Source of the DNA: a virus
DNA: 64,000 nt
Virus record (IMG/VR): IMGVR_UViG_3300018481_000019
Location: 1 to 64,000 of that record
Direction: 5' to 3' (one strand)
The translations under genes were made by a program, and so were the position numbers. The notes under the pieces were generated by a model. It had not been told where the DNA came from and did not search any database. It was given only the letters and a program-made list of their open reading frames with translations. Each line of letters opens with the position of its first letter. Position 1 is the first letter of the stretch. Below are positions 1-64,000 of the stretch, one piece after another.

Positions 1-11
1 GACCGGCAGTA

Positions 12-728
12 TTGGTTGCCGAACAATCCGTGAGCATCGCTGACACGGTCACTGAGGCTCCGCCCACTTTCAAAGAGTGGCTCGCCGCCTTTGACGATGG
101 GTCGGGCGAAGTCCATGAGTTCTGGGAACTGGCTCGGTTGCTCGACCCGGCTCCGAGTGAGTACGCATTCAAGGACTACGTCAAGCTGGTCCCTGACAAA
201 AAGCTAGACCTCTTCCTCCGAGCAGAGGCGGCGTGGAAGACCGAAATGGCGGCACATTCCGCTACTCGGAAATCGCTCGGGCTAGAGACGGTTACACCGG
301 AGCAGCACCTAGCCCGAACGGTTTTCAATTGCCTCTACCGGGACCGTACCGGAGCAATGTGCGGACGGGAAGTGGTGCCGGGAGTTGACCGCTGTGTCAA
401 GCATGGTGGGGCGCTGGTCGAACCGGAGGTCCGGCGTAACATCTTGCTCAGTGCCTACGCAAACATCGTGGAGGGGTCGCAGAAGGCGGTTGATGCGCTT
501 CTGGACGTGGTTGAGAATGGTCGGTCGGAAATGGCGCGGGTCCAGGCTGCGAAGGAACTTCTGGATCGCGCTGGCCTCACCGCCGACACCACCATCAATG
601 TGAAAATCTCGGCGGAGATTGACGCAGGGTCTATCTTGCGGGAGCGGTTGGAATCAATGGCGACCAAGATTGAGATAGTCGAAGCCCATGAAGCGTCAGA
701 CCAAAAAGCCCTCTCAGTCGGTAGCTGA
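12..728 (+). CDS. putative terminase small subunit
   Basis: A 238-aa protein directly upstream of the large terminase, the usual position of the small (DNA-recognition) subunit. I see no diagnostic sequence match, so the call rests on position and on an alpha-helical C-terminal half. Residues 107-131 hold Cys107, Cys117, Cys128 and His131 (C-x9-C-x10-C-x2-H), a possible zinc site. The start shown is TTG; the frame stays open to the window edge, so the gene may begin further left. Its 3' end overlaps the terL start by 41 bases. It could instead be another DNA-binding protein of the packaging region. Confidence 0.55.
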   Translation: MVAEQSVSIADTVTEAPPTFKEWLAAFDDGSGEVHEFWELARLLDPAPSEYAFKDYVKLVPDKKLDLFLRAEAAWKTEMAAHSATRKSLGLETVTPEQHLARTVFNCLYRDRTGAMCGREVVPGVDRCVKHGGALVEPEVRRNILLSAYANIVEGSQKAVDALLDVVENGRSEMARVQAAKELLDRAGLTADTTINVKISAEIDAGSILRERLESMATKIEIVEAHEASDQKALSVGS

Positions 729-2136
729 ACGTTTCTCGACTCTCACCGAGAAGCAGAAGGACAAGCTCACTGAGGGGATCGACCCCAATGACCTTCTCTG
801 GTCGCCTGAGTTCTGGCTACGGCCCCGGCAACTAGAAGCCCTTCACTCCGATGCCTGGATCACGCTGATCCTCTCAGGGCGCGGCTACGGCAAGACACGG
901 ACGCTCTCGGAGTGGGTGCGGGATAAGGCACAGGAGCATCCCGGTTGTCGGATTGCCCTGGTCGGTCGAACCGTGGGCGACGTGCGGGACACGATGGTTC
1001 AGGGCGAGTCGGGAATCCTGGCGGTCCATCCTCCCGAGACTCGACCCGAATACATGCCGTCGGTTCGCAAGTTGGTCTGGCCCAATGGGTCGCTGGCTTC
1101 TACTTTCTCAGCGGAGTCGCCGTCCCAATTACGCGGGCCGTCGCATCACTTCGCCGCCGCTGACGAGTTGGCGGCGTGGAAATTGATACCGGATGATTCG
1201 GGTGCGTCGGCCTGGGATAACCTTCTGATTGGCACCCGTCTCGGTGACAATCCACAAGTTATGGTTGCGACAACCCCGAAACGGGTGCCGCTCATTCGCT
1301 CCCTGGTCAATCAGTCCAAAGATCGGTCGTTCAATGTCAAGATTTTCACCGGGGCGACAATGGACAATGCGACCAACCTCCCGCCCGAATACATCGAACA
1401 TCTCATTCACCAGTACGGCGGGACCGCTCTTGAAAAGCAGGAGCTTTTGGGAATCCTGCTCGACTATGTCGAAGGTGCTCTGTGGCGAGACAAGGACATC
1501 AAGGTTCAGAAGTTGCCGAAGGAGTTCCGCAAGTTTTTGAAAGTGATCGCGGTGGACCCCGGCGTGACCTCCGGCGGAGATGCCACCGGGATCGTGGTCT
1601 GCTACGCATCGACTGATCGTGGTCTTGGAAACCGCAAGGCGTGGGTAGTCGATGATCTGACCGAGCCGGGGCTAGAGCCGGAAGAGTGGGCCAACGTGAT
1701 TGTCGAAGCTCACCGAATCCACACCGGGGCGCTGGTTGTGGTGGAGGGGAATCAGGGTGGCGATCTGGTGAGGACGATCCTGCATCAGATTGACCCATCG
1801 GTTCCGGTTGCCACGGTCCACGCTTCCAAGTCGAAAGCAGCCCGAGCCGAGCCGGTGGTCATGGCCTATCGAATGGACCGGGTTCGGCACACACAGGATT
1901 TCCCGCTGCTCCAAGACGAAATGACATCATGGGAAGAGAAGGGCCGCTGGTCGCCAAACCGGATGGACGCAATGGTTCACGGCTTGCGGGCGCTACTCAT
2001 TGACGACACCGACCTTCTCGGGTTCGGGTCGATTCGATCTTCGACCGAGCGCTACAAGGAAGCGTCGATTACCTTGCCGTCGTTCCGCACTGGTCGTGAG
2101 AAGGTGGGGCTTGGCTCATGGCGGAGGCTGACGTGA
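688..2136 (+). CDS. terL: terminase large subunit (TerL)
   Basis: The 482-aa DNA packaging motor and nuclease. The N-terminal ATPase shows Walker A SGRGYGKT at residues 63-70, a Walker B-type hydrophobic stretch ending in Asp159-Glu160, and a VMVATTPKR coupling segment near 191-199. The C-terminal RNase H-like nuclease starts at VIAVDPGVT (Asp290). Length and motif order fit TerL of siphoviruses. The ATG at 688 overlaps the upstream gene by 41 bases, longer than the 4-base overlaps elsewhere here; no better internal start was seen. It packages DNA through the portal encoded at 18,339. Confidence 0.95.
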   Translation: MKRQTKKPSQSVAERFSTLTEKQKDKLTEGIDPNDLLWSPEFWLRPRQLEALHSDAWITLILSGRGYGKTRTLSEWVRDKAQEHPGCRIALVGRTVGDVRDTMVQGESGILAVHPPETRPEYMPSVRKLVWPNGSLASTFSAESPSQLRGPSHHFAAADELAAWKLIPDDSGASAWDNLLIGTRLGDNPQVMVATTPKRVPLIRSLVNQSKDRSFNVKIFTGATMDNATNLPPEYIEHLIHQYGGTALEKQELLGILLDYVEGALWRDKDIKVQKLPKEFRKFLKVIAVDPGVTSGGDATGIVVCYASTDRGLGNRKAWVVDDLTEPGLEPEEWANVIVEAHRIHTGALVVVEGNQGGDLVRTILHQIDPSVPVATVHASKSKAARAEPVVMAYRMDRVRHTQDFPLLQDEMTSWEEKGRWSPNRMDAMVHGLRALLIDDTDLLGFGSIRSSTERYKEASITLPSFRTGREKVGLGSWRRLT

Positions 2137-2258
2137 AGTGGATTGACGAGTTGACCTTGGGTCAATATCTCGCCGTCACCGTGGCTCTGGCCTGGTGCGT
2201 TTTTGTCGTCGTCTTTGTTGTGCTCTCAATCGGGCTTCTGATTCGATTGCTGACGTGA
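2118..2258 (+). CDS. small membrane protein, 46 aa
   Basis: ATG at 2118 inside the end of terL, TGA at 2256-2258. After a short acidic N-terminus (residues 1-12) one long hydrophobic segment spans about residues 17-44 and ends in a positive Arg. Its coding frame differs from terL. It overlaps the next gene by GTGA. Function unknown; a lysis accessory or inner-membrane peptide is possible, but nothing decides. Confidence 0.5.
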   Translation: MAEADVKWIDELTLGQYLAVTVALAWCVFVVVFVVLSIGLLIRLLT

Positions 2259-2521
2259 GCGAAGACTGCCCGTTTTTGAAACGTGGCGCTTGGGGGCATA
2301 CCCGGTATCAATGGGTCCAGGCGGCGAACAATCAGTGTGACCATTCCGATCATCGCTACCTAGACGCTCGCCACGTCCCGGTAGAAGCGGAATTGGCAAG
2401 ACTCGACATTAGAGAGTTTGACGTAGAATTATTGGCTGCTATAATCACAGCCAGATATGACAACAGACAAGATTCGGACGTGGGACAGAATTCGGTTGGG
2501 CGAGTGGAGCAAGCTCGGTAG
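2255..2521 (+). CDS. hypothetical protein with possible zinc site, 88 aa
   Basis: GTG at 2255 overlaps the stop of the preceding membrane peptide, consistent with coupled translation. The protein has Cys5 and the cluster C-D-H-x2-DH around residues 28-33, which could bind a metal. The last 65 bases run under the start of the next gene in another frame and contain a complete promoter, so the C-terminal third may be poorly constrained. I do not recognise the family. Confidence 0.45.
   Translation: MSEDCPFLKRGAWGHTRYQWVQAANNQCDHSDHRYLDARHVPVEAELARLDIREFDVELLAAIITARYDNRQDSDVGQNSVGRVEQAR
2418..2445 (+). promoter_or_regulatory. sigma70-type promoter, TTGACG-N16-TATAAT
   Basis: -35 TTGACG at 2418-2423 and a perfect -10 TATAAT at 2440-2445, 16-base spacer. 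The spacer carries AATTA at the same place as the - strand promoter family (41,918; 53,573; 54,608; 55,640; 57,127; 57,598; 61,855). Transcription would start near 2452-2457, at or just before the ATG at 2457, implying a leaderless or nearly leaderless mRNA. The promoter lies inside the preceding reading frame. Confidence 0.75.
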
Positions 2522-3440
2522 ACTGACCGAATGGGTTCGTGATCCCGTAGTTGTCTTGGGTGACGAAGTTGCTCAGATGATTCTCGACGGGATGAAGCCC
2601 GAGTTCCCCGTCTGCGCCCCACCGTGGGACGACTTCGTCATTGAGATGCAGCCTTCACCTTGGCCCATCACTGTTTCCAATGGTCCGACCAAGGACGACC
2701 TACGCACCGAATTCGCAACCGGCGTTCTGCTCTCGTTCACCAACATGACCAACCGCTACAAGACGATGCCTCTCTCAGCCGCAGTGCTGGAAGAGGAAGG
2801 CATGAGGTTGATGCGGGCGGTAGATGAATCGGGAGGGTGGGTTCTCGGCTTGGAGATGTTCGCTGATCTTCCCGGTGGAGTGCTCCCGATCTATTGGACG
2901 GCGATGGTGATTGATGCTGGTGGAACGATGGTTCCGGTTGGCTCGGCTTGGTCGTTCATTTCAGATCGCACGGTGACTTCGCCGGGAGTAGATGCGGGAC
3001 GAGAAATTCACGTAGAGGGGGGCAGCGTTCACGTAGATCAGATCGGTGACGTTGTTGACCTTGAAGACCCTGAATGGACGACTATCCAAGCCTTGATGGA
3101 AGCCGGGATGATGGTGGTGTCGATGATTAACTGTTCCAACATCGGATTGGACGACGAGACACCGAGTTACCCACGACCGGAGCGCCGTCGGCTAGAGCGC
3201 AAGGACAAGCCACTGGTCGTTTTCAAAAGACTGCATATCAAGCCTCACAAATCCCATGCCCCTTCTGGCGAGCACGGCGAAGGCGGAGTGGCGGTCCACA
3301 TCGTTCGGGGGCATTTCAAAACCTATACCGCCGAGAAGCCCTTGCTCGGAAAGCACATCGGGACGTACTGGTGGCAGCCAATGTTGAGAGGCACCGAACA
3401 GCGATTCGTTTTGAAAGACTACGAAGTGGATACTGACTAG
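2457..3440 (+). CDS. conserved-looking hypothetical protein, 327 aa
   Basis: A soluble 327-aa protein I cannot assign to a function. The C-terminal third is strongly patterned: VVFKRLHI, then His-rich PHKSH and GEHGEGG, then VHIVRGHFKTYT and GTYWWQPMLRG, which resembles an uncharacterised family of phage proteins. It is the only gene clearly served by the promoter at 2418-2445 and is followed by a hairpin at 3481-3508, so it may be an independent early transcription unit inside the late region. A head or tail completion role is not excluded. Confidence 0.75.
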   Translation: MTTDKIRTWDRIRLGEWSKLGRLTEWVRDPVVVLGDEVAQMILDGMKPEFPVCAPPWDDFVIEMQPSPWPITVSNGPTKDDLRTEFATGVLLSFTNMTNRYKTMPLSAAVLEEEGMRLMRAVDESGGWVLGLEMFADLPGGVLPIYWTAMVIDAGGTMVPVGSAWSFISDRTVTSPGVDAGREIHVEGGSVHVDQIGDVVDLEDPEWTTIQALMEAGMMVVSMINCSNIGLDDETPSYPRPERRRLERKDKPLVVFKRLHIKPHKSHAPSGEHGEGGVAVHIVRGHFKTYTAEKPLLGKHIGTYWWQPMLRGTEQRFVLKDYEVDTD

Positions 3441-3480
3441 CCTCCGATGGGGTGCGAATCCTCACAGGAATGGACCGGCG

Positions 3481-3508
3481 CAAAGCCCTCCGGCGGCGGG
3501 GGGCTTTG
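3481..3508 (+). terminator. hairpin, probable terminator
   Basis: CAAAGCCC (3481-3488) pairs with GGGCTTTG (3501-3508) around a 12-base GC-rich loop that can extend the pairing. There is no clear T-run after it. It separates the singly transcribed gene at 2457 from the tail genes starting at 3582. Confidence 0.5.
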
Positions 3509-3581
3509 TCGCGTGATATGGTGCTTTCCCTAGACGAGAACTCGACCGCTCGACTGACCGAGAGAGCAGGAGCAAGACGGC

Positions 3582-3935
3582 ATGGCTAGGAAGACGTTCA
3601 AGGGTTACGTCCCGACCGAAGTTCAAACTATCGAACTGGAATCCGCTGATGGGACCAAGTCGATTGAGGTCAAGGGACGACCGGCGGTGGCAGGCTCGGT
3701 GATCTTGGATTTCCTTGCCAAGATCGACACCGACGAACCGGGAACGCTGGCACAAGCCGTCAATGAAATGCTTCATCTCTCCATAGCGGAAGAGTCGTGG
3801 GGTGAGTTCAAGTCTTTCATTGACGACGAGTCGAACGGAATCACGCTCGACATTCTCTCTGAGATTGCCGGGTTCTTCGCGGAGTCCTTCTCGGGAAAAG
3901 CGGGTCTGCCGTCCGAGCCGTCTATGGCTTCCTAG
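3582..3935 (+). CDS. tail assembly chaperone (short form, gpG-like)
   Basis: A 117-aa acidic, helical protein immediately upstream of the tape measure, with the EFKSFIDDES and ILSEIAGFF pattern typical of actinophage tail assembly chaperones. It coats the tape measure during tail assembly. The upstream sequence AGAGCAGGAGCAAGACGGC supplies a ribosome site for the ATG at 3582. The last part of the frame carries a -1 slip site at 3893-3899, so this is the unshifted product and the longer form comes from frameshifting. Confidence 0.9.
   Translation: MARKTFKGYVPTEVQTIELESADGTKSIEVKGRPAVAGSVILDFLAKIDTDEPGTLAQAVNEMLHLSIAEESWGEFKSFIDDESNGITLDILSEIAGFFAESFSGKAGLPSEPSMAS
3893..3899 (+). promoter_or_regulatory. 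programmed -1 frameshift slippery site G_GGA_AAA
   Basis: In the chaperone frame the codons are GGA (3894) and AAA (3897), preceded by G3893, giving the classic heptamer X_XXY_YYZ. Slipping back one base enters the frame that stays open from 3893 to 4198 with no stop. Position (about 35 bases before the stop of the first frame) and geometry match the known G/GT frameshift of tailed phages. Confidence 0.88.
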
Positions 3936-4198
3936 CAACCAACTGGTCGGCGGCGAGCGGACGGTTCTTCGCTCAGACCGGACGGAGTTTGCGGGACGAG
4001 CGTGCCGATCTTCTCTACGACTACGGCTATTTCTTGCTGACCGAAATGAGCCTTCGCACGGAGGAAGAGGCCAAGGCAATCGCTCGTCTGGAAGACACGA
4101 TGGGCGGGCTGGACTTTGAGGACGCGACCGGGTTCCCCGCTATCGCTCGTCAGTTCGCTCCCGCTGACGGATCAGACATTCCTTTCTACGACGGATAG
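3893..4198 (+). CDS. tail assembly chaperone frameshift extension (gpGT-like)
   Basis: This segment is translated after the -1 slip and fuses to the first 106 residues of the chaperone, giving a product of about 205 aa. It has no convincing independent ribosome site; an internal ATG at 3989 exists only by chance. The added domain is acidic and rich in Asp, Glu and aromatic residues. The fusion is expected to connect the tape measure to the major tail subunit during assembly, as known for lambda G/GT. It ends 6 bases before the tape measure start. Confidence 0.85.
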   Translation, partial: GKSGSAVRAVYGFLATNWSAASGRFFAQTGRSLRDERADLLYDYGYFLLTEMSLRTEEEAKAIARLEDTMGGLDFEDATGFPAIARQFAPADGSDIPFYDG

Positions 4199-4204
4199 CC
4201 GCTA

Positions 4205-7200
4205 ATGGCGGAGGTCGTCGGCACCGCCTATGTTCGCATTCGGGCGCTCACCACTGGATTGTCCAAGGACATCAAGGATGGACTTGACTCGGGTATGTCC
4301 GGTATCGACCGAGATGTCGATTCTCAGGTCAATGAAAAGATCACTCAGCGTGTCAAAAAGGGAATGGGCGAAGCTGGTGATGAAGGGGGGAAGAGCTTTA
4401 CCACTCGTCTTCGTGAGGGCATGAAGAAAGGAATGAGTGATACCGACAAGGACACCTCCAAGCGTTTCAAAAAGCTGATAAATAATCTGAAGAAATTCAA
4501 GCTCCCCGGAAGATTCTGGCTCGTAGCTCTTGCCATTCCCGCTCTCGGTGGGGCGTTGAAGCTGGCTGCGTCCTACATCACCACACTGGTCGGGCAGCTT
4601 GGCTACATCGCTACTGCCGCCGTCGGTTTGGGTGGAGCACTGGCGGGAAGCGTTGCTGCAATCGGAGCCGGGATTCTCCCCATCGTTCTCGCATTCAAGG
4701 CCGAGACACCAGCGATGGACGAGTTCACCGAATCAATCCGAGAGCAGGCCGATGCCTGGTTGGAAGTCGGGGTGGCGGCACAAGTTGGGTTGCTCCCGGC
4801 GCTGGATCAAGCGTTTTCAAATCTCGGGGCGCTGATACCGGAAATGACCGAGCTTGCCGGGACAATGGGTCGGATCATCGGTGGCGCGGCTGAAGCCGCC
4901 AGCGAGCTTCTCACTTCTGAATCCGCTCTGGAATCGTGGAGCACTGTGTTCGGGGCATCGGTGGGGGTCTTCCGCTCTCTCATGGACGGCTTGGTCCCAC
5001 TGATCGGGGTGCTTCCGGGGTTCTTTGCCGCTACCGCTCCGCTAGCGATGCAGCTTGCCGAAAGTCTCGGTACGGCGATGGAGAACTTCGCCACCTTTAT
5101 CCAGACCGGGACCGAGAGTGGGGCGCTTGGCGATCAGCTTCAGATTTGGTACGACCGTGCCGAGTCGATAGGCCGGTCGATCTGGAACATCATCGAAGCT
5201 CTGTGGGAGGTCTTCCGAGTTGGGGCTGACGTGGTCGCTCCCCAATTCGCAACCTTGGAAGAGACTACTCAGGGATGGGTCGATTTCCTTCGCTCGGCTG
5301 AAGGGCAAAGCACCCTAGATCGAATTTTTGAAAACGCACTTCCGGTCGCCCAAGAATTCAACGGCTTGATGGGCGACATCATCGACATGATTATCACCCC
5401 TCTTCTCGGGGGCGACACAGAGGGCGTGGTTTCATTCCTTCAGTCTCTTCGCACCGACTGGCTTCCCCTTCTCCAAGACCTAGCAGAAGCACTCGCTGAA
5501 AATCTCGGTCCTAATCTGGAAGAACTTGTTGGCGGGTTCATCGAACTGATTACCGCAATGGCAGAGAGTGGAGCATTAGGAACCTTCACCATGCTTCTCG
5601 GTGATCTGATCGGTGTGCTGGTGGAGCTTTTCCAGCTTCCAGGGTTAGGGGATTTCCTTGGTGTGTTGCTCACCATCCTTCCCATTCTTGGTCTGCTCGC
5701 TGGACCGCTTGGCATCATCATTGGTTTGGCTGAAACGTTGGCCCCTGTGCTCTTTGCTTTGTCTCCCGCAATTCTGTCTGTCGAAGCTGCGCTACTTCCC
5801 ATGATCGGGATAATTCTCGCCGTAATTGCCTTGATCGCTGCAATTATCGTGATCTGGAAAAATTGGGACAAGATCGTCGCCGGGGCGAAGAAGATTTGGG
5901 AGAACTTCACCAAATGGCTCGGGGAGGCATGGGAGACGATCAAGGACTTCTTCGGGGGGATTGGTGATTGGATCGCTGAAGCCTGGACTGCCTTCATTGA
6001 TTTCTTTCAAAATCTCCCTGGTGTGGTCGGTAATGCGCTCGCCACGTTCTTCACTTCGATAGGCAACTTCTTCGCACAGCTTCCAGGCAGAATCGGAACC
6101 TTCCTCTTGGGAGTTGCCACCGCGATCTTGGACTGGATCGGCACCTTGCCGGGGATACTGCTCGGAGCGGCAAGCGCTTTGTGGCAATGGATTCTGGACG
6201 CGGTCCCAATGGTGATTTCCGCCATGACCGATTTTGTCGCCAATGTAATTGGGTTCCTAATCATGTTGCCCATCAACATCGTGACGTGGTTGGTCAAAGC
6301 TCAGATCGCGCTTGGGCAGTGGATTCTCGACGCAATTCCAAAGGTGGTGAAGTGGCTCGGTGATCTGTGGGTCAAGATTTACACATGGATTCTGACCACG
6401 ATCCGCAACCTCATTGTGTGGGGGGTCAAGCTCTTGACTTCCTTTATTCAATGGATCGTGGACGCTCCCGGCAAGTTCATCACTTGGCTTGCGAATGTGT
6501 GGAACGCGATCCTCTCATGGATCGGGACCACGATTTCAAACATCATCAACAAGGGCAAGGAAATTCTCACCGCCTTCATCTCATGGATTGTTGATGCGGC
6601 GAAACAGGCTCCAAGCAAGCTGGCTGAGTTCGCTAATTCAGTTTGGAACTGGATCACCGAGTTCGTCGGTGGACTGCCTGAGCGATTCATCAATGCCATA
6701 ACCAGTTTTCTCAGTTTTGGAAAAGAGCTTTTCAATTCGATCAAAGAGGGAATCACCGGAGCACTTGGTTCCTTTGGAGATTGGGCTTCTCAATTCTTGG
6801 GCAAGATTCGTGACGCGCTGATCGAACATGCGCCGAACTGGTTGAAAGGCCCGATGCGATCCCTCTTTGGGGGTGGGACTCCGGCTCAACCATCAGGAAC
6901 CGCGTCAACGGTATCGACGGCTGCGGCTACGGCTGCGTCCACCATGAGCGCCGGAGTTCGATCTGGGGGTGCCAATCTCTCGGGTGCGGTATCCCCGGTG
7001 ATGTCAGGAGGCGGCGGCGGGGGTATCAGTGGGTTCGCAGCGCCTATGGCCTTTGGCGTACAGAGCTTGGCGCTGGCAGCGGTTCCAACAACAGTGGCGA
7101 TGGGAGTGACCGATCAATTCACCGGACGTGAGTTGAGCGGCATGGCTCCGATCAATCTTGTGGTCACGATTGGTGAGACGGACATCACTGAATTGGTGGA

Positions 7201-7261
7201 CGCACGAATTTCAAGCAATGACAGAGCGACCGCCCAAGCTCTGTGGGTCAAGAGGCGATAA
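4205..7261 (+). CDS. tape measure protein
   Basis: 1018 aa, the longest tail gene, placed right after the chaperone pair. It sets tail length and is ejected into the host envelope. The first 100 residues are charged and helical. Hydrophobic blocks follow at about 100-165 and 483-550, then a long Trp-rich amphipathic repeat region (about 550-830) with recurring W-I/L-x-D/G and LPG elements, and a Gly/Ser/Ala-rich linker near 890-945. By the usual 0.15 nm per residue the tail would be roughly 150 nm, an inference. No peptidase or lysozyme motif was seen in it. Confidence 0.93.
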   Translation: MAEVVGTAYVRIRALTTGLSKDIKDGLDSGMSGIDRDVDSQVNEKITQRVKKGMGEAGDEGGKSFTTRLREGMKKGMSDTDKDTSKRFKKLINNLKKFKLPGRFWLVALAIPALGGALKLAASYITTLVGQLGYIATAAVGLGGALAGSVAAIGAGILPIVLAFKAETPAMDEFTESIREQADAWLEVGVAAQVGLLPALDQAFSNLGALIPEMTELAGTMGRIIGGAAEAASELLTSESALESWSTVFGASVGVFRSLMDGLVPLIGVLPGFFAATAPLAMQLAESLGTAMENFATFIQTGTESGALGDQLQIWYDRAESIGRSIWNIIEALWEVFRVGADVVAPQFATLEETTQGWVDFLRSAEGQSTLDRIFENALPVAQEFNGLMGDIIDMIITPLLGGDTEGVVSFLQSLRTDWLPLLQDLAEALAENLGPNLEELVGGFIELITAMAESGALGTFTMLLGDLIGVLVELFQLPGLGDFLGVLLTILPILGLLAGPLGIIIGLAETLAPVLFALSPAILSVEAALLPMIGIILAVIALIAAIIVIWKNWDKIVAGAKKIWENFTKWLGEAWETIKDFFGGIGDWIAEAWTAFIDFFQNLPGVVGNALATFFTSIGNFFAQLPGRIGTFLLGVATAILDWIGTLPGILLGAASALWQWILDAVPMVISAMTDFVANVIGFLIMLPINIVTWLVKAQIALGQWILDAIPKVVKWLGDLWVKIYTWILTTIRNLIVWGVKLLTSFIQWIVDAPGKFITWLANVWNAILSWIGTTISNIINKGKEILTAFISWIVDAAKQAPSKLAEFANSVWNWITEFVGGLPERFINAITSFLSFGKELFNSIKEGITGALGSFGDWASQFLGKIRDALIEHAPNWLKGPMRSLFGGGTPAQPSGTASTVSTAAATAASTMSAGVRSGGANLSGAVSPVMSGGGGGGISGFAAPMAFGVQSLALAAVPTTVAMGVTDQFTGRELSGMAPINLVVTIGETDITELVDARISSNDRATAQALWVKRR

Positions 7262-9636
7262 TGGTTGACACACAGATCATTCGTCCCGATTCCACGGTTC
7301 AGAACACTCCGCCGTGGACAATCACTGGTGGGACTGCTCATGCTGTGCTTGCCGATGAATCGGATGCCACCTTCATCGGAGCTTCCGCTACTGCTAGTGC
7401 CGTTCTCCGTGGCCCGAATCATGTGGTCCCGGTTGACCATGAGCGGCACCGAAGCCGAGTTGGGTTTCGGATTGCTGCCACTTCTGGCACACCGAAATTT
7501 CGGGGTATGGGCGGGGCGGGTGGTCCGCTCTCTTCCTTAGATGTGACTGCGCCAGCGACGGTTAGGGACTACGACACAGAGGTTCCTTGGCAGTTTTCAA
7601 ATCAGCCAACGGCAGATGCCGTCTCTGAGTTTGATCCGGTTCGATTGTCCAGCACCGGCAATGTCCGCTGCTACAAGATGTGGGTCGAAGTTGATTCTCG
7701 ACACAAGCCCACTTTTGAAATTCAGGGATTCCAGGGTGGTGCTGCGATTCCAGACGGCGGGGTCTTCGATGCGACCAATCGTCCGAGATTCCAATTCAAC
7801 AACTGCCAGTACGACGGGCTGACGGCTCGGGCATACACCGTGAAGGTGAGAACGCCTGGTGGCAGTCTGATTTGGCAAATCACCGGAGCGGGAATGCCAA
7901 CGTCGGTGACGGCTCCGGCTCCCATGAGTTATCTCCCGCCGGGAATATACGTCGCTGAATTCACAATCTCTTCCACGATCAGAGGAACGGCGGAGTACGT
8001 CTCGGACGTTGTCACTTACAACTTCTCTGTCACTTACGAGTCGATTGATTCTCAGATCGTTTTGGTCGAACCCAATTGCGAATTGGGCGGCTACATAATC
8101 ACGGTGGAGGTTGGTGATCTTCCTCCACCGCCACCAGCGCCGCCACGTCCCGCTATTACAAGTGCGACCTTGTTCGGAGCGTGGGATGCTGCTTCGCTGG
8201 ACGGAGTATTGGATCATGGAGACTCGGTTGGGATTTGGGCTGACGAAACCGGACTGAAGAAATTCGATGTAGCTGTGTGGGGGCAACCTCCCCCTTCCTA
8301 CGTTCAAGGCGGCCAACCGGGAAGTCTCAATGAACTGAGCGGAATCAAATTTGAAAACGGTCAAGCCATTCGTGGGAACATGGGGGTCGCCAATCACCCG
8401 CGGACGTTCTTCTACGTCATGCACACTCCGCCCCACGACGACAACGTTTTTACGTACCTATACGGGGCAGATGGTTCAGGGTGGGTTCACTTAGCTTCGT
8501 GGAACTCCCCGGCGAATCGGTGGGTTTTTGGAACCAACCAATTCAACTACATCGACTTCTCCGAAGCAGGGTTCCACGATTCCCCGCATCTCTTCACCTT
8601 TGTTCATAAAGCGACCAACCCATATGTTCGCGTCGATCAGTCGCAAAAGTCAACGGCGGCGAGCATGGTGATGGATACTGGTGGCGGTCGTTTCCAATTG
8701 GGTGAGACAACCAATATCGCCGGTCCCAATTTCATTATGTATGAATTGCTGGTCTATGAGGGCGAAGTCTCACCCGCTGACATCGACTTGATCGAAGACT
8801 ATCTCTTTACCAAATGGTTCACCCCGCTCACACCGGCAGAGATACCGGAAATGACCGTGATGCGTCACGATCTGATAACGGGTGGCTTGGAGCCGGTTCG
8901 TGGGTTGACCAATTTGGAGCCAAACACGAATTATCGAATCGTGGATTACGAAGCACCATCCAATCACGAAGTTGCCTATTGGCTCTACGAAGGCGGTCCC
9001 ACTTCTGAGGTTCCAATCGGCGGCGGGACTCTTCCAACTGCCTATCTTCAAGATGCTTGCACCGAACAGATGTATCTTCGCTGGCTTTTGAATCCGTCTG
9101 TGATCGCGAGCAACTTCTGTCTGGGGCCAATCGGTGAGTTGTCCTATGCGCCGCGCTCCGGTGTATTCCCTGTGATCGGGCGAGCCGATCCGGTGGTGGT
9201 CAATGACCGGCAGGAGACGGCTCGGGGAACGCTGCGCTTCATCGGGCAGACCACGGCTGAAGTCAATCAGCTTCGCAAGATGCTGACCAAGGATGCCCAA
9301 CCGACCTTGCTCACAATCCATGAGTCGTACATGCTCGGAAGGGAAGGGCAGCTTTATTTTCAACCGCTCGCGGTGAAGGAAGAGTGGCTCAATCCCGACA
9401 ACCGGATTCCGATGCACGCTCTCACCGTGGACTATGTTGAGATTGCTCCACCGGCAGGGACCGCGCCTTTGGAGCCGCCGCCCACCGGGATTCAGTTTGG
9501 GGCCGGGGGATGGATTGTCTGGGACACAGACCCGCCCACCGGAATTCCGCACGGTGATCCTCTCGACAAATGGCAGAGCTTTCAGCACTTGCTCTCGTCG
9601 GACCACACCTTTGAGTCGGCGCTGTATGACATATGA
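7261..9636 (+). CDS. distal tail protein with lectin-like insert
   Basis: 791 aa beginning at the ATG in TAATG that overlaps the tape measure stop. The first gene after the tape measure is normally the distal tail protein. The C-terminal third (about 620-735, including RGTLRFIGQTTAEV) resembles actinophage minor tail proteins. Residues about 296-523, starting at SATLFGAWDAASLDG, form a concanavalin A/LamG-like jelly roll of a kind that binds glycans, preceded by a PPPPPAPPRP hinge. The middle also has Ig/FN3-like beta segments. It probably contributes to host surface binding at the tail tip. Confidence 0.8.
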   Translation: MVDTQIIRPDSTVQNTPPWTITGGTAHAVLADESDATFIGASATASAVLRGPNHVVPVDHERHRSRVGFRIAATSGTPKFRGMGGAGGPLSSLDVTAPATVRDYDTEVPWQFSNQPTADAVSEFDPVRLSSTGNVRCYKMWVEVDSRHKPTFEIQGFQGGAAIPDGGVFDATNRPRFQFNNCQYDGLTARAYTVKVRTPGGSLIWQITGAGMPTSVTAPAPMSYLPPGIYVAEFTISSTIRGTAEYVSDVVTYNFSVTYESIDSQIVLVEPNCELGGYIITVEVGDLPPPPPAPPRPAITSATLFGAWDAASLDGVLDHGDSVGIWADETGLKKFDVAVWGQPPPSYVQGGQPGSLNELSGIKFENGQAIRGNMGVANHPRTFFYVMHTPPHDDNVFTYLYGADGSGWVHLASWNSPANRWVFGTNQFNYIDFSEAGFHDSPHLFTFVHKATNPYVRVDQSQKSTAASMVMDTGGGRFQLGETTNIAGPNFIMYELLVYEGEVSPADIDLIEDYLFTKWFTPLTPAEIPEMTVMRHDLITGGLEPVRGLTNLEPNTNYRIVDYEAPSNHEVAYWLYEGGPTSEVPIGGGTLPTAYLQDACTEQMYLRWLLNPSVIASNFCLGPIGELSYAPRSGVFPVIGRADPVVVNDRQETARGTLRFIGQTTAEVNQLRKMLTKDAQPTLLTIHESYMLGREGQLYFQPLAVKEEWLNPDNRIPMHALTVDYVEIAPPAGTAPLEPPPTGIQFGAGGWIVWDTDPPTGIPHGDPLDKWQSFQHLLSSDHTFESALYDI

Positions 9637-10958
9637 GGTTCGTCCACGATTACTTGGCAGGAGACACCGCTTCTCGTAATTCCGTCCGCGATCAGATCAA
9701 TTCCACCGTGCGGGGTACTCACCAGTCTGAAATCAAATTATGGACGACTGAATACAGTTCTGCCGCTTGGCGGGAGCACCCTTTGGTGGACGACACCGGA
9801 TGGAAGGAAGTCACTTACGAGATAATGAGCGGCGACATCTCCGAGCACTTGGGCGAAGCGATTGCCCGAGAAATGAGTTTCCAAGTTGCCTCTGAGTATT
9901 GGGACGATCCGCTCGACGCACTAGAAGAACTCTCGCCGTATCGAACGATGGTGGCGGCGGCTCGGGGAGTTCTCTTGCCACAAGGAAGGATTCTCTGGGT
10001 TCCGCTCGGGGTCTATCGGGTGTGGAGCGTGAGCACTGGCGGGAGCGGCGGTAGCACACAAATTTCGGTGCAGTCGTACAGCATGGAAGTCCAAGTGCGT
10101 GAGGCTCGGTTCATCAATACGCCGGTCGCCGGGACGGGGCCAAGTCATGTGGGGGCGACTTCCATTGGAGGCGTGATTCAAAAACTGCTCGACGCTGCGT
10201 TTCCGAAAGACGAGTTAGACGACTTCGTTCCCTATGACGTGGTGTCCGACGGACTCGGGATCGGGCCGGAGGACTACCTGTTTCCCGCCAAGACGATTCT
10301 CACCGACGACCGGGATCGGTTGGAACTGATTCTCCGGCTTCAGGACGACCGCAATGTGTGGGGGCGATTCGACCGGGCCAACCACTATCGAATCGACACC
10401 ATGCCCGTTCCCTCTGACGAGCCGGTTTCGTTTCCGGTCGATACTGGTGACAAGGGAGTCTTGGTTTCATACAGCAAAGAATTCACCAGGGACCACGTCT
10501 ACAACGCTGTGCTCTGTTTCGGGGAGTACGGGGCGACGACTGCGAATGCTCCGAAAAAGGCCGTTAGCTGGTTGGCGGTTGATGGGCCGGGGGTTCCCTT
10601 TTGGAATCCAGATTCACCGACTGCTTGGGATGGGCCATACGGCTACGTGCCGAGATTTCAAAGAGTGGACTTTCTCCCCAACAACGCTACCCAAGCAACT
10701 CAGATTGTTCGGAACACGGCAGAGTCGATCCTTGCCCGCTCTCTGGATTTCAAAGCCGGTATATCTTTTGATGCAGTTCCCAATCCGTTGTTGGAAGCTG
10801 GTGATGTGGTCGAAGTCCATTTCCCGACCGGGCTGAGGTTTGGGCAAACCGAGCCGGTGGTCGAACAGCACTTGATTACCAGTCTCAGTATCGGGCTTGG
10901 GGCGGACTCGTCCTTTTCGGCTGACACCATCGCCACCGTCATTCAGGATGCGACGTGA
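9633..10958 (+). CDS. minor tail / baseplate hub protein
   Basis: 441 aa, ATGA overlap with the distal tail gene. Mixed alpha/beta with SVQSYSMEVQV and VPYDVVSDGLG segments; the C-terminal part ends in a beta-rich region typical of tail hub proteins. By gene order it is the second tip component after the tape measure. I see no peptidase motif. The family name is uncertain; the role is inferred from position and general resemblance to actinophage minor tail proteins. Confidence 0.75.
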   Translation: MRFVHDYLAGDTASRNSVRDQINSTVRGTHQSEIKLWTTEYSSAAWREHPLVDDTGWKEVTYEIMSGDISEHLGEAIAREMSFQVASEYWDDPLDALEELSPYRTMVAAARGVLLPQGRILWVPLGVYRVWSVSTGGSGGSTQISVQSYSMEVQVREARFINTPVAGTGPSHVGATSIGGVIQKLLDAAFPKDELDDFVPYDVVSDGLGIGPEDYLFPAKTILTDDRDRLELILRLQDDRNVWGRFDRANHYRIDTMPVPSDEPVSFPVDTGDKGVLVSYSKEFTRDHVYNAVLCFGEYGATTANAPKKAVSWLAVDGPGVPFWNPDSPTAWDGPYGYVPRFQRVDFLPNNATQATQIVRNTAESILARSLDFKAGISFDAVPNPLLEAGDVVEVHFPTGLRFGQTEPVVEQHLITSLSIGLGADSSFSADTIATVIQDAT

Positions 10959-12397
10959 GGGATTTCCTACCCAACGGTCGTAGAGCGCTGGTCGCAGAAC
11001 TCAATCGTCGCGACCGGCTTCCCTTTGTTGAGAGCGATCCGGTTCGGCTCCACGTCGGAACAGTGCTGGCGCTGGTCGATGGGAAGGCCACCGTCGAATT
11101 GCAGGGGCGGACCTTGGAGGAAGTCCCGCTGCACGGTGAAGCGGCGGTTGATGATGGGGTCTACGTCCTCTTCGCCGGGAACACCACTCTTGTAATCGGG
11201 CAGAGCGGCGGTGGCGCTCCGCCAGTGGTAGGTCCGTTCGGGGAAGTAACGGTGGCGGTTGCCGCTTCTGATGCCAACGCTATTTCCAAGTCGAAAGCTG
11301 ATTTGATCTGCGACGGCACTGACGATGATGTAACGATCCAAGCCGCCTTTACCATGCTCGGCACTCAGGGTGGCAAGGTGGTTCTTTCGGAAGGCCACTT
11401 CCACTTTGGGACCGTCGGGGTCACTACTCCCAATGTCAATTTCCATCTTCAGGGTGCGGGTCAGGGGGCAACTGAAATCATCTCTGACACCCTTGGCACC
11501 GCCTTTCTCATTCGCATTGGAACCAGTGTCAATGAGCAAAAGCAACAAATGGTTTCTGATCTGACGTTGCATGGAGCGGACAAGGCGGTCAGTGGGATCA
11601 CCACCATTCAAGCCGTGAATAACACGGTGAGGTTGGAGAATCTAGTTATCCATGACTTCACCAGTCACGGGGTCAACACACTGGCTCGCCCTGCCGGAGC
11701 ATGGAAGTTCAGACGGTGTCATTTCTACGCCAATGGTGGAGCGGGATCATCGGGCCGGGAAGCGAACGTCGATTACATCGACTGCATTTTTCAATCGAAT
11801 GCTGGTGGTGGACTCGGGATTCAACAAGACGGAGCCGGACACATCACCGACTGTCTCTTCTGGTCGAACACTGGAAACGGAATCAGTTCCGGTAACGCTA
11901 TCTCTCAGGGATTTTCAAATTTCATCATCTCAAACAACATCTTCCTGTCTAACACTGGTTGGGGCATCAACATTCAGGATGGGAACTACAACCAGATTTC
12001 CGACAACATCTTCTCGGGGAACACCAGCGGTTCGATCAGCTTTGGTGCTGGTGGGTTCGGTGTAGCTCACAACGGATTTGTAACCGGAAACAATCAGACC
12101 GGCACTGGAACCTTTGTCTCAATCTCGTCTGGCTCGGATGCTCACGTTGCCTGCAACGTAATCAACGGCGTGCTTTCAAATTGTGGTCCCGGTGTTGCGC
12201 CCACGCTTGGCTTCACGCACATACAGGCGGTGGCTTCCGCGCTTTGGACAATCAATCATCCTCTGACTTTTCAACCAAATGTTGCCGTTGTGGATTCAAC
12301 GGGTGAACAAGTAGAGGGAGAAGTGATCTATGTCGATTCTGACACAGTTACCGTCGGATTTTCAGCCGCATTTACCGGAACCGCATATCTCTCATAG
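10955..12397 (+). CDS. beta-helix tail spike
   Basis: 480 aa, GTG start overlapping the previous TGA. Residues about 1-95 look like an attachment domain (short beta strands, ends in SGGGAPP). From about 100 to 400 the protein has the Asn/Gly-rich ladder of a right-handed parallel beta-helix (NTGNGISSGN, NNIFLSNTGWGINI, DNIFSGNTSG). The last 65 residues (from about 415) form a small beta domain with the pattern NHPLTFQPNVAVVDS that is related to the C-terminus of the next protein. Likely binds or cleaves a surface polysaccharide; no catalytic residues can be assigned by eye. Confidence 0.8.
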   Translation: MRDFLPNGRRALVAELNRRDRLPFVESDPVRLHVGTVLALVDGKATVELQGRTLEEVPLHGEAAVDDGVYVLFAGNTTLVIGQSGGGAPPVVGPFGEVTVAVAASDANAISKSKADLICDGTDDDVTIQAAFTMLGTQGGKVVLSEGHFHFGTVGVTTPNVNFHLQGAGQGATEIISDTLGTAFLIRIGTSVNEQKQQMVSDLTLHGADKAVSGITTIQAVNNTVRLENLVIHDFTSHGVNTLARPAGAWKFRRCHFYANGGAGSSGREANVDYIDCIFQSNAGGGLGIQQDGAGHITDCLFWSNTGNGISSGNAISQGFSNFIISNNIFLSNTGWGINIQDGNYNQISDNIFSGNTSGSISFGAGGFGVAHNGFVTGNNQTGTGTFVSISSGSDAHVACNVINGVLSNCGPGVAPTLGFTHIQAVASALWTINHPLTFQPNVAVVDSTGEQVEGEVIYVDSDTVTVGFSAAFTGTAYLS

Positions 12398-12406
12398 GAG
12401 CACTAC

Positions 12407-13771
12407 ATGAGTCGGAAGTTTCTCACCCACATTGACCTTGCCAAGAACGAGATTCAAAACGGGGTGGCTCAGAACTTGGCGGCGGCTCCATCGTCTCCGG
12501 TCAAGGGCCAGTTCTATTTCAACAGCACTGACAATATCTGGTACTGGTGGGATGGGACTGTTTGGAATCCGGCTAAGTCGGGCGCTCCCGCTTTTGGAAA
12601 CGTCGTTCCAGAATCCACGTTCGGTGGAGCGTCGGCTAACGGCGTACTAAGTACCGTTTCTCGTTCCGATCATGCTCACGGAAATCCGGCCCACGATGCG
12701 GCGGCTCACTCGGCAATTCCACTCTCGGCACTGGCGGCGGCTACTGCCACGATCAACATGGGTGGGTTTCGGATCACCAATGTCGGTGCGCCGACCGCTG
12801 GCACCGATGCCACCACCAAGGACTACGTAGACAATCTCGCCGCGGGCTTGGCCTGGAAGGACTCGGTTCGGGCGGCGACCACCGCCAACATCACCCTCTC
12901 GGCTCCGCAGACCATCGACGGAGTCGCCGTGATCGCCGGGGATCGGGTGCTGGTCAAGAACCAGACCACTCCATCTCAGAACGGTATTTACATCGTCGCC
13001 GCTGGTGCTTGGACCCGAGCCACCGATGCTGATTCTGAGGCGGAATTGCTTAGTTCCACCGTGTTCGTTCAGGAGGGAACTACTCAGGCTGATACGGCCT
13101 GGACAATGACCGCCAACGCGCCGATCACGGTGAACACCACCGCTCTGCCGTGGGTGCAATTCGGTGGGGCGGACATCTACACCGCTGGCGCTGGCATGAC
13201 ACAGACCGGCAATGTCTTCGATGTGATCGCGGGCAATGGATCGCTGGTCGTCTCTGCCGATTCGATGGTGGTCGGCTACTCCGCTTCCGGTGGCGATGCT
13301 GGATCGTCTCTGCTTCCCGCTCGGGGCGATCACGCACACGGAGCGACCTATGTGCCGCTGGCTCGGACCATCACCACCAATGCTCCGTTGACTGGCGGCG
13401 GGCCGCTGTCCGCCAACTTGACGCTCGACGTTTCGACCTTCACATCGGGTGCTCGGGGCGTGGTCCCGGCTTCCGGCGGGTCGGCTAGCCAGTTCTTGTC
13501 GGCGGACGGTTCTTGGAAAGCGGTTCCTCTCGACACCACGGCGGGCGACATTCGCTACGGACGCAAGTTCAGCCAAGCCGTCGGTGGTGCAGTCTCGGTG
13601 GCGGTGACACACAATTTCAACACCCGAGATGTAGAGGTTCAGGTCTATCGGGTTGCTGCTCCCTATGACACGGTCGAATGCGATGAAGAGCGCACCGATG
13701 CCAACACCGTCACGCTCCGCTTCACCACCGCTCCCGCCGCTGGCGAGTATCGGGTGGTCGTAATCGGGTGA
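12407..13771 (+). CDS. tail fibre protein
   Basis: 454 aa, beginning 9 bases after the spike, ribosome site ATAGGAGCACT. It has [18 protein letters not shown] followed by TKDYV (a phage fibre repeat that usually leads into a trimeric shaft), a segment [19 protein letters not shown], and a C-terminal domain starting [14 protein letters not shown] that matches the tail end of the spike. Proteins of this type form trimeric fibres and are common in actinophages and prophages. Together with the next two genes it makes a receptor-binding module. Confidence 0.85.
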
Positions 13772-14985
13772 GTCGGAATTCTCTGACTCCGGTTGTTCTT
13801 CCCGCCTATCCAGTGGCGGCGATGGAGGCAACGCCTAAGCAGTACGTCGATGAACAGATCGCGGCGGTCGAACTCATGCCTGGTCCCGAAGGACCGGCAG
13901 GGCCAGAGGGTCCACAAGGCGATCCTGGGCCGCAGGGAGCAACCGGGAGTACCGGGGCTGACGGTCCCGAAGGTCCGATTGGTCCGATAGGGCCGGAAGG
14001 ACTTCAGGGACCAGAAGGACCGGAAGGGCCAGCGGGACCGCAAGGCGATCCCGGTCCCGAAGGCCCGCAAGGTCCGGCGGGAGAAGTTCCCGCTGGAACC
14101 TATTTGGAGTTGGCGGGCGGGACCATGACCGGCGACATCATCCTCGCCAGTGATCCCGATGCTCCAATGGAACCAGCGACCAAGCAGTACGTCGATGGGC
14201 TGATGGAAGAGGCCGGTGTCCCTCACATCATTGATGAAGCCGAGCCAGTCGATCCGCCAGATGGATTGCTCTGGACTCACCCAACGGAAGACGCAACGGT
14301 TCCGGTCATGGTTCCTATTGGGTCGATCATCATGTGGGCGGGTGATGCCTCTAATGTCCCGATTGGGTGGCTGCTTTGTGACGGCTCCCCACTTGATCCG
14401 GTGGCTTATCCCGACTTGACGACTCTGCTCGGAAGCGCCTTCGGAGTGACACCAGCGCCGAACGGCTATCCGGTCGGGACCACGCTGCTTCCCGATATGC
14501 GGGATCGGTTTGTGGTCGGGGCCGGGACCACCTACTCACGGAACTCTCAGGGTGGATCGGTCAACGTCGGACAGCACTCTCACGCCATGCCTCATACCCA
14601 TGACGTGAATCCGCCGAACACCGAAACGACTGGCGATTCGGTGACTCACACCCACACCATGACCGACCACACGCACACAATGGCTCACACCCATGCCATT
14701 GCCGGGTCGTTCATCTCTGATGTGTCTGCCACCGGATCGGCGGCTCGCTTTAGGAGCACTGGCTCGTTTCCGACTGAAGGCTCGTCGGCAGCGAACACCG
14801 GGAATCCGACCAACCCGCAGACTGGCGGTCGTTCAGCAGGCCACACTCACGATGTAAATATCGGACAGTTTGAGTCTTTGGGAACGAACACAGCCAGCAC
14901 TTCCAACAACGCTACGGCGGGACCGGCTAACGACAATCGGCCTCCCTACATCGGCCTTTTCTACATCATCAAGGCAGGCCCGTAA
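13768..14985 (+). CDS. collagen-like tail fibre with tail-collar domain
   Basis: 405 aa, GTG overlapping the previous TGA. An attachment segment with KQYVDEQI is followed by about 22 Gly-X-Y triplets (residues about 41-108), a second TKQYVDGL segment, a tail-collar domain (about 181-258: [29 protein letters not shown]) and a His-rich HTH/HTHT region (about 270-312). The collagen part would make a trimeric rod; the collar domain and histidines resemble T4 gp12-type fibres in which stacked histidines bind metal. Confidence 0.88.
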
Positions 14986-15989
14986 TGGCAGTGACAAGAA
15001 TTTGGGACGCGGATAACGGGGCATGGCGACTCGTCGGCGGGACGGTTGGAGCAGAAGCATCGGGAGCGGGGCTGTACCTCCCCGTTTCGGGCGGGACCAT
15101 GACCGGCCCCCTGCTTTTGGAAACCAATCCTGTTGCGCCGGAGCAGGCAGCGACCAAGGCGTATGTTGATTCGGTTGCGGGCGGCGGTGGTGGGGCGCTT
15201 CCCACCGGATTGATTTCAGCCTTTGGCGGTGACACTCCGCCAACGGGTTTTCTCATGTGTGACGGCTCTTTGGTTTCCCGAACCACCTATGCCACTTTGT
15301 TCTCCGTGATCGGGACCGCGTATGGGGTGGGTGATGGTTCGTCTACCTTTGGACTTCCTGATCTTCGCCAGCGATTTCCTCTTGGTAAAGCGGTATCGGG
15401 AACCGGAGCAGTTCTTGGTGTAACAGGCGGTTTCATTGACCACGACCACACCGGACCATCCCATACTCATACCGGCCCGAGCCACACCCACACCGGCCCG
15501 AGCCACACCCACGATCTAGGAAACTCAACTTCCAGCGGGGCGACCACTTCGACGGCGGCGGGGAGTCACGGTCATGGCAGGGCAGCGTTCAACACTTCAT
15601 CCGATTCCCACGCCCACACCTTCTCCGACTCCGGTACTGATTCGTTTGGAACTGGCGGGCCGAGTAACTCGGTGGGGAGCCTTGCGGGTGGCGGTTCCGC
15701 CTCCGCTGGCGGTCTGACTCACACCCACTCCGGCTCGGTATCAGTCTCAGTTAGCGGCACCACTTCATCGGATAGCCACGCCCACTCCATTCCGGCGTTC
15801 AACACCGATGTTGAGGCGGCACACAGTCATTCCAACCCGGCTCACGTTCACGATCTGGGATCATCGGTGGCGGCAGGGACCGGAGCAACGGGAGCAGGAG
15901 GAACCGGAGCAACGGGAGCAGGAGGAACCGGACTAACCGGGCAAAGGAATCCTCCCTTCCAGACCGTCAATTTCATCATCAAGACATAG
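14985..15989 (+). CDS. tail-collar, His-rich fibre protein
   Basis: 334 aa, TAATG overlap with the previous gene. The same layout as its neighbour without collagen: a short shaft with TKAYVDSV, the collar domain (about 72-138: ISAFGGDTPPTGFLMCDGS, LPDLRQRFPLG), then repeated GPSHTH units and further H-x-H pairs up to about residue 290, and a NPPFQTVNFIIK end. The two genes look like diverged duplicates. Short tandem DNA repeats at 15,471-15,512 and 15,879-15,926 lie inside it. Confidence 0.85.
   Translation: MAVTRIWDADNGAWRLVGGTVGAEASGAGLYLPVSGGTMTGPLLLETNPVAPEQAATKAYVDSVAGGGGGALPTGLISAFGGDTPPTGFLMCDGSLVSRTTYATLFSVIGTAYGVGDGSSTFGLPDLRQRFPLGKAVSGTGAVLGVTGGFIDHDHTGPSHTHTGPSHTHTGPSHTHDLGNSTSSGATTSTAAGSHGHGRAAFNTSSDSHAHTFSDSGTDSFGTGGPSNSVGSLAGGGSASAGGLTHTHSGSVSVSVSGTTSSDSHAHSIPAFNTDVEAAHSHSNPAHVHDLGSSVAAGTGATGAGGTGATGAGGTGLTGQRNPPFQTVNFIIKT
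15471..15512. repeat. tandem repeat, 2 x 21 bp (GPSHTHT units)
   Basis: Two exact 21-base copies (15,471-15,491 and 15,492-15,512) of a unit starting ACCGGCCCGAGCC, in frame in the His-rich fibre; each encodes T-G-P-S-H-T-H. A diverged third copy lies just upstream. Copy number could vary by slippage and would change the metal-binding ladder. Confidence 0.8.
15879..15926. repeat. tandem repeat, 2 x 24 bp
   Basis: Two exact copies (15,879-15,902 and 15,903-15,926) of a 24-base unit starting ACCGGAGCAACGGG, in frame; each encodes T-G-A-T-G-A-G-G near the C-terminus of the His-rich fibre. A partial third copy follows. Confidence 0.8.
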
Positions 15990-15997
15990 GAGGAATC

Positions 15998-16192
15998 ATG
16001 GACGAAGACCGAGTTGTCGATGGAGAAGTCTCAGCACCGGATACCGTGTTGGAAGGATTGGTCAAAGAGAACCAGCTTTTCAAAAGTTGGATCATCGGAC
16101 TTGTGACCAATTGCGAAGGTTGCACCGAAGAGGCGACCAGATGGGTTGAGTCGATGGAGCCGATAAAGCAGTTCGGACATCCCGAGTCGTGA
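15998..16192 (+). CDS. small hypothetical protein, 64 aa
   Basis: Strong ribosome site TAGGAGGAATC before the ATG. Acidic, helical, with a C-E-G-C pair (NCEGCTEEA) at about residues 38-42 that could form a disulfide or bind metal. It ends in GTGA, overlapping the next gene, so the two are probably translated together. Its place before a holin-like gene suggests the lysis cassette, but the function is unknown. Confidence 0.75.
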   Translation: MDEDRVVDGEVSAPDTVLEGLVKENQLFKSWIIGLVTNCEGCTEEATRWVESMEPIKQFGHPES

Positions 16193-16461
16193 AAGACTTT
16201 TTGAATTCCAGATCGGTCGTAGAAGTAATGACCCTGGTTTTCACGTTCTTGATCGCGTTCGTGATCGTGTTCTCGGCAGTCACGGTGGTTGTTTCAGAAA
16301 TCATCAATCCAGAGGGCGACACCACTCAGGTCATTGACGGGTTGACTTCGATCATCACCGGAATCCTGGGTGCGCTACTTGGATTGCTGGCAGGCAAGTC
16401 GGAAGCGGTGAACACGAAACCCCCTCCGCCCGATATTGAAACTCATGTGGAGCCAATATGA
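16189..16461 (+). CDS. two-segment membrane protein, holin candidate
   Basis: 90 aa, GTG start. A first transmembrane helix (about residues 12-36, [19 protein letters not shown]), a short polar loop with NPEGDTTQ, a second hydrophobic helix (about 50-68, [14 protein letters not shown]) and a short polar tail ending in [13 protein letters not shown]. Size and topology fit class II holins, and it sits among small membrane genes. The endolysin, however, is 20 kb away at 36,467, so holin identity is an inference. Confidence 0.6.
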
Positions 16462-17060
16462 CAGCCACCCGAGCAATCAGTTTCTTGTCGCTGCTCTGTG
16501 CAGGAGTGATCGTCGCTTTGCTCGGGCTATATACCTACCAAGCGATTGCCCAATCCCCGACTGAAGCCCAGGCTCCCATCACTGAAACGACGACCACTGC
16601 CACTAGCAATACGGCAAGCACGACTTCCAGCACGATTCTCACAGGCACGACGGGGATTGATAGCAGCACCACCACGGCACCGTCCACTTTCCTGCAAGGC
16701 CCAATGGGTCCAGCGGGACCACAAGGCGAGACGGGGCCACAAGGACCGGCAGGACCGTCCGGGCCACAGGGCGAGCCGGGGCCAAGAGGGGCGACGGGTG
16801 CGACCGGAGAAACGGGTCTATCGGGCGATGATGGGGCAATCGGCCCGCAAGGTGAAGTAGGCCCGCCGGGGCAACCGGGACCGGCAGGCCCGACCGGGGA
16901 ACAAGGACCGGCGGGACCGACGGGACCGCAAGGTGAAACGGGAGCGCAAGGTCCGCCGGGTGTCGGTTGCCCGCCGGGATTCTCACTGGTTGCGGTTGGC
17001 GTTCACCAGCGAGTGCCAGTCGATCAAGACCTCACCATCTATGTTTGCGCTCTCGGGTAA
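16458..17060 (+). CDS. membrane-anchored collagen-like protein
   Basis: 200 aa, ATGA overlap. One N-terminal transmembrane segment or signal anchor (about 7-30), a Thr/Ser-rich stretch (about 35-72), about 28 Gly-X-Y triplets (about 76-165), and a small C-terminal domain with two Cys (GCPPGFSL and YVCALG). This would display a collagen-like stalk outside the membrane, which is unusual for a structural tail protein. It may modify the host surface or act in the virion; neither can be decided here. Confidence 0.75.
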
Positions 17061-17189
17061 AGGACGTTCGATGATCGACGGAGCGGTTCGACCGTCGGGC
17101 GGAAGCCGAATCGGTTCAATGTCGGCAAGGATCAGTGTGAGCAAAATCAGCCAAACAACAGCCACCACCACAGCCAGGACGCTTCTCAT
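16983..17189 (-). CDS. possible antisense small membrane protein, 68 aa
   Basis: Read on the - strand from ATG at 17,189: a clear N-terminal hydrophobic helix ([20 protein letters not shown]) followed by a polar, proline-containing domain, which looks more like a real protein than a shadow frame. It faces the rightward genes and overlaps the 3' end of the collagen-like gene by 78 bases. No good ribosome site or promoter is visible, so it is tentative. Confidence 0.35.
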
Positions 17190-17237
17190 GGGTTATGGTG
17201 CAGTGAACGACGACAAGCTGGCAGGAGGGTAAACGCT

Positions 17238-17393
17238 GTGTGGGGTGAAAACGATCTGGACAAGGAACCAACTCAGCCGGTAGAAGAGGAAGAGCCGGAG
17301 CCTGTACCCGAGCCTCACCCACCAGAACCAGACGACTTTGATGAAGACCCGGAGCCGTCCGAACCCGACGCTCAGGACGAAGAGGAAGAGTGA
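17238..17393 (+). CDS. small acidic Pro/Glu-rich protein, 51 aa
   Basis: Too short for most gene finders but with a strong ribosome site GGCAGGAGGG 8 bases before the GTG at 17,238. More than half the residues are Glu, Asp or Pro (EEEEPEPVPEP, ending DEEEE). It would be fully disordered and highly negative. Possible roles are a DNA mimic or a decoration/scaffold peptide; nothing specific supports either. Confidence 0.6.
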   Translation: MWGENDLDKEPTQPVEEEEPEPVPEPHPPEPDDFDEDPEPSEPDAQDEEEE

Positions 17394-17396
17394 CTC

Positions 17397-17486
17397 ATGG
17401 TTATCAATCTCGACTCCATTCTGAAGATCGTCGCAATTGTCGCTCTGATCTTGGCGAGCATTTGGCTCGCCGTCACTATTTGGTAA
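17397..17486 (+). CDS. single-pass membrane peptide, 29 aa
   Basis: ATG at 17,397, three bases after the previous stop, TAA at 17,484-17,486. After MVINLDSILK almost every residue is hydrophobic (IVAIVALILASIWLAVTIW). It would span the membrane once. It ends the run of small membrane genes before the head genes; a role in lysis timing is possible. Confidence 0.5.
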   Translation: MVINLDSILKIVAIVALILASIWLAVTIW

Positions 17487-17595
17487 TCGCTATCTGACAA
17501 AAGCGGTGGCTATGCTCATCGCCAGACCGTCCTAGACCTTGACTCCGATCTGACCGCTGACTCACGGAACGCTCGGAGAAGGGACAGGATTCAGA

Positions 17596-18342
17596 ATGGT
17601 CATGCTTCACAACACGGTCGTAGATGCTCCCGACCTACTTGCCACGAAGCACAATCTCATGGACACGGGATTCAAGGACGTTCCCCAGGATCGGTGGGAG
17701 AACGGGATCACTTTCAACCCGCAGGGTTGTTTCAACGTATTCGCGATGGAAGTGGATTGTCCGCCCGAGCTAAAGGACGAACCCGACCAAGAGTGTCCCG
17801 ATGCCGTCACCTTCCTTCCCTTCATTGTGGAATTTGGTGTCTCGTACATGGGCCATGAGGAAGAGGGCGAGCTAGAAAGCGAGTTACGGGCCAAGACTTC
17901 CGCCGCAGTCGAAAGAGCGATTTGGAGTGGAGTCACAGTGGGAACTTCGACCAATCCCAAGCTCAGTGACGGGGATGCGCCAACTCCCACCGCTACCGCT
18001 CCCCGAGAGATGCTTGCGGTTCTGGAAGCCGAGCTTTACGAAACCGGGATGCAGGGCGGCACCATTCACATGAGCGTTTTCGACGCGGTCATGGCTGAAG
18101 GCGCAATGGATGAAGTCAACGGCAAGCTCTTTTCAAAAGTCACCGGGAACCCGGTTGTAGTCGGTAACTATCCGAAGGGATCGGCTGCAATTCACGGTGG
18201 AGAAATTGACGTGTATGCCTCTGAGGAATTCACGTTCGCTTCCTATGAGGATCGTCAACAGAATCGAATCATCTACAAGGTGGAGCGACTAGTGCTCGCC
18301 GTGTGGAACCCCTGCCATGTTTTCAAAATCGCCGGAGCATGA
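17596..18342 (+). CDS. candidate major capsid protein
   Basis: 248 aa immediately upstream of the portal, after a 109-base untranslated gap, the longest in this operon. The layout (a helix with SELRAKTSAAVERAIW, an Ala/Pro/Thr-rich loop, then a beta-rich C-terminus ending FASYEDRQQNRIIYKVERLV) fits a small HK97-fold capsid subunit, and no other gene in the window looks like one. I do not recognise a specific family match. Starts at 17,596 or 17,602 are both possible; a weak GAGAAGGGA lies upstream. A minor head protein is the alternative. Confidence 0.5.
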   Translation: MVMLHNTVVDAPDLLATKHNLMDTGFKDVPQDRWENGITFNPQGCFNVFAMEVDCPPELKDEPDQECPDAVTFLPFIVEFGVSYMGHEEEGELESELRAKTSAAVERAIWSGVTVGTSTNPKLSDGDAPTPTATAPREMLAVLEAELYETGMQGGTIHMSVFDAVMAEGAMDEVNGKLFSKVTGNPVVVGNYPKGSAAIHGGEIDVYASEEFTFASYEDRQQNRIIYKVERLVLAVWNPCHVFKIAGA

Positions 18343-19982
18343 AGTTTTTTGACGAGAACGGTGGGCGAACACCGCCGCCGGTCAATGCTCACCGAGCGAT
18401 GCAGGGTGCAGCCAAGGTGCTCGACCTCACCAAAGCTCGGGATGAAGCCCGCCGACCGGAGGCATGGCAGACGGCGGCGTGGCAGTTCTACGACGCAATC
18501 GGTGAGCTTCACTTCGCGTTCAATCTGATCGGGCAAGTGCTCTCTCGGATTCGGCTCTATGTGGCGATAGCCGATGATCCCGACACCGCTCCGATTCGGA
18601 GCACCACCTTTGTCGAAACGCTTTCCGAAGAGCATGACGTGTGGCCCGAGAACACGGCGACGATTGTGGAGAAGGCCGACGACGTTTTGGAAGACCTGAT
18701 TATCAATTCGCCGGGGCAGGGCGGGGGCTTGCTCCGTGAACTAGGGATCAATCTCTCGGTGACGGGTGAGGGCTACTTGGTTCGCGAAAAGCAATGGTCG
18801 ATTGCCTCCACCGACGAATTGAAAAAGTCGGACACTGGCACCGGCTACGTGATTCAAAAATCCCGCAAAGCCAGTTCGGTCAACGGAGCCGAAGACAAGA
18901 CCAACCTTCCGGCGAACGCCTTTGTCGCTCGCATCTGGCGACCACACCCCCGCTACTCGGCTGAAGCCGATTCCTCCATGATCGGTGTGCTGGATTCGTG
19001 CGAACAGTTGATGCTTTTGGAACAGGCGATTCGGATGATGACACGCTCCCGCATGAATGCCGGAGTGATCTTCATTCCCGATGGATTGAGCGCCGGGATA
19101 GACGACGACAACCCAGAGAGTGTCGAAGAGGCACTAATCAACGCCGCTATCTCCCCGCTGGAAGAGGAATCGGCAGCGACATCGGTGGTGCCGCTGGTGG
19201 TCACTGGTCCGGCGGCTCTCGGCAAGGAATTGAAAAAGATCGACCTTGGCAGGCCGGTTGACGAGCAGATGGTTCAGCTAGCCGAAACCACTTTGGACCG
19301 GATTCTGCAAGGGATCGACGTTCCGAAATCGGTGGTGCAGGGCTTGTCCGATGTCAAGTTCGCCAACGCGATCATCATTGACGACAACCTCTACCGGGCG
19401 CACATCGAACCGCTGGCGCTGATGATTGTCGATGCGCTCACGACGGTCTATCTCCGTCCGGTTTTGAAAAAGCAGTTCCCCGAAGAGGTCGCGAAAGACC
19501 AGACCATCTTGAACCGTCTGATGGTTTGGTTCGATCCGAGTGCCATTGTCACCCGACCGGACAAGAGCACGGCAGCGAATGAGGGCTACGACCGAAACAT
19601 TCTTTCTGAAAAGGCGTGGCGGGTGGCTCGGGGCTTCAGCGAATACGACGCGCCGACTGAAGACGAGCTTCTCACCAAAATGGCTCTGACTCGGACCCAG
19701 ATTCCGCCCGACATCACTGCCGCTCTGATCGAACGACTAGCTCCCGATTTCTTCGCATCGCTCCGAGAGGCAGGCCAAGAGGAAGCCGGTATCCCCGACG
19801 ACATCTCGTCGCTTCTGGAAGGCGGGACGGTCAATGAAGAGGGCGTGAGTGGGATGGACGAACTCGGGGCGATGTTCCAATCCGAGACACAGCCCGCCGG
19901 TGGCCTCAGTCCAAGCGATGAAGCCATGCAGGGCGGGGAAGTTCAACCGGGAGGAAATCTCCCACCAAGGGGTAGGCCGTGA
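18339..19982 (+). CDS. portal protein
   Basis: 547 aa, ATG at 18,339 overlapping the capsid candidate's stop (ATGA); a GTG 36 bases upstream is in frame but less likely. The central region (AWQFYDAIGELHFAFNLIGQ, GYLVRE, LEQAIRMMTRSRMNAGVIFIP, LDRILQGIDVPKSVVQG, FANAIIIDDNLY) is the portal fold of actinobacteriophages. It forms the dodecameric ring through which DNA enters and leaves. The acidic, Pro/Gly-rich C-terminus is disordered. It overlaps the next gene by 4 bases. Confidence 0.92.
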   Translation: MKFFDENGGRTPPPVNAHRAMQGAAKVLDLTKARDEARRPEAWQTAAWQFYDAIGELHFAFNLIGQVLSRIRLYVAIADDPDTAPIRSTTFVETLSEEHDVWPENTATIVEKADDVLEDLIINSPGQGGGLLRELGINLSVTGEGYLVREKQWSIASTDELKKSDTGTGYVIQKSRKASSVNGAEDKTNLPANAFVARIWRPHPRYSAEADSSMIGVLDSCEQLMLLEQAIRMMTRSRMNAGVIFIPDGLSAGIDDDNPESVEEALINAAISPLEEESAATSVVPLVVTGPAALGKELKKIDLGRPVDEQMVQLAETTLDRILQGIDVPKSVVQGLSDVKFANAIIIDDNLYRAHIEPLALMIVDALTTVYLRPVLKKQFPEEVAKDQTILNRLMVWFDPSAIVTRPDKSTAANEGYDRNILSEKAWRVARGFSEYDAPTEDELLTKMALTRTQIPPDITAALIERLAPDFFASLREAGQEEAGIPDDISSLLEGGTVNEEGVSGMDELGAMFQSETQPAGGLSPSDEAMQGGEVQPGGNLPPRGRP

Positions 19983-22495
19983 CTGATACCAGAGTCGATC
20001 TGTATTTGGAGTGGGAGCAAGCTCTGAATGAGCCGGAGGTCGATATAGCTCTGGTTGCCAGTTTGGAAACCCAGGCTCGGACGATGGGACTCGACCTCTG
20101 GAAGATCAACAATTTCATGCTCAATTCGATGTCGGTGAAGAGCAGCGATCTTCCTTCACCGGAGGAAATGGCGACCCTGAGTCCTGAAGCCGCCGAGTTG
20201 GTGAGAGGACTCACCGCAGCGATGCCGTGGAATGAGCAGCTTCATCCCCGCGGCTGGCATGGGCAGTTCATCGAAGTGGGCGATTTCGTGGAAGTCTTCG
20301 GAAGAGCGCGCCGACACCCCGGCGGAAGAGGCCGGGTTCGGCACATCAAATCTGATGGGAAGCTAGTTGTCGAAATCGACCGTGATCCGAACGGCTCGCC
20401 GGTCCAAACTCGGGTTGTCACCGTCGATCCCGCCGGTGTCCGACCTATCGGGGTCAAGGCGGAGATTGCCAAGCCGCGTCGGTCGCTCACAGAAGTCGGC
20501 AACGATTTTCTGGATCGGGCTGCTCAGATATACGGAGAAGCTCCGATACCCGATTGGATAATGCGCTGGTACGAGAGCCTCATGCGTACCGCCATTCCCA
20601 AGGAAATGCGTGGGCCGCGTCTCTATCCCCGCACTGCCGCGGTCACTTTTGATCCCGAGCTTCACCCGCGGGGCCGGGACGGGAAGTTCATCGAATCCTT
20701 TGGCCTGGTCCGTCTCTTCGACTTCATGGATCGAAAAGGCAACCGGCACTCAGAAGGATTTGGAAAAGTCACCGATATCACACGCGATCCCCGAAGTCCA
20801 GGGAATCCCGACATCGAAGTGGAGCTTCCCGAAGGCGGTCACGTCACGGTCAAGCCGAACCAAGTTTCATCGGCTCCCGATGTCAAGGGTCGGATCAATC
20901 GTGACCTCACTGATATCGAAGCGGCGGAGGAAATAACCGACATCGAAGCGGCGGAACGACTCATTGCCGAGAGGCCGGTCGAGAGGCCCGGAGAGGTTGA
21001 CGTAGAAGAGGACATCGAATTTGCCGACACCATCTACAACACGTCTCGGGACGTAGGCAATCTCCAAGTCGGGGATGAAATCATTCTCCCCGGTGACATT
21101 CCTGGGACCATTGTCGAATTTGAATTCCCTGGTGATCGTCCTGACTCAGTCCGGGTCCACACCGACGGCGGCACCTATCACGGCAGAACCACCGACGTTC
21201 TTCCCAACTTCCGGCCTGGTGAGGAAGTCAATCCCATCGGTGAGCCGGTCATGGAAAAGCCGGGGGAAGCCGGTTCCAAGACCAATCCGATAAAGACCTC
21301 TGATCCGCTGGAAGCGGTCAAGGCGCTACGGGACGGCAAGCACGTCGAATTGGAATCGGTCGATCAAGTCTCGACCTTGCTCAATGAGCTTGCCGATATC
21401 GCGAATGAGGCCAAGGCCGCTGGTGAGGAAGCGCCCAACTACGACCTCTGCCTGGTGTCGGTGCCAGGGACCAACCTCTTCTGTGCCGAGTCCAAGGGCA
21501 TCCCGAGAATCGAAATGCCGCAACTCAGTGGCTTCCCGGTGCCGGGTTCCAAGGCCGACGATCTTCCCCGCACTGAAGAGGGCGGAGTCGATATCGGACC
21601 CGCCTTCATGGATCATCTCCGCAGCCAGGGTGTCGGGGTCACTGAAGAGCGTCGGTTGGCTTCACATCTGAAGGCTTCCCAATCCGAACTGATCGGCTCC
21701 AAGATTGCCGGGATGATGCGGGCGATGGACTCGGGGAACGAATTCGCCATTCGCAACATTCGGGAGAATCCGATCTTTGTCACCAGCGACGGTTACGTGA
21801 TTGATGGACACCATCGGTGGGCTTCAGTTGTCGGATGGGACGCACTGGAAGGCGGCTTGGACGATTACGACATGCCAGTCCGTGTAATTGATATGGACAT
21901 CATGGAAGTCCTTTCAGAAGCCAACAAGTTCGCCAACGATTTTGGAATCCCCCAAGTCTCTTCATCTGACGTGGGACCGGAAATCAAGCAAGTGAATTTG
22001 CCGTCCGCTCCGTCCGCACCAGCCACCGATAGGCCATTTGAAAATCTGAGCGATGCCGAGCTTCAGCGAACCTATGCCAACACAGTTGATCGCTTGGTGG
22101 GCGATATTGATGATCCTCAGTTGATCGAATCTCTCGGACTTGATGTCGAATATATCCGAGATGAATTTGAGGCTCGGGGTTTGTCAAGGCGCGAAGGCGG
22201 GGATCGACCATTTCGCAATTTGAGTGACGATGAACTTCAGGATGCCTACCAACGCACGGTCAATCAATTGATCGAAGATTTTGATGATCCACAATTGATG
22301 GATTCCTTGGAGCTTGATGTTAAGTATTTCCGTGAGGAATTGGAGTCTCGGGGGTTGTCACGTCAAACGGACTCAGAGTCCTTCCGGCAGAGGAACGTGG
22401 ACTTAGACCTAGCGGAGCTACGGCGACGAGCGTATGGAGACGCGGCTATGGCAACGGAATCGACAAGAGCCGCCGAGATGAATCGCCGTGAGTGA
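19979..22495 (+). CDS. multidomain head-associated protein: two HPRG modules, ParB-like domain, C-terminal repeats
   Basis: 838 aa, GTG start in a GTGA overlap with the portal. HPRG modules sit near residues 86 and 226 (LHPRGWHGQFIE, LHPRGRDGKFIE), each followed by a roughly 60-80 residue KOW/SH3-like beta segment. Residues about 570-660 contain FVTSDGYVIDGHHRWASVVG, a ParB/sulfiredoxin-like motif. Two tandem repeats of about 60 residues (about 682-740 and 742-798) share RPF-x-NLSD-x-EL and DDPQL. Genes after the portal often encode MuF-type head proteins that carry enzymes; I infer an internal virion protein. Substrate and activity are unknown. Confidence 0.7.
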   Translation: MTDTRVDLYLEWEQALNEPEVDIALVASLETQARTMGLDLWKINNFMLNSMSVKSSDLPSPEEMATLSPEAAELVRGLTAAMPWNEQLHPRGWHGQFIEVGDFVEVFGRARRHPGGRGRVRHIKSDGKLVVEIDRDPNGSPVQTRVVTVDPAGVRPIGVKAEIAKPRRSLTEVGNDFLDRAAQIYGEAPIPDWIMRWYESLMRTAIPKEMRGPRLYPRTAAVTFDPELHPRGRDGKFIESFGLVRLFDFMDRKGNRHSEGFGKVTDITRDPRSPGNPDIEVELPEGGHVTVKPNQVSSAPDVKGRINRDLTDIEAAEEITDIEAAERLIAERPVERPGEVDVEEDIEFADTIYNTSRDVGNLQVGDEIILPGDIPGTIVEFEFPGDRPDSVRVHTDGGTYHGRTTDVLPNFRPGEEVNPIGEPVMEKPGEAGSKTNPIKTSDPLEAVKALRDGKHVELESVDQVSTLLNELADIANEAKAAGEEAPNYDLCLVSVPGTNLFCAESKGIPRIEMPQLSGFPVPGSKADDLPRTEEGGVDIGPAFMDHLRSQGVGVTEERRLASHLKASQSELIGSKIAGMMRAMDSGNEFAIRNIRENPIFVTSDGYVIDGHHRWASVVGWDALEGGLDDYDMPVRVIDMDIMEVLSEANKFANDFGIPQVSSSDVGPEIKQVNLPSAPSAPATDRPFENLSDAELQRTYANTVDRLVGDIDDPQLIESLGLDVEYIRDEFEARGLSRREGGDRPFRNLSDDELQDAYQRTVNQLIEDFDDPQLMDSLELDVKYFREELESRGLSRQTDSESFRQRNVDLDLAELRRRAYGDAAMATESTRAAEMNRRE
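22024..22370. repeat. tandem protein-level repeat, two units of about 180 bp
   Basis: Two diverged copies (about 22,024-22,195 and 22,204-22,370) encode the same pattern: RPFxNLSDxELQ, a helix, then DDPQL-x-SL-x-LDV, a second helix and ARGLSR/SRGLSR. A linker of three to four residues joins them. The repeat is visible in protein rather than in DNA, so the duplication is old. Confidence 0.7.
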
Positions 22496-25400
22496 TCTTG
22501 AACTTCACGGTCTTGAAATCTCTGAAGACAATGTTGAGAAACTTCAGGAGATGCTTGGCGATCCCGAGCGCCGCTGGTATGGACTCCGGCGGCTGAAGGG
22601 ATTCCAAACCGTCGGTTTGGTCGCCGGTTCTTATTGGAATCCCGAACTCCATCCGAGAGGACCGGACGGGAAGTTCATCGAAAAGTGGGGTTTCGTTCGC
22701 TGGCTTGTCGATGGGCTGTGGCAGCGGGGTCGTGTCGAGAACCTTCTGCCCGACAACAAGATCATTGTCGCGCCCGATGGTGGTGGCGATGAAGTCGTGC
22801 TTTCGACCAAGCAGACCTACGCCTTGCCCACTCCCAAGGGCCAGTTGGTAAATAGCCCGGACCCGACTTCGTACTCGGTTCCGACCCATTGGGAAAAGAC
22901 CGGCGAGCAGGGTGGCTCCAATCCCGGTGGCTTCTACACGTCGCAAGAGAAGATTCCGGTTCGCTCCACACCATCGGTGGAACAGATTCAGCAAGTGGTA
23001 TTCGCTGGCGGTGACACAGGGGAATTCGATGAGTACGACTGGAAGGAGATGGAGGACACTTTCAAAAAGGCGGGGGTCGGGCAACCGGATCGCTACATCG
23101 CTCACTACACCGGAGCCGACGGCAAGTCTGAAGTCCTCTTTAGAAATGGTGCTGATCCACTCACGGTGGAATGGGATGCAGCGACTAAGGCCAATGATCT
23201 GAAGCTGTGGGTCACGACCTCTGAGCTTGCTCTAGGGGAAGCTCGGGTCAAGTTGACTCGGGGCATGGACGTAGAGGAAGGGACTCAGTTTTACGTCAAG
23301 CAGACCAAGTCGGTGAATCACGCCGCCAATGAGATGCTCGCCAATGAGCTTTACAAATTGGCCGGAGTCCCGGTGCCGGACCTCTACTTTGGACAGCACC
23401 AGACAGTTGCCTCCAAGATTTTGAAAAGCTCCGATCCCGACGGCATCGCCCCTCAGATGTTGAGCAAGGTCAAGGACGATTCCGCCGTGCTCGCTCAGAT
23501 TCGACCGAATATGGCGGTTGATGCGTGGCTCGCCAATTGGGACGTAGCGGGCATGACTTACGACAACATCATCGTGGTCGATGGAATCCCCTACCGGATC
23601 GACACCGGAGGCTCGCTGGAATACCGAGCGCAGGGCGGACCCAAGGGCGGAGCGTTCGGGCATGAAGTAGGGGAATTGAAATCCTATCTCAACACCAGTC
23701 TGAATCCTTCTGCCTCCACCGTGTTCGCCGGGATCACTCCCGACGAACTCCGCTCGGGAGCCGAGAAGGTGGCAGCGATCAGTCCGCGAAAGATCAAGGA
23801 TATGGTCCGCTCCGCCGGGATATCTGATGCCGTCGGCAACACACTGGTCGCCCGTCGAGAAAGCATCATCGAACAAGTCGGGGTCCACGACCCCTACAAG
23901 ATTTACGTTCCGCCGCAATTGACCAAAGTGACAAAGGGAACCGTTCCCGAAGAGAAGTTTTGGAATCCCATTGACGACCAGTGGCAACCGGGCATCCTGC
24001 TCAAATCCTCCGCTGATGCCCGCCGCCAAGTGGAAGGGCAGATCATCTCGCTCTACGGGAAGGGCGATCCCGAGCTTGCTCCAATCAAGGGCGACTTGAT
24101 TGTCGTCGGGTCGCAAGACGCCTTCACCGGCATGTTCCGTGTCACCGACGACAGCGAGTCGATGCTAAAGGCGGTGTCGGCCCTTGACCCGGACAACAAG
24201 ACGGAATACGAGCTTTATACCCCCGACGTTCGGATCGTTTCCGAAACCGATCCGGCGGTAGAAGAGGTCCGGTCGGCCTACACGCAGCATCGTGTGGCGA
24301 CGGTCAATGACCAACTGAAGCTCCACACGCTTGACTCGGTTTTCGATGTCGCCGTGCAGAACAAGGACGTGTCCAAGCCCCCGGTCTATCTCGTCCCGCA
24401 TACCTACGGGAGCGAAGGCGACGCGATGTTCAAGATGCAGCCAGGGCAATTCCTCTTCCACGGTTACGAAGACTTTGAGGGCGAGCACAAGGTTGTGTAC
24501 CGGATCAATGGGACTACCGCTGATTCCATCTCCATGACCAATGTGATTGATGGGAAGGAACGCATTCTCAGTTGGGACGAGTGGGTCGCGGACTATGAGC
24601 CGTCTCAGTGGAGCATCCCCGACGACTACACGCAAGATCAGACTCTTGCCCTCTTGCAGCGGGACAAGCTGATTTCGACAGAGGACAACCTAGAAGCGAT
24701 TTCCCTTGAATACCCATACGCCCTTGATGAATACGGGGAGGCCGTCGATATTTCGGTGAATCCCGATCTACCGGGTCCGTCGGCAAGCCTGGAAGAACTC
24801 GGCGCGGTTCCCACCATGACCAACGACTACGGGATTCACAACGATATTCCCACCGGGGAAGTCGTTCCTTTGAACGACCTCTTGAATCTAGTGACTGAAT
24901 CACTTGATATGGATTCGATCAATGCGATGCCGGATGGAGTGCTAAATGTCGAAACTCCGCTCCATGAATTCTTGGGTCAATCGGTGATTATCGGCAATCC
25001 AGATGCCAAAAGAATCAACCTTGGCTACACAGAGGATTACCGGGGATTGTTCTACGTGGACGGGATTGAGGTTCGGAAACGTGCCTACGGTCACGGCACT
25101 GTTATCACCACGACGATGTCGATGATCGCTCCCAATGGGCAGCGGCAGTATCTTCGGGTGGAGGAAGGCAAGACCTTTGGCGAGCAGGTAATCACTATCG
25201 CTACCGCTCTTGATGCGTCGATTCCCTCACCACCACCGTCACTTCGGGAGAATGGCGACATCGTCCTAGAGAAACAGATCATTGGGCGGTGGGAAAAGGG
25301 CGGGACGTGGCGGGCCGAGATTTTCCCCGAGCACTCCCTGACTGGAACAACCAAAATCGTTCAGGCGTATGCCAAATACGAGATGCGTGACCGGATTGTC

Positions 25401-28400
25401 AAGCACGTCATTCCTCTTCTGCAACCGACCGAATTGGTTCCCAAGTCGGGTAAGACGGAAGGGTCCAAGGATGCGATTCTGAGCAAGGCCGTTTTCAAAA
25501 GACGTGAAGACTTCCCGGCAGGATCATGGGTCATAGCTCCCGATGGGTTTACCGGCGTGGTCGGTGTCACCGACAGTGGAATTGGATCAAATGCTTCCTT
25601 CCTCAGTCGCTTCCCCTCCGCGGTACGGGTGACAAATCCAGTGGACGGCAAGACCCGGATCATCAATGCCAATCTGCTTCTGCCCACCGAAGCCCCTGAA
25701 GTCACCGAGACGGAATCAGACTTGGTGTCGCTGAGTGAGGTCAAGGCCATGACCGACTCGGGCGCTCCGTTCTTCCCGCTGAAACTGAAAGACGGGACCG
25801 ATCCACGCATCGGTCAGTACGTCCGAGCTTTCGGGCCTGGGGAAAAGATCACTGAGGGAACGATCAATTGGGTCGGCCCGCCCGACGGCAAGCAGGCCAA
25901 GGTTGCTCCGCTGCTTTCCATTGTGACAGCCGATGGGAAAATCGTTCGGAAAACCCTGAGCAAGACCGTGTTGCTGAAGGACGTTGAGGGCGCACCGACT
26001 CCACCCATTGCCGAGAGTGGTCTTCCCGAAGACACCAAAGCCGCGGTCGAAGCCGTGATCGGATTCACGCCGGAGGCTACGTCGGACATCGGCATGAAGT
26101 ATGTCGCTCCCGATGGGAAGACTCTGGCGCAGCCGCAATGGGAAAAGGACGTGTGGCTCGGGAAGTCTCCCAAGCGCACGCTCACCAAGGACGGCTACGC
26201 GCCCCGAGCCGGGATGCGAGTGCAGACCAATAAGGGCGAAGCTCTGGTGATCCTGGGATTTGAGGACGTTTACAAAAGACCCAACAACGTCCAGACCTTG
26301 AATCTGACCACAGGCCAGACCCGAACCAGAGTGGTGTCGGCTCTGACTGTGGATCACGCCGCCGAGCTTGGTGATGTCGAATACGGCTCGCTGGACTACG
26401 TCCGTGGGATCACGCTCACTTCAGAGCCGGATGCAACGCATCCGTCGTTCACCGAGCACCTTCCCAATGGGACCATCATCTATAAGGCGACTGCTTCCAA
26501 GAATTACTACACCGGGGAGGCGTACCGGAAGATTGACGAGTATTTCTTCATCACTGAAACCGGGCAGATTCAAAAAATGGGAGGCGGCGGGCATCTGTCT
26601 CAGCAACAGGCGATGCACTGGATAGCCGAACTTTCTCAAATGGGGCAAATGAGCAAGGTCGCCGTCATTGACGAGAACTCCCCCAACTTCGGCGGGTACA
26701 CCAATGCCGTTGAGAAGAATCCTGCGGCGTTCGTCGTTTACAGTCCTTCAGAATTGACCCATGAGGAAGCTCTGAGTGGTCATTTCCTAGAACTGACCGG
26801 AGTGTCGGTCAAGGGTGCGGAGATTGCGGCTCCGATTCCAAAGGACAATCTGGTGAGCGTCCTTCCCAAGCCCGCCGATGCCATTGATATGACTGAGGAC
26901 GAGCTTGTCCCTGACCCGCCACCGATTACGGGAACGGTGGGAGCGGTAAACGACAAGCCAGGAATCCTTCCGGTGAAGTCGGTCACTGAAGCGGGTCTTG
27001 AAATCCTGAGTCAGAAATTGGAAACCAGTCCTGGCTCTGGTTCCGAGTACGCCTTTGGGGATCAGGAATACATCGAAGACATGCTGGTCCGTGCTCAGAT
27101 TGCCAAAGACGTGAAGAGCGGGAACGAGTATGTCGAGTTCCATTTCAGAATGTTGGAAAGCAAGGCAGAAGCGACCTCTGACCGATTGGTCACTGCCGGG
27201 AAGAACGTCACCTACGGGAAGTGGCAAGAGCGCCCGGAGCCGGTGCGGGGTAGTCATTTGGAAATCGGGGATGCCATTTCGGTTCGGGTGTCGTCGGTGT
27301 CCGATGCACTGAAGCCGTCGAATGGGACTGCTCCCAATGCTCGGGTAATTGCCGATCCGGTGCTGCTTGGAGCGGATTCCAAAGGCGTGCCGATCTATCG
27401 GGTCACGGTTGCCTCCGCCGATGGGACTACCGGAGCGATGGACGTACAGGAACGAGCCTTGCCGTCGATCAAGGTCTACGACTGGAATCCGGCGGCGGTT
27501 GCCACGATGGACACCAGCGCCACAGCCAAGCTCACTTCCAAAGCGATCACTAACGGGTGGCGTGAGGTTGGTGATCTTGGCTACGACTTTCACGGAAAAT
27601 ATGCCAGCAAATCCCCGGTGGTTTCGATGGATGAAACCGGAGCCAAGCTGATCGACGGCGACAGCATTCACATGGGAGCTACCGGCGACCAGGGCAAGCC
27701 GGGTGCCAGGACGCAGGGACGACGACTGGAACGGACTTTCCCCGATGGGTCATACGTTCGTTATAACGCAATTCCCTCTTCGATCAGCGGCACGTCTCAC
27801 GGTGGCAACGGCGGTTCGCCTGGTGAAGCTCGCCGGTTCAATGAGGCGGGACAAGTCACGATCAGGGTTCCCGTTTCATTGGAGTACGACCCTGAAGCAT
27901 TTCAGGCTTCGGTAAGCAGGGCTATGGAGGCAGTCGGAATTCCGCCCGACAAGCAGGGTCCACCCACTGACGAGCACCTTGCCGTCTTCGCGCTCAACAA
28001 GCTATTCAAAACTCATGCCGCCGACTTCGCCCATCGCAGTTCTCCGGTGACTCAGCCGAGTACCAATGATCCCAAGCTGATCGAAGTCCTGGCTCGGATG
28101 GACAAGGAACTCATGCCGATTCTCGGTAGGCCGGTGACGTTGGACGACATCTCCATTCACGTTTTCAGTGATGGTCGATTCACCGCTCTTCTCAGCGCTG
28201 AGGTTGCTTCCGCGATCAGCAAGCGGCAAGGGAATCAGTATTACCAGCACTCGGGAGTGAGTACCACCGACAAGATTGTCGAATTGCTGGCGGGGCCGAA
28301 CCCCGGACTCATGGGCGGAACCGAGCGGTATTCGATGGGACTCTTTTTCAAAGGCGCATCTACCGAACGGGATATGACCAAAGGCTCGGGCAATCGTGTC

Positions 28401-28898
28401 TATCTGAAGCCCAGGCAGACCGAGAGCGCTTATGGCGGCGTGCTGGTTTACAGCGCCGATGCGATCAACCGATCCCTGGACATCTACAACAACTACTCCG
28501 ATGGGTTCGGGGCGCGGGCCGATGTGAACCGGCTTCTGACTTCCGGCGGCGGTCACGAAACGATGATGAAGGACAAGATCGAAGTCGAGCAACTTGCCTA
28601 TTACATGGCGGACGGGCCGAGTACCCGAACAGACATCATTGATCGGGTGAAGGCCAAGGGCGTGACTCATATCAACGGTCGTCCCATAGAGGAAATCGTC
28701 GTGGTCAATGCTCCGGTGGCAATCGGCTCGCCCGAGTTTCAAAAGTTCGGGACCACGTTGGGAACGGAAGTGACGGTGGCTCAGATTCTTGGAATCAAGA
28801 CCGGGGCCAAACTCCCCTCCGAGACACCAGAGCCGTCGGAGCCAGCGGATTTGGAAGAGGTCGTGATTCCTCCCGGCGGGATAGAGGGACCGTTTTGA
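22488..28898 (+). CDS. giant multidomain head-associated protein with kinase-like domain, 2136 aa
   Basis: GTG start 8 bases before the upstream stop. An HPRG module (YWNPELHPRGPDGKFIE, residues about 50-67) leads into a beta segment. Residues about 255-405 look like a HipA/lipid-kinase-type fold: KQTKSVNHAANEMLANEL, then NWDVAGMTYDNII near 350 and IDTGGSLEYRAQG near 371, matching catalytic Asp/Asn and metal-binding Asp positions. The middle 1400 residues hold many KOW/SH3-like barrels. A C-terminal domain (about 1870-2095) contains VYLKPRQ, RLLTSGGGHETMMKDK and HINGRPIEEIVV. It is probably packaged in the head and ejected, an inference from its neighbours. It may also act during assembly. 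Confidence 0.7.
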   Translation: MSDLELHGLEISEDNVEKLQEMLGDPERRWYGLRRLKGFQTVGLVAGSYWNPELHPRGPDGKFIEKWGFVRWLVDGLWQRGRVENLLPDNKIIVAPDGGGDEVVLSTKQTYALPTPKGQLVNSPDPTSYSVPTHWEKTGEQGGSNPGGFYTSQEKIPVRSTPSVEQIQQVVFAGGDTGEFDEYDWKEMEDTFKKAGVGQPDRYIAHYTGADGKSEVLFRNGADPLTVEWDAATKANDLKLWVTTSELALGEARVKLTRGMDVEEGTQFYVKQTKSVNHAANEMLANELYKLAGVPVPDLYFGQHQTVASKILKSSDPDGIAPQMLSKVKDDSAVLAQIRPNMAVDAWLANWDVAGMTYDNIIVVDGIPYRIDTGGSLEYRAQGGPKGGAFGHEVGELKSYLNTSLNPSASTVFAGITPDELRSGAEKVAAISPRKIKDMVRSAGISDAVGNTLVARRESIIEQVGVHDPYKIYVPPQLTKVTKGTVPEEKFWNPIDDQWQPGILLKSSADARRQVEGQIISLYGKGDPELAPIKGDLIVVGSQDAFTGMFRVTDDSESMLKAVSALDPDNKTEYELYTPDVRIVSETDPAVEEVRSAYTQHRVATVNDQLKLHTLDSVFDVAVQNKDVSKPPVYLVPHTYGSEGDAMFKMQPGQFLFHGYEDFEGEHKVVYRINGTTADSISMTNVIDGKERILSWDEWVADYEPSQWSIPDDYTQDQTLALLQRDKLISTEDNLEAISLEYPYALDEYGEAVDISVNPDLPGPSASLEELGAVPTMTNDYGIHNDIPTGEVVPLNDLLNLVTESLDMDSINAMPDGVLNVETPLHEFLGQSVIIGNPDAKRINLGYTEDYRGLFYVDGIEVRKRAYGHGTVITTTMSMIAPNGQRQYLRVEEGKTFGEQVITIATALDASIPSPPPSLRENGDIVLEKQIIGRWEKGGTWRAEIFPEHSLTGTTKIVQAYAKYEMRDRIVKHVIPLLQPTELVPKSGKTEGSKDAILSKAVFKRREDFPAGSWVIAPDGFTGVVGVTDSGIGSNASFLSRFPSAVRVTNPVDGKTRIINANLLLPTEAPEVTETESDLVSLSEVKAMTDSGAPFFPLKLKDGTDPRIGQYVRAFGPGEKITEGTINWVGPPDGKQAKVAPLLSIVTADGKIVRKTLSKTVLLKDVEGAPTPPIAESGLPEDTKAAVEAVIGFTPEATSDIGMKYVAPDGKTLAQPQWEKDVWLGKSPKRTLTKDGYAPRAGMRVQTNKGEALVILGFEDVYKRPNNVQTLNLTTGQTRTRVVSALTVDHAAELGDVEYGSLDYVRGITLTSEPDATHPSFTEHLPNGTIIYKATASKNYYTGEAYRKIDEYFFITETGQIQKMGGGGHLSQQQAMHWIAELSQMGQMSKVAVIDENSPNFGGYTNAVEKNPAAFVVYSPSELTHEEALSGHFLELTGVSVKGAEIAAPIPKDNLVSVLPKPADAIDMTEDELVPDPPPITGTVGAVNDKPGILPVKSVTEAGLEILSQKLETSPGSGSEYAFGDQEYIEDMLVRAQIAKDVKSGNEYVEFHFRMLESKAEATSDRLVTAGKNVTYGKWQERPEPVRGSHLEIGDAISVRVSSVSDALKPSNGTAPNARVIADPVLLGADSKGVPIYRVTVASADGTTGAMDVQERALPSIKVYDWNPAAVATMDTSATAKLTSKAITNGWREVGDLGYDFHGKYASKSPVVSMDETGAKLIDGDSIHMGATGDQGKPGARTQGRRLERTFPDGSYVRYNAIPSSISGTSHGGNGGSPGEARRFNEAGQVTIRVPVSLEYDPEAFQASVSRAMEAVGIPPDKQGPPTDEHLAVFALNKLFKTHAADFAHRSSPVTQPSTNDPKLIEVLARMDKELMPILGRPVTLDDISIHVFSDGRFTALLSAEVASAISKRQGNQYYQHSGVSTTDKIVELLAGPNPGLMGGTERYSMGLFFKGASTERDMTKGSGNRVYLKPRQTESAYGGVLVYSADAINRSLDIYNNYSDGFGARADVNRLLTSGGGHETMMKDKIEVEQLAYYMADGPSTRTDIIDRVKAKGVTHINGRPIEEIVVVNAPVAIGSPEFQKFGTTLGTEVTVAQILGIKTGAKLPSETPEPSEPADLEEVVIPPGGIEGPF

Positions 28899-29698
28899 GA
28901 ACCAATCTGAAGACCTTCCCCTTTCACCCGGCGACTTTGGAAATGCACTCCAAGGACGGCAGGGTTCAGTTTGAAATCCAGCGCAATTTCAACTGGTGGG
29001 AAGAGAAGGGGCCGGATTACTCCCACTTCGCAGAGCGTGATCTTGGTGGCGATGGGATCAAGAACATCGAATTCAACCGAATTCTCAATGACCAGCATGG
29101 ATTCTTTCAGGCAACAACACCCGATGGAATACGGGTGATTGTCCGACCCTATGACGAATACGATCCGGTGAGAGCGGACATAAGCCGGATTCCGTGGCCC
29201 AAGTCCGTTATCCAAGACGTGATGATGGGAGAAGCAGAAATCATGCTCAACGCACTCGTAGACGACAACGGAGATGTGGCGACTCTGATGCTGGACACGC
29301 CGTCTACGTCATACCTCCGCTACACCGGAGCCTGGTATCTGATGCCCGATGTCGAAGCGATCAGCGACTACGACATCGTCATGGTCGAAGACGAAGCCCT
29401 GGATATGTACGACCCTGCCGATCAGACCGGCAAGTCGGTGAAGATCACTTCGATGCCGATAGCGCCGGAGGACGACTTCCGGGTTCAAGTCCGCTACTCG
29501 GGCGAGCCGGATGCCGATGCTCTGAAACCACTAGTCACGGAAACCATCGTGGCATCGCTCAGTATCCCCACCATCGCCAGTGCTCGCGATCTTCCTGCCG
29601 CCATTGAGTTCGCCCAAACGCACCCCGACTTCCAGTGGTATGTCGAGCGTCGTGCTCGGTCGCTTGGAATCGAAGAGGGTTTCCCTTGGAATGACTAG
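28895..29698 (+). CDS. hypothetical protein, 267 aa
   Basis: TTG start overlapping the giant gene's TGA (TTGA). Mixed alpha/beta with EFNRILNDQHGFFQ and a long beta-rich middle; the end (LPAAIEFAQTHPDFQWYVERRARSL) is helical. No known motif recognised and no HPRG module. It sits between the giant protein and a head protein, so a head or effector-related role, for example a partner or immunity protein for the neighbour, is possible but unproven. Confidence 0.65.
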   Translation: MRTNLKTFPFHPATLEMHSKDGRVQFEIQRNFNWWEEKGPDYSHFAERDLGGDGIKNIEFNRILNDQHGFFQATTPDGIRVIVRPYDEYDPVRADISRIPWPKSVIQDVMMGEAEIMLNALVDDNGDVATLMLDTPSTSYLRYTGAWYLMPDVEAISDYDIVMVEDEALDMYDPADQTGKSVKITSMPIAPEDDFRVQVRYSGEPDADALKPLVTETIVASLSIPTIASARDLPAAIEFAQTHPDFQWYVERRARSLGIEEGFPWND

Positions 29699-31691
29699 CC
29701 AGCGCACCTTTCCCCGGCCTCCGGCATTGGAGACTTCGCATCTCAGCGAAGCTCCGGTGCTGGACGAACTAGAGCTTGTCGCTTGGCATGACACCGATGC
29801 GGCGACGTGGTCGCGTCGAGTTTTGAAAAACGAGCAGCGCAAGGTTTTGAAGCCAATGCTCGGTGACAGTCCCAAGCTCCCCCAAGGATTGCTCGCCGCA
29901 GGAACCGACTCTCTGGTGATTGGACTAACCCGAGATGGGTTGCTGTGGGAGGACGGGAAGTGGGTCGAGAATGACGAGATGTGGGGAGCCACCACTCCCC
30001 TCTCAGCCGATGATGTGGCATTCGTCGCCCGAGCCTTCACTGAGGGCTGCGATTCGGTGTTGTTCCGGCCCTACTTCCCGTTGGCCTGGATTCCAGAAGA
30101 GCCGGTGGTTGCCGCTGCGCCGGAGAAGCCCGCGGCTCCGTCGCCTTCCAAGCTCCCGCCGGGAGCCAAGCTGGTTGCCATTGTGGACGATCTGGACAAG
30201 AGCGCCGTTTTGGAATTGATTGCTCTCGCGCCGGGGCCGGTACTGCTCCGCCGTCACGACGGCAATTGGTTTGAGGACGACGACTGGCTGATTCCACTGA
30301 GGTCGATTGATCCACCACCCATCGTGGTTTTGGAAAAGGACGTGGGCGACGACGTAATCAAGCAAGTCGATGAATCCACGAAGGGTATGGACTTTGTACC
30401 CAAGGTGGTCAAGTCGAAGAAACTTCGTTCGTCGGCCTTCATGGAATTGGACGACACTCTCGGGCAGATCGAAGAGCAGTTGATTCTCCGAGCCGCCGTC
30501 ACCCCGGAAGGGATCAAGGGAACCGAAAAGCTGAAGCGGTACTGGACCGTGGGCGAAGGTGGACTTTTGAAAATCCGGTGGGGAACACCGGGATCGTGGA
30601 CCCGTTGCCAGCGGCATCTCCGCAAATACATCGGGCCGAGAGCCGCCGGTTACTGCACCAATCTCTGTCAGCGAATGGGCGGGTTCGGGGTGGCTTGCCA
30701 CGTCGGGGTGCGGGGCGATGCCGCTCCACTGATCGGAGTTGGCACCTACACCCCTGGCATGTTCAAGCTGAAGCCAGAGAAGGGTGGCAGGACTCCCTAC
30801 GCCCGAGAGGACCGAAAGACCACCCGGACTCTCAGCGATGCCGAGATAGAGCAGCGTCGGGAAGCGGCACGGAAATCGGCGGAGGCTCGTCGCAAATCAA
30901 CTTCCGAGAGCCGGTCTGAGGCATGGCGGAGTTCGTCCTTGTCTCAGAAGGTGAAAATGGCTGCGGCGATAGAACTCGCTGCCATTCGCCGCAAGGAAGA
31001 ACTGCAATCTCTAATCAGAGGCACCGACGATCCGCTGAAGCGAGCGCAGTATCAGGGCGAGCTTGACGACATCAACAACATGCTCTCAGCCAAGGACGAA
31101 TGGCTCCGCAATCAGAGATACGACGAACTAAAATTGGCGGACAAGCAGATTGATGATGTTCAGAATCAGTTGGATCGGGTGCGGGAGGGTTTCAAAAGGC
31201 AGACCGATTCGCTCACCGAGCGGAGGAACGCTCTTGATCTTCAGATCGAAGCTGCCCGCAATGCGTCCAGCAAGGGCCGGGAATCCGCCCAAGCTGCCAA
31301 TGAGCGGGAGCGAGCGGCAGTCGGTGATCTTCGCTCCGAAGCTGCATCACTGCGAGAGCGGGCGGCGAACACCACTTCTGAGGTTCAGCGAATTCAGTTG
31401 ATGGATCAGGCGCGACGGCTCAGTGACGAAGCCGGGGTGAAGGAAGAGGGCATCAAGCGGTACTCGGATGCCAATGCCCAAACCATCGACAAGCTGGTGG
31501 CGCAGAGACGCGGGATCAGCACCCAGATCAGTGACATCAATTCCCAACGGACAAGGAAGGTCGCTGATATGAATGTCAATTTGAAAAAATTGCGGGACAA
31601 GCGCTCGGGCCTCACCAAGCAGTATCAGGATGCCTCCGAGTACCTACGCCGGAGTCGATCTACCGGAGCACCGGGGCAGTTCTTCATATGA
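29691..31691 (+). CDS. head protein with RYW...KIRWGTPG domain and long coiled coil
   Basis: 666 aa, ATG at 29,691 (8-base overlap). Residues about 280-335 carry LKRYWTVGEGGLLKIRWGTP and then RCxxHLRKYIGPRAAGYCTN, a segment I know from actinophage proteins encoded next to the capsid maturation protease. Residues about 382-637 are a long charged coiled coil (Glu/Arg/Lys-rich heptads). Two proline/alanine-rich hinges lie near 140-160. Likely a scaffold-like or internal head protein working with the protease two genes downstream. Confidence 0.75.
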   Translation: MTSQRTFPRPPALETSHLSEAPVLDELELVAWHDTDAATWSRRVLKNEQRKVLKPMLGDSPKLPQGLLAAGTDSLVIGLTRDGLLWEDGKWVENDEMWGATTPLSADDVAFVARAFTEGCDSVLFRPYFPLAWIPEEPVVAAAPEKPAAPSPSKLPPGAKLVAIVDDLDKSAVLELIALAPGPVLLRRHDGNWFEDDDWLIPLRSIDPPPIVVLEKDVGDDVIKQVDESTKGMDFVPKVVKSKKLRSSAFMELDDTLGQIEEQLILRAAVTPEGIKGTEKLKRYWTVGEGGLLKIRWGTPGSWTRCQRHLRKYIGPRAAGYCTNLCQRMGGFGVACHVGVRGDAAPLIGVGTYTPGMFKLKPEKGGRTPYAREDRKTTRTLSDAEIEQRREAARKSAEARRKSTSESRSEAWRSSSLSQKVKMAAAIELAAIRRKEELQSLIRGTDDPLKRAQYQGELDDINNMLSAKDEWLRNQRYDELKLADKQIDDVQNQLDRVREGFKRQTDSLTERRNALDLQIEAARNASSKGRESAQAANERERAAVGDLRSEAASLRERAANTTSEVQRIQLMDQARRLSDEAGVKEEGIKRYSDANAQTIDKLVAQRRGISTQISDINSQRTRKVADMNVNLKKLRDKRSGLTKQYQDASEYLRRSRSTGAPGQFFI

Positions 31692-32128
31692 GCTATTGGC
31701 TGCGTTTTGAAAACCACCGTGAGCCGGTCGAAGTTGCCAGTGGATACGGTTTCAAGGCACCGAAATCGTGGGGCCGGATGCTCCGAATGGAGGAAGCAGA
31801 TGATGTATCTGGTGGCGATTGCTGCCCCGATTTGGAAAACGATCCCCTGGCGGACCTAGAGCGCCAGCTTCAGGATGAAGAATCCAAGCTCTCGGAGTTG
31901 ATTGGCTCTACCGCCGAGATTCAAAAGGAAATCGGGAGGTACGACATCAGGATTCTCACTGCCAGTGGGAAGGACCGGCGGGCCATGCTCGCCAGCGCAC
32001 GGTTTTTGAAAGTCCAACAATTGCACGACATGGAAGCCCGGAACCAGACAGAGATAGACCGTCAGCGAGCAAGGGTCGCCAGTTTGCGAAGGCTACGATC
32101 CGAGAAGAGAAAGGACTTGTCGAAATGA
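31688..32128 (+). CDS. coiled-coil protein, 146 aa
   Basis: ATGA overlaps at both ends. A short N-terminal domain with GYGFKAPKSWG and a C-C pair (DCCPDL) precedes a coiled coil from about residue 55 to the end, rich in Glu, Lys and Arg. Lying between a coiled-coil head protein and the protease, it may act as a scaffold or spacer. Family not recognised. Confidence 0.7.
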   Translation: MSYWLRFENHREPVEVASGYGFKAPKSWGRMLRMEEADDVSGGDCCPDLENDPLADLERQLQDEESKLSELIGSTAEIQKEIGRYDIRILTASGKDRRAMLASARFLKVQQLHDMEARNQTEIDRQRARVASLRRLRSEKRKDLSK

Positions 32129-33042
32129 CCGATCTAGCTGGCGAACTTCTGCCAGACGGTGTGTATGAGGGCTATGCCGAATGGGGCATGGTGCGGGAGG
32201 ACATCGGCGCGATTCTGGCGGCGGGGTTCCCGGTCAAGCCACCGAAGCAGTGGTTTGAGAATCCCAATTTCATGCGTCTCTCGCCATTGACCGTGGAAGG
32301 CTCGGGACAAGTGATGGGCCACGTCGCATCGTGGAAGCAGTCGCACATCGGCATGAGTGGATCGGTGCGCGCCCCCAAGTCGAAGTCGAAGTACGCCTTT
32401 TTTAAGACCGGCGTGGTGGAGACGGACGATGGTTCGTTCCAAGACGTAGGGCAGATCACTCTCACCGGGGGTCACGCCCCATTGGACGCGACCACCGCCG
32501 ATGCCGTAGCCCACTACGACAACACCGACTCCGCCGTGATGGACGTGAATGTCGGTGAGGATCGGTTCGGAATCTGGGTTGCCGGAGCGCTCCGTCCCAA
32601 CGTTGACGAGACGAAGCTGCGAACGATTCGGGCTTCCTCCGTCTCCGGCGACTGGCGACCGATCAACGGTGGCTTGGAACTAGTCGCGGTGTGCGCGGTC
32701 AACGTTCCCGGCATTCCGATCCCCCGAGCCAAGATCGCATCGGGTGTCCCGATTGCCCTGGTTGCCGCCGGAGTGGAGCCGTTGGTCGATCTGGCTCTGG
32801 AAGAGAATCTCGGCCTCAGCATTGATGAAGAGATTCGGGCGGGGCTGAATGAGGTCTACGACCGTCTGGAAGCCATTGAGTCCAGGCCGGACATCACCAT
32901 GACCGCCGCAGAGCGACGTGACGCTATCTCTCAGGCGATCAATGACACCGCCACGGACAGAGAGGCTCGGGCCGAGTCACTCCGTAGGAACGTCCACAGG
33001 GACGCTTACGCCGCTTCTCTGCGGAGCCGAGTCCATTCGTGA
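32125..33042 (+). CDS. capsid maturation protease
   Basis: 305 aa, ATGA overlap. Characteristic actinophage protease pattern: GHVASW (about residue 65), LTGGHAPLD with the likely catalytic His (about 116), VAHYDNT, FGIWVAGALRP, and the nucleophile region ASSVSGDWRP (Ser near 173), then VAVCAVNVPGIPIPR. The C-terminal 90 residues form a charged helix that probably serves as scaffold. It should cut the capsid proteins and itself in the prohead. The capsid candidate lies 14 kb upstream, an unusual distance. Confidence 0.88.
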   Translation: MTDLAGELLPDGVYEGYAEWGMVREDIGAILAAGFPVKPPKQWFENPNFMRLSPLTVEGSGQVMGHVASWKQSHIGMSGSVRAPKSKSKYAFFKTGVVETDDGSFQDVGQITLTGGHAPLDATTADAVAHYDNTDSAVMDVNVGEDRFGIWVAGALRPNVDETKLRTIRASSVSGDWRPINGGLELVAVCAVNVPGIPIPRAKIASGVPIALVAAGVEPLVDLALEENLGLSIDEEIRAGLNEVYDRLEAIESRPDITMTAAERRDAISQAINDTATDREARAESLRRNVHRDAYAASLRSRVHS

Positions 33043-35996
33043 CCCAGAATCGGGCCAGGGCGGTGCCAAGCACCGCTCTGGTCGCTGCTCGCTCATGGGA
33101 AGCCGAGCTTCACCCGCGGGGCCGGGATGGGAAGTTCATCGAAAAGCTCGGCATGGTCAAGCTCTTCGACTTCGTCCATCCCCGCTCTAAGGAACAGATT
33201 TCAGAATCGACCGGCGTAGTCAAGAACATCTTTGGCGGCGACCGCATCATGGTGGAACTACCCGATGGGGTGACGGTCCCGGTCAAGTCCAACCAGATCG
33301 AATCGCTTGGCGAGAAGGCACGACTCACCCTGTATCGGGGTGAAGGCGATCTGGACAATCCGTCGTACTACACGCCGGAGTCAGGGGAAGCAGGGGGATG
33401 GTGGACGAGCGACCGTGATGCGGCAGACCGATACGCCAAGGGTGTTCCTGGGGGGAAGGTCTACGAAATCGAAGTCGAAGGGTCAGAGGTAGAGCCAAGG
33501 GGTGCTCATTACTTCATCTCTGACCCGACGGTTCGATCAAGGCGACGATTGACCGACTCCGGCGCTCTTTACCAAAACGAGAATTTCCTAGACACCGTCA
33601 AGCAAGTCGATGCCGCCGAATTCCACAAGGGATTCGCTGAAGCTCGCCAGGGTCGGTACGGAGCCTTCCTTAGTGATTTCGATGAAAGCCACTTCGCTCA
33701 GGAAAATGTCGATGTCTACTCGGCGTTCGACGGGAAGGTGGGTGCGGCTCTCACTCGCCATGAGGACGGTCGAGTTGAAATCGGTTCCCTCTATGCCTTG
33801 GAGGGAGCGCCACCTAAAGCCGGGATCGACCTACTCCGATATTTACTGGACGAAAAAGGGGTCAATTGGCTCAACAACTTCGATGGGCCACTGACCGATA
33901 TGTACGAAGCGAACGGGTTCAAGGTCGATACCTCTGATCCCTGGAACGAAGAGTATGCGCCGGATGGATGGGACTATGAGCGGTTTGACAATCCCGCATA
34001 CATTACAATGTCCCGTAAAATGGAAAGACCTGTAAGGGGAGCAGCAAGTGGTAGAAGCATTGACACCGGAACAACTGGAACAGATTCGGACGAGTCTCTA
34101 CGCCAAGACCGAAGCACGGCTCGGCAAGGAATGGGTCGCGTCCCACCAAGAGTTGATGGACGAGCAGTTTCAGATGATGCAGGACTACGGGCTTCTGGAC
34201 GAAGTCCTCTTGGAGCCGACGCTCTAACAGCATCGGTCAGAGTGGAGGCGATGCGCGCCTTCGTTCACAATCCGCACACGGTCTTGGTGTCTTTCACCGC
34301 CGCTGACTGGAACCCCGACCTTCACCCGAGAGGTCACGACGGCAAGTTCATTGAGACGCTTGGCCTGATTCATCTCATTGATATGGCGGGCTTTCGCCAC
34401 GGTCAGAGGGGCGACAAGCGGGTCCAGGGTCAAGTCCAAGAAATCATCCCCGACCCTGACGACCCCGGCAACCCGATCATTCGGGTGAAAATGACCGATC
34501 CCCGATGGGACGCTTCTGCATTCGGGGAGACATTCGATGCTCGGAGCTACCAAGTCTCGGCTCGGGAACCGGGCAAAGCGACGATTCCAAAAGAGCCAGT
34601 TGTCGATCTAGCGGGCGAACTGTTGCCTGACGAGCCTCCGTCAGTTACCCCCATAGCGACCGACCTTGTCCCGTCGATCACCGAATCCGACATCGGGGTT
34701 GGAATGGCTCTGGCTCCAATGGCGAAGCCTGGTGGGTGGGACGGGTTGTCGCCAGCGGCAAAGCAATCGTGGATCACGGATCAGATGCAGGCGGACCTCA
34801 GTGCGTTTCGGGGAGCGCCCACAGTTTTCAATTTGGAAAGCACTGATCCTGAAGTCGCATTCAATCTCGCCAACCGATACCGGGAGCTAACCGGCATCGA
34901 CACGCCGACCGCGCTGTGGGTCGATGGGGTTGTCACCAACGCATCGGCTCATTTGATGAACGACGAATTGGTCAAGCCGACTTCAGCGATTGCCGTGGCC
35001 CATCCCGGCACCAAGCACCCTGGCGGCATTGGCCCGATCACGAACCGCAAGGCCATAGTTTTGAATCAAGTTCACTTCCAAGACGACAAGACGTGGGCCA
35101 AAGAGAAGGCCATGAGTTCTGGCGGGTCGTTTCCCTGGTCGGTCGGCTCTACCCAAGGCGATTACACGGCGACGATGGTGCATGAGTTCGGACACCACCG
35201 GCAGTTCCGGTATCTGGCGGAGACGATGCTGGAAGCTGGTCAGCCGTTTTCAAAAGTGAGACATGCCGACGGTTTCGGCCTCATGCCGGATTCTTCTAAT
35301 TGGCCCGAAGTCCAGGCGGCCCGGTATGAGATTCAAAAACTGGCTCCCTCTCAGTACGGGTTGAGCAAGTCTTCAGAGGCATTCGCTGAAGTGTGGGCCG
35401 GAGTTGTTACCGGCTACGTCCCGATTTCACCTGAATTGCAATCTGCGTGGGACTCATGGCATCTCGGAATGGACATTCCCGGTCAGATGCCGCCGACTCG
35501 GTACACCCCCGACGAGCTTGTCGATTATGGATCACTCGCTCCCGAAGAGCTAGATGCGTATTGGGCTGAGGCTTCTGCCCTTTTGGAATTGCCGGGAATG
35601 CGTGAGCACTACCCCCAAACCGCTGCGCTCTACGACTCATGGGCCGCTGGAACGGTCTACGCCGAGTCCGACTTCGGGGAGCCGATTGAGTTCCCGAGCG
35701 AGAGCTTGGAACTTGAACCAGCGTTGATGCAGGCTCGGTCGGTTCAGGAAATCAAGGCCACCAATTTTTCGGAAGTCGAATCCTTCATACGAGAAGCAGA
35801 GAAGACACAGGGCGGCGCGTGGTCGTTCTTCCCGACATTCGGCTCGGTAGACATAGTGCGAGCAGCAACACCGTCTCAAATTCCTGATGATTATTACAGC
35901 CCATCAAGTAACCGAATTTTCTACAAGGGCAAGTGGCAGACTTTCACCCCGGCAGCAATTATCCGAGAGCAGAACAGAGGGATGGGGTCCGATTGA
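33039..35996 (+). CDS. multidomain head-associated protein: HPRG/ART-like/GNAT-like and HPRG/metallopeptidase-like, probably two genes joined by an indel
   Basis: As written this is one 985-aa frame (GTG overlapping the protease TGA). First half: HPRG module (residue about 24), an ADP-ribosyltransferase-like stretch (LYRGEGD near 97, WWTSD near 121, VYEIEVEGSE near 142-150) and a GNAT-like segment (about 245-324). Second half: HPRG module (about 428) and a zinc peptidase motif HEFGHH (about 715) with SEAFAEVWAG (about 779). Residues about 328-400 are an Arg/Gly/Ser-rich out-of-frame reading of the small gene at 34,048. Removing one A from AAAA at 34,017-34,020 ends the first part at TAA 34,032-34,034; the second part could start at GTG 34,240. 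Confidence 0.7.
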   Translation: MTQNRARAVPSTALVAARSWEAELHPRGRDGKFIEKLGMVKLFDFVHPRSKEQISESTGVVKNIFGGDRIMVELPDGVTVPVKSNQIESLGEKARLTLYRGEGDLDNPSYYTPESGEAGGWWTSDRDAADRYAKGVPGGKVYEIEVEGSEVEPRGAHYFISDPTVRSRRRLTDSGALYQNENFLDTVKQVDAAEFHKGFAEARQGRYGAFLSDFDESHFAQENVDVYSAFDGKVGAALTRHEDGRVEIGSLYALEGAPPKAGIDLLRYLLDEKGVNWLNNFDGPLTDMYEANGFKVDTSDPWNEEYAPDGWDYERFDNPAYITMSRKMERPVRGAASGRSIDTGTTGTDSDESLRQDRSTARQGMGRVPPRVDGRAVSDDAGLRASGRSPLGADALTASVRVEAMRAFVHNPHTVLVSFTAADWNPDLHPRGHDGKFIETLGLIHLIDMAGFRHGQRGDKRVQGQVQEIIPDPDDPGNPIIRVKMTDPRWDASAFGETFDARSYQVSAREPGKATIPKEPVVDLAGELLPDEPPSVTPIATDLVPSITESDIGVGMALAPMAKPGGWDGLSPAAKQSWITDQMQADLSAFRGAPTVFNLESTDPEVAFNLANRYRELTGIDTPTALWVDGVVTNASAHLMNDELVKPTSAIAVAHPGTKHPGGIGPITNRKAIVLNQVHFQDDKTWAKEKAMSSGGSFPWSVGSTQGDYTATMVHEFGHHRQFRYLAETMLEAGQPFSKVRHADGFGLMPDSSNWPEVQAARYEIQKLAPSQYGLSKSSEAFAEVWAGVVTGYVPISPELQSAWDSWHLGMDIPGQMPPTRYTPDELVDYGSLAPEELDAYWAEASALLELPGMREHYPQTAALYDSWAAGTVYAESDFGEPIEFPSESLELEPALMQARSVQEIKATNFSEVESFIREAEKTQGGAWSFFPTFGSVDIVRAATPSQIPDDYYSPSSNRIFYKGKWQTFTPAAIIREQNRGMGSD
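34048..34227 (+). CDS. small helical protein, 59 aa, hidden in another frame
   Basis: GTG at 34,048 with ribosome site AAGGGGAG, TAA at 34,225-34,227. The product (VVEALTPEQLEQIR..., ending LLEPTL) is a well-formed acidic helical protein, whereas the long frame across the same bases is low-complexity Arg/Gly/Ser. So this is probably the true coding frame here. A TAA in the same frame lies 14 bases upstream, fitting a stop for the gene before it. Possibly a small partner or immunity protein between two effector genes. Confidence 0.65.
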   Translation: MVEALTPEQLEQIRTSLYAKTEARLGKEWVASHQELMDEQFQMMQDYGLLDEVLLEPTL

Positions 35997-35997
35997 T

Positions 35998-36270
35998 ATG
36001 ACCAGTGTGCTCACGCCGATGTGTTACTCCTGCCTTCATCTCCGCACCACGCTCCCCGACGGCAAGCTCCCCTGCGCTGCGTTTCCCTATGGAATCCCTG
36101 ATGAAATTCTGGACGGGCAAACCGACCATCGACTGCCGGTGGAGGGCGACGACGGGATTGTCTTTGAGCAAGACCCGGACCTTCCCGAGCCTCCGTTCGA
36201 TTCCTACCCGTTCGCACAGGCGGTTGTCTCGTCGCTTAGGATGCGAGTGCATGGACGGCCAGACCTTTGA
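35998..36270 (+). CDS. conserved small Cys protein, 90 aa
   Basis: ATG at 35,998 right after the preceding TGA. Pattern MCYSCLHLR, then PCAAFPYGIPDEI, DHRLPVEGDDGIVFE: a small family I associate with actinobacteriophages and their hosts, function unknown. Three Cys (C-x2-C plus one) could bind zinc. The last 20 bases overlap the next gene. Confidence 0.75.
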   Translation: MTSVLTPMCYSCLHLRTTLPDGKLPCAAFPYGIPDEILDGQTDHRLPVEGDDGIVFEQDPDLPEPPFDSYPFAQAVVSSLRMRVHGRPDL

Positions 36271-36466
36271 CTTTGGACCGCATAGACACAGACACGCCGA
36301 CGGAAGAGAGTGCAAAGGCACCCTCCGGTATTACAGGGTGAAGGAAAAGCTGGTGCTCAGTCAACGGACATCTCATGTGGTTACCACCGTCAGTCAGTTT
36401 TCAAATCCCGACCTCATGGCCCGATGCGACGAGTGCGGAATCGCGGGCGTACTAGTGGAGCGATAA
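36251..36466 (+). CDS. small zinc-ribbon-like protein, 71 aa
   Basis: ATG at 36,251, with GCTTAGGATG upstream. The N-terminus is His-rich (GPHRHRHADGREC) and the C-terminus has RCDECGIAG, so two Cys/His knuckles could form one zinc site. It ends in TAAATGG just before the endolysin. Function unknown. Confidence 0.65.
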   Translation: MDGQTFDFGPHRHRHADGRECKGTLRYYRVKEKLVLSQRTSHVVTTVSQFSNPDLMARCDECGIAGVLVER

Positions 36467-37102
36467 ATGGCGAGCAGCACACAAGTCAGAACGTGGTGGT
36501 CGAAGTACCGCTGCCGACCGGAGCGATTCGTGAAGGTGGCCTTCCCCGGCGACGGCAAGACGTGGCAACTCTCGGTTGCGTCTGAGTCGGCTCCGATCTG
36601 GCGAGCGGTTTCACAGATCATGGCGAGCGAGCCGTATCTGTTTTTGGAAAGCGCGGGAGGCACCTACAACTGTCGTCCGCCGAGTCTCCATGCCTATGCC
36701 TTGGCTATCGACATCAATCCGTCGAAGAACCCGTATCGGAATCCGCCGCGGCACAACTACCCGAGCACCTTCATTTCACGAATGGAGGGAATCAAGGCCA
36801 ACGGCAAGCAAGCCGTTCAATGGGGCGGTCGGTGGCCCGCGGGGAATCCGCCAGACACGATGCACTGGCAGATCAACGTCGCACCGGCAGACGTGAAGAA
36901 TGTCACTTGGGACAAGAATGGAGATGAAGATATGGCGAACGGACCCAACGGAGAACCCAATTGGGACGAAGTTTCAGATTGGGCGCAAGCGGCATGGACC
37001 GACGCTCACAAAGCGGGGCTGCTCAATGAGAACTCCCACCCGAGAGACAGCCTGGAAGTCGAGCAGTTGATGGTCTACTTGAATCGGGCCAAGGTCATTT
37101 GA
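36467..37102 (+). CDS. endolysin, M15-type peptidase
   Basis: 211 aa with no signal peptide. The zinc peptidase signature is SLHAYALAIDINPSKNP (His and Asp ligands, about residues 77-86) and DTMHWQINV (His ligand, about 136), as in VanY/D-Ala-D-Ala-type and L-alanyl-D-Glu endopeptidases used as phage lysins. The last 55 residues (NWDEVSDWAQAAWTDAHKAG) resemble a small helical wall-binding repeat. It should cut peptide cross-bridges of the host wall late in infection. A second wall enzyme is encoded at 47,445. Confidence 0.85.
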   Translation: MASSTQVRTWWSKYRCRPERFVKVAFPGDGKTWQLSVASESAPIWRAVSQIMASEPYLFLESAGGTYNCRPPSLHAYALAIDINPSKNPYRNPPRHNYPSTFISRMEGIKANGKQAVQWGGRWPAGNPPDTMHWQINVAPADVKNVTWDKNGDEDMANGPNGEPNWDEVSDWAQAAWTDAHKAGLLNENSHPRDSLEVEQLMVYLNRAKVI

Positions 37103-37239
37103 ATCCCTGGCTCGCCTTCGCTCTTGGAATGATCTTGGGCGCGGGCCTGCTCATGGGAATTAGTCTTGCCGTCGCTGCCGGAAGGGGCAGGGAATGGGAG
37201 GAAGGCCAGAAACCCCCCGATGATTCGGGGGGTTTCTGA
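37099..37239 (+). CDS. small membrane protein, 46 aa
   Basis: TTG start overlapping the endolysin stop (TTGA). One hydrophobic Gly-rich helix (about residues 4-28) followed by a charged tail GRGREWEEGQ. The last 10 codons are written inside the perfect hairpin at 37,208-37,237. Directly after the endolysin it is a candidate holin or lysis regulator, in competition with the gene at 16,189. Confidence 0.6.
   Translation: MNPWLAFALGMILGAGLLMGISLAVAAGRGREWEEGQKPPDDSGGF
37208..37237 (+). terminator. rho-independent terminator inside a coding end
   Basis: Perfect 13-bp inverted repeat: AGAAACCCCCCGA (37,208-37,220), loop TGAT, TCGGGGGGTTTCT (37,225-37,237), then TGATTGGTTT. It overlaps the last codons and stop of the small membrane gene. 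Being symmetrical, it can act in both directions. Confidence 0.85.
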
Positions 37240-37307
37240 TTGGTTTAGGCCGATTGAGCGGCGGGTAGGGTCGGCGGAGTTGTCGCGGCCTCAGAAAAGA
37301 GGACGCA

Positions 37308-38258
37308 ATGAGACGAACCGTCGCATTCCTTACCGCTGTGTTGGTAGTGATGTTGCTCTCTCTGACGGCTACCGCCCATCATCGACCGTGGCACACCCGC
37401 GGCACCACCACCACCACAACTACAACTACCCGGCCCACGACTACAACTACCCGGCCCACAACTACAAGTACCACCCCCGCTGGCGCGTGCGACACCACAC
37501 CCGATGGTGCGCCGAGCGGAGCATCCGTTCGTGGTCCCGCCACTATCACGACGAGCCAGACCATTTCCAATGTCGTCTTCGACGGCACTCACAGCGATGA
37601 TTTAGTTCGGGTCTATGGCTCTCATGTGATTTTCAATCATGTGACATTCAGAGGAACCGGCACCGGCTCCACCGGACATACGGTGGAAGTGAAGCGGGGA
37701 GGCTCAGTCGAGATTCGTAATTCGCTTTGGAATGGTCAGCCCTCAGAAGACTCCATTCAGTTTGGCGGTCCCAATGGCGATCAGCACGCCGGTCACTCGG
37801 TAATTCGGTGCAGCACGATTGGCGGCGCACCAGACGAAGATCACGCTGATTTCAAAGTGAGCCAACCGGGAGCGGTCGTGGACTTCATCGACAACCGTTT
37901 TGCCACGGTGCCGACGGGGGGAAGGACAATTCAAAACGACGGAAGCGTCGGTAGGCAGAACTTCATCCGCAACACCGGACTGGCAAACGTGCTTTTGGAA
38001 AACACCGTCGCTGGCTCTTTGGTCGGCAACAGCATTGGTCAGTTGTACGTCTACAACGCAAGGGATTGGCTGATTCAAGGGAACACCATCACCCGATTGC
38101 AGAACGGTGTAGCCGATGGACGCAACCCGAGCGGCATCTTCTACCTAGCGAACACGATCAGTCAGTTCGTGTTTTATGGCGGGTCGTGTTGGGCGACCGG
38201 GAACTCGTTGGCCTTATCCCAATGCGCGGTCGGCTCCCCTGGTTGGTATCCGAGATAA
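37308..38258 (+). CDS. exported beta-helix protein
   Basis: 316 aa with ribosome site AAAGAGGACGC. A typical signal peptide (MRRTVAFLTAVLVVMLLSLTATA, cut likely after Ala24) is followed by a Thr/Arg/Pro linker (about 30-58) and a single-sheet beta-helix (about 75-300) with Asn-rich turns (FNHVTFRGTG, LLENTVAGSLVGNSIG). No catalytic motif recognised. It lies alone between two strong hairpins, so it may be transcribed by read-through or from an unseen promoter. A secreted polysaccharide-acting or surface protein made in the infected cell is a reasonable guess. Confidence 0.75.
   Translation: MRRTVAFLTAVLVVMLLSLTATAHHRPWHTRGTTTTTTTTTRPTTTTTRPTTTSTTPAGACDTTPDGAPSGASVRGPATITTSQTISNVVFDGTHSDDLVRVYGSHVIFNHVTFRGTGTGSTGHTVEVKRGGSVEIRNSLWNGQPSEDSIQFGGPNGDQHAGHSVIRCSTIGGAPDEDHADFKVSQPGAVVDFIDNRFATVPTGGRTIQNDGSVGRQNFIRNTGLANVLLENTVAGSLVGNSIGQLYVYNARDWLIQGNTITRLQNGVADGRNPSGIFYLANTISQFVFYGGSCWATGNSLALSQCAVGSPGWYPR
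37418..37459. repeat. tandem repeat, 2 units of 21 bp (Thr-Arg-Pro linker)
   Basis: Units 37,418-37,438 and 37,439-37,459 share ACTACAACTACCCGGCCCAC after their first base and encode the Thr-rich linker of the exported beta-helix protein. A third, partly matching unit follows. Confidence 0.7.
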
Positions 38259-38259
38259 C

Positions 38260-38286
38260 AGAAAGCCCCGAAAATCGGGGCTTTCT
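38260..38286. terminator. bidirectional terminator between convergent operons
   Basis: AGAAAGCCCCGA (38,260-38,271), loop AAA, TCGGGGCTTTCT (38,275-38,286): a perfect 12-bp stem. The + strand late operon ends just before it and the - strand early operon runs towards it from the other side. Confidence 0.88.
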
Positions 38287-38359
38287 GATTCCACGGCCCA
38301 CGGCCTTGTCTTAGCGACTCACCGTGATTGTCCACTCTTCCGCGAAGCGCTTGGTCAGC

Positions 38360-38596
38360 TTATCGAATGTCGTCCACGGTCACAGGCTCAGATTTGGGCC
38401 AGAGCGTGTTGATGTGTTCGATTGCCTTCCAGAGAGCAGGCCATTGCTGGCGGTGACGGACGATCATCATGCGGTGGTATCTCGGATTCACGCCTTCGTC
38501 ACGAATAGCCCTTACTAGTTCGGACACTGCTTCCGCTAATTCCGATGAAGATAGCTCCTGGCTTCCACTCGGGACATTGCTCGCCGCATACGGCAT
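38360..38596 (-). CDS. small hypothetical protein, 78 aa
   Basis: The last gene of the leftward operon. Start taken as ATG at 38,596 (MPYAASNVPSG); an earlier ATG at 38,674 gives a Ser/Thr/Pro-rich leader that looks like a shadow of the overlapping gene. The core NPRYHRMMIVRHRQQWPALW is well ordered and basic. After the stop, the +1 frame continues for about 20 codons (TTFDKLTKRFAEEWTITVSR) without a start codon, so the true C-terminus may lie there through a frameshift. Confidence 0.6.
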   Translation of the reverse strand: MPYAASNVPSGSQELSSSELAEAVSELVRAIRDEGVNPRYHRMMIVRHRQQWPALWKAIEHINTLWPKSEPVTVDDIR

Positions 38597-38828
38597 AAGA
38601 GATTCCTTGATGGAGGGCGCGGGAGTAGATGTAGAGGTCGATTCCGGTTCCACACCAGTAGCACCGTGGGTCATTCTTGGAACCATCCTTCGTTCCTCTG
38701 AACGTCCTTCGCCCTTTCGATTTGCTCTTGCCGCCAGCGCCATTCGTGGGGGTTGAGGGGGCCGCGGGGGTCGGGGTCGTCAATGTCTCCGATGAATTGG
38801 GGTTGTCTCTGTCTCTTGGCGTAGTCAA
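38499..38828 (-). CDS. zinc-ribbon protein overlapping the upstream gene, 109 aa
   Basis: TTG at 38,828 preceded by GGGAG. The C-terminal half has a convincing zinc ribbon (RCYWCGTG ... AVCGEQC). The first 50 residues (Ser/Thr/Pro then Lys/Arg-rich) are read in another frame of the membrane gene at 38,671-38,910, an overlap of 158 bases. No start codon exists closer to the ribbon. Either a real overlapping gene or a ribbon entered by frameshifting. Confidence 0.45.
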   Translation of the reverse strand: MTTPRDRDNPNSSETLTTPTPAAPSTPTNGAGGKSKSKGRRTFRGTKDGSKNDPRCYWCGTGIDLYIYSRALHQGISYAVCGEQCPEWKPGAIFIGISGSSVRTSKGYS

Positions 38829-38910
38829 TTTTCTCCCACAGTTGAATCATTATGACGAGCAGTCCGCCCAGGATGCAGGCTATGGCGATGAACCACAAAA
38901 AGTCAGTCAT
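38671..38910 (-). CDS. membrane protein with charged tail, 79 aa
   Basis: ATG at 38,910 overlaps the upstream stop (ATGA). One N-terminal transmembrane helix (about 3-24, FLWFIAIACILGGLLVIMIQL), then a basic and acidic cytoplasmic tail ending EGWFQE with WRWRQEQIER. Function unknown; one of many small membrane genes in this operon. Confidence 0.75.
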   Translation of the reverse strand: MTDFLWFIAIACILGGLLVIMIQLWEKIDYAKRQRQPQFIGDIDDPDPRGPLNPHEWRWRQEQIERAKDVQRNEGWFQE

Positions 38911-39068
38911 GTTTCCTCCGGTACTGCCGCCTTGTCGAGCCATTCCACCAGCTTGTCCAAATCAACCGACACAGAACCTACGCCTCCGGCAAGCTCGCGT
39001 AGCGAGTTTTGCAAGTCGGTGAGACTTATCCACTTCTCTTGGTGGAAGTTGACGTAGCGGAGTCTCAT
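38907..39068 (-). CDS. small hypothetical protein, 53 aa
   Basis: ATGA overlaps on both sides. Soluble and helical, with RLRYVNFHQEKWISLTDL at the start and VSVDLDKLVEWLDK near the end. Not recognised. Confidence 0.65.
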   Translation of the reverse strand: MRLRYVNFHQEKWISLTDLQNSLRELAGGVGSVSVDLDKLVEWLDKAAVPEET

Positions 39069-39262
39069 TCCTTGGTCTGAGCGTCCTTGATTGCGAGCAC
39101 GATCAAGTCAATACGTGATAGCTCGGCGGCTTTGGCCCGTCCTGCGCTGGAACCGGAAGCAACTTGTGATCTGTCCGCTTCCTTGTAAATGCGCTCCCGC
39201 TGTGCTTGGAGCAGATCATTCAGGTACTTGGCCTGGTGATCTTCGACGGTGATGATTTTCAT
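39065..39262 (-). CDS. small hypothetical protein, 65 aa
   Basis: ATG at 39,262 in an ATGA overlap. Begins MKIITVEDHQAKYLNDLL; helical, with a basic middle (RAKAAEL). An upstream extension in frame is Arg/Gly-rich shadow. Function unknown. Confidence 0.7.
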   Translation of the reverse strand: MKIITVEDHQAKYLNDLLQAQRERIYKEADRSQVASGSSAGRAKAAELSRIDLIVLAIKDAQTKE

Positions 39263-39405
39263 TCCGTGCCTTCCGTGTCTGTGTCTGTGTCTGTTTCTTC
39301 TCGCCACCAGCGGAGCCGGTTGAACCCTTTGATCGCAAGGTCCGCTCCGACCCAACCAATGACCAGGGCCACGATTAGAATGGCCCATGACTCCCATCCG
39401 TCCAA
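39259..39405 (-). CDS. single-pass membrane protein, 48 aa
   Basis: TTG at 39,405 with GGAGG 7 bases upstream decides the start. One transmembrane helix (about 7-24, WAILIVALVIGWVGADLAI), a basic juxtamembrane RLRWWR and an acidic tail with repeated Asp-Thr. Ends in ATGA with the next gene. Confidence 0.6.
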   Translation of the reverse strand: MDGWESWAILIVALVIGWVGADLAIKGFNRLRWWREETDTDTDTEGTE

Positions 39406-39443
39406 TCGGGCCTCCGAGTAGGGACGGCGATCATAGCGGGTTG

Positions 39444-39689
39444 CTACTCCGGTTTCACGTCGATCAATTTCATGTAGCTGAGACTCCACACCACGTAGCC
39501 GAGAACATCGTCCCAAAGCTCGTCGGGCATCTTTTGAATCAGCTTCCAGTAGTCGTGGGCTTCGGGATGATCGCTCCCTTTTCGGAAGGCGACGTGGATT
39601 CCCTCACCGAGAATCGACTTCCATTCGTCCGGTGTGTACCGAGTGGGTTCTTCCTCTACCGATGATTTTCCGATGTCCATTTCACTCAT
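39444..39689 (-). CDS. small hypothetical protein, 81 aa
   Basis: ATGA overlap with the upstream gene. Acidic and Trp-rich (YTPDEWKSILGEGIHVAF, ELWDDVLGYVVWSLSYM). The pattern of helices suggests a small globular protein. Not recognised. Confidence 0.7.
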   Translation of the reverse strand: MSEMDIGKSSVEEEPTRYTPDEWKSILGEGIHVAFRKGSDHPEAHDYWKLIQKMPDELWDDVLGYVVWSLSYMKLIDVKPE

Positions 39690-40102
39690 TCTCGTTCTCC
39701 GTTCTGTTGTCTGGCGATCTTGCAGGCTTTTGAAATCGGGACCACCTTGGAACTCGGCCTTCCGGTCACGGTGTTGAACACCCGAGCCGTGGTCTTAGTT
39801 TCCCGAACCACGGCATAGGTCGGAAGCTCGGACGGCATCTCAGATTGAACAACGGGACAGTTGTAGGTTCCGGTTGGTCTGCCCCTGTTATTCGGAGCAA
39901 GGTTGGATAGCGCCTTGCCTCTAACCGACTCCATCTCGTCGGGGTCGGTGCTTGCCAGCAAAGCGGCTAGTTCCTCCGGCCCGATCTGCTCGGCTTGCCG
40001 TGCAGATACGGTGTTGACACCCCACCACGTTTGATCGGTCGCACCCAATGATCGTTTGGCTCGGTAGTAGCCAGAGCCGCCAGATGGGTAGGCGTGGCTC
40101 AC
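39686..40102 (-). CDS. hypothetical protein, 138 aa
   Basis: GTG at 40,102 overlapping the upstream stop (GTGA) is preferred over an earlier GTG that would overlap by 40 bases. Begins SHAYPSGGSGYYRAKRSLG; a central helix holds EELAALLASTDPDEMES; the C-terminus is basic and beta-rich (TARVFNTVTGRPSSKVVPIS). Possibly nucleic-acid binding on charge grounds only. Confidence 0.65.
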   Translation of the reverse strand: MSHAYPSGGSGYYRAKRSLGATDQTWWGVNTVSARQAEQIGPEELAALLASTDPDEMESVRGKALSNLAPNNRGRPTGTYNCPVVQSEMPSELPTYAVVRETKTTARVFNTVTGRPSSKVVPISKACKIARQQNGERE

Positions 40103-40467
40103 AATGGAGCGCCCTGCGTCCAAGTCAGATCGAACCAATCTTCATCTTGGTAGCGGTCTTGTTGCAGACGAAAGTGCGCCGCCCACACCGCATAGAGCAT
40201 TTTGTGGCGGTCGTCCTCACCCTTGTCGATGTTGTCTTTCACCGACTCGTAGTCGAGTTCGTATGCCTCTCGTTTGAGATAGTCCGCAACCACCGCTCTC
40301 GGAACTGTCTTGCGAAAGCGATAGTCGCTCCCGGCGAGTTCCTTGATGTCGTCGGGGCCAAAGGCATCGACCAAGTCCTCACGGACTCGGGACTTCACCA
40401 TGAGGTACGCCGAGTTGTCCTTGTGCTTCACGATGGAGAAGAACCCATCCTTGGTGAAAATCCACAT
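40099..40467 (-). CDS. small protein of MWIFTKDGF family, 122 aa
   Basis: ATG at 40,467 in TGATG with ribosome site GAGGAAAAG. MWIFTKDGFFSIVKHKD, YLMVKSRVREDL and a C-terminal helix (MLYAVWAAHFRLQQDRY) match a family that I associate with many actinobacteriophage early regions, function unknown. Small, soluble, acidic. Confidence 0.8.
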   Translation of the reverse strand: MWIFTKDGFFSIVKHKDNSAYLMVKSRVREDLVDAFGPDDIKELAGSDYRFRKTVPRAVVADYLKREAYELDYESVKDNIDKGEDDRHKMLYAVWAAHFRLQQDRYQDEDWFDLTWTQGAPL

Positions 40468-40688
40468 CAGCTTTTCCTCAGAACCGCATTCATGGCGCTC
40501 TTGATCGTGTTCATCTGCTCCTGATAGGCGGCATCCCACTCTTTTGCGCTGGAACCGTCTGCCGCATCCGACCGGCGTAGCTTGGCCTGCCTGCCCTTTA
40601 TCAAGTCGTACTGTCGGCTCAGAGCCGTGTCGATCATCCTGATTTCCAACTCAGTTAGTTTGACCGTCTTTGTTTTTGTGTCACTCAT
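40467..40688 (-). CDS. small helical protein, 73 aa
   Basis: ATG at 40,688. A basic N-terminus (MSDTKTKTVKLTELE) leads into helices; the end NTIKSAMNAVLRKS is basic. The start resembles ribbon-helix-helix or antitoxin-like N-termini, but no motif is certain. Overlaps the next gene by one base. Confidence 0.7.
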   Translation of the reverse strand: MSDTKTKTVKLTELEIRMIDTALSRQYDLIKGRQAKLRRSDAADGSSAKEWDAAYQEQMNTIKSAMNAVLRKS

Positions 40689-40700
40689 GTTTTCTCGCTT

Positions 40701-40964
40701 TCAGTCGTCGGTGGGTCGCCAAGCCTGGTTGACCCAAGCGTCCCATTCCATTGCTTGCTTCTCGGCCTGAGCCTTTTGCTCCTGCCAATATTTCAGTCGA
40801 TAGCTGGCGATGGATACCAGAGCATCCAGGGCCAGAATCACCACCATCCCAAGGACGAATATCCGAGATGGTGTGTAGTCGGTGAAGATCATTTTCAATG
40901 CAGTATAACCCCAAGCAAGGGTCAGTGCAACATTCACGATGATGCCAAGTTTGTTTCGGTTCAT
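40701..40964 (-). CDS. two-segment membrane protein, 87 aa
   Basis: ATGA overlap with the upstream gene. Two transmembrane helices (about 5-26 and 34-55) and a long amphipathic Gln/Lys/Trp-rich C-terminal helix (KYWQEQKAQAEKQAMEW). Holin-like in size, but encoded in the early operon, so superinfection exclusion or membrane remodelling are also possible. Confidence 0.7.
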   Translation of the reverse strand: MNRNKLGIIVNVALTLAWGYTALKMIFTDYTPSRIFVLGMVVILALDALVSIASYRLKYWQEQKAQAEKQAMEWDAWVNQAWRPTDD

Positions 40965-41887
40965 ATGTCCTCCGGTAGTAGTTGGTCCGCCAGTGACGGC
41001 GGTTCGGACGTGTCGATTGTGATTGGGAGAATCGCGTGCTCTTTCAAAACGGCAGCGAAGCTCTCTAGGGCTTCCGCCGCCTTTTCCATTCCCTCAGTCG
41101 CCTCTTTCAATCCGATGGATTCCTCCACCACTTCATCGAAGTCGTCGGGCTGCTCGGGAATGTCTTTCACCGCTGCTTCCATCGCAGCCAAGTCAGCCAG
41201 TTCACTCACCAAGAATTCAATCTTGGGAGATGGAGTTGAATCCAGATTCGCTATCGCCTCTTCGACGGTGGCAGCGTCGTACCAAAAGGAAGATGCGCCC
41301 TCCGGTGTTGAAATGGGGGCGGAGTCGGCGTAGATGCCGACTCCCAAGCCCTTCATCGCTTCGTCTTTGGTCGGGTAGGCCCACCCGTTGTTCTTGGCGC
41401 AAACCGGCCCGTACCCGGCGAAGATGCTCCGCTCGTCGGTCAGATGGGCGGCACAATTGATGCAGATGCCGTAGGTCTTGCCGAACTTGGCGGCTTCCTC
41501 AGCGGGCATCCGAGTGGCCTCACTCAGACCTTTCAGCCCCCGCTTGCCCTGGTACTCAAAGCCCCAGGCTCCGTCAATCTCTTTCAGGAAGGAAGCGACG
41601 ACATGCCCGTTCCGAGTCCGGTAGACCTTGACCGCCACTCCCGTCTCGGGGGAGATGTGCATTCCCTCCGGCACGTCGGCGTAGACCGGCTTGGGCTTCT
41701 CGACCTTGGGCTGCGCCAGAAGCCATTCGATGCGCTTGCTGGCTTCCTGCTTGGTCATGGTGTCGGAAGCGACTTGGGCCTCAACGTGGGCCTTGACCTC
41801 CGGGGTGAGTGACCGCTGCTCTATGAGCGAGACGATGAAGGCGATCTGCTTCTCGGTTGCGTAGCTTTCGGGCGGGGAGTATGTCAT
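40961..41887 (-). CDS. DUF6011-like zinc-ribbon protein, 308 aa
   Basis: First gene behind the promoter at 41,918-41,945, ribosome site AGAAAGGACC. The N-terminus has YATEKQIAFIVSLIEQR, typical of proteins with a small helical domain; residues about 142-170 hold YGICINCAAHLTDE and YGPVCAKN, the C-x2-C ... C ribbon of DUF6011-like proteins. The C-terminal third is acidic, with coiled-coil character and a poorly ordered end. Such proteins are common in actinophages; function unknown. Confidence 0.75.
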   Translation of the reverse strand: MTYSPPESYATEKQIAFIVSLIEQRSLTPEVKAHVEAQVASDTMTKQEASKRIEWLLAQPKVEKPKPVYADVPEGMHISPETGVAVKVYRTRNGHVVASFLKEIDGAWGFEYQGKRGLKGLSEATRMPAEEAAKFGKTYGICINCAAHLTDERSIFAGYGPVCAKNNGWAYPTKDEAMKGLGVGIYADSAPISTPEGASSFWYDAATVEEAIANLDSTPSPKIEFLVSELADLAAMEAAVKDIPEQPDDFDEVVEESIGLKEATEGMEKAAEALESFAAVLKEHAILPITIDTSEPPSLADQLLPEDI

Positions 41888-41917
41888 AGGCGGTCCTTTC
41901 TCTTGCCTGACACTCTG

Positions 41918-41945
41918 ATTATAGCCCGCTGAAAATCTAACGCAA
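41918..41945 (-). promoter_or_regulatory. early promoter, TTGCGT-N16-TATAAT
   Basis: On the - strand: -35 TTGCGT (41,940-41,945), -10 TATAAT (41,918-41,923). The spacer begins TAGATTTTCA, a variant of the shared AATTWCA element. The -35 overlaps the stop codon of the gene at 41,937. The leader downstream has GAGTGTCAGGCAAGAG and AAAGGACCGCC, as in other members. Confidence 0.85.
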
Positions 41946-42332
41946 ATCCAAATCCGAATTATTTGGAGAAATTTCGTGGGCGATCAATTGGCCCATCGCG
42001 TCCAGATCGTTCCAAGGAAGGTTTTTGAATTCCAGCACCATCGCCGTTGGGGGTTCCAACTCAGCCACGATGAACTTGGCTCCGTCGGAATATCCAAGGT
42101 CGATCAGCCAGCGCATCTCGGAATCGGATTCGGCCTCCATGAAGGACCGGCGTTCAACCGAGAGGTAGATCGGAAACAGAGAACTCTCGGTCACGTAGGC
42201 GTGGTAGCCCAAGTGAACGAGAGTTCTCGCGAGTATGTACGCCTTGGCGGACGGGTCTTTCAAATCACCGATGGAGAGCCGGTAGACCATATCTGCCGCG
42301 GTAACGGCATTACTTGGCGGTCTTGCTGCCAT
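41937..42332 (-). CDS. hypothetical protein, 131 aa
   Basis: Start uncertain: ATG at 42,332 overlaps the upstream gene by 23 bases, and an ATG at 42,290 is the alternative. The protein is mixed alpha/beta with AYILARTLVHLGYHAYV and IYLSVERRSFM. Its final codons contain the -35 of the next promoter. Not recognised. Confidence 0.6.
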   Translation of the reverse strand: MAARPPSNAVTAADMVYRLSIGDLKDPSAKAYILARTLVHLGYHAYVTESSLFPIYLSVERRSFMEAESDSEMRWLIDLGYSDGAKFIVAELEPPTAMVLEFKNLPWNDLDAMGQLIAHEISPNNSDLDLR

Positions 42333-42600
42333 TGGTCTTGTAAGCACGCGGCTCGTATCCGATGGAAACGAGTGCTTGCTGCACCCAACCGATTGAGTAG
42401 CCGGTTATCTCGGCAATCTCTTTCAGGGTGGCTCCGTTGTTCTTGGCGGTCATTGCCGCCTTGACGAGACGGCCCTTGGCGGAATCGACATCTCTTTCCA
42501 GCTTCGTGATGTTCGTTCGCTCACTCTTCAGCTTGGCGAATGCGTTCTCACGTCTGCCCTCTCGGGCTAGCTCGGCCTTGGTCTTGGTTTCAGTGGTCAT
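42310..42600 (-). CDS. helix-turn-helix DNA-binding protein, 96 aa
   Basis: ATG at 42,600, ribosome site AAAGGGGGTGA. A basic helical N-terminus (REGRRENAFAKLKSERT) and a clear helix-turn-helix: GATLKEIAEITGYSIGWVQQAL (about residues 58-79). A small transcription regulator placed just before one of the promoters is a natural candidate for a repressor or activator of the promoter family. A -10-like TACAAT (42,626-42,631) with a poor -35 lies upstream. Confidence 0.75.
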   Translation of the reverse strand: MTTETKTKAELAREGRRENAFAKLKSERTNITKLERDVDSAKGRLVKAAMTAKNNGATLKEIAEITGYSIGWVQQALVSIGYEPRAYKTNGSKTAK

Positions 42601-42662
42601 GTAGGTGTTCACCCCCTTTCGGTAAATTGTAGTCCGCTTGAATCACTACCGCTAGGGGCAAT

Positions 42663-43295
42663 TCAAAACGGAGGTTTGTCGTCTCCGTCAGGGTCTTGGT
42701 CTTCGTCTAGCTTCGGGATGGGCGGCGGTGCTTCCTCTTCCGCTGGTGGTTCCGCTGGCACCGGCAGAGGAACATCTGCACTTGCATCGTCGGTGTGCAG
42801 AGGTATCGGCGGTGGCGGAGGAACGTCGGCGGCAGTAGCGGCTCCGGCGAAATCGGGAGCGGGCGGAAGTTCGTCTTCACCCCCTGGTGGGTGCAAGCTC
42901 TTGACCTCAGTGCGAGTGTCACCTTCCCAATCGCGGTGTGACACATTGGCTACCACGGAACGGCCCACCATCAAACGAGCAAGGTCTTCCGGCGATGGGT
43001 TGTTGTCTCTGAGAAATGCTTCTGTGAATCCGAGCGAGCGAAGCGCCCGGAGGAACATGCGGCGATGTCCCGGCTTGGATTCGTGATTTGGAAAAACGAG
43101 ATTGTTCCAGAGGTACTCGTCGTCATACGGCCCACCGTCCACGACCAGCACCATTTCGATCATGGTCTTGCCGGTAGCGGCGGGCGATACCGTGGCTTCC
43201 TTCACCCGAGTCAGAATCTTTCCAATGGGAATCAGATCAGCCGGTGCTCCGGTGGGGCTTGCCTCCCCCAAAATGTCGGACCAATTGAACGTCAT
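42663..43295 (-). CDS. single-stranded DNA-binding protein (DUF669-like)
   Basis: 210 aa. The N-terminal 115 residues (TFNWSDILGEA, PIGKILTRVKEATVS, GKTMIEMVLVVDGG, NHESKPGHRRMFLRALRSLGF) resemble the OB-fold DUF669/SSB-like proteins of phage recombination modules. The rest is a Pro/Ala/Glu-rich tail ending DEDQDPDGDDKPPF, closely like the acidic DDxxPF tip by which bacterial SSB recruits partners. It sits next to the annealing ATPase and exonuclease (ATGA overlap), so it should coat ssDNA in replication and recombination. Confidence 0.75.
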   Translation of the reverse strand: MTFNWSDILGEASPTGAPADLIPIGKILTRVKEATVSPAATGKTMIEMVLVVDGGPYDDEYLWNNLVFPNHESKPGHRRMFLRALRSLGFTEAFLRDNNPSPEDLARLMVGRSVVANVSHRDWEGDTRTEVKSLHPPGGEDELPPAPDFAGAATAADVPPPPPIPLHTDDASADVPLPVPAEPPAEEEAPPPIPKLDEDQDPDGDDKPPF

Positions 43296-44047
43296 GCGCT
43301 TCCTTCCTCTTCTGGTTCGATGTGCCGCATTGTCGGGAACACCGTTTCGATCATCTCTTCCAAGTGCGGGTCGTTCACGATGGGCGGTATCGCTCCGCCC
43401 AATCTCTGCCCTGCCTCAAACTGCGTGGTGCGTCGGGTGAGCAACCGGCGCTTCTCGACCAGCAAGTCGCTTCCAGGGTCCGACTCCAACTCGACGTAGA
43501 GATAGCCGGTCAGATCAAGGAAGTAGGGCATAACGTCCTGCAACTGACCCTGGACGAATGGCGACCACATGCCGTCCCGGTTGCGAGCCATTGCGGTGAG
43601 CACGATGCACTGCACCGGCTTGGTGGGGTGGACGGTCAAGTCCCTGATATCGCGGATCAGTCCGGCGACCTCACGGAAGGCATCGCCCCACTGTTGCAAC
43701 TGCAACTGAGAGCGGCCCGAGATTCCTTCGATGTAGCGCTGTTGCAACTCGGAGATGGAATCCACGATGAAGGAATTGAAAGGGTGTCGCCCCGACGCGA
43801 GCCATTGGTACGCCTTCTGGACCGTGTCCCAATTCTTCGTCGGGACAACGGCGGTGTCCCACGTCCCGTCGTCTACGGGCGGCTCTTCCTTTGCCGGGTT
43901 CCAAGCAATCCGATTGATGGGGAGGAATCGGGCTGCGGCCTCCACGTCCATGTAGAGACGTGGTGCGGGCGAAGTCACTGCCAGGGTGCTCTTGCCAGAC
44001 TTGGAGGCTCCGTAGATCAGGAATGAAATGCTTCGGTCTTCGCTCAT
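43292..44047 (-). CDS. RecA-fold annealing ATPase, Sak4-like
   Basis: 251 aa. Walker A GASKSGKST at residues 13-21 and Walker B FIVDSISEL near 92-100; a C-terminal beta-rich part with LLTRRTTQFEAG. Length and motifs fit the AAA_24/Sak4 family of minimal RecA-like proteins that anneal single strands. Neighbours are an SSB-like protein and a Cas4-type exonuclease, the usual partners of Sak4 in phage recombination. Confidence 0.8.
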   Translation of the reverse strand: MSEDRSISFLIYGASKSGKSTLAVTSPAPRLYMDVEAAARFLPINRIAWNPAKEEPPVDDGTWDTAVVPTKNWDTVQKAYQWLASGRHPFNSFIVDSISELQQRYIEGISGRSQLQLQQWGDAFREVAGLIRDIRDLTVHPTKPVQCIVLTAMARNRDGMWSPFVQGQLQDVMPYFLDLTGYLYVELESDPGSDLLVEKRRLLTRRTTQFEAGQRLGGAIPPIVNDPHLEEMIETVFPTMRHIEPEEEGSA

Positions 44048-44067
44048 TCTCTCGCTCTCAGGTCAGG

Positions 44068-44937
44068 TCAAGATTCTGAATCACTATAACGATCATGTTT
44101 GCCCCCTGTGACGAACTTGACATTCAGATATTCCAGAGCCGCTTCCGGCGAATCATCAGCCAGAAGGCACGGCTTCCGATAGTCGCACCAGGCACAGTGT
44201 TGCCCCGGCGACGGGTAGTTGCTCTCTTCGTCAATGGCTCTCAGCATGTCAGTGACGATGCGTTCGATGTTGACGATTCGATTCGGAGTGGCGGTGGCGG
44301 TGCCGGGAATCGGGAAGCGATGAATCTCGGGGTAGCGCCCCTTGACCAAGATGGTGTTGGCGGCATGAGGCATCGGTTCGTCAGGGTTGGCGAGAGATTC
44401 GATCCCCATGTAGACGTGGTGCTGGTAGCTGTGCTCTAGCTTGGCCCTGGTCCCGTTGTCGAGCCGACCCACGGTTTTGAAATCGTTGAGCAAGAGGAAG
44501 CCCGAGTCCACGTAACGGAACTTCACATCGACCTTGCCCCGGAGCAGGACATCTCCACCGAGAATGGGAGCTTCGATCTGCTCTTCGACGGCGACCACTT
44601 CCAAGCCGTCGTCCTCACCGGACTCGGCAATCCACTCGACGTAGCGCTCAATCAGCTTCCGACCGATCACGGTTTCCTTGTAGAGCGCGTCGATTTCCCA
44701 CGGAGCGGCGGCATGGTCTTCCTGCCACGCCATATCCTTCGCTGAGAGAGCGTTGAATAGCCCTACGGGGTCGTCGGTGTGACCTCCGTACAAGAACTCC
44801 AAAGCCTTGTGAACTCGGCTTCCTAGCGCTCTTGCGCCGTGTCTGACCTCTGGCGGGTGGAAGTCGTGAACGTAGTTCCAGGCCCACAGCCGACGGCAAG
44901 TGAGGAAGTGGTCGATGTCCGAGAAGGTGAAGATCAT
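44068..44937 (-). CDS. Cas4/AddB-type PD-(D/E)XK exonuclease
   Basis: 289 aa from ATG at 44,937 (ATGA overlap; an in-frame earlier start is shadow). FSDIDHFLTCRRLWAWNY gives the first Cys; GSRVHKALEFL is the His-bearing motif; LLRGKVDVKF and LLLNDFKT supply the catalytic Asp and D-x-K; the C-terminal HCAWCDYRKPC supplies three more Cys. The four Cys are placed to hold a 4Fe-4S cluster as in Cas4 and AddB. It likely resects DNA ends for recombination with the Sak4-like protein. Confidence 0.85.
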   Translation of the reverse strand: MIFTFSDIDHFLTCRRLWAWNYVHDFHPPEVRHGARALGSRVHKALEFLYGGHTDDPVGLFNALSAKDMAWQEDHAAAPWEIDALYKETVIGRKLIERYVEWIAESGEDDGLEVVAVEEQIEAPILGGDVLLRGKVDVKFRYVDSGFLLLNDFKTVGRLDNGTRAKLEHSYQHHVYMGIESLANPDEPMPHAANTILVKGRYPEIHRFPIPGTATATPNRIVNIERIVTDMLRAIDEESNYPSPGQHCAWCDYRKPCLLADDSPEAALEYLNVKFVTGGKHDRYSDSES

Positions 44938-45038
44938 TCTTGTGGGGGCCAAGGCCAGAAGTACCCGACGAGACACAGCACCACAATCTCGGTCACGAAC
45001 CAGATCAGAAGAATGTGGCTTTTCAAAAAGTTGCTCAT
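44934..45038 (-). CDS. single-pass membrane peptide, 34 aa
   Basis: ATG at 45,038 and TGA at 44,936-44,934, ATGA overlaps at both ends. One hydrophobic helix (HILLIWFVTEIVVLCLVGYF) then WPWPPQE. Exact overlaps with both neighbours favour a real gene. Confidence 0.55.
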   Translation of the reverse strand: MSNFLKSHILLIWFVTEIVVLCLVGYFWPWPPQE

Positions 45039-45250
45039 ACCGGCACTGCCTCTCTCACTCGCTCGGGCCACAATTCAGACGGACAGCCGCAATCGGCTAG
45101 AGCCTTGGTCGCTTGACCCATTGCGGTCCATCCCGCCAGCGGGTCGCCATTGTCTCGCAGACAGTGGGCTTTGAAAATTCCTAGCTCGGCTTCGATCATC
45201 CGAGCCTTGTGCTTGTTGGTCGAAGCGTGAGACAGACGTAAGAGATTCAT
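45035..45250 (-). CDS. small hypothetical protein, 71 aa
   Basis: ATG at 45,250 in an ATGA overlap. Helical, with LLRLSHASTNKHKARMIEAEL and two Cys near the end (DCGCPSELW). Not recognised. Confidence 0.65.
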   Translation of the reverse strand: MNLLRLSHASTNKHKARMIEAELGIFKAHCLRDNGDPLAGWTAMGQATKALADCGCPSELWPERVREAVPV

Positions 45251-45411
45251 TTGGTGGTGTTCGCAATGAGCATTTTCCAAAACTCCAAGGCCGCTGCCTC
45301 AGCGATCTTCACCGAGAACCCGGCATCAATCATTTTGGCCTTGAATCCCGCCACCAACGCGACGACTCCCTCTGTCGCATCTGCCATTTGTGCAAAACTG
45401 TCAGTGTCCAT
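45247..45411 (-). CDS. small hypothetical protein, 54 aa
   Basis: ATG at 45,411 (MDTDSFAQMADATEGV) is preferred because the upstream in-frame part is a shadow of the gene at 45,401. Helical with an amphipathic C-terminus (AALEFWKMLIANT). Not recognised. Confidence 0.6.
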   Translation of the reverse strand: MDTDSFAQMADATEGVVALVAGFKAKMIDAGFSVKIAEAAALEFWKMLIANTTK

Positions 45412-45586
45412 GCTGTTCCAATAGCCATTCGTGGTACTTGTCTCGCCACTGAATCGCGGCCTCTTGCCACCCTTCCGTCTTGTCCAGTCCATCCCATCCG
45501 GCGTTAGCGATGATGCCCCAGGCTTCGTAGAGCAAGCTACCTTCGATGCTGGTTTCTGACGGAACGGAATCTCGCTCACGCTTCAT
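45401..45586 (-). CDS. small hypothetical protein, 61 aa
   Basis: ATG at 45,586, overlapping the clamp gene by 11 bases. Trp-rich helical protein (LLYEAWGIIANAGWDGLD, WRDKYHEWLLEQHGH). Not recognised. Confidence 0.65.
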   Translation of the reverse strand: MKRERDSVPSETSIEGSLLYEAWGIIANAGWDGLDKTEGWQEAAIQWRDKYHEWLLEQHGH

Positions 45587-46667
45587 CAGGCAACCTCACC
45601 GGCATCATTATGAATCGAACGCTCGGGTCTTTAGGACCGCTGATTCGGAACATGGTTTTCGGCTCGGAGAATCGAAGCTCAACTTCATCGCCGGTCAGCG
45701 ATTGAATAACGGGGCGGAACAGATCGACATTCAGACCGATGGTGAGAGGGAGTCCGGGCCACTTGCCACTGATATGTTCCGAGCTATCGCCAAGCTCGGT
45801 GCGAGTGGCGAGTACGTCCGCCCCTGGTGCTTCCGCTTCCAATTTCAACCTCATGGGAAGGTGAAGCCCGGTGAGGACTTGCGCTCGGTCACAGGCGGCG
45901 AGCAGTTCTGACTTGTTGGTGGCGAAGACCCATCCGTCAACCTTGTCGTCGGTTTCCAAAATGGTTTTGTAGCTCGGGAATTTCTTGGAGCTACGAAGCG
46001 TGCTGATCGCATTTCGCCCCTGGCGAAAGGTGACTCGGTTCCGTTCCACCACCACTTCGACATCGCCACTTCCGGTCAGCACTTTTTCGGCATGGCGGAA
46101 GATGGTTGCGGGTATGACTGCCGACTCGTCAAATTCAAAAACCACTCCGCTGTCGATCACTCCGATGCGGAATCCATCGGTGGTCACTATCTGCCCGTTC
46201 TCGGTTCCGTTTTCAAAAAGCACCAACTCGGCTTTGGGAACCGCCCCGAGATACCCGATGATCTGCGAGAGCCAATTGAGCGGGAGCTTGAAATCAGCCC
46301 GCTTCCTAATAGAGATTTCGGGAAAGGCGGTGGCATCGCCATACCGCAATTTGAATTTGGGTCCGTGCTCGCTCTTCAGTTCCACGGTCCCGTCACTGGC
46401 GGTCAAGGTGACTGCCCCGTCGGGCAAGGTGCGGACGGCCCGAGCAGTCTCCGGTGGAAGCAGGCTTTTGAAACCGGCTCCGGCTCCGACTTCAGCGCCG
46501 AACGCCGTCTTGATGGTGAGTGTTGAGTTGGTGCCAGTGAGAACTACCCATCCGTCAGTAAACATTTCCAAGTGAATCTGACGATAGGTGTCGATCTTGG
46601 AAGACAGGGCCAACTCGACCTTGTCCAAAGCAGCGCTGAGTTCTTCCTGAGTAGTGACGAGTTTCAC
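45576..46667 (-). CDS. DNA polymerase sliding clamp, beta-type
   Basis: 363 aa taking GTG at 46,667; an earlier in-frame start would overlap the upstream gene. The three-domain pattern of bacterial DnaN is visible: LVTTQEELSAALDKVE at the start, TDGFRIGVID in the middle domain, a C-terminal domain with LPLTIGLNVDLFRPVI and the terminal MFRISGPKDPSVRFIMMPVRL. It tethers the phage polymerase encoded at 62,749. A clamp loader was not seen, so host loader use is inferred. Confidence 0.85.
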   Translation of the reverse strand: MKLVTTQEELSAALDKVELALSSKIDTYRQIHLEMFTDGWVVLTGTNSTLTIKTAFGAEVGAGAGFKSLLPPETARAVRTLPDGAVTLTASDGTVELKSEHGPKFKLRYGDATAFPEISIRKRADFKLPLNWLSQIIGYLGAVPKAELVLFENGTENGQIVTTDGFRIGVIDSGVVFEFDESAVIPATIFRHAEKVLTGSGDVEVVVERNRVTFRQGRNAISTLRSSKKFPSYKTILETDDKVDGWVFATNKSELLAACDRAQVLTGLHLPMRLKLEAEAPGADVLATRTELGDSSEHISGKWPGLPLTIGLNVDLFRPVIQSLTGDEVELRFSEPKTMFRISGPKDPSVRFIMMPVRLPDEA

Positions 46668-46699
46668 AGTCTGAGTCCTGTCCGATTCAAGACGACTGA

Positions 46700-46921
46700 C
46701 TATACCGTCCGTAGAGAGCCGGGGTGCTGCCAGCGAAGCCATTCATCGGGGGTCATTCGGACCAGGGCGGAGCAAGCGCAATCGGGTTGGTGACACGCTC
46801 CCCGAGACTCAGAACTGATCTTGATTCCGGCATGGGACAAATCGGGGTGGTAGCAGTTTCGACACCAAGCATGGCCGCCCATCGAAGAGCGGGCGATCAC
46901 GAATTCAAGCGGCTCTTCCAT
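46700..46921 (-). CDS. small Cys/His-rich protein, 73 aa
   Basis: ATG at 46,921, overlapping the upstream gene by 17 bases. WCRNCYHPDLSH and GACHQPDCACSAL provide C-x2-C and further Cys/His, likely a zinc site. The C-terminus has MTPDEWLRWQHPG. A DNA-associated role is possible; not recognised. Confidence 0.65.
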   Translation of the reverse strand: MEEPLEFVIARSSMGGHAWCRNCYHPDLSHAGIKISSESRGACHQPDCACSALVRMTPDEWLRWQHPGSLRTV

Positions 46922-47084
46922 CCGATAGCTCCAACTGGATTTTCTCAATCAATCGTTTCTCAGACACCGCTTCGTTCTTGTGCTCACGGTCGAGATGGGA
47001 GAAGGTGAGCACGCCCTCCAAGACCAGATATCGCTCATTGAGAAGACGACTCAGATAAGCACGATGGTTGCTTGGTAAGTTCAT
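46905..47084 (-). CDS. small helical protein, 59 aa
   Basis: ATG at 47,084 in an ATGA overlap with the gene at 47,081. Basic helices (RAYLSRLLNERYLVLEGVL, KRLIEKIQLEL). Not recognised. Confidence 0.6.
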   Translation of the reverse strand: MNLPSNHRAYLSRLLNERYLVLEGVLTFSHLDREHKNEAVSEKRLIEKIQLELSDGRAA

Positions 47085-47329
47085 TCCCCGACCAACTCCC
47101 AATCTCGGTGTTCGATTGGTTCCAAGGTCACGTCCACTGGCGGACCTTTGACGATGTGGTCTTCATCGACTTTCAAAAGTGCGTCCGCCAGTGTGGGCCG
47201 GAAGGCTCCGCTCGGAATCTCGACGGTGAGTTTGATCGCCACTTCTCCGCCGTGCAGGACCGGCACTCGCTTTTTCACCAGGCGAGAGACACCCCGCTCG
47301 TCGCATACCAAGTAGACCGTTGACTTCAC
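47081..47329 (-). CDS. small beta-rich protein, 82 aa
   Basis: GTG start in a GTGA overlap with a membrane peptide. Begins MKSTVYLVCDERGVSRLVKKRV; the middle VAIKLTVEIPSGAFRP is beta-like and the end is acidic. Not recognised. Confidence 0.7.
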   Translation of the reverse strand: MKSTVYLVCDERGVSRLVKKRVPVLHGGEVAIKLTVEIPSGAFRPTLADALLKVDEDHIVKGPPVDVTLEPIEHRDWELVGE

Positions 47330-47448
47330 TGTTCCTCCCGTCTGCGCTTCTCGTTCATCTGTCTTACGGCGAGCACGATCATAAGCACAACCAATGTCCC
47401 GAGCGTGATTGCGATGCCGACAAGCATCCCCTGTGTGAATTCACTCAA
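47326..47448 (-). CDS. single-pass membrane protein, 40 aa
   Basis: TTG at 47,448 overlapping the stop of the transglycosylase (TTGA), TGA at 47,328-47,326. One hydrophobic helix (MLVGIAITLGTLVVLMIVLAV) and a very basic tail (RQMNEKRRREEQ). Sitting after a cell-wall enzyme, it could help export or membrane access. Confidence 0.6.
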   Translation of the reverse strand: MSEFTQGMLVGIAITLGTLVVLMIVLAVRQMNEKRRREEQ

Positions 47449-48110
47449 TGACACTCACCCCTGTTCCACGGCGACCAGTGACCCCAACCCCCATCATCGT
47501 AGAGCGCCTTGCTGATCGAAAGGTTGACATCGGGGTTGAAAAGATCGGATTCTGAATAACCGAACTTCCCGGCCCAACTCGGGAGCACTTGCATGAGTCC
47601 CGATGCGCCGGAACTTGAATTTTGAGCGTTGGGATTGCCGCCCGATTCGTGTTGCATGAGGCAGAGAGCAGTGTCGGCAAGCCCCGCTCCGAAGTAGGAA
47701 GTCACCAGGCCGCGCCACTGTTCCACACCATCGCCCATACCGCTGTCTGCGGGCTGTTCCGGCTCTTCGCTTACCTCTGGCTCAGGCTCCGGTTCCGGCT
47801 CAGGAGCGGCCTCAGAAGCCGTCTCAGAGGCTTCCAAGGTCACTGGCTCGGAGACGATTGGCTCATGGCGAGTCTCCCGCATGACCTCCATCTCTTCTGC
47901 CGTCCGGTCCCGCTCGGTGACAATCGGGGGAGCGGGAATCGGGGGAGCGGGAATCGTGGATTCGGGAAGGACTGGTAGTCGAACGATTTGATGTCGGGAA
48001 GCCAAGATTGGCTCGGGACTGATGTGATCGTCTGCCAAAAGAGAACTGCCACCGGCAATGCCGACGGCAGCGACGAACGTGGTGAGCGCAGCAATGATCG
48101 CTTGTCTCAT
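47445..48110 (-). CDS. secreted lytic transglycosylase (SLT-type)
   Basis: 221 aa with a signal peptide or anchor at the N-terminus (about 1-26), a Pro/Glu-rich linker with EPEPEPEPEPE (about 45-125) and a C-terminal SLT domain: ALCLMQHESGGNPNAQN with the catalytic Glu, SGASGLMQVLPSWAG, and NLSISKALYDDGGWGHWSPW. It would cut glycan strands of the host wall from outside the membrane. Encoded in the early operon, unlike the M15 endolysin, so wall weakening or remodelling before lysis is possible. Ribosome site AGGAG. Confidence 0.85.
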   Translation of the reverse strand: MRQAIIAALTTFVAAVGIAGGSSLLADDHISPEPILASRHQIVRLPVLPESTIPAPPIPAPPIVTERDRTAEEMEVMRETRHEPIVSEPVTLEASETASEAAPEPEPEPEPEVSEEPEQPADSGMGDGVEQWRGLVTSYFGAGLADTALCLMQHESGGNPNAQNSSSGASGLMQVLPSWAGKFGYSESDLFNPDVNLSISKALYDDGGWGHWSPWNRGECH

Positions 48111-48174
48111 GGATTTTCTCCTGATTGGGGATTGGGGGTTGTTCTCAGAGGCGTTTTAAGCCCCGTTTTGAAAT

Positions 48175-48194
48175 GGGCCTGAACAACTAGGCCC
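48175..48194 (-). terminator. weak hairpin between genes
   Basis: GGGCCT (48,175-48,180) pairs with AGGCCC (48,189-48,194) around an 8-base loop; on the - strand it is followed by ATTTCAAAACG. It may attenuate transcription before the transglycosylase gene. Confidence 0.35.
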
Positions 48195-48200
48195 GGAAAA

Positions 48201-48359
48201 TCAGCGTCGATCAGAGTAGTGGGCTTGGGGCAAGGGTTGTTCCCTGGTGCGAATCCAGTTGACAACCCATGAGATTCCAGCGACTACGGAAGCGAGCGCC
48301 CCGACGATCAGAGTGAGTCCGACCAGCACCACAAAGAAAGCGGCATTGACAAGCCACAT
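48201..48359 (-). CDS. single-pass membrane protein, 52 aa
   Basis: ATG at 48,359 in TGATG overlap. A long hydrophobic segment (FFVVLVGLTLIVGALASVVAGIS cut into residues 8-30) then WVVNWIRTREQPLPQ. It may contain one long or two short helices. Not recognised. Confidence 0.6.
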   Translation of the reverse strand: MWLVNAAFFVVLVGLTLIVGALASVVAGISWVVNWIRTREQPLPQAHYSDRR

Positions 48360-48574
48360 CACTTGCTCAGATCATCGGGAAGCAAGGCGCGGACAAGGAC
48401 GTTTTCCATGCGGGTCACTTCCTCACTGAATCGCAAGAGGAAATTGAAAAGCGTTTCGTTCATCTCCGTGGAAGCTCGCAGCATCTTTTCAGCCGCTTCC
48501 GCCATTTGACTCGCGGCTCGCCGGATTCCTTCATCATCGACGTGAATCATTTTTCCATATTCACCAAACGTCAC
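48359..48574 (-). CDS. small helical protein, 71 aa
   Basis: ATG at 48,574 in an ATGA overlap. After MTFGEYGKMIHVDDEG comes one long amphipathic helix with regularly spaced Met/Ala/Leu, likely a coiled coil. Not recognised. Confidence 0.65.
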   Translation of the reverse strand: MTFGEYGKMIHVDDEGIRRAASQMAEAAEKMLRASTEMNETLFNFLLRFSEEVTRMENVLVRALLPDDLSK

Positions 48575-48858
48575 CCCTGCCCCTTTTGCTCTAGCCCGAT
48601 GAATTCAAGACTCATTCCATTGGCATTGGCGATAGCTCGCATGTGGATGAAGATATCAGCCAGAGCTTCGTGCAGCTTGTCCGGTTCGTAGCCGTGCAGG
48701 GCGATGCCCGCCATGCCGTCGTCGGCGTAGAGCAGAGACACGTACCGATCACCCTCTTGTGACTCGGGGTGCAGTTGAGCAGCGTCATTCATCGCCCCGC
48801 CGATTCGGGTGAGCCGGTCCTGTGGCTTGTCGTGCGGGACGACGGGTTCTTTAGGCAT
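48571..48858 (-). CDS. hypothetical protein, 95 aa
   Basis: ATG at 48,858; a TTG one codon earlier is in frame. Mixed alpha/beta with ESQEGDRYVSLLYADDGMAG and a helix DKLHEALADIFIHMRA. The pattern of a beta-hairpin plus two helices suggests a small enzyme-like or dimeric fold; not recognised. Confidence 0.65.
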   Translation of the reverse strand: MPKEPVVPHDKPQDRLTRIGGAMNDAAQLHPESQEGDRYVSLLYADDGMAGIALHGYEPDKLHEALADIFIHMRAIANANGMSLEFIGLEQKGQG

Positions 48859-49165
48859 CAATCAGGCTCTTGACAAGCAGACTCTTGATGTAGCCAACTC
48901 CCCAACCCAAGTTACGCCGACAATTGGAGCACTGGCGAAATCCACGATCAACAAGTTCGCCCCTGGCGGCGAGATGGGGTTCGCCCCAAGTGGGGTCGTC
49001 GTAACCGGGGGTGTGATCGGAGATAGTCGAAAATCCGACCTGCCAGCAAAGCGGCTTGTCACCATCGACGGTGTCGTGCCAGATCAGACGATGTCCGTAG
49101 ACCAGCACTTGCTCTTCTCGCCAGTTCTTCCAACCGAAAGTGACGAAACTCGGGTCCACGCTCAC
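48851..49165 (-). CDS. hypothetical protein with C-x2-C, 104 aa
   Basis: GTG in a GTGA overlap. Trp-rich beta protein (FVTFGWKNWREEQVLVY, GYDDPTWGEPH) with RQCSNCRRNLGWGV near the end, half a zinc site; other ligands may come from His residues. Function unknown. Confidence 0.65.
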   Translation of the reverse strand: MSVDPSFVTFGWKNWREEQVLVYGHRLIWHDTVDGDKPLCWQVGFSTISDHTPGYDDPTWGEPHLAARGELVDRGFRQCSNCRRNLGWGVGYIKSLLVKSLIDA

Positions 49166-49821
49166 AGCAACCTACTTTCTACCTTGACCGATATCTGCCA
49201 TGCCACACCGTTTTCGTCCACTGCAATCCGAGCGCCCTCTTGGGTTCGGGCGACAATTTTCAATCCGGTCCCTTCCTCCAAAGCCGAGTCGGGAATCGCG
49301 TTGGCGAGTTCGGGATTGATCGCTGGCGAGTCCTTGGGATTCGGGTTGTAGTAATAGACCCCTGGTGAAAGTCGCTCGACGTGAGGGTCGTCACGAACAA
49401 GGGCGACCAAGCTGGAACTGATCTGCTTCCGAGTCAGCGTCATTTCAAATTGCTCGACCAGCTTGTTTGAAATGGCCTCAGTGGTGATGGGCTTGCCTTC
49501 GTTCCGAAGTATGGAAACGACCTTGCCCTTCTGACCCGAGACTCGGTTGGTCACTGCGGTCACGTCTCCGGTATCGGATTCCAAATTGTCGGGCCGATAG
49601 GCGTACTCGCCGGGAGCAATCCGAATGATGCCGGTGTTCTCTCGGTCGCCCCGCAATTGAGAGAGGGTCGCTGAAATGCTGGTCGGCGGAGTCGTCTCTA
49701 GTTGCGGCTTCGCTTGCAAGTCCCGCATCGTCACGCCTTCTGGCGCGGCCTCTTCCACCAACCGCTTGATGGTGGTGACAAGAGACTCGCCTTGCCGCTG
49801 CTCTCGGTCTAGGTCTGTCAC
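49162..49821 (-). CDS. winged-helix DNA-binding protein, 219 aa
   Basis: Two related winged-helix/HARE-type segments: about 14-75 (IKRLVEEAAPEGVTMRDLQ ... TGIIRIAPGEYAY) and about 98-160 (VVSILRNEGKPITTEAIS ... VERLSPGVYYY). Each ends with the beta-wing and a Gly-x-Tyr that are typical of HB1/ASXL/restriction endonuclease HTH (HARE-HTH) or related domains. Possibly a transcription regulator or a DNA-modification sensor. It is encoded in the middle of the early operon with ATGA overlap. Confidence 0.65.
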   Translation of the reverse strand: MTDLDREQRQGESLVTTIKRLVEEAAPEGVTMRDLQAKPQLETTPPTSISATLSQLRGDRENTGIIRIAPGEYAYRPDNLESDTGDVTAVTNRVSGQKGKVVSILRNEGKPITTEAISNKLVEQFEMTLTRKQISSSLVALVRDDPHVERLSPGVYYYNPNPKDSPAINPELANAIPDSALEEGTGLKIVARTQEGARIAVDENGVAWQISVKVESRLL

Positions 49822-50195
49822 TGATTCCTCCTGAATAGCTCTTCGTGAAGCAAGCCACGATGGTCGTTAGCTCCCTCCACCTTGTAGTTGCCGTCGTAGC
49901 GATACTGCCGGGACACCATGCGGTAGCTGTATTCATTCCGTCCGTAACCGACGACGCATAAGTCGATGCGCTGAGTTTTGCATCGCTGGCAAGTGAGCAC
50001 CCGAGCCGCATCGGGATTCCAGGGGTGCCGTCTTGCTCTAGCTCGTAGATCGGTGTCAGCTTTGGCGACCGGCCCAACGTAACTCACCATCCAGGCGTGG
50101 CCGATAGTGCGGCATTCCAGAAAGGCTTCGTCGTACTCGGTGAGCCGACGGGCAACGTCAACGATTTCCTGCTCGTAGCTTGTCTCGGTCGTCAA
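49818..50195 (-). CDS. zinc-ribbon protein of a common actinophage type, 125 aa
   Basis: TTG at 50,195 with GGAAGG upstream; the longer in-frame extension is shadow. FLECRTIGHAWMV and RVLTCQRCKTQRIDLC carry the Cys/His set, then YSYRMVSRQYRYDGNYKVEG. I associate this pattern with small proteins in many mycobacterial and related phages; function unknown. Confidence 0.7.
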   Translation of the reverse strand: MTTETSYEQEIVDVARRLTEYDEAFLECRTIGHAWMVSYVGPVAKADTDLRARARRHPWNPDAARVLTCQRCKTQRIDLCVVGYGRNEYSYRMVSRQYRYDGNYKVEGANDHRGLLHEELFRRNQ

Positions 50196-50226
50196 ATGTC
50201 TTGGCCTTCCGTCTAGGTGCGACAAT

Positions 50227-50439
50227 CTAGTCCGTTGAAATCTCTTTGGCGACTGATGTGCTGCGTGCGAGCTTGTCAGTGTGAATGAGCCGCACGCCCA
50301 AGTTTTCACAAGGTCGCATTGGGTGGTCACGGAGCTTGCCGCCGCAAGAGGCACAGCGAATGATTCCGAGTCCTTTGAAATTGTGATCGCCGTAATGCTC
50401 ATTGCGCTCGCCGTTCCGTTTGATCTTGTTGTTAGGCAT
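50227..50439 (-). CDS. small zinc-knuckle protein, 70 aa
   Basis: ATG at 50,439 in TAATG. Basic N-terminus (MPNNKIKRNGERNEH), then IIRCASCGGKLRDHPMRPC, a C-x2-C ... H/C zinc knuckle. Possibly nucleic-acid binding. Confidence 0.7.
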   Translation of the reverse strand: MPNNKIKRNGERNEHYGDHNFKGLGIIRCASCGGKLRDHPMRPCENLGVRLIHTDKLARSTSVAKEISTD

Positions 50440-50855
50440 TACTCGGGACCGAACCCGACTAGATGCCGGAGCACGTCACCAAAGCGGGCCTCATGCAATA
50501 GGCGACGACCATTTAATTCGCCGCAGGCGCACTCTTCGATCTTGATGGAGATTCCGTAGTTGTGGTCCGAGTCATTGAACGTCCCGGCGAATTGGTCCCA
50601 CTCGTCCTCACGAAGATCGCTCCACTTCACGACCGAGCAGAGTTCATCCTCAGTCCCGCCGGGACGTAGGTGGTAGGTGGCCTCAAAGTCGTATGGCCCC
50701 CCGTAGTAGCCAGTGCGAGTGTCAATGTCGTCTCCGAGTGTCACCCATCCCCGCTCAATGACGTACTGCGCGACCGCGTCTTTGAATTGGTCTTGCCAAG
50801 TAGTTGTTGGCTTCTCCAATCCGTCAGCAAGTGCTTCCATCGCCCAATCGCTCAT
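50439..50855 (-). CDS. hypothetical protein, 138 aa
   Basis: ATGA overlap with the upstream gene. Acidic, with WQDQFKDAVAQYVIERGWV, a beta-rich middle and EECACGELNGRRLLHEARF near the end. Not recognised. Confidence 0.7.
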   Translation of the reverse strand: MSDWAMEALADGLEKPTTTWQDQFKDAVAQYVIERGWVTLGDDIDTRTGYYGGPYDFEATYHLRPGGTEDELCSVVKWSDLREDEWDQFAGTFNDSDHNYGISIKIEECACGELNGRRLLHEARFGDVLRHLVGFGPE

Positions 50856-51025
50856 TCTTCCTCTTCTCCGGCAGGCTCGCCCTCACCGTCAGCGTGACGA
50901 GCGAGATGCCGTTCGATTGCCTGCTCAAAGGTGGCAATCACTGTCCCGTTGGTCGAGTCCGGTGTTGTCCGGTGCGTCCCGTCGGGATAGTGAAGCCACT
51001 CGTCTCTCGGTGTTACGTTGGTCAT
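50852..51025 (-). CDS. small acidic protein, 57 aa
   Basis: ATG at 51,025 in TAATG directly after the VWA gene, TGA at 50,854-50,852. Starts MTNVTPRDEWLHYPDG and ends GEGEPAGEEEE. Its tight coupling to the MoxR/VWA unit makes it a possible accessory of that system. Confidence 0.6.
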   Translation of the reverse strand: MTNVTPRDEWLHYPDGTHRTTPDSTNGTVIATFEQAIERHLARHADGEGEPAGEEEE

Positions 51026-53103
51026 TAGTACCTTCCCCGCTTGCTGGTGAATGCTTTGTCGAGAGCCTTGGAGATTTCATTCACCAAGACCATCGGGATT
51101 TCGTCTTTGCTCAGATGCCGCCAGTTGATTTCTACGCCCTCTGTGTTCTCAATCGACCGCTTCCGCTGATCGACCCACACAATCGCAACCCCGGCCTTGG
51201 CGAACTTGTCCATCCAGATCGCCCGACGCTCTGGCTCAAAGGTGTTGACCAACTCGTTATCCGAGATGATTACGAGCACCTTGGCTGCGTCCGGTGTGCT
51301 GGTCAGTCCGAGTGCTCCGTCCAGAGCCGCCATTGCGATGTCGAACTCTTCGACTCCACCGTTGGCAGTCCGCTCCCGAACTTCGGATGGAACCTCACCA
51401 GGCTTTAACACCGCTTCGATGTAGGAGCCGAACGTGACCGCTGCGGTCTTGGCATTGATACGGTGGCCCGCCTTGCCCACGATGTAGGCGGCGCTGGCAA
51501 CCATTCCCTGCGCCCAGGACATTGAGCCGGAAGTGTCGGTGGCGATTCCCACGACTGCCGGTGGGCCGAAAGCGTGCTTCCGCTTTTTGTCCACCCAAGG
51601 CTTCGCCGTGGTCATGCGACCCTGCGCCCGCTCCGCCGAGCGCCGTACTGCTTCCCGGCTCTTCAACCGTCCGGTGGGAATGTCGGTCAGAATCTTGGTG
51701 CCAGCGATGGTGGGAACCATCATCGTCTCCAAGTGATTCGCCAGCTTGTTCGATGCCGCCACTTCCTGTGGAGTCGGCTTCCGCACGTTCCATGAGTGAC
51801 CGTCGTAGTTCTGGTTTTTTTCAAAAACGTCTTTGACCGCCTTTCGCTGATCGGCAACGTCCATCATCGGAGTCTCGGTCAGCTTGTCGCTCTCGACCAG
51901 TTCGACAATGGCCTTGCGAAACGATGCCATGCCGTCGTCGGTGGCAACCGAAGTCTCGCCTTCGACTTCGACAACCGGCAGATCGTCAACGTCGGTGAAT
52001 TCGCCTTCGCCCTCACCAGGCTCGTCCTCAGACTTGCCCTCACCGGCCTTGTCGGGCTTGCCCTTACCAGGCTTGTCGCCCTCACCCGTATCGTCGCCGT
52101 CGCCGTCGCCGTCGCCTTCGCCCTCTTCGCCGTCGTCGTCGCCCTCACCATCGGAGCCTTCACCGTCGGCCTCTTCGTCGTCGGACTCGTCGTCGGACTC
52201 GCCGCCGGAGCCTTCGCCCTTCTCGGACTTTTCCTTTTTGGTCTTGTGGCTGCAACCGCCTTCACCGTCGCCGCTGCCCCCATCATCACTCTTGATGTCC
52301 AGGGCTTCGTTCCACTGAACCGCCAGTTCGACCAGTCGATCAAACCCGTCGGTTCGGTGAGCGTCGGTTGCCATTGCTTCGTCGTAGATGTCGCTCAGTT
52401 CGTCCATCAGATCGTCGCCAAGGTGCGCCCTCAGTGCGTTGTCGATGGGAGCGAACTCTTCTGCCGTCAGCGTGCCAGCGGCAGTCCTCCCCTTGACCAG
52501 CGCCCAAACCGCCATTGCGTGACCCAAGCTCTCGTATTTCTCCGGTGTGTCAGCGAGCAGGATTTGGGCAATGGCCCTCAGATATTCCTTGACCCTGAAT
52601 TTGGGTTGCTGCGGGTTGTGAGCATCGACCACCCGTTTTTCGATACGCCCTTCCTCAAAGATCATCAGTGTGTTGATGATTGCCGCCGGAGCCTTGAAAT
52701 CTGCGCTCGCCCAATCCGAGTGCTTGGAGTGACCGCCCTCATGGAGCAGCAATCCGGCGAGCGCCTTGCGAACCCGGTTCACTTTCTTGGTTCCCTCATG
52801 GCTTCCGGCGTGCCGTGCCTTTTGAGAAACCCACCGTTCCAAGCCCGCCGCCGCGTTGACCAACTCAGTGTCGGTCGCACCGCTGGCTTTCAAAAACTCC
52901 CCGACGTGGAGGGTGATGTCGGCGTATCCCGGCGTGTACCAACCCATCGCCGGAGCAGGACCGTCATTGGCATCGACCTTGACCAAGACCCCCCTGGAAT
53001 CCGAGCGGACTCCCAAGGAATGCAGGGTTTCGTTCAGGCTGCTTTGCAGTGCCGTCCGCTGTGGGTCGGTGATGATGGGCGGCTTGACCGCTGTGGTGGT
53101 CAT
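51025..53103 (-). CDS. VWA-domain protein with HEGGH motif (CobT-like)
   Basis: 692 aa, ATG at 53,103 in ATGA, ribosome site TGGAGGG. N-terminal domain has LLLHEGGHSKHS (HExxH-type, residues 121-125) with FEEGRIEKR near 149-157, the pattern of a gluzincin-like metal site. Residues about 265-385 are extremely acidic and Gly-rich. The C-terminal domain is a VWA fold with the MIDAS sequence DTSGSMS near 519-525 and VLVIISDNE. Layout (acidic middle plus C-terminal VWA) resembles CobT, and the ATPase partner is encoded two genes upstream. Confidence 0.8.
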   Translation of the reverse strand: MTTTAVKPPIITDPQRTALQSSLNETLHSLGVRSDSRGVLVKVDANDGPAPAMGWYTPGYADITLHVGEFLKASGATDTELVNAAAGLERWVSQKARHAGSHEGTKKVNRVRKALAGLLLHEGGHSKHSDWASADFKAPAAIINTLMIFEEGRIEKRVVDAHNPQQPKFRVKEYLRAIAQILLADTPEKYESLGHAMAVWALVKGRTAAGTLTAEEFAPIDNALRAHLGDDLMDELSDIYDEAMATDAHRTDGFDRLVELAVQWNEALDIKSDDGGSGDGEGGCSHKTKKEKSEKGEGSGGESDDESDDEEADGEGSDGEGDDDGEEGEGDGDGDGDDTGEGDKPGKGKPDKAGEGKSEDEPGEGEGEFTDVDDLPVVEVEGETSVATDDGMASFRKAIVELVESDKLTETPMMDVADQRKAVKDVFEKNQNYDGHSWNVRKPTPQEVAASNKLANHLETMMVPTIAGTKILTDIPTGRLKSREAVRRSAERAQGRMTTAKPWVDKKRKHAFGPPAVVGIATDTSGSMSWAQGMVASAAYIVGKAGHRINAKTAAVTFGSYIEAVLKPGEVPSEVRERTANGGVEEFDIAMAALDGALGLTSTPDAAKVLVIISDNELVNTFEPERRAIWMDKFAKAGVAIVWVDQRKRSIENTEGVEINWRHLSKDEIPMVLVNEISKALDKAFTSKRGRY

Positions 53104-53534
53104 TCCGCCCTCCAAGTCTCGTCGTCAATCTTGCCGAACAGCCGGTTGTTCCGGGTGCCGCCGTCGTAGCGAGCGGTCGGCTTCTGCTTGGAGGCGATTG
53201 CCTCAATGTCGGACTCGGTCAACTGCACCAGTGTCGGGGTTCCCCGCATGACCGCTCCGATCTTGTCGGACTCGGACGATGCGATCAGCTTCCGCACTTG
53301 CTCTCGGGCATCGGCGTGGCTGAGGAAGGCGTACTCGGACCACCTTGCCTTTTTGCTGCCCCGCTCCCGCTGGTAGAGATAGACGTTGGGTCCGGTGAGG
53401 AACACTTGCACTTGGCTGTGAATTTGTTTTGAATCACGGTAGAACCGGACGTACTCGACGTGAAGCCCGTAGGCATCGACTCCGTCGTGTCGGTCGATTC
53501 TCTCCGCTTTGATTACTTTGGTTTCTGTGGTCAT
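53100..53534 (-). CDS. hypothetical protein between MoxR and VWA genes, 144 aa
   Basis: ATG at 53,534 is 8-9 bases after AAAGGGG; an ATG two codons earlier is too close to it. First gene after the promoter at 53,573. Beta-rich and basic: VKAERIDRHDGVDAYGLHVEYV, NVYLYQRERGSKKARWSEYAF, and a disordered end with RNNRLFGKIDDETW. It may be a substrate or adaptor of the AAA+/VWA pair, judged only from position. Confidence 0.65.
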   Translation of the reverse strand: MTTETKVIKAERIDRHDGVDAYGLHVEYVRFYRDSKQIHSQVQVFLTGPNVYLYQRERGSKKARWSEYAFLSHADAREQVRKLIASSESDKIGAVMRGTPTLVQLTESDIEAIASKQKPTARYDGGTRNNRLFGKIDDETWRAE

Positions 53535-53572
53535 GGGCATCGCCCCTTTCTTGTCTTTGTCTGTCACTCAGG

Positions 53573-53600
53573 ATTATAGCGGGGTGTAATCGCTATGCAA
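53573..53600 (-). promoter_or_regulatory. early promoter, TTGCAT-N16-TATAAT
   Basis: On the - strand: -35 TTGCAT (53,595-53,600), -10 TATAAT (53,573-53,578). Spacer AGCGATTACACCCCGC with the ATTACA element. Leader CTGAGTGACAGACAAAG is shared with the promoter at 55,640. Drives 53,100-53,534 and the VWA gene. Confidence 0.9.
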
Positions 53601-53616
53601 GTCCACCCCGCTCGTC

Positions 53617-54561
53617 TCAGAAGGTCAGAACCTTGGGAGACTTCCCGAACACCGACTTGATCGCCTCTTCGACGTATACCCGATCTTCGGGCCGACTCAT
53701 GGAGACGAAGTTCTCCAAGGCGACATCTTCACCGAATGTCTCTTCGATGTTTTTGAAAGCGATCACTTCCCGCAACTGTGGCGGAGCAGAGACGATTCCC
53801 GACTCGGCCTTCTTGCCCAAGTTCCGTGCCACTTCCACGATGTTCGCTGGAACACCGAGCTTGGCTGCGATCTTCCAATCGGTCTGCATCTCGACGTGGA
53901 CTGCGAACCGGCTCAGAAGGGCTTCCGACATCACCGCTCCCGGCACGTTCGGGTTGGTCGCTCCGAACACCAAGAACCCAGGCTTGGCAGAAACCTTGCC
54001 CCGGTCAGGGTTTGCCGTGACCGAGATTTCGTTTCGCCCGTCCATCAGTGAGTAGACCACCGACAATTGCCGTGGGTCGATCAGCGCAATCTCGTCAATG
54101 AGCAGAGGCCAACCGTTGTCGGCTGCGACCAGCGCCGGACCATCGACCCAAAGGTAGGTGCCGTCGGGCTGCTGGACGTAAGAGCCGATGAAGTCCGCTG
54201 CTTCCGTCTCAATGGAGCCGAGCACCGTGACGACGTTATCCAGAGCCGCTTCGACCAAGGCGGTCTTGCCGGTTCCGGGCGGGCCGTAGAGCAGGAGGCT
54301 CAGTCCCTTGTCGTAGCTCGTCTCCACAAAGGCCACGTCCTGAAACGTGGAGTCGCCCACCTTGACCGTTCTCGGCAAGTACGCCTCACCGTTGGGCCGC
54401 TGGTAGGACTTGTGCAGTGGCTTGATTGCCTTGACCGACTCGACGGCGGGTGCCGACGGCTCGGTTTTGCCAGAAACGAATTCCTTCCCTGGCACGTATG
54501 TTTTGAGTAGATCAGCGTCGAATCGTTTCAGCGCCGAGTCTGTTTCCAAGAGAACACTCAT
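53617..54561 (-). CDS. MoxR-type AAA+ ATPase (CobS-like)
   Basis: 314 aa, ATG at 54,561 with AAAGGAAG. Walker A GPPGTGKT at 93-100, Walker B WPLLIDEIALI at about 151-161, sensor 1 VFGATNPN at 198-205, arginine-finger region SEALLSRF ending at 219. Such ATPases pair with VWA proteins to remodel or metallate other proteins; here the partner is at 51,025. Its own promoter lies at 54,608-54,635, separate from the promoter for the VWA gene. Confidence 0.88.
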   Translation of the reverse strand: MSVLLETDSALKRFDADLLKTYVPGKEFVSGKTEPSAPAVESVKAIKPLHKSYQRPNGEAYLPRTVKVGDSTFQDVAFVETSYDKGLSLLLYGPPGTGKTALVEAALDNVVTVLGSIETEAADFIGSYVQQPDGTYLWVDGPALVAADNGWPLLIDEIALIDPRQLSVVYSLMDGRNEISVTANPDRGKVSAKPGFLVFGATNPNVPGAVMSEALLSRFAVHVEMQTDWKIAAKLGVPANIVEVARNLGKKAESGIVSAPPQLREVIAFKNIEETFGEDVALENFVSMSRPEDRVYVEEAIKSVFGKSPKVLTF

Positions 54562-54607
54562 TGGCTCACTTCCTTTCTTTGTTGCCGTTGTTGTTTCCAC
54601 AGTCACG

Positions 54608-54635
54608 ATTATAGCGCCGTGAAATTGGAATGCAA
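54608..54635 (-). promoter_or_regulatory. early promoter, TTGCAT-N16-TATAAT
   Basis: On the - strand: -35 TTGCAT (54,630-54,635), -10 TATAAT (54,608-54,613). Spacer TCCAATTTCACGGCGC with AATTTCA. The -10 contains the stop codon of the upstream gene. Drives the MoxR gene with a leader of about 40 bases. Confidence 0.9.
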
Positions 54636-54983
54636 ATCGTAGATGCCACTGGCTTCCGCTTCATCAGCGCCGCGCATGGCTTCGTCCATCTCCCGCTCCC
54701 ATTTCTGACCCTCCGCCGATTCGTCGCGGTGCATCTCGGCGGCGACCATCATGGCTTCCAGGGGAGTCGAGAAGGTTCCAATTTCCCGGTCCCAAGGGTC
54801 AATGTAGGAACCGCCCCACTCGCTGAGATGGAAGTCTCCGGTGTCGGTGTCGTGATCGACTCGGAAGGTGCCTCCCGAGTAGTTGCTTTCAAAGGCGACC
54901 CAACCGAAGTCGCCGGGACCGAGCGTGTGGATATTGATGTCCTCAGTCCAATGGAGTCCAAAGTGCTTTCGTTTCTCGGTCAT
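54609..54983 (-). CDS. hypothetical protein, 124 aa
   Basis: ATGA overlap with the upstream gene; its last codons are the MoxR promoter. Beta-rich, aromatic and acidic: GPGDFGWVAFESNYSGGTF, DTGDFHLSEWGGSY, then helices with EAMMVAAEMHRDES. Not recognised. Confidence 0.7.
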   Translation of the reverse strand: MTEKRKHFGLHWTEDINIHTLGPGDFGWVAFESNYSGGTFRVDHDTDTGDFHLSEWGGSYIDPWDREIGTFSTPLEAMMVAAEMHRDESAEGQKWEREMDEAMRGADEAEASGIYDLHSNFTAL

Positions 54984-55372
54984 ATCAGCCTCCTAGCCAG
55001 TGAGCCGCGGGACTCTTTGAGGAACCAGGCAATCCACTCTTTCTGTTTCTCGGCCTCTTCCGCCAGACGACCTCCTGTGCCGTACACGTCGCCTTGCAGT
55101 CGGGTGTAGAACGCTTTGATCGGACGGAGCGCCTTGTCGATTTCGGCTTCCGTGACATCGACTGGCTCCCACCGATCAACGCTTGTGAGAAGAGTTTGGA
55201 GATTCTTCGCTGCGTTCGATGGGACGTTCCATACATGCCACCCGTCGCTGTTCCGATTGGTGAAGGCGGCAAGCCGGTCGAGAACCATCGCACCGTCGTA
55301 GAGATTTGGAGTCTCGGGATTTTTGAATCGACGTAGAGCCTCTTCGATGTCCCACTCATTCATCCAACTCAT
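54980..55372 (-). CDS. hypothetical protein, 130 aa
   Basis: ATG at 55,372 in ATGA. Helical, Trp-rich (MSWMNEWDIEEALRRF, GWHVWNVPSNAAKNLQTLL); the end EKQKEWIAWFLKESRG is amphipathic. Not recognised. Confidence 0.7.
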   Translation of the reverse strand: MSWMNEWDIEEALRRFKNPETPNLYDGAMVLDRLAAFTNRNSDGWHVWNVPSNAAKNLQTLLTSVDRWEPVDVTEAEIDKALRPIKAFYTRLQGDVYGTGGRLAEEAEKQKEWIAWFLKESRGSLARRLI

Positions 55373-55596
55373 ATCAATTTCGCCCTCTCTGCCAGCAACT
55401 TGTCTACGGCAACCTTGCGGGATTTGATTGCTCCGTTGGTCGGGCCTTGCCAATCACCGATGGTCAGTGAGTACGTCCAGGGCCAGCCGGTCAGTCGGGG
55501 AGTCGGGTTCTTTCCGACCACGCCTAGCTCTTCGCCGGTATCCCCGTCTGTCACGACGTAGGTGTTGCCACCGAAGTTGTGGAGTTTGATGTTCAT
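55369..55596 (-). CDS. small beta-rich protein, 75 aa
   Basis: ATG at 55,596 with the strong site CAGGAGGTCC; first gene behind the promoter at 55,640. Begins MNIKLHNFGGNTYVV; a basic end (IKSRKVAVDKLLAERAKL). Not recognised. Confidence 0.7.
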   Translation of the reverse strand: MNIKLHNFGGNTYVVTDGDTGEELGVVGKNPTPRLTGWPWTYSLTIGDWQGPTNGAIKSRKVAVDKLLAERAKLI

Positions 55597-55639
55597 AGGC
55601 GGACCTCCTGTCCTGTCTGTGTCTTGTCTGTCACTCAGA

Positions 55640-55667
55640 ATTATAGCGTCCTGAAATTGCAATGCAA
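55640..55667 (-). promoter_or_regulatory. early promoter, TTGCAT-N16-TATAAT
   Basis: On the - strand: -35 TTGCAT (55,662-55,667), -10 TATAAT (55,640-55,645). Spacer TGCAATTTCAGGACGC. Leader CTGAGTGACAGACAAGAC. Starts just after the stop of the Fic gene. Confidence 0.9.
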
Positions 55668-55669
55668 AC

Positions 55670-56146
55670 TCAGGACGCTACTTTCCAAAAGTCCGGTGGG
55701 ACTGCGAGCCTGCGTGGAGCAAGCGCTCCCCGATGGGCATTCCAGAGGATTGCCCCGATTCGTCCGTTGCCGTCAGCGAACGGATGAATCTCTTGGAACC
55801 GCTTGTACCACTCGTCGGCGCTCAGGGTGTCCCAAGCATCGACCAGCAATTCGATCTGCCGGGGAACCTCCCGCCAGGAAACTCCCCTTTCAAATCTGTC
55901 ACCGACCACGACATCGCGATTGCGATAGCCGATGGGGTCATTGGTGCGTGGCTCCACGATGCTCGCCAGTTTTTGAATCTTCTCGACTGTGGGCGGGAGC
56001 ACAACATCGCTCCACTTCTCCCAATCAATGAACTCGTCGTAGGCGTAGCCCCAACCGGCGACCAACCAGGCGACCGACATCTCGCCGCTCTTCTGGCGCT
56101 CGCACTCGGCAGCGGCCCATTCGACAACGTCTTTCCATGCGTTCAT
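55670..56146 (-). CDS. Fic/Doc-family protein
   Basis: 158 aa, ATG at 56,146 with AGGGAG upstream. The Fic motif is HPFADGNGR at 121-129, inside FQEIHPFADGNGRIGAILW, with catalytic His121. The second Arg of the full motif (GNGRxxR) is Ile-Gly-Ala here, so phosphate contacts differ from AMPylating Fic enzymes. Fic proteins modify target proteins with AMP or phosphate; phage examples include Doc. No inhibitory helix (S/TxxxE/DG/N) is obvious. Could be a host-takeover or anti-host enzyme. Confidence 0.85.
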   Translation of the reverse strand: MNAWKDVVEWAAAECERQKSGEMSVAWLVAGWGYAYDEFIDWEKWSDVVLPPTVEKIQKLASIVEPRTNDPIGYRNRDVVVGDRFERGVSWREVPRQIELLVDAWDTLSADEWYKRFQEIHPFADGNGRIGAILWNAHRGALAPRRLAVPPDFWKVAS

Positions 56147-56364
56147 GTTTTCTCCCTTACGATTTGCCACGCCTCATATTCGATGGTGATTGGTTCGTCG
56201 GCGGCGAGAAAGTGCCGCATCAAATCTCGGGCGGGTCGATGATCGACCGCTATCCAAACCTTCGTGGCCCCGAGCAGATCATCTTCGATGCCCCGGTTGA
56301 TTTCAAAAGTCCAGATGGTGCCGTGATCTTCGTACTTCCCGGTGAGTTCTCCGGCGAATGTCAT
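56143..56364 (-). CDS. small beta-rich protein, 73 aa
   Basis: ATG at 56,364 after GGGAGGGA (a GTG two codons earlier is also possible through the GTGA overlap). MTFAGELTGKYEDHGTIWTFEI suggests beta strands; the rest has RPARDLMRHFLAADEP. It ends in ATGA with the Fic gene, so it might be its partner, though no antitoxin motif is seen. Confidence 0.6.
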   Translation of the reverse strand: MTFAGELTGKYEDHGTIWTFEINRGIEDDLLGATKVWIAVDHRPARDLMRHFLAADEPITIEYEAWQIVREKT

Positions 56365-56366
56365 GG

Positions 56367-56753
56367 TCACAATCCCTCCCGATCTGCGTATTCGACTTCC
56401 TCTTGGGTGTGCTCCAAGTCCCACGGACCCCAATGCCCGTAGGTGACGCAATTCAAAAACGCTTCCTGCGGTTCGTAGATCACGACTTCGTCCGGGTCGA
56501 TTTTCCCGAGCTTGTAATACATGACCTTGGGCATGGTGACTTCCCTGCCGTTCGATGGGTCGATCACAACCGGGATTGAAAAGCCGTCAATCTCTTCTGC
56601 GGTTTCGACCCAGGCGTGGATGAACCTCATGCCTTCGATGTCACCCTGCCCTGTCGGGTAGCCGTGGACGATCTGATAGCTGTCCTGCTCTTCCTTGGGC
56701 TTGTCCATGACGAACTTCACCGCTGCGTCGAAGCAGTCGCCGCCGGTAGCCAT
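56367..56753 (-). CDS. hypothetical protein, 128 aa
   Basis: ATG at 56,753 in TAATG. MATGGDCFDAAVKFVMD, IVHGYPTGQGDIEGMRFIHAWVE, then AFLNCVTYGHWGPW. The placing of Cys7 near a helix start and of His in HAWVE is reminiscent of small cysteine-dependent transferases and papain-like folds. I cannot assign it. Confidence 0.7.
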   Translation of the reverse strand: MATGGDCFDAAVKFVMDKPKEEQDSYQIVHGYPTGQGDIEGMRFIHAWVETAEEIDGFSIPVVIDPSNGREVTMPKVMYYKLGKIDPDEVVIYEPQEAFLNCVTYGHWGPWDLEHTQEEVEYADREGL

Positions 56754-56944
56754 TACCTCAGTCCCATTTCGTACAAGCACGATTCGCACGTCGGCAAGTC
56801 GGTGACTTCGGCGTACCGTGGGTCGGCAACTTCGTTGCATGGTGAGTAGCCGTAGGCCACATCGCTCACTGCGTTGCGCTCGCAATACTCAACGGGCGGC
56901 AGCTTCCAGACAACACCAGGGCTGCGCCAAGGTGGGGTGCTCAT
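56753..56944 (-). CDS. small Cys-containing protein, 63 aa
   Basis: ATGA overlap. Cys in EYCERNAV, YSPCNEV and TCESCLYEM give up to four ligands for one zinc ion. Not recognised. Confidence 0.65.
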   Translation of the reverse strand: MSTPPWRSPGVVWKLPPVEYCERNAVSDVAYGYSPCNEVADPRYAEVTDLPTCESCLYEMGLR

Positions 56945-57090
56945 TTGCCCTGCAATTCGTAGGTGACGACCAGCAAAGCAGCCATAGCTTCCCGAGCCTC
57001 ACGGACCTTGCCGGTCTTGGTGCATTCGGTCCACTGGCGAACCAGGGCTTCCCGCTTGGTTCTGAGTTCCATTATCTGTCTTGATGTCAT
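56941..57090 (-). CDS. small helical protein, 49 aa
   Basis: ATG at 57,090, TGA at 56,943-56,941, site AAAGGGATG upstream. First gene behind the promoter at 57,127. Basic amphipathic helices (MELRTKREALVRQW, VREAREAMAALLVV). Not recognised. Confidence 0.65.
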   Translation of the reverse strand: MTSRQIMELRTKREALVRQWTECTKTGKVREAREAMAALLVVTYELQGK

Positions 57091-57126
57091 GGGCATCATC
57101 CCTTTCTCTTGTCTGTGTCACTCACA

Positions 57127-57154
57127 ATTATAGCGTCGTGAAATTAGATTGCAA
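57127..57154 (-). promoter_or_regulatory. early promoter, TTGCAA-N16-TATAAT
   Basis: On the - strand: -35 TTGCAA (57,149-57,154), -10 TATAAT (57,127-57,132). Spacer TCTAATTTCACGACGC. Leader TGTGAGTGACACAGACAAG. The upstream gene's stop lies between the two hexamers. Confidence 0.88.
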
Positions 57155-57386
57155 ATCCTTCGGGGGCGGACGGCGGCTTCTCGCCAGTCTCCGGGTGCTC
57201 TTTGGTGATGGTTCCCCAAGGGACGTAGAACGATTCCTCCGTTCCGTCGAGCACGACCAGTTTGTTGCGGCTCCCCTGTGTCGCGGTGATGAAGGTGGCG
57301 GAAGCGGTCACGCCCTCATAAGTGACGAATATCCGGTCGCCCCTCCTGCACGTCGGGCCGAACTCAGGAATGGTGGTGGTGGTCAA
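57144..57386 (-). CDS. small hypothetical protein, 80 aa
   Basis: TTG at 57,386 overlapping the upstream stop (TTGA). Beta-rich: TCRRGDRIFVTYEGVTASAT, NKLVVLDGTEESFYV. The SH3-like strand pattern could be a small barrel. The end is proline-rich. Confidence 0.6.
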   Translation of the reverse strand: MTTTTIPEFGPTCRRGDRIFVTYEGVTASATFITATQGSRNKLVVLDGTEESFYVPWGTITKEHPETGEKPPSAPEGFAI

Positions 57387-57565
57387 GCGAACGCTCCGGC
57401 AGGGGCGAACGTGGGGAACGACCGGCTCGCGGCGGAGGCAACGGCCCGGACACAAGAGACGCAGACGGTGACGACTGCTCCCCATCCGGTAGATGTTCGT
57501 GCGGTTTTGACTGTCTCAGTCGGTGGTTTGGGAGTGGCGCACTCGGCGCAAGTGGCTTCGCTCAT
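57383..57565 (-). CDS. small zinc-ribbon protein, 60 aa
   Basis: ATG at 57,565, site AGAAAGGACC; behind the promoter at 57,598. MSEATCAECATPKPP and VTVCVSCVRAV make a C-x2-C ... C-x2-C ribbon. A hydrophobic Ala/Phe end follows. Function unknown. Confidence 0.7.
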   Translation of the reverse strand: MSEATCAECATPKPPTETVKTARTSTGWGAVVTVCVSCVRAVASAASRSFPTFAPAGAFA

Positions 57566-57597
57566 GGCGGTCCTTTCTCTTGGGGGGAACACTCAGA

Positions 57598-57625
57598 ATT
57601 ATAGCTTGGTGTAATTGCTATGCAA
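57598..57625 (-). promoter_or_regulatory. early promoter, TTGCAT-N16-TATAAT
   Basis: On the - strand: -35 TTGCAT (57,620-57,625), -10 TATAAT (57,598-57,603). Spacer AGCAATTACACCAAGC. It lies in a true intergenic space after the terminator at 57,676-57,720, so it starts a new transcription unit. Confidence 0.92.
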
Positions 57626-57675
57626 TTCTGATTAGTGGAAAATTTCCCACTCTTGGTAAGGACCGTTTTGAGAAC

Positions 57676-57720
57676 GAAGAAACCCCCCGGAGGTTGGCAG
57701 ACCAGGCGGGGGGTTTCTTC
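57676..57720 (-). terminator. rho-independent terminator
   Basis: GAAGAAACCCCCC (57,676-57,688) pairs with GGGGGGTTTCTTC (57,708-57,720), 13 bp; the 19-base loop has a small inner hairpin. It ends the transcript from the polymerase side. The rest of the 172-base gap (57,566-57,737) holds only this and the promoter at 57,598. Confidence 0.85.
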
Positions 57721-57737
57721 CGTCGTGCGTCGAGAGG

Positions 57738-58034
57738 TTAGCCGGTTTCGGCGGGCTTGCGCTCTCGGAGTGCTTCGATGTGTGAGATTGCGATTTGCTC
57801 GGCAGTGACTTGCTTCACTTCTCCGTAGCGATAGAGCCACGCCTCCTGAGCCGCTTCCTTCCACTCTTCCTTGTAGATGGATAGAATGTCGAGCAGATGG
57901 TCAAGGTCGAGTGCCGCCGTCTCTCGGTACTTGTCACGGAAGTAGTTCTGTTCCTCCCACCGACCCTTACCAAACCGTCTGTCGAAGCAATCCTTCGCCA
58001 GCGCTTCGATCAGCTTTTCACGAAGCTCGCTCAT
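57738..58034 (-). CDS. small helical protein, 98 aa
   Basis: ATG at 58,034, overlapping the upstream gene by 17 bases. MSELREKLIEALAKDCFDRRF, then Trp/Glu-rich helices (KEEWKEAAQEAWLYRYGE). Last gene before the terminator. Not recognised. Confidence 0.7.
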   Translation of the reverse strand: MSELREKLIEALAKDCFDRRFGKGRWEEQNYFRDKYRETAALDLDHLLDILSIYKEEWKEAAQEAWLYRYGEVKQVTAEQIAISHIEALRERKPAETG

Positions 58035-58149
58035 AGTGCATCTCCATCTCGGTCAAGTCGATTTCGTGGTCGTGACCCTGGCAGACCCAACGGTCGTGGG
58101 TGCCGCCGTCCTCAGTGATTTTCCAGCATGTGTTGTTGTCTTCGCTCAT
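58018..58149 (-). CDS. small protein, 43 aa
   Basis: ATG at 58,149 in ATGA. MSEDNNTCWKITEDGGTHD and RWVCQGHDHEIDL suggest a C ... C/H/H metal site. The short length makes the call moderate. Confidence 0.55.
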   Translation of the reverse strand: MSEDNNTCWKITEDGGTHDRWVCQGHDHEIDLTEMEMHYERAS

Positions 58150-58385
58150 GTCTTCTCTCTTTCTTTTTGAAAACCGCCCACTATGGGAATGGGCGTTCCG
58201 TCTCTGGATTTGACCCGAGACAAGTGATACTCCCCGCACTGGTCACAGACGTAGCTATGGAGTAGCCACCCATGTTCCTCCTGTTTTCGGAGGCGGGCCT
58301 GTTCCGCCATGTGCTCGGTGGGGTAGTGATTCTTGGTTCTGCATGACTGCGTTCTGAATCTTGGCGGTATCAAGAGCAACCTCAT
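58146..58385 (-). CDS. zinc-ribbon protein, 79 aa
   Basis: SCRTKNHYPTEHMAEQA, then HSYVCDQCGEYHLSRVK: a ribbon type found in many phage proteins (C ... C-x2-C-G-x-(W/Y)-H-L). Start at ATG 58,385. Possibly nucleic-acid binding. Confidence 0.7.
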   Translation of the reverse strand: MRLLLIPPRFRTQSCRTKNHYPTEHMAEQARLRKQEEHGWLLHSYVCDQCGEYHLSRVKSRDGTPIPIVGGFQKEREKT

Positions 58386-58386
58386 T

Positions 58387-58674
58387 TCAGAGAACTTTCA
58401 TTTCGTGAGTCAACACAATCGGTCGGTATGTCACTTTGTAGTGGGTGTGGTGTTCTCGGCAGTCTCCATCGCAAAGTCTTTCGACTGACTTGTAAGCGAG
58501 ATTCCCGTCCGATGCAAGGTTGAGAACCATTGCGTAATTCTGAGCATGGTCTTCGTCAAAGAACTCAGCGATGGGACATTCGCCCTCCGTGGTGTTGTGC
58601 TCGGACATCGGCTTGTCGTGAAGCGTCACGACCCACCCACCGATCAGATCATTGGATTGGGCGTAGTAGGTCAC
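58387..58674 (-). CDS. hypothetical protein, 95 aa
   Basis: GTG overlapping the upstream TGA. MTYYAQSNDLIGGWVVTLHD; acidic middle; C-terminus with LCDGDCREHHTHYKVTYR, a Cys/His cluster. Not recognised. Confidence 0.65.
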   Translation of the reverse strand: MTYYAQSNDLIGGWVVTLHDKPMSEHNTTEGECPIAEFFDEDHAQNYAMVLNLASDGNLAYKSVERLCDGDCREHHTHYKVTYRPIVLTHEMKVL

Positions 58675-58841
58675 TCTTCCTCCAAGGTGAGCTTCACCGT
58701 CTCACCGGGAACGAGAGGGCGCATCACCGCCACCGGAACCCCGGCGTGATAGATGATGAACGACTCCCCGGCTTTGAGCCGGTCCATGTATTCCTTGCCC
58801 TTGCGTGAGAGCAGGGACCAATTGGCGTAGGTGAGGTTCAT
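58671..58841 (-). CDS. Phd/YefM-like protein, 56 aa
   Basis: ATG at 58,841, TGA at 58,673-58,671. RLKAGESFIIYHAGVPVAVM and RPLVPGE match the Phd-type antitoxin pattern (helix, G-E-x-x-x-I, G-x-P-V-A-x-x-x-P), with a shortened C-terminus that lacks a long toxin-binding tail. It is not next to the Fic/Doc-like gene (2.5 kb away). Could be a DNA-binding regulator or orphan antitoxin. Confidence 0.6.
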   Translation of the reverse strand: MNLTYANWSLLSRKGKEYMDRLKAGESFIIYHAGVPVAVMRPLVPGETVKLTLEEE

Positions 58842-59197
58842 TCCTCTTCACCGCCTCCGCCGGTCACGGCATTGATCGCGTCGATCATGGCATCAACCCG
58901 AGCCACATCATCGGCATTGAGAGTTTGCAGGGAAGTGAATATCGGCATCCCGTTGATTCCTCTCGGACCCGCCTTGTGCATCCATTCAAAAATCATGCCG
59001 TGCGACCCGCCCTCTTCGGTCGGCTCCAAGAGCTTGACCAAGTCGTCAATGGCGGGCTTGTCCATGAAGGCGAGCGGCATGAACACCATCGTCATTAGAT
59101 TCGGGTCAGGAAGCATCCGGTCACAGAACACCGAGCCGGACATCAGGCCGAGAGCGATGTCACGGATTGACTTGTCGCTTTTTGAAACGTAGGTCAT
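58838..59197 (-). CDS. hypothetical protein, 119 aa
   Basis: ATG at 59,197 in ATGA. Begins MTYVSKSDKSIRDIALGLM; a Met-rich helical middle (NLMTMVFMPLAFMDKPAID) and a Gly/Glu end. Not recognised. Confidence 0.7.
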   Translation of the reverse strand: MTYVSKSDKSIRDIALGLMSGSVFCDRMLPDPNLMTMVFMPLAFMDKPAIDDLVKLLEPTEEGGSHGMIFEWMHKAGPRGINGMPIFTSLQTLNADDVARVDAMIDAINAVTGGGGEEE

Positions 59198-59400
59198 TCG
59201 TGCCACGCTTCCTTGATCTTGCTCCAAGCGTTCTCCATCGCTCGTCCGACCGCCGTGTCACGGCGACTCGGCGCTGTGATTTGCTCGTAGGTGTCGGTCT
59301 GCCAATGGCTGATCGCTTCACCAAGAGCTTTGAACTGTGGCTCGGTCAGAGTGATGGTGATGGTCCGCTGCTTGCGTCGAGTCGGTGGTGCAATTTTCAT
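59194..59400 (-). CDS. small basic protein, 68 aa
   Basis: ATGA overlaps on both sides. A very basic N-terminus (MKIAPPTRRKQRTITITL) followed by TEPQFKALGEAISHW; a ribbon-helix-helix-type start is possible, which would make it a DNA-binding protein. Not certain. Confidence 0.65.
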   Translation of the reverse strand: MKIAPPTRRKQRTITITLTEPQFKALGEAISHWQTDTYEQITAPSRRDTAVGRAMENAWSKIKEAWHE

Positions 59401-59672
59401 GGCACGACCCTGTCGAATTCCTCTGGCAGTTCCAGAACCAAGTATCTCTTTAGAGCGTTTCTCTTGTTCGGCTCATAGTCGAGCACGTCCCATTCCCAAC
59501 CGCCGTGCTCGTCCTTGAAGTCGATGGTCTTCTCCCCGACGACTTGACCGCCAAGGCTCTCGGCCACGGCGACGATGTCGAAGATGGTGGTGGGTCGTCC
59601 GTAGAACATGGCATCGGCTTCGACACCGGCTCGCAGTTCGTGGATAGTTTTGACTGTGTCTTTCGGTTTCAT
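59397..59672 (-). CDS. hypothetical protein, 91 aa
   Basis: ATG at 59,672 overlapping the preceding peptide's stop; GAGAGG upstream. MKPKDTVKTIHELRAG, IFDIVAVAESLGGQVVG and a basic end NALKRYLVLELP. Not recognised. Confidence 0.65.
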   Translation of the reverse strand: MKPKDTVKTIHELRAGVEADAMFYGRPTTIFDIVAVAESLGGQVVGEKTIDFKDEHGGWEWDVLDYEPNKRNALKRYLVLELPEEFDRVVP

Positions 59673-59764
59673 AGGTGCCTCTCTTTGATTAGGTATCTCA
59701 ATCCGGCTCCGAGATGTGCGAGCAGATGCCACACACCACGGACCAAGTCTCGGAGGAATTTCAT
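59669..59764 (-). CDS. small amphipathic peptide, 31 aa
   Basis: ATG at 59,764 inside the end of the helicase gene and TGA at 59,671-59,669 inside the next start, so it bridges two genes by 4- and 4-base overlaps. Basic and hydrophobic (MKFLRDLVRGVWHLLAHLG). Membrane-active or regulatory; unproven. Confidence 0.45.
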   Translation of the reverse strand: MKFLRDLVRGVWHLLAHLGAGLRYLIKERHL

Positions 59765-61527
59765 TTTGAAAGCATCTCCATCAAGTCCTTGTCTCGCAAG
59801 ACTTCCTGCGCTCGTTTTTCCTTCGATGAAAGTCGGGCCAACTGGCCTTCCTCCACCGTATCTTCGACCAAGTAGTCAACGTACCGAACGGTTTCGTGCT
59901 TCTCGGAGCCGATTCGATGCACCCGATCTTCGGCTTGGGTGTGGACCGTGTAACTCCACGACCGGACCAGGCGGACCATCGTGCTCGCTGCGGTGAGCGT
60001 GATTCCCTCACCCCCGGCTCGGGTCAGGAGGATGAACGGGACTTCGCCTTTTTGAAAGGACTCCATCGCCGCTTCCCGATCTTCCCCGGTGACATCGCCG
60101 GTAATCATGGTGTAGCCGATCTTGGCCTTGGTCATGGCTCCGGCGGCTAGCTCCAAGAGCTTGCGGGAGTCCGAGAACACGACGACTTGCTGCCCGTCAT
60201 AATCCCCGTCGAGCACGTCTTCCATGAACGAATCGACCTTCGGTGAGTTCTTCGCGTCCATGTGGAAGACACCCTCTGTGTCGATGTGACCGGCGGCGTT
60301 GGCGATCTGCACCAAGCGACCGGCCTTTTCCAAAACCGAGCCGACGGCAATCACGTCTTCCCCGTCCAGTGTCGATGCGAACATTCGCTTTTCGACATCG
60401 TCGTACAGCTTGCGGTGCTTCGCCGGGAGCGTGACCCATCTCGTCTCGTAAATTTTCTCGGGAAGGAAGGGCAGTGCCGCTTCCTTGGTGATACGGCGAG
60501 AGCGAGCGTCAAGGTTCCCAAAGAACTCGTCGGCCCGTCCGGGGTTGATGCCAAGGATTTCCCGAGCGCCCCAATAGTTGAACGTGACATTGCAGTACCG
60601 CTCTATGAATCCGGTCTTCACCGGGTACTCGTCGGGTGCGATGAAGCGGAGCAGGGACCAAAGGTCTTCCGGCGTGTCCTGAATCGGGGTGCCGGTCAGA
60701 CCGATGATGTTGTCCGCTTCCTTGGCGAGATGCCACAGCGCCCGAGTCCGCTTCGACTTCGGGTTCTTGATGCGGTGAGCTTCGTCAGCGATCAGAGTTT
60801 TGAAAGCGATCTTCTGCAACGGGCCGTCGGTCTTCTCGGCCTCCGTCAGCTTCACCGTCGGGAAGGGAGCGTGACGGCTCCGCAAGCGGGCGGTGTCATA
60901 AGAGATGATGTAGAAATCGGCAATCTCAGCGAGCAGGGCATCGACCACCATCGGGCTTCCTTCCACGATCTGCACGGTGGCACCGGGGAAGAATCCTTTG
61001 ATTTCAGTACGCCATGTTCGGAGCATGGACTTGGGAGCCACGATCAGAACCGGGAAGATGTCTTTGCCGTCCGTGGCGGACTCCCCGGCGAGAGCGGACA
61101 GGCCAGCTAGAGCAGTACGGGACTTGCCCGCTCCCGTCTCGTCAAAGAACAAGTAGCGACCGGCGACTCGGATTAGCTCGGCACCAACCTTCTGATACGG
61201 GTACAACTCAGCGAATCCAGGTAGTGTCAAATCTTCGATGTGTGCGGGCGGTTCCTCAATGAGACTGCGAAGTGCGCGGAGATACGCCTTAGTTGCGCCG
61301 GTTTTCTTGCCCCATGCGGTGAGCACGTCACCAAGAACAAGGTCAGCGCCGAACTCTTCACGGAGCGCAAGTGCGGAGGGCCATGAGAGCGGGACGGTCC
61401 AGACTCGGTTGTCGGCATCCCACTTGGCACCGGGAACAGCCTTGACACTTTCTTTGAGTCTGAAATCCGTTTCTACGACGATGCGACCGGGATGGGAGTC
61501 TCGGTAGATTTCAGCTTTGGTCTTCAT
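59761..61527 (-). CDS. SNF2-type DNA helicase/translocase
   Basis: 588 aa. A short N-terminal HARP-like domain (DFRLKESVKAVPGAKWD ... VWTVP), then SF2 motifs: DETGAGKS (129-136), LIVAPKSML, DEAH at 248-251, LTGTPIQDTPEDLWSLL, and in the second RecA domain FILLTRAGGEGITLT and QAEDRVHRIGS. Resembles SMARCAL1-type annealing helicases often present in phages. It likely remodels replication forks or recombination intermediates with the resolvase and polymerase encoded upstream. Confidence 0.9.
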   Translation of the reverse strand: MKTKAEIYRDSHPGRIVVETDFRLKESVKAVPGAKWDADNRVWTVPLSWPSALALREEFGADLVLGDVLTAWGKKTGATKAYLRALRSLIEEPPAHIEDLTLPGFAELYPYQKVGAELIRVAGRYLFFDETGAGKSRTALAGLSALAGESATDGKDIFPVLIVAPKSMLRTWRTEIKGFFPGATVQIVEGSPMVVDALLAEIADFYIISYDTARLRSRHAPFPTVKLTEAEKTDGPLQKIAFKTLIADEAHRIKNPKSKRTRALWHLAKEADNIIGLTGTPIQDTPEDLWSLLRFIAPDEYPVKTGFIERYCNVTFNYWGAREILGINPGRADEFFGNLDARSRRITKEAALPFLPEKIYETRWVTLPAKHRKLYDDVEKRMFASTLDGEDVIAVGSVLEKAGRLVQIANAAGHIDTEGVFHMDAKNSPKVDSFMEDVLDGDYDGQQVVVFSDSRKLLELAAGAMTKAKIGYTMITGDVTGEDREAAMESFQKGEVPFILLTRAGGEGITLTAASTMVRLVRSWSYTVHTQAEDRVHRIGSEKHETVRYVDYLVEDTVEEGQLARLSSKEKRAQEVLRDKDLMEMLSK

Positions 61528-61681
61528 CGTTTCTCATTTCCACACTGACTACTTCGACAATGTTCTCCCGTTGTCTGTCTCGGGCATACGCCTTGGCTCG
61601 CATCTCAGCGACCCGCCCATCGAAAACGCGTTCGATCAACTCGTCTCCCTTGCGAACGGTGACTACCCACTCAGCTTGCAT
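61511..61681 (-). CDS. small hypothetical protein, 56 aa
   Basis: ATG at 61,681 overlaps the upstream gene by 11 bases and the helicase start by 17. MQAEWVVTVRKGDELIERVF is a beta hairpin; the rest is a basic helix ending in an acidic tail. Not recognised. Confidence 0.6.
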   Translation of the reverse strand: MQAEWVVTVRKGDELIERVFDGRVAEMRAKAYARDRQRENIVEVVSVEMRNDEDQS

Positions 61682-61847
61682 CGGGCCTCTCTTCCTCATA
61701 GCCGTCGAACCAACCATCGCCTGCGGTGTCTTCCCGACGGCAGTGGGTTTGGGCCTCTTCCAGAGTCAGGCCGGTGGCAACGACCTCAGCCTTGCCAGCT
61801 TCGTCCCGTCGGAATCGAATGATTTTGTATGTCTTGTCTGTGCTCAT
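61671..61847 (-). CDS. small conserved-looking protein, 58 aa
   Basis: ATG at 61,847 only 7 bases after the -10 of the promoter at 61,855, so the mRNA is nearly leaderless. KTYKIIRFRRDEAG, LTLEEAQTHCRREDT, DGWFDGYEEE: a pattern I associate with small actinophage proteins, function unknown. Confidence 0.7.
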   Translation of the reverse strand: MSTDKTYKIIRFRRDEAGKAEVVATGLTLEEAQTHCRREDTAGDGWFDGYEEERPDAS

Positions 61848-61854
61848 GTGTCTG

Positions 61855-61882
61855 ATTATAACGGGCTGTAATTGTTATGCAA
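61855..61882 (-). promoter_or_regulatory. early promoter, TTGCAT-N16-TATAAT, nearly leaderless
   Basis: On the - strand: -35 TTGCAT (61,877-61,882), -10 TATAAT (61,855-61,860). Spacer AACAATTACAGCCCGT. The upstream gene's stop codon lies inside the -35. The next ATG is 7 bases downstream of the -10. Confidence 0.92.
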
Positions 61883-62282
61883 GTCTCATTCTGCGTTCGG
61901 CTAGTAGGGCGTGGCGGAGGGCATCCCGAGCATGGGGTCCGGTCACGGATCGGAACAGGCCAAGCTCGCGGAGATGCTCATTGGTGAAGGCATTCTTGGC
62001 ATCGGCGGCGGGTTGCAGAGTGAAGGGAATCCGCCAGCGATGCGATAGGTACATGGCGATACCGGTCACGTACAGTGCCTCCGGTTGCCGACTCAGTTTC
62101 ACCGACCGTGCGGTAATGAAGTAACGCTCTATGGCAACGGCATCGGCTCTTGGCATGAAGCCTTCCAAAATTCCGTCACCGAGCAGTTCATCAAAGGTCA
62201 GTTCGGTGTAGTCGAGCACTCGGCTGTGTTCGACTAGACAGAGTCCGGTGGTGCCGCCGGGGTCGATGCCAAGCGTTCTCAC
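61875..62282 (-). CDS. RuvC-like Holliday junction resolvase
   Basis: 135 aa, GTG at 62,282 in a GTGA overlap. RNase H fold: TLGIDPGGTTGLCLVE (first Asp), AVAIERYFI (second acidic residue), GPHARDALRHALLA (final Asp). Size and motifs match phage RuvC-type nucleases that resolve recombination and packaging intermediates. Works with the recombination genes at 42,663-44,937 and the helicase. Confidence 0.8.
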   Translation of the reverse strand: MRTLGIDPGGTTGLCLVEHSRVLDYTELTFDELLGDGILEGFMPRADAVAIERYFITARSVKLSRQPEALYVTGIAMYLSHRWRIPFTLQPAADAKNAFTNEHLRELGLFRSVTGPHARDALRHALLAERRMRLA

Positions 62283-62752
62283 CGACGGTTGGCCCGCTGC
62301 TCCGTCGGTGTCGCCCACCGGCAGTTCCCAGGCTCGTAGTTGCCGTTGGGGTCAATGCGATCAAGTGAGTAGTAGGCCACTCGGCTTGTCCAGTCTTCGG
62401 GACTAGGCGGACGTTCACCAACATCAGCGATGAAGTTTTTGAATCCACCATGCCCTAACCAATGTTCGCTCACTCTGATCCCGCGACCGCCGTAGTCCAT
62501 GAAGTCCTTGATGTTTGGATTGAGGCATCGGTCGAGCATCGCCCGATAGACCCGATAGAGAGGATGGTTGTTCTCAGGGGAGTTGCACTTGCTACTTGCT
62601 CCATTCCTCAAATTGTCCGCAAAGACAATTACAGAGTTTCCGCATTCACACCGGCACAGCCACCGAACCTTGTGATACTTCCCACCATTCTCCGCTCTGG
62701 TTATCGCAGTCAATCGTCCAAACTTTTGCCCGGTCAGATCATTGACTCTCAT
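62279..62752 (-). CDS. HNH/AP2-type homing endonuclease
   Basis: 157 aa, ATGA overlap with the polymerase gene. N-terminal zinc-containing part (FGRLTAITRAENGGKY, WLCRCECGN), then YRAMLDRCLNPN and YGGRGI, and the HNH/AP2 end SLDRIDPNGNYEPGNCRW. This is a common free-standing homing endonuclease of phages, here wedged between the resolvase and polymerase genes without disrupting either. It probably invades the polymerase region of related phages. Confidence 0.85.
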   Translation of the reverse strand: MRVNDLTGQKFGRLTAITRAENGGKYHKVRWLCRCECGNSVIVFADNLRNGASSKCNSPENNHPLYRVYRAMLDRCLNPNIKDFMDYGGRGIRVSEHWLGHGGFKNFIADVGERPPSPEDWTSRVAYYSLDRIDPNGNYEPGNCRWATPTEQRANRR

Positions 62753-64000
62753 AGATCAGCCCATGTTTTTCCCGGTCCTGAAATGGAAGCTGTCAGCGGC
62801 ACCATTAGATCGGTGTGCGTCATAGAGGCAAGCATCACCCGCTTGGCCTCTTCGACGTACTTCTCGGGAATAGAAAGCAACACTTCATCGTGAACGGGGA
62901 TCAGCATGTAATCCTCCATCCCGGCGTGACCGAGAGCGAGCAGGGATCGCTTTAGGTATTCGGCAGCAGCGCCTTGAATCTTGAAGTTGGTCGCGGCATA
63001 CAGGGTGGCGGGGTCAACGGGCAAGAACCGGCCTCCGAGAGTCATAACCCCGCCGGTTGCTCGGGCCTCTCGTTCGATGGTCTTTTGCAAATGGAACAGA
63101 GCGGGGTAGGACTCCCTCACTCCCATCTTGACTTCCGCCATGCGCTCAGTTGGGACACCGGCTCGCACCGCCATTGTCTCAATTCCAGCACCGTACAATT
63201 GCGAGTACCAATAGGTCTTCGCCATGTTGCGCCGGGTGTCGGACTTTTCGATGGTGGGGTCTTTGAAAATCTCCCGAGCAGTCTGAAGGAAGAAATCACC
63301 GCCAGCGAAAGCCTCACCGAGCGCCTTGTCTCCGGCGAGCGATGCAGCGATGCGGAGTTCGATCTGCTCGTTATCGACCGACATCAGCACTTCATCTTCT
63401 CGCAGGGGGAGCACGGCTTGTCGAACCAACCGGGACTCGGGGTCGGAGTTGGGCTTGGGCAGAGTTTGTAGCGCCGGGGAACGGATGCTCATGCGTCCGG
63501 TGCGAGCGGCAACGGTGTCGATGGAAGGATGGATGATTCCATCGTGATTGAAAGTGAGGAAGTTGGCGAAGTAGGTGGAAGCCAACTTCTCGGTCTTGCG
63601 TACCCGCATTACCGAGCGGGCTACGTTGGCTGAGTCCCGGTCGCCGTAGGCCACGATCTTTTCCAGCGTCGGCTTATCGACGGCGATACGTCCCTTCTCG
63701 GTGCGCTTGGTGAGCAGCGAGCGGTCGGTGTTGGTGATGAACCAGCGGCCTAGCTCGTCGGGACTTGCCAGATTCACAATGCCCCGGTACGAGAGCTTCA
63801 GACCTTCAGCCTCCGAACTGAGTTCAGCGAATTTCATTCGTGAGAAATCGCCGTCGATCCTCATGCCGTTGTGCTCCATCTGATTCGATAGCGAACGGAC
63901 TCCCATCTCCAAGTCGTAGACCGGCGACTGAATCACTCTTTGAATCTCGGGTAGCTCGTAGATGCGGCTTGTCAGGATCACGTCGAGTGCGGCGTAGTAG
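62749..64000 (-). CDS. DNA polymerase I-like (family A), cut by the window edge
   Basis: The 3' end of the gene; the N-terminus lies beyond 64,000. The first codons visible read YYAALDVILTSRI, the exonuclease motif III (Y-x3-D). Polymerase motifs: A VDNEQIELRIAA, B RRNMAKTYWYSQLYGAG, C IPVHDEVLL. Motif A has Asn-Glu where most family A enzymes have Tyr/Phe-Ser before QIELR, a possible mark of altered nucleotide choice. It should be the replicative polymerase of this phage, with the clamp at 45,576. Confidence 0.9.
   Translation of the reverse strand, partial: YYAALDVILTSRIYELPEIQRVIQSPVYDLEMGVRSLSNQMEHNGMRIDGDFSRMKFAELSSEAEGLKLSYRGIVNLASPDELGRWFITNTDRSLLTKRTEKGRIAVDKPTLEKIVAYGDRDSANVARSVMRVRKTEKLASTYFANFLTFNHDGIIHPSIDTVAARTGRMSIRSPALQTLPKPNSDPESRLVRQAVLPLREDEVLMSVDNEQIELRIAASLAGDKALGEAFAGGDFFLQTAREIFKDPTIEKSDTRRNMAKTYWYSQLYGAGIETMAVRAGVPTERMAEVKMGVRESYPALFHLQKTIEREARATGGVMTLGGRFLPVDPATLYAATNFKIQGAAAEYLKRSLLALGHAGMEDYMLIPVHDEVLLSIPEKYVEEAKRVMLASMTHTDLMVPLTASISGPGKTWADL

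Follow-up and report, generated by a model that had tools for sequence, protein, structure and literature searches.

The viral DNA analysed here, a stretch of 64,000 nucleotides that we refer to as the window, encodes a MoxR/CobS-like AAA+ ATPase, a large VWA protein with a metallopeptidase-like N-terminal domain and a 144-aa third protein, and we consider it probable (roughly 60%) that the set is an ATP-driven metalloprotease or remodelling machine encoded among replication genes. The three genes are co-conserved, and the N-domain of the VWA protein is very probably a metallohydrolase domain with an intact active site, from which zinc binding and proteolysis are predicted. A 2021 report (PMC7824862) described a MoxR–vWA pair that includes an N-terminal metallopeptidase in jumbo phages, and the window set is therefore a variant of a reported architecture. 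What is new is the WGR-like subunit, the wider range of hosts and elements, and a residue-level case against equating viral 'cobST' with vitamin B12 synthesis.

A conserved module flanked by replication genes

The ATPase, 144-aa, 692-aa VWA and 57-aa genes form one cluster on the minus strand of the window (Table 1), with helicase, DNA polymerase, sliding-clamp and exonuclease genes on its flanks. The 144-aa gene (start ATG 53534) overlaps at its 3' end the VWA start (ATG 53103) by ATGA, and the start of the 57-aa gene overlaps the VWA stop codon as TAATG. Six exact copies of the promoter pattern TTGCA-N17-TATAAT occur in the window against 0.01 expected in shuffles; an N18 spacing returned nothing relevant there, leaving N17 as the right spacing. 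Exact copies upstream of the ATPase and of the 144-aa gene confirm the proposal of the first-pass annotation that two members of one promoter family serve the cluster.

Table 1. Coordinates of the module and of its sequence features within the window
Feature	Position	Strand	Basis
AAA+ ATPase gene, MoxR/CobS-like, 314 aa	53617..54561	-	Pfam, PHROGs, motifs
144-aa gene, third component, between ATPase and VWA genes	53100..53534	-	homologues, AF2, PDB matches
VWA protein gene, 692 aa: N-terminal zincin-like domain, acidic linker, C-terminal VWA	51025..53103	-	alignments
57-aa acidic gene	50852..51025	-	ORF
Promoter-family copy upstream of ATPase	54608..54635	-	exact TTGCA-N17-TATAAT
Promoter-family copy upstream of 144-aa/VWA/57-aa unit	53573..53600	-	exact TTGCA-N17-TATAAT
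N-terminal metallopeptidase-like domain, residues 1-272	52288..53103	-	AF2, weak PDB zincin matches
HEGGH, residues 121-125 (H121, E122, H125), predicted zinc-binding/catalytic motif	52729..52743	-	invariant in relatives
EEGRIE, second motif, presumed third metal ligand on next helix	52639..52656	-	conservation
Low-complexity acidic linker	51970..52287	-	translation, composition
MIDAS DTSGSMS, residues 523-529	51517..51537	-	conservation

The ATPase, read from the ATG at 54561, is complete as first described, with an intact Walker A (GPPGTGKT, residues 93-100, 54262-54285), Walker B (LLIDE, residues 153-157, 54091-54105), sensor motif (GATNP, residues 200-204) and arginine finger (SRF, residues 217-219, about 53905-53913). 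Its match to Pfam AAA_5 (E=2e-17) lies above the cut-off and places it in the MoxR/AAA_5 type, and it also matches phrog_16448 (6e-59) and phrog_249 (2e-21). PADLOC matched the ATPase at P-loop level only (E 4e-4 or worse) and points to no known defence system.

Co-conservation, on which the first-pass annotation had staked its proposal of a functional pair, was borne out: the ATPase gene lies directly upstream of the VWA gene in 85 of 91 loci, every phage record with the VWA protein also encodes the ATPase (21/21), and in Microbacterium phages both genes are kept about 40 kb apart. The suggested four-gene set stood only in part, as the module contains a homologue of the 144-aa gene in 72 of the 80 phage loci with room for one (and in 0 bacterial loci; Gordonia phages carry no recognisable homologue), whereas the 57-aa gene has no relative among the loci examined and was dropped as a system member.

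The predicted metal site of the VWA protein

The MIDAS motif, acidic character and HEGGH motif attributed earlier to the VWA protein are all present in the sequence. Aspartate and glutamate make up about one third of residues 271-440, and MIDAS residues D523, S525 and S527 together with the downstream D615 are invariant in the alignment of relatives, which identifies a VWA domain. The window protein itself has no Pfam match at E<0.1, the VWA profile included, whereas its relatives do match; Pfam and PHROGs scans of this protein and of the 144-aa protein gave nothing usable, and a PDB sequence search with the VWA and N-domain profiles recovered no relatives. The AF2 model of the N-domain (pLDDT 86.8, pTM 0.86) is confident and puts HEGGH and the second motif on consecutive helices, an arrangement seen in zincins. 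Its PDB fold matches, including selecase (prob 0.60) and leukotriene A4 hydrolase, are weak (best E 0.8, none significant), and the term zincin therefore draws on the motif, its conservation and these fold matches taken together.

The conservation of the site is extensive. When the residues of the VWA protein were shuffled 20,000 times, HExxH...[ED][ED]xRxE arose by chance in only 3 cases, and the signature HExxH-x(~24)-[ED][ED]xRxE is shared by almost all full-length relatives, whether they come from actinophages, cyanophages, phage-plasmids of E. coli, an SXT/R391-type element or Streptomyces. Among 91 VWA relatives, most of them retrieved by patterns from the VWA domain only, 85 carry HExxH...[ED][ED]xRxE; of the six others, five are truncated at the N-terminus and one (L008) reads HEALH...LDEARIE. 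Of 82 loci in actinobacterial genomes and plasmids, at least 75 have the motif. An intact site is also seen in the 'peptidases' of cyanophages, in 'CobT-like' proteins of Gordonia, in the SXT/R391-type element, one E. coli phage-plasmid and one Sinorhizobium phage-like plasmid. The residues at the HEGGH positions are invariant in three alignments (66/66, 20/20 and, for very diverse relatives, 14/14); in the second motif E151, R153 and E155 are invariant among 66 sequences, and the E150 and E155 positions among 14 distant members. The search patterns of three further scans (A8-A10) included HExxH, so only loci carrying the other, HExxH-free pattern were counted as independent; of these, 11/11, 47/47 and 74/74 have HExxH.

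Known MoxR–VWA pairs are assembly chaperones that work without proteolysis, and this counts against the protease reading. A chaperone pair of the RavA–ViaA kind, in which the N-domain metal merely stabilises the fold or binds substrate, would fit the general picture of MoxR–VWA systems as chaperones or remodellers (PMC7159879), and it would also accommodate a Rhodococcus plasmid copy with a degenerate site (DGASR / LDAARAH), from which it follows that the site is not essential everywhere. However, the general-base glutamate of HExxH is conserved equally with both histidines, and since a purely structural site would have no need of it, its invariance disfavours this explanation, which we regard as quite unlikely.

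Relation to CobS/CobT and other MoxR–VWA systems

Relatives of the set are usually labelled as vitamin B12 genes 'CobS/CobT', and 'cobS/cobT' genes of tailed viruses have been read accordingly. Published work on tailed viruses of archaea, on cyanophages and on other tailed phages (PMC8651126; PMC9503304) has proposed a B12 role for CobST, in which the pair would join a host CobN as a cobaltochelatase and raise B12 for nucleotide synthesis. The first-pass annotation also described a CobS/CobT-like pair and listed metal insertion among its possible roles. The likeness stands in layout only: the cobaltochelatase CobS/CobT likewise combines an AAA+ ATPase with a large acidic VWA partner. Homology of the CobT N-domain to the mobile-element set (hhalign 99.2%), with phage-plasmid and SXT N-domains matching PF06213 at 5e-27 and 2e-12, also favours the published interpretation. 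Family assignment, however, did not follow: neither CobT family profile (PF06213, PF11775) recognises the window VWA protein, whereas S. meliloti CobT, run as a control, matched both, and the ATPase has no detectable similarity to CobS by blastp (E about 6 against S. meliloti, E 4.4 against Photobacterium).

The residues of the site provide the most direct comparison. Genuine CobTs were obtained via the Photobacterium homologue, as no CobT by family was found in two Streptomyces genomes and two alphaproteobacterial plasmids, and in 9 of 9 cellular CobTs all three H-E-H residues are gone from the aligned domain, in agreement with the first-pass annotation, which had CobT lacking the motif. Profile and multiple alignments put [SAG]-x-x-x-R at the HExxH position, and an idea that CobT keeps a shifted HDxxxH site was dropped on these grounds. 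The catalytic site is thus replaced in true CobTs and kept in the mobile-element versions, HEGGH of the window included. Neither CobN nor a ribonucleotide reductase large subunit was found in the 94-kb phage contig, which speaks against metal insertion, although a host might supply CobN. Because the protease site is kept here and destroyed in every true CobT examined, protein processing rather than B12 making is the probable function, and we consider the cobaltochelatase explanation very unlikely.

The same comparison bears on the viral 'cobST' genes of cyanophages (CobS plus 'peptidase'; phrog_249, phrog_459), which have the two-gene architecture and replication-module position seen here. Their 'peptidase' has the site HEVGH...EDARIE and is no more than about 17% identical to the window VWA protein; the literature labels the genes as B12 genes and calls the 'peptidase' label on cyanophage CobT mistaken (PMC8651126, PMC9503304). 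Mobile-element versions strictly conserve the complete metallopeptidase signature, whereas true CobT has lost it entirely, which suggests that the cyanophage proteins were correctly labelled 'peptidase' and that viral B12 synthesis, where claimed from 'cobS/cobT' genes, needs re-testing.

Other systems share parts of the design. The jumbo-phage pair (ASV44729.1/ASV44728.2) has a MoxR AAA+ ATPase and a VWA protein with an N-terminal metallopeptidase, as here, a likeness seen at the level of architecture. That pair comes from group 2.2 jumbo phages, for which a role in virion assembly was proposed (PMC7824862), whereas the present set lies on a ~94-kb contig in a replication-gene setting, includes a third, WGR-like gene and has relatives in phage-plasmids, a conjugative element and Streptomyces. 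A chaperone–peptidase pair that assembles the virion and trims structural proteins would agree with that proposal, with the requirement for a MoxR–vWA pair in tail assembly of Acidianus two-tailed virus cited in the same work, and with major head/tail genes on the strand of the module about 16-20 kb off. It is nevertheless distinctly unlikely for the present set, as the pair, with its site intact, is also found where no virion is made, namely in Streptomyces chromosomes and an SXT/R391-type conjugative element. Moreover, the portal, tape-measure and tail genes of the window lie on the plus strand 4-20 kb from the minus-strand module, which sits among replication genes; cyanophage copies lie between exonuclease and clamp genes, and phage-plasmid copies adjoin dnaE. 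The SXT/R391 ICE, a conjugative element, carries an AAA+ ATPase and a VWA protein with HEAAH...IIEDVRIE next to bet/exo recombination genes, although three genes (two hypothetical, one DUF3150) separate the two. In E. coli, yehI-yehL-yehP also combines a MoxR ATPase and a VWA protein in one locus, in which YehI presumably carries a WGR domain, but YehP is without HExxH and the window ATPase shows no detectable relation to YehL beyond the P-loop. RavA–ViaA and other MoxR–VWA chaperones share the working principle of an AAA+ ring with a VWA partner; ViaA is not known to have a metallopeptidase domain.

The third component and a proposed mechanism

The 144-aa protein resembles a WGR-like, DNA-binding-like fold in its AF2 model (pLDDT 92, pTM 0.85). 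The best PDB match of the model by Foldseek is 2ra8 (prob 1.00, with a weak E-value of 4e-3), and many PARP1 WGR structures were matched with prob up to 0.96 (E 0.004 or worse). True WGR genes fill the 144-aa slot in six loci (L041, L093, L096, L098, L101, L104). The window protein does not match the WGR profile PF05406, and the one match among 19 aligned members (2.9e-5) is a Streptomyces plasmid WGR gene by position and annotation. Profile–profile alignment did not support a link between the 144-aa family and the WGR genes, and the WGR assignment is therefore one of fold and position only.

Together, these features outline how a protease machine of this kind might operate. A MoxR/CobS-like AAA+ ring would supply ATP-powered remodelling, and the VWA protein would dock on it via its MIDAS domain, by analogy with RavA–ViaA and CobS–CobT. 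The long acidic tether would link the VWA domain to the zincin-type domain, in which HEGGH and the glutamate of EEGRIE would form the site that cuts the remodelled substrate, while the WGR-like protein would be a dedicated partner that may serve as an adaptor for substrates or nucleic acids. The set is predicted to be expressed from the phage's own promoter family and would most likely act on proteins in early or middle infection, perhaps at DNA.

That the target is linked to DNA or replication is a tentative suggestion, on balance doubtful. A more far-reaching proposal, unlikely as a whole, is that mobile elements use an ATP-dependent metalloprotease, guided by the WGR-like subunit, to clear proteins off replicating or recombining phage or element DNA, functionally comparable to eukaryotic p97–SPRTN; CobT would then be its lineage minus the protease site, and viral 'cobST' B12 genes a misreading. 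Counter-defence or control of host proteolysis, both raised at the outset, are possible roles. The three-part system with its WGR-like subunit is now defined, and in actinophages that can be cultured, Gordonia phage Phendrix for example, E122, the MIDAS and Walker B offer single-residue handles on it.

The HEGGH site and its domain

The VWA protein of the module carries HEGGH at residues 121-125, and comparison across relatives indicates that this is a real, conserved site. Most relatives were gathered by patterns confined to the VWA domain, which kept the N-terminus out of the selection, and HExxH followed by E..R.E (EEGRIE in the window protein) was found in 85 of 91 loci. Of the six loci without the full site, five are missing the N-terminus because of a contig end or an internal start; the other, L008, reads HEALH...LDEARIE. 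The only invariant residues in an alignment of 66 N-domains are G117, H121, E122, H125, E151, R153, E155 and R206. Across 14 highly diverged relatives, 11-19% identical to the first sequence (closest pair excepted), the N-domain residues that never vary, leaving aside the initiator Met and an Ala, are the two His and the Glu of HExxH and two second-motif Glu. Shuffling the window protein 20,000 times produced such a motif 3 times. The motif singled out in the first-pass annotation is thus both present and conserved.

The site also occurs in Gordonia, Microbacterium and Actinomycetia phages, in cyanophage 'peptidases' adjoining CobS, in Gordonia 'CobT-like' proteins, in an E. coli phage-plasmid 'CobT', a Sinorhizobium phage-like plasmid and an SXT/R391-type element, and in actinobacterial chromosomes, mostly Streptomyces (75/82 loci by pattern, beyond which one locus, L104, reads HEAGH...LEELWIE), in which the ATPase and VWA genes often share a few bases at their junction. 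Three further scans, whose patterns partly contained the motif and in which only loci with the other pattern were counted, had the site at 11/11, 47/47 and 74/74 loci; many IMG/VR loci are near-duplicates, so locus counts do not represent independent events. A Rhodococcus plasmid AAA-VWA pair (L094:6934-8724), with a gene for another ATP-binding protein after it, has a degenerate metal site (DGASR, LDAARAH) and is perhaps an independent protease-dead version.

The model of residues 1-272 is confident (pLDDT 86.8, pTM 0.86) and has a few strands, with HEGGH on a long helix and EEGRIE on the next. Against the PDB it gave no significant match, the HExxH enzymes selecase and leukotriene A4 hydrolase being among the weak ones, and its top viral matches were phage VWA proteins. 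We take the modelled N-domain to be a divergent zincin.

Composition of the module

In the ATPase, which matches Pfam AAA_5 at 2e-17, the Walker A, Walker B, sensor-1 and arginine-finger motifs are all intact. The 144-aa, VWA and 57-aa genes, joined by junction overlaps (ATGA and TAATG), are probably a single translationally coupled unit. One TTGCA-N17-TATAAT promoter precedes the ATPase gene and another the 144-aa gene; exact copies number 6 in the window against 0.01 expected. With the four genes, the ATPase motifs and both same-family promoters present in the sequence, the earlier observation is confirmed. The four further exact copies, with similar spacers, mark a co-regulated gene set.

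Features of the window, part of a 93,817-bp IMG/VR virus contig
Feature	Position	Strand	Remark
AAA+ ATPase, 314 aa	53617-54561	-	first in transcription order
144-aa protein	53100-53534	-	second
VWA protein, 692 aa	51025-53103	-	third
57-aa protein	50852-51025	-	fourth
SNF2-type helicase	59761-61527		one side of module
DNA polymerase	62749-63981		same side as helicase
Sliding clamp and exonuclease	44068-46742		opposite side
Further TTGCA-N17-TATAAT promoters	55640, 57127, 57598, 61855	-	
Fic/DOC-family gene	55670-56170	-	two genes upstream of ATPase region
SLT-domain protein, 221 aa	47445-48110	-	
Long ORF, 2136 aa	22488-28898	+	adjoins portal gene region
Long ORF, 985 aa	33039-35996	+	adjoins portal gene region

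The proposed pairing of ATPase and VWA protein holds in relatives: the ATPase lies immediately upstream on the same strand at 85/91 loci, and each of the 21 phage records that encode the VWA protein encodes the ATPase as well, among them Microbacterium phages in which the genes are ~40 kb apart. The suggested four-gene set stands in part. Of the 80 phage loci with room for it (the window entered once), 72 have a 144-aa family member, by profile search, between the two genes or directly before the ATPase, which makes it the third member of the module; no bacterial locus gave a match. The 57-aa gene was not conserved across the loci examined. A confident AlphaFold2 model of the 144-aa protein (pLDDT 92, pTM 0.85) best matched 2ra8 and many PARP1 WGR structures. 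Loci without a 144-aa homologue have a recognisable WGR gene in the slot by the ATPase (L041, L093, L096, L098, L101, L104), annotated as such in L093. Sequence profiles gave no link between the 144-aa family and these genes, so 'WGR-like' describes a protein assigned from predicted fold and position.

In DSL-LC01-type phages (L084:11512-11754, L064, L066, L054, L004:9521-9778), which carry a 144-aa homologue too, small WGR proteins of 80-85 aa are encoded several kb away from the module. In Gordonia phages L002, L003 and L005 the ATPases are 500-677 aa in length, with a long extension at the N-terminus, and the gene that separates ATPase and VWA gene is an unrelated one of 228-264 aa.

Relation to CobT

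Viral pairs of this type have been called cobST and read as vitamin B12 genes, the 'peptidase' label being stated to be mistaken (PMC8651126; PMC9503304). That reading draws support from the N-domains, which by profile comparison are homologous between CobT and mobile-element proteins: PF06213 matches the E. coli phage-plasmid protein (5e-27) and the SXT protein (2e-12), both of which keep HExxH, and hhalign of the mobile-element set against CobT gave 99.2%. However, the HExxH positions read [SAG]-x-x-x-R in nine cellular CobTs, of which four are annotated cobT and one, beside cobS, cobalt chelatase; a further one, from Photobacterium, matches both CobT families, and the remaining three are homologues that share 44-49% identity with the Photobacterium protein. 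All three catalytic residues are lost in 9/9, bearing out the earlier remark that CobT lacks the motif, and E..R.E is still present. Moreover, the window proteins match neither CobT family, BLAST of the window ATPase against CobS gave no match, and neither CobN nor an RNR large subunit was found in the contig. Given homologous N-domains and a uniformly lost site, CobT looks like a protease-dead branch of a VWA family with HExxH.

A 2021 paper on group 2.2 jumbo phages (PMC7824862) described the basic architecture. What is new here is the smaller-genome actinophage form, the WGR-like third subunit, the connection drawn among the versions in cyanophages, phage-plasmids, an ICE, actinophages and Streptomyces, and the distinction from true CobT at the level of single residues, on which a literature search of incomplete coverage returned no paper.

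Genomic setting and a possible mechanism

The module's setting points to DNA metabolism, because its neighbours are helicase, polymerase, clamp and exonuclease genes; cyanophage copies are flanked by exonuclease and clamp genes, phage-plasmid copies adjoin dnaE, and the SXT-type copy adjoins bet and exo. A general role in virion assembly has been put forward for jumbo phages (PMC7824862), and the major head and tail genes do share the module's strand, 16-20 kb away. The portal, tape-measure and tail genes, however, are on the opposite (+) strand, at 4-20 kb of the window, and the DNA-gene setting, together with the module's presence in elements making no virion, speaks against such a general role.

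ATP-driven remodelling is an established activity of MoxR-VWA pairs (PMC7159879). Because an intact metallopeptidase appears to sit on the VWA partner of a MoxR-type pair, we propose that the ATPase would remodel a substrate, which the tethered N-domain would then cleave, with the WGR-like protein as a putative adaptor; proteolysis, ATPase-VWA docking and the substrate are predictions of this model.

Among other window genes, the 2136-aa and 985-aa ORFs had no PHROGs match at 1e-4. The Fic/DOC-family gene encodes HPFADGNGRIG, passes the Pfam Fic cut-off (7e-6) and is a possible AMPylation or toxin gene; the 221-aa protein, whose SLT transglycosylase domain is C-terminal (Pfam 2.5e-10), is possibly a cell-wall or lysis gene product.
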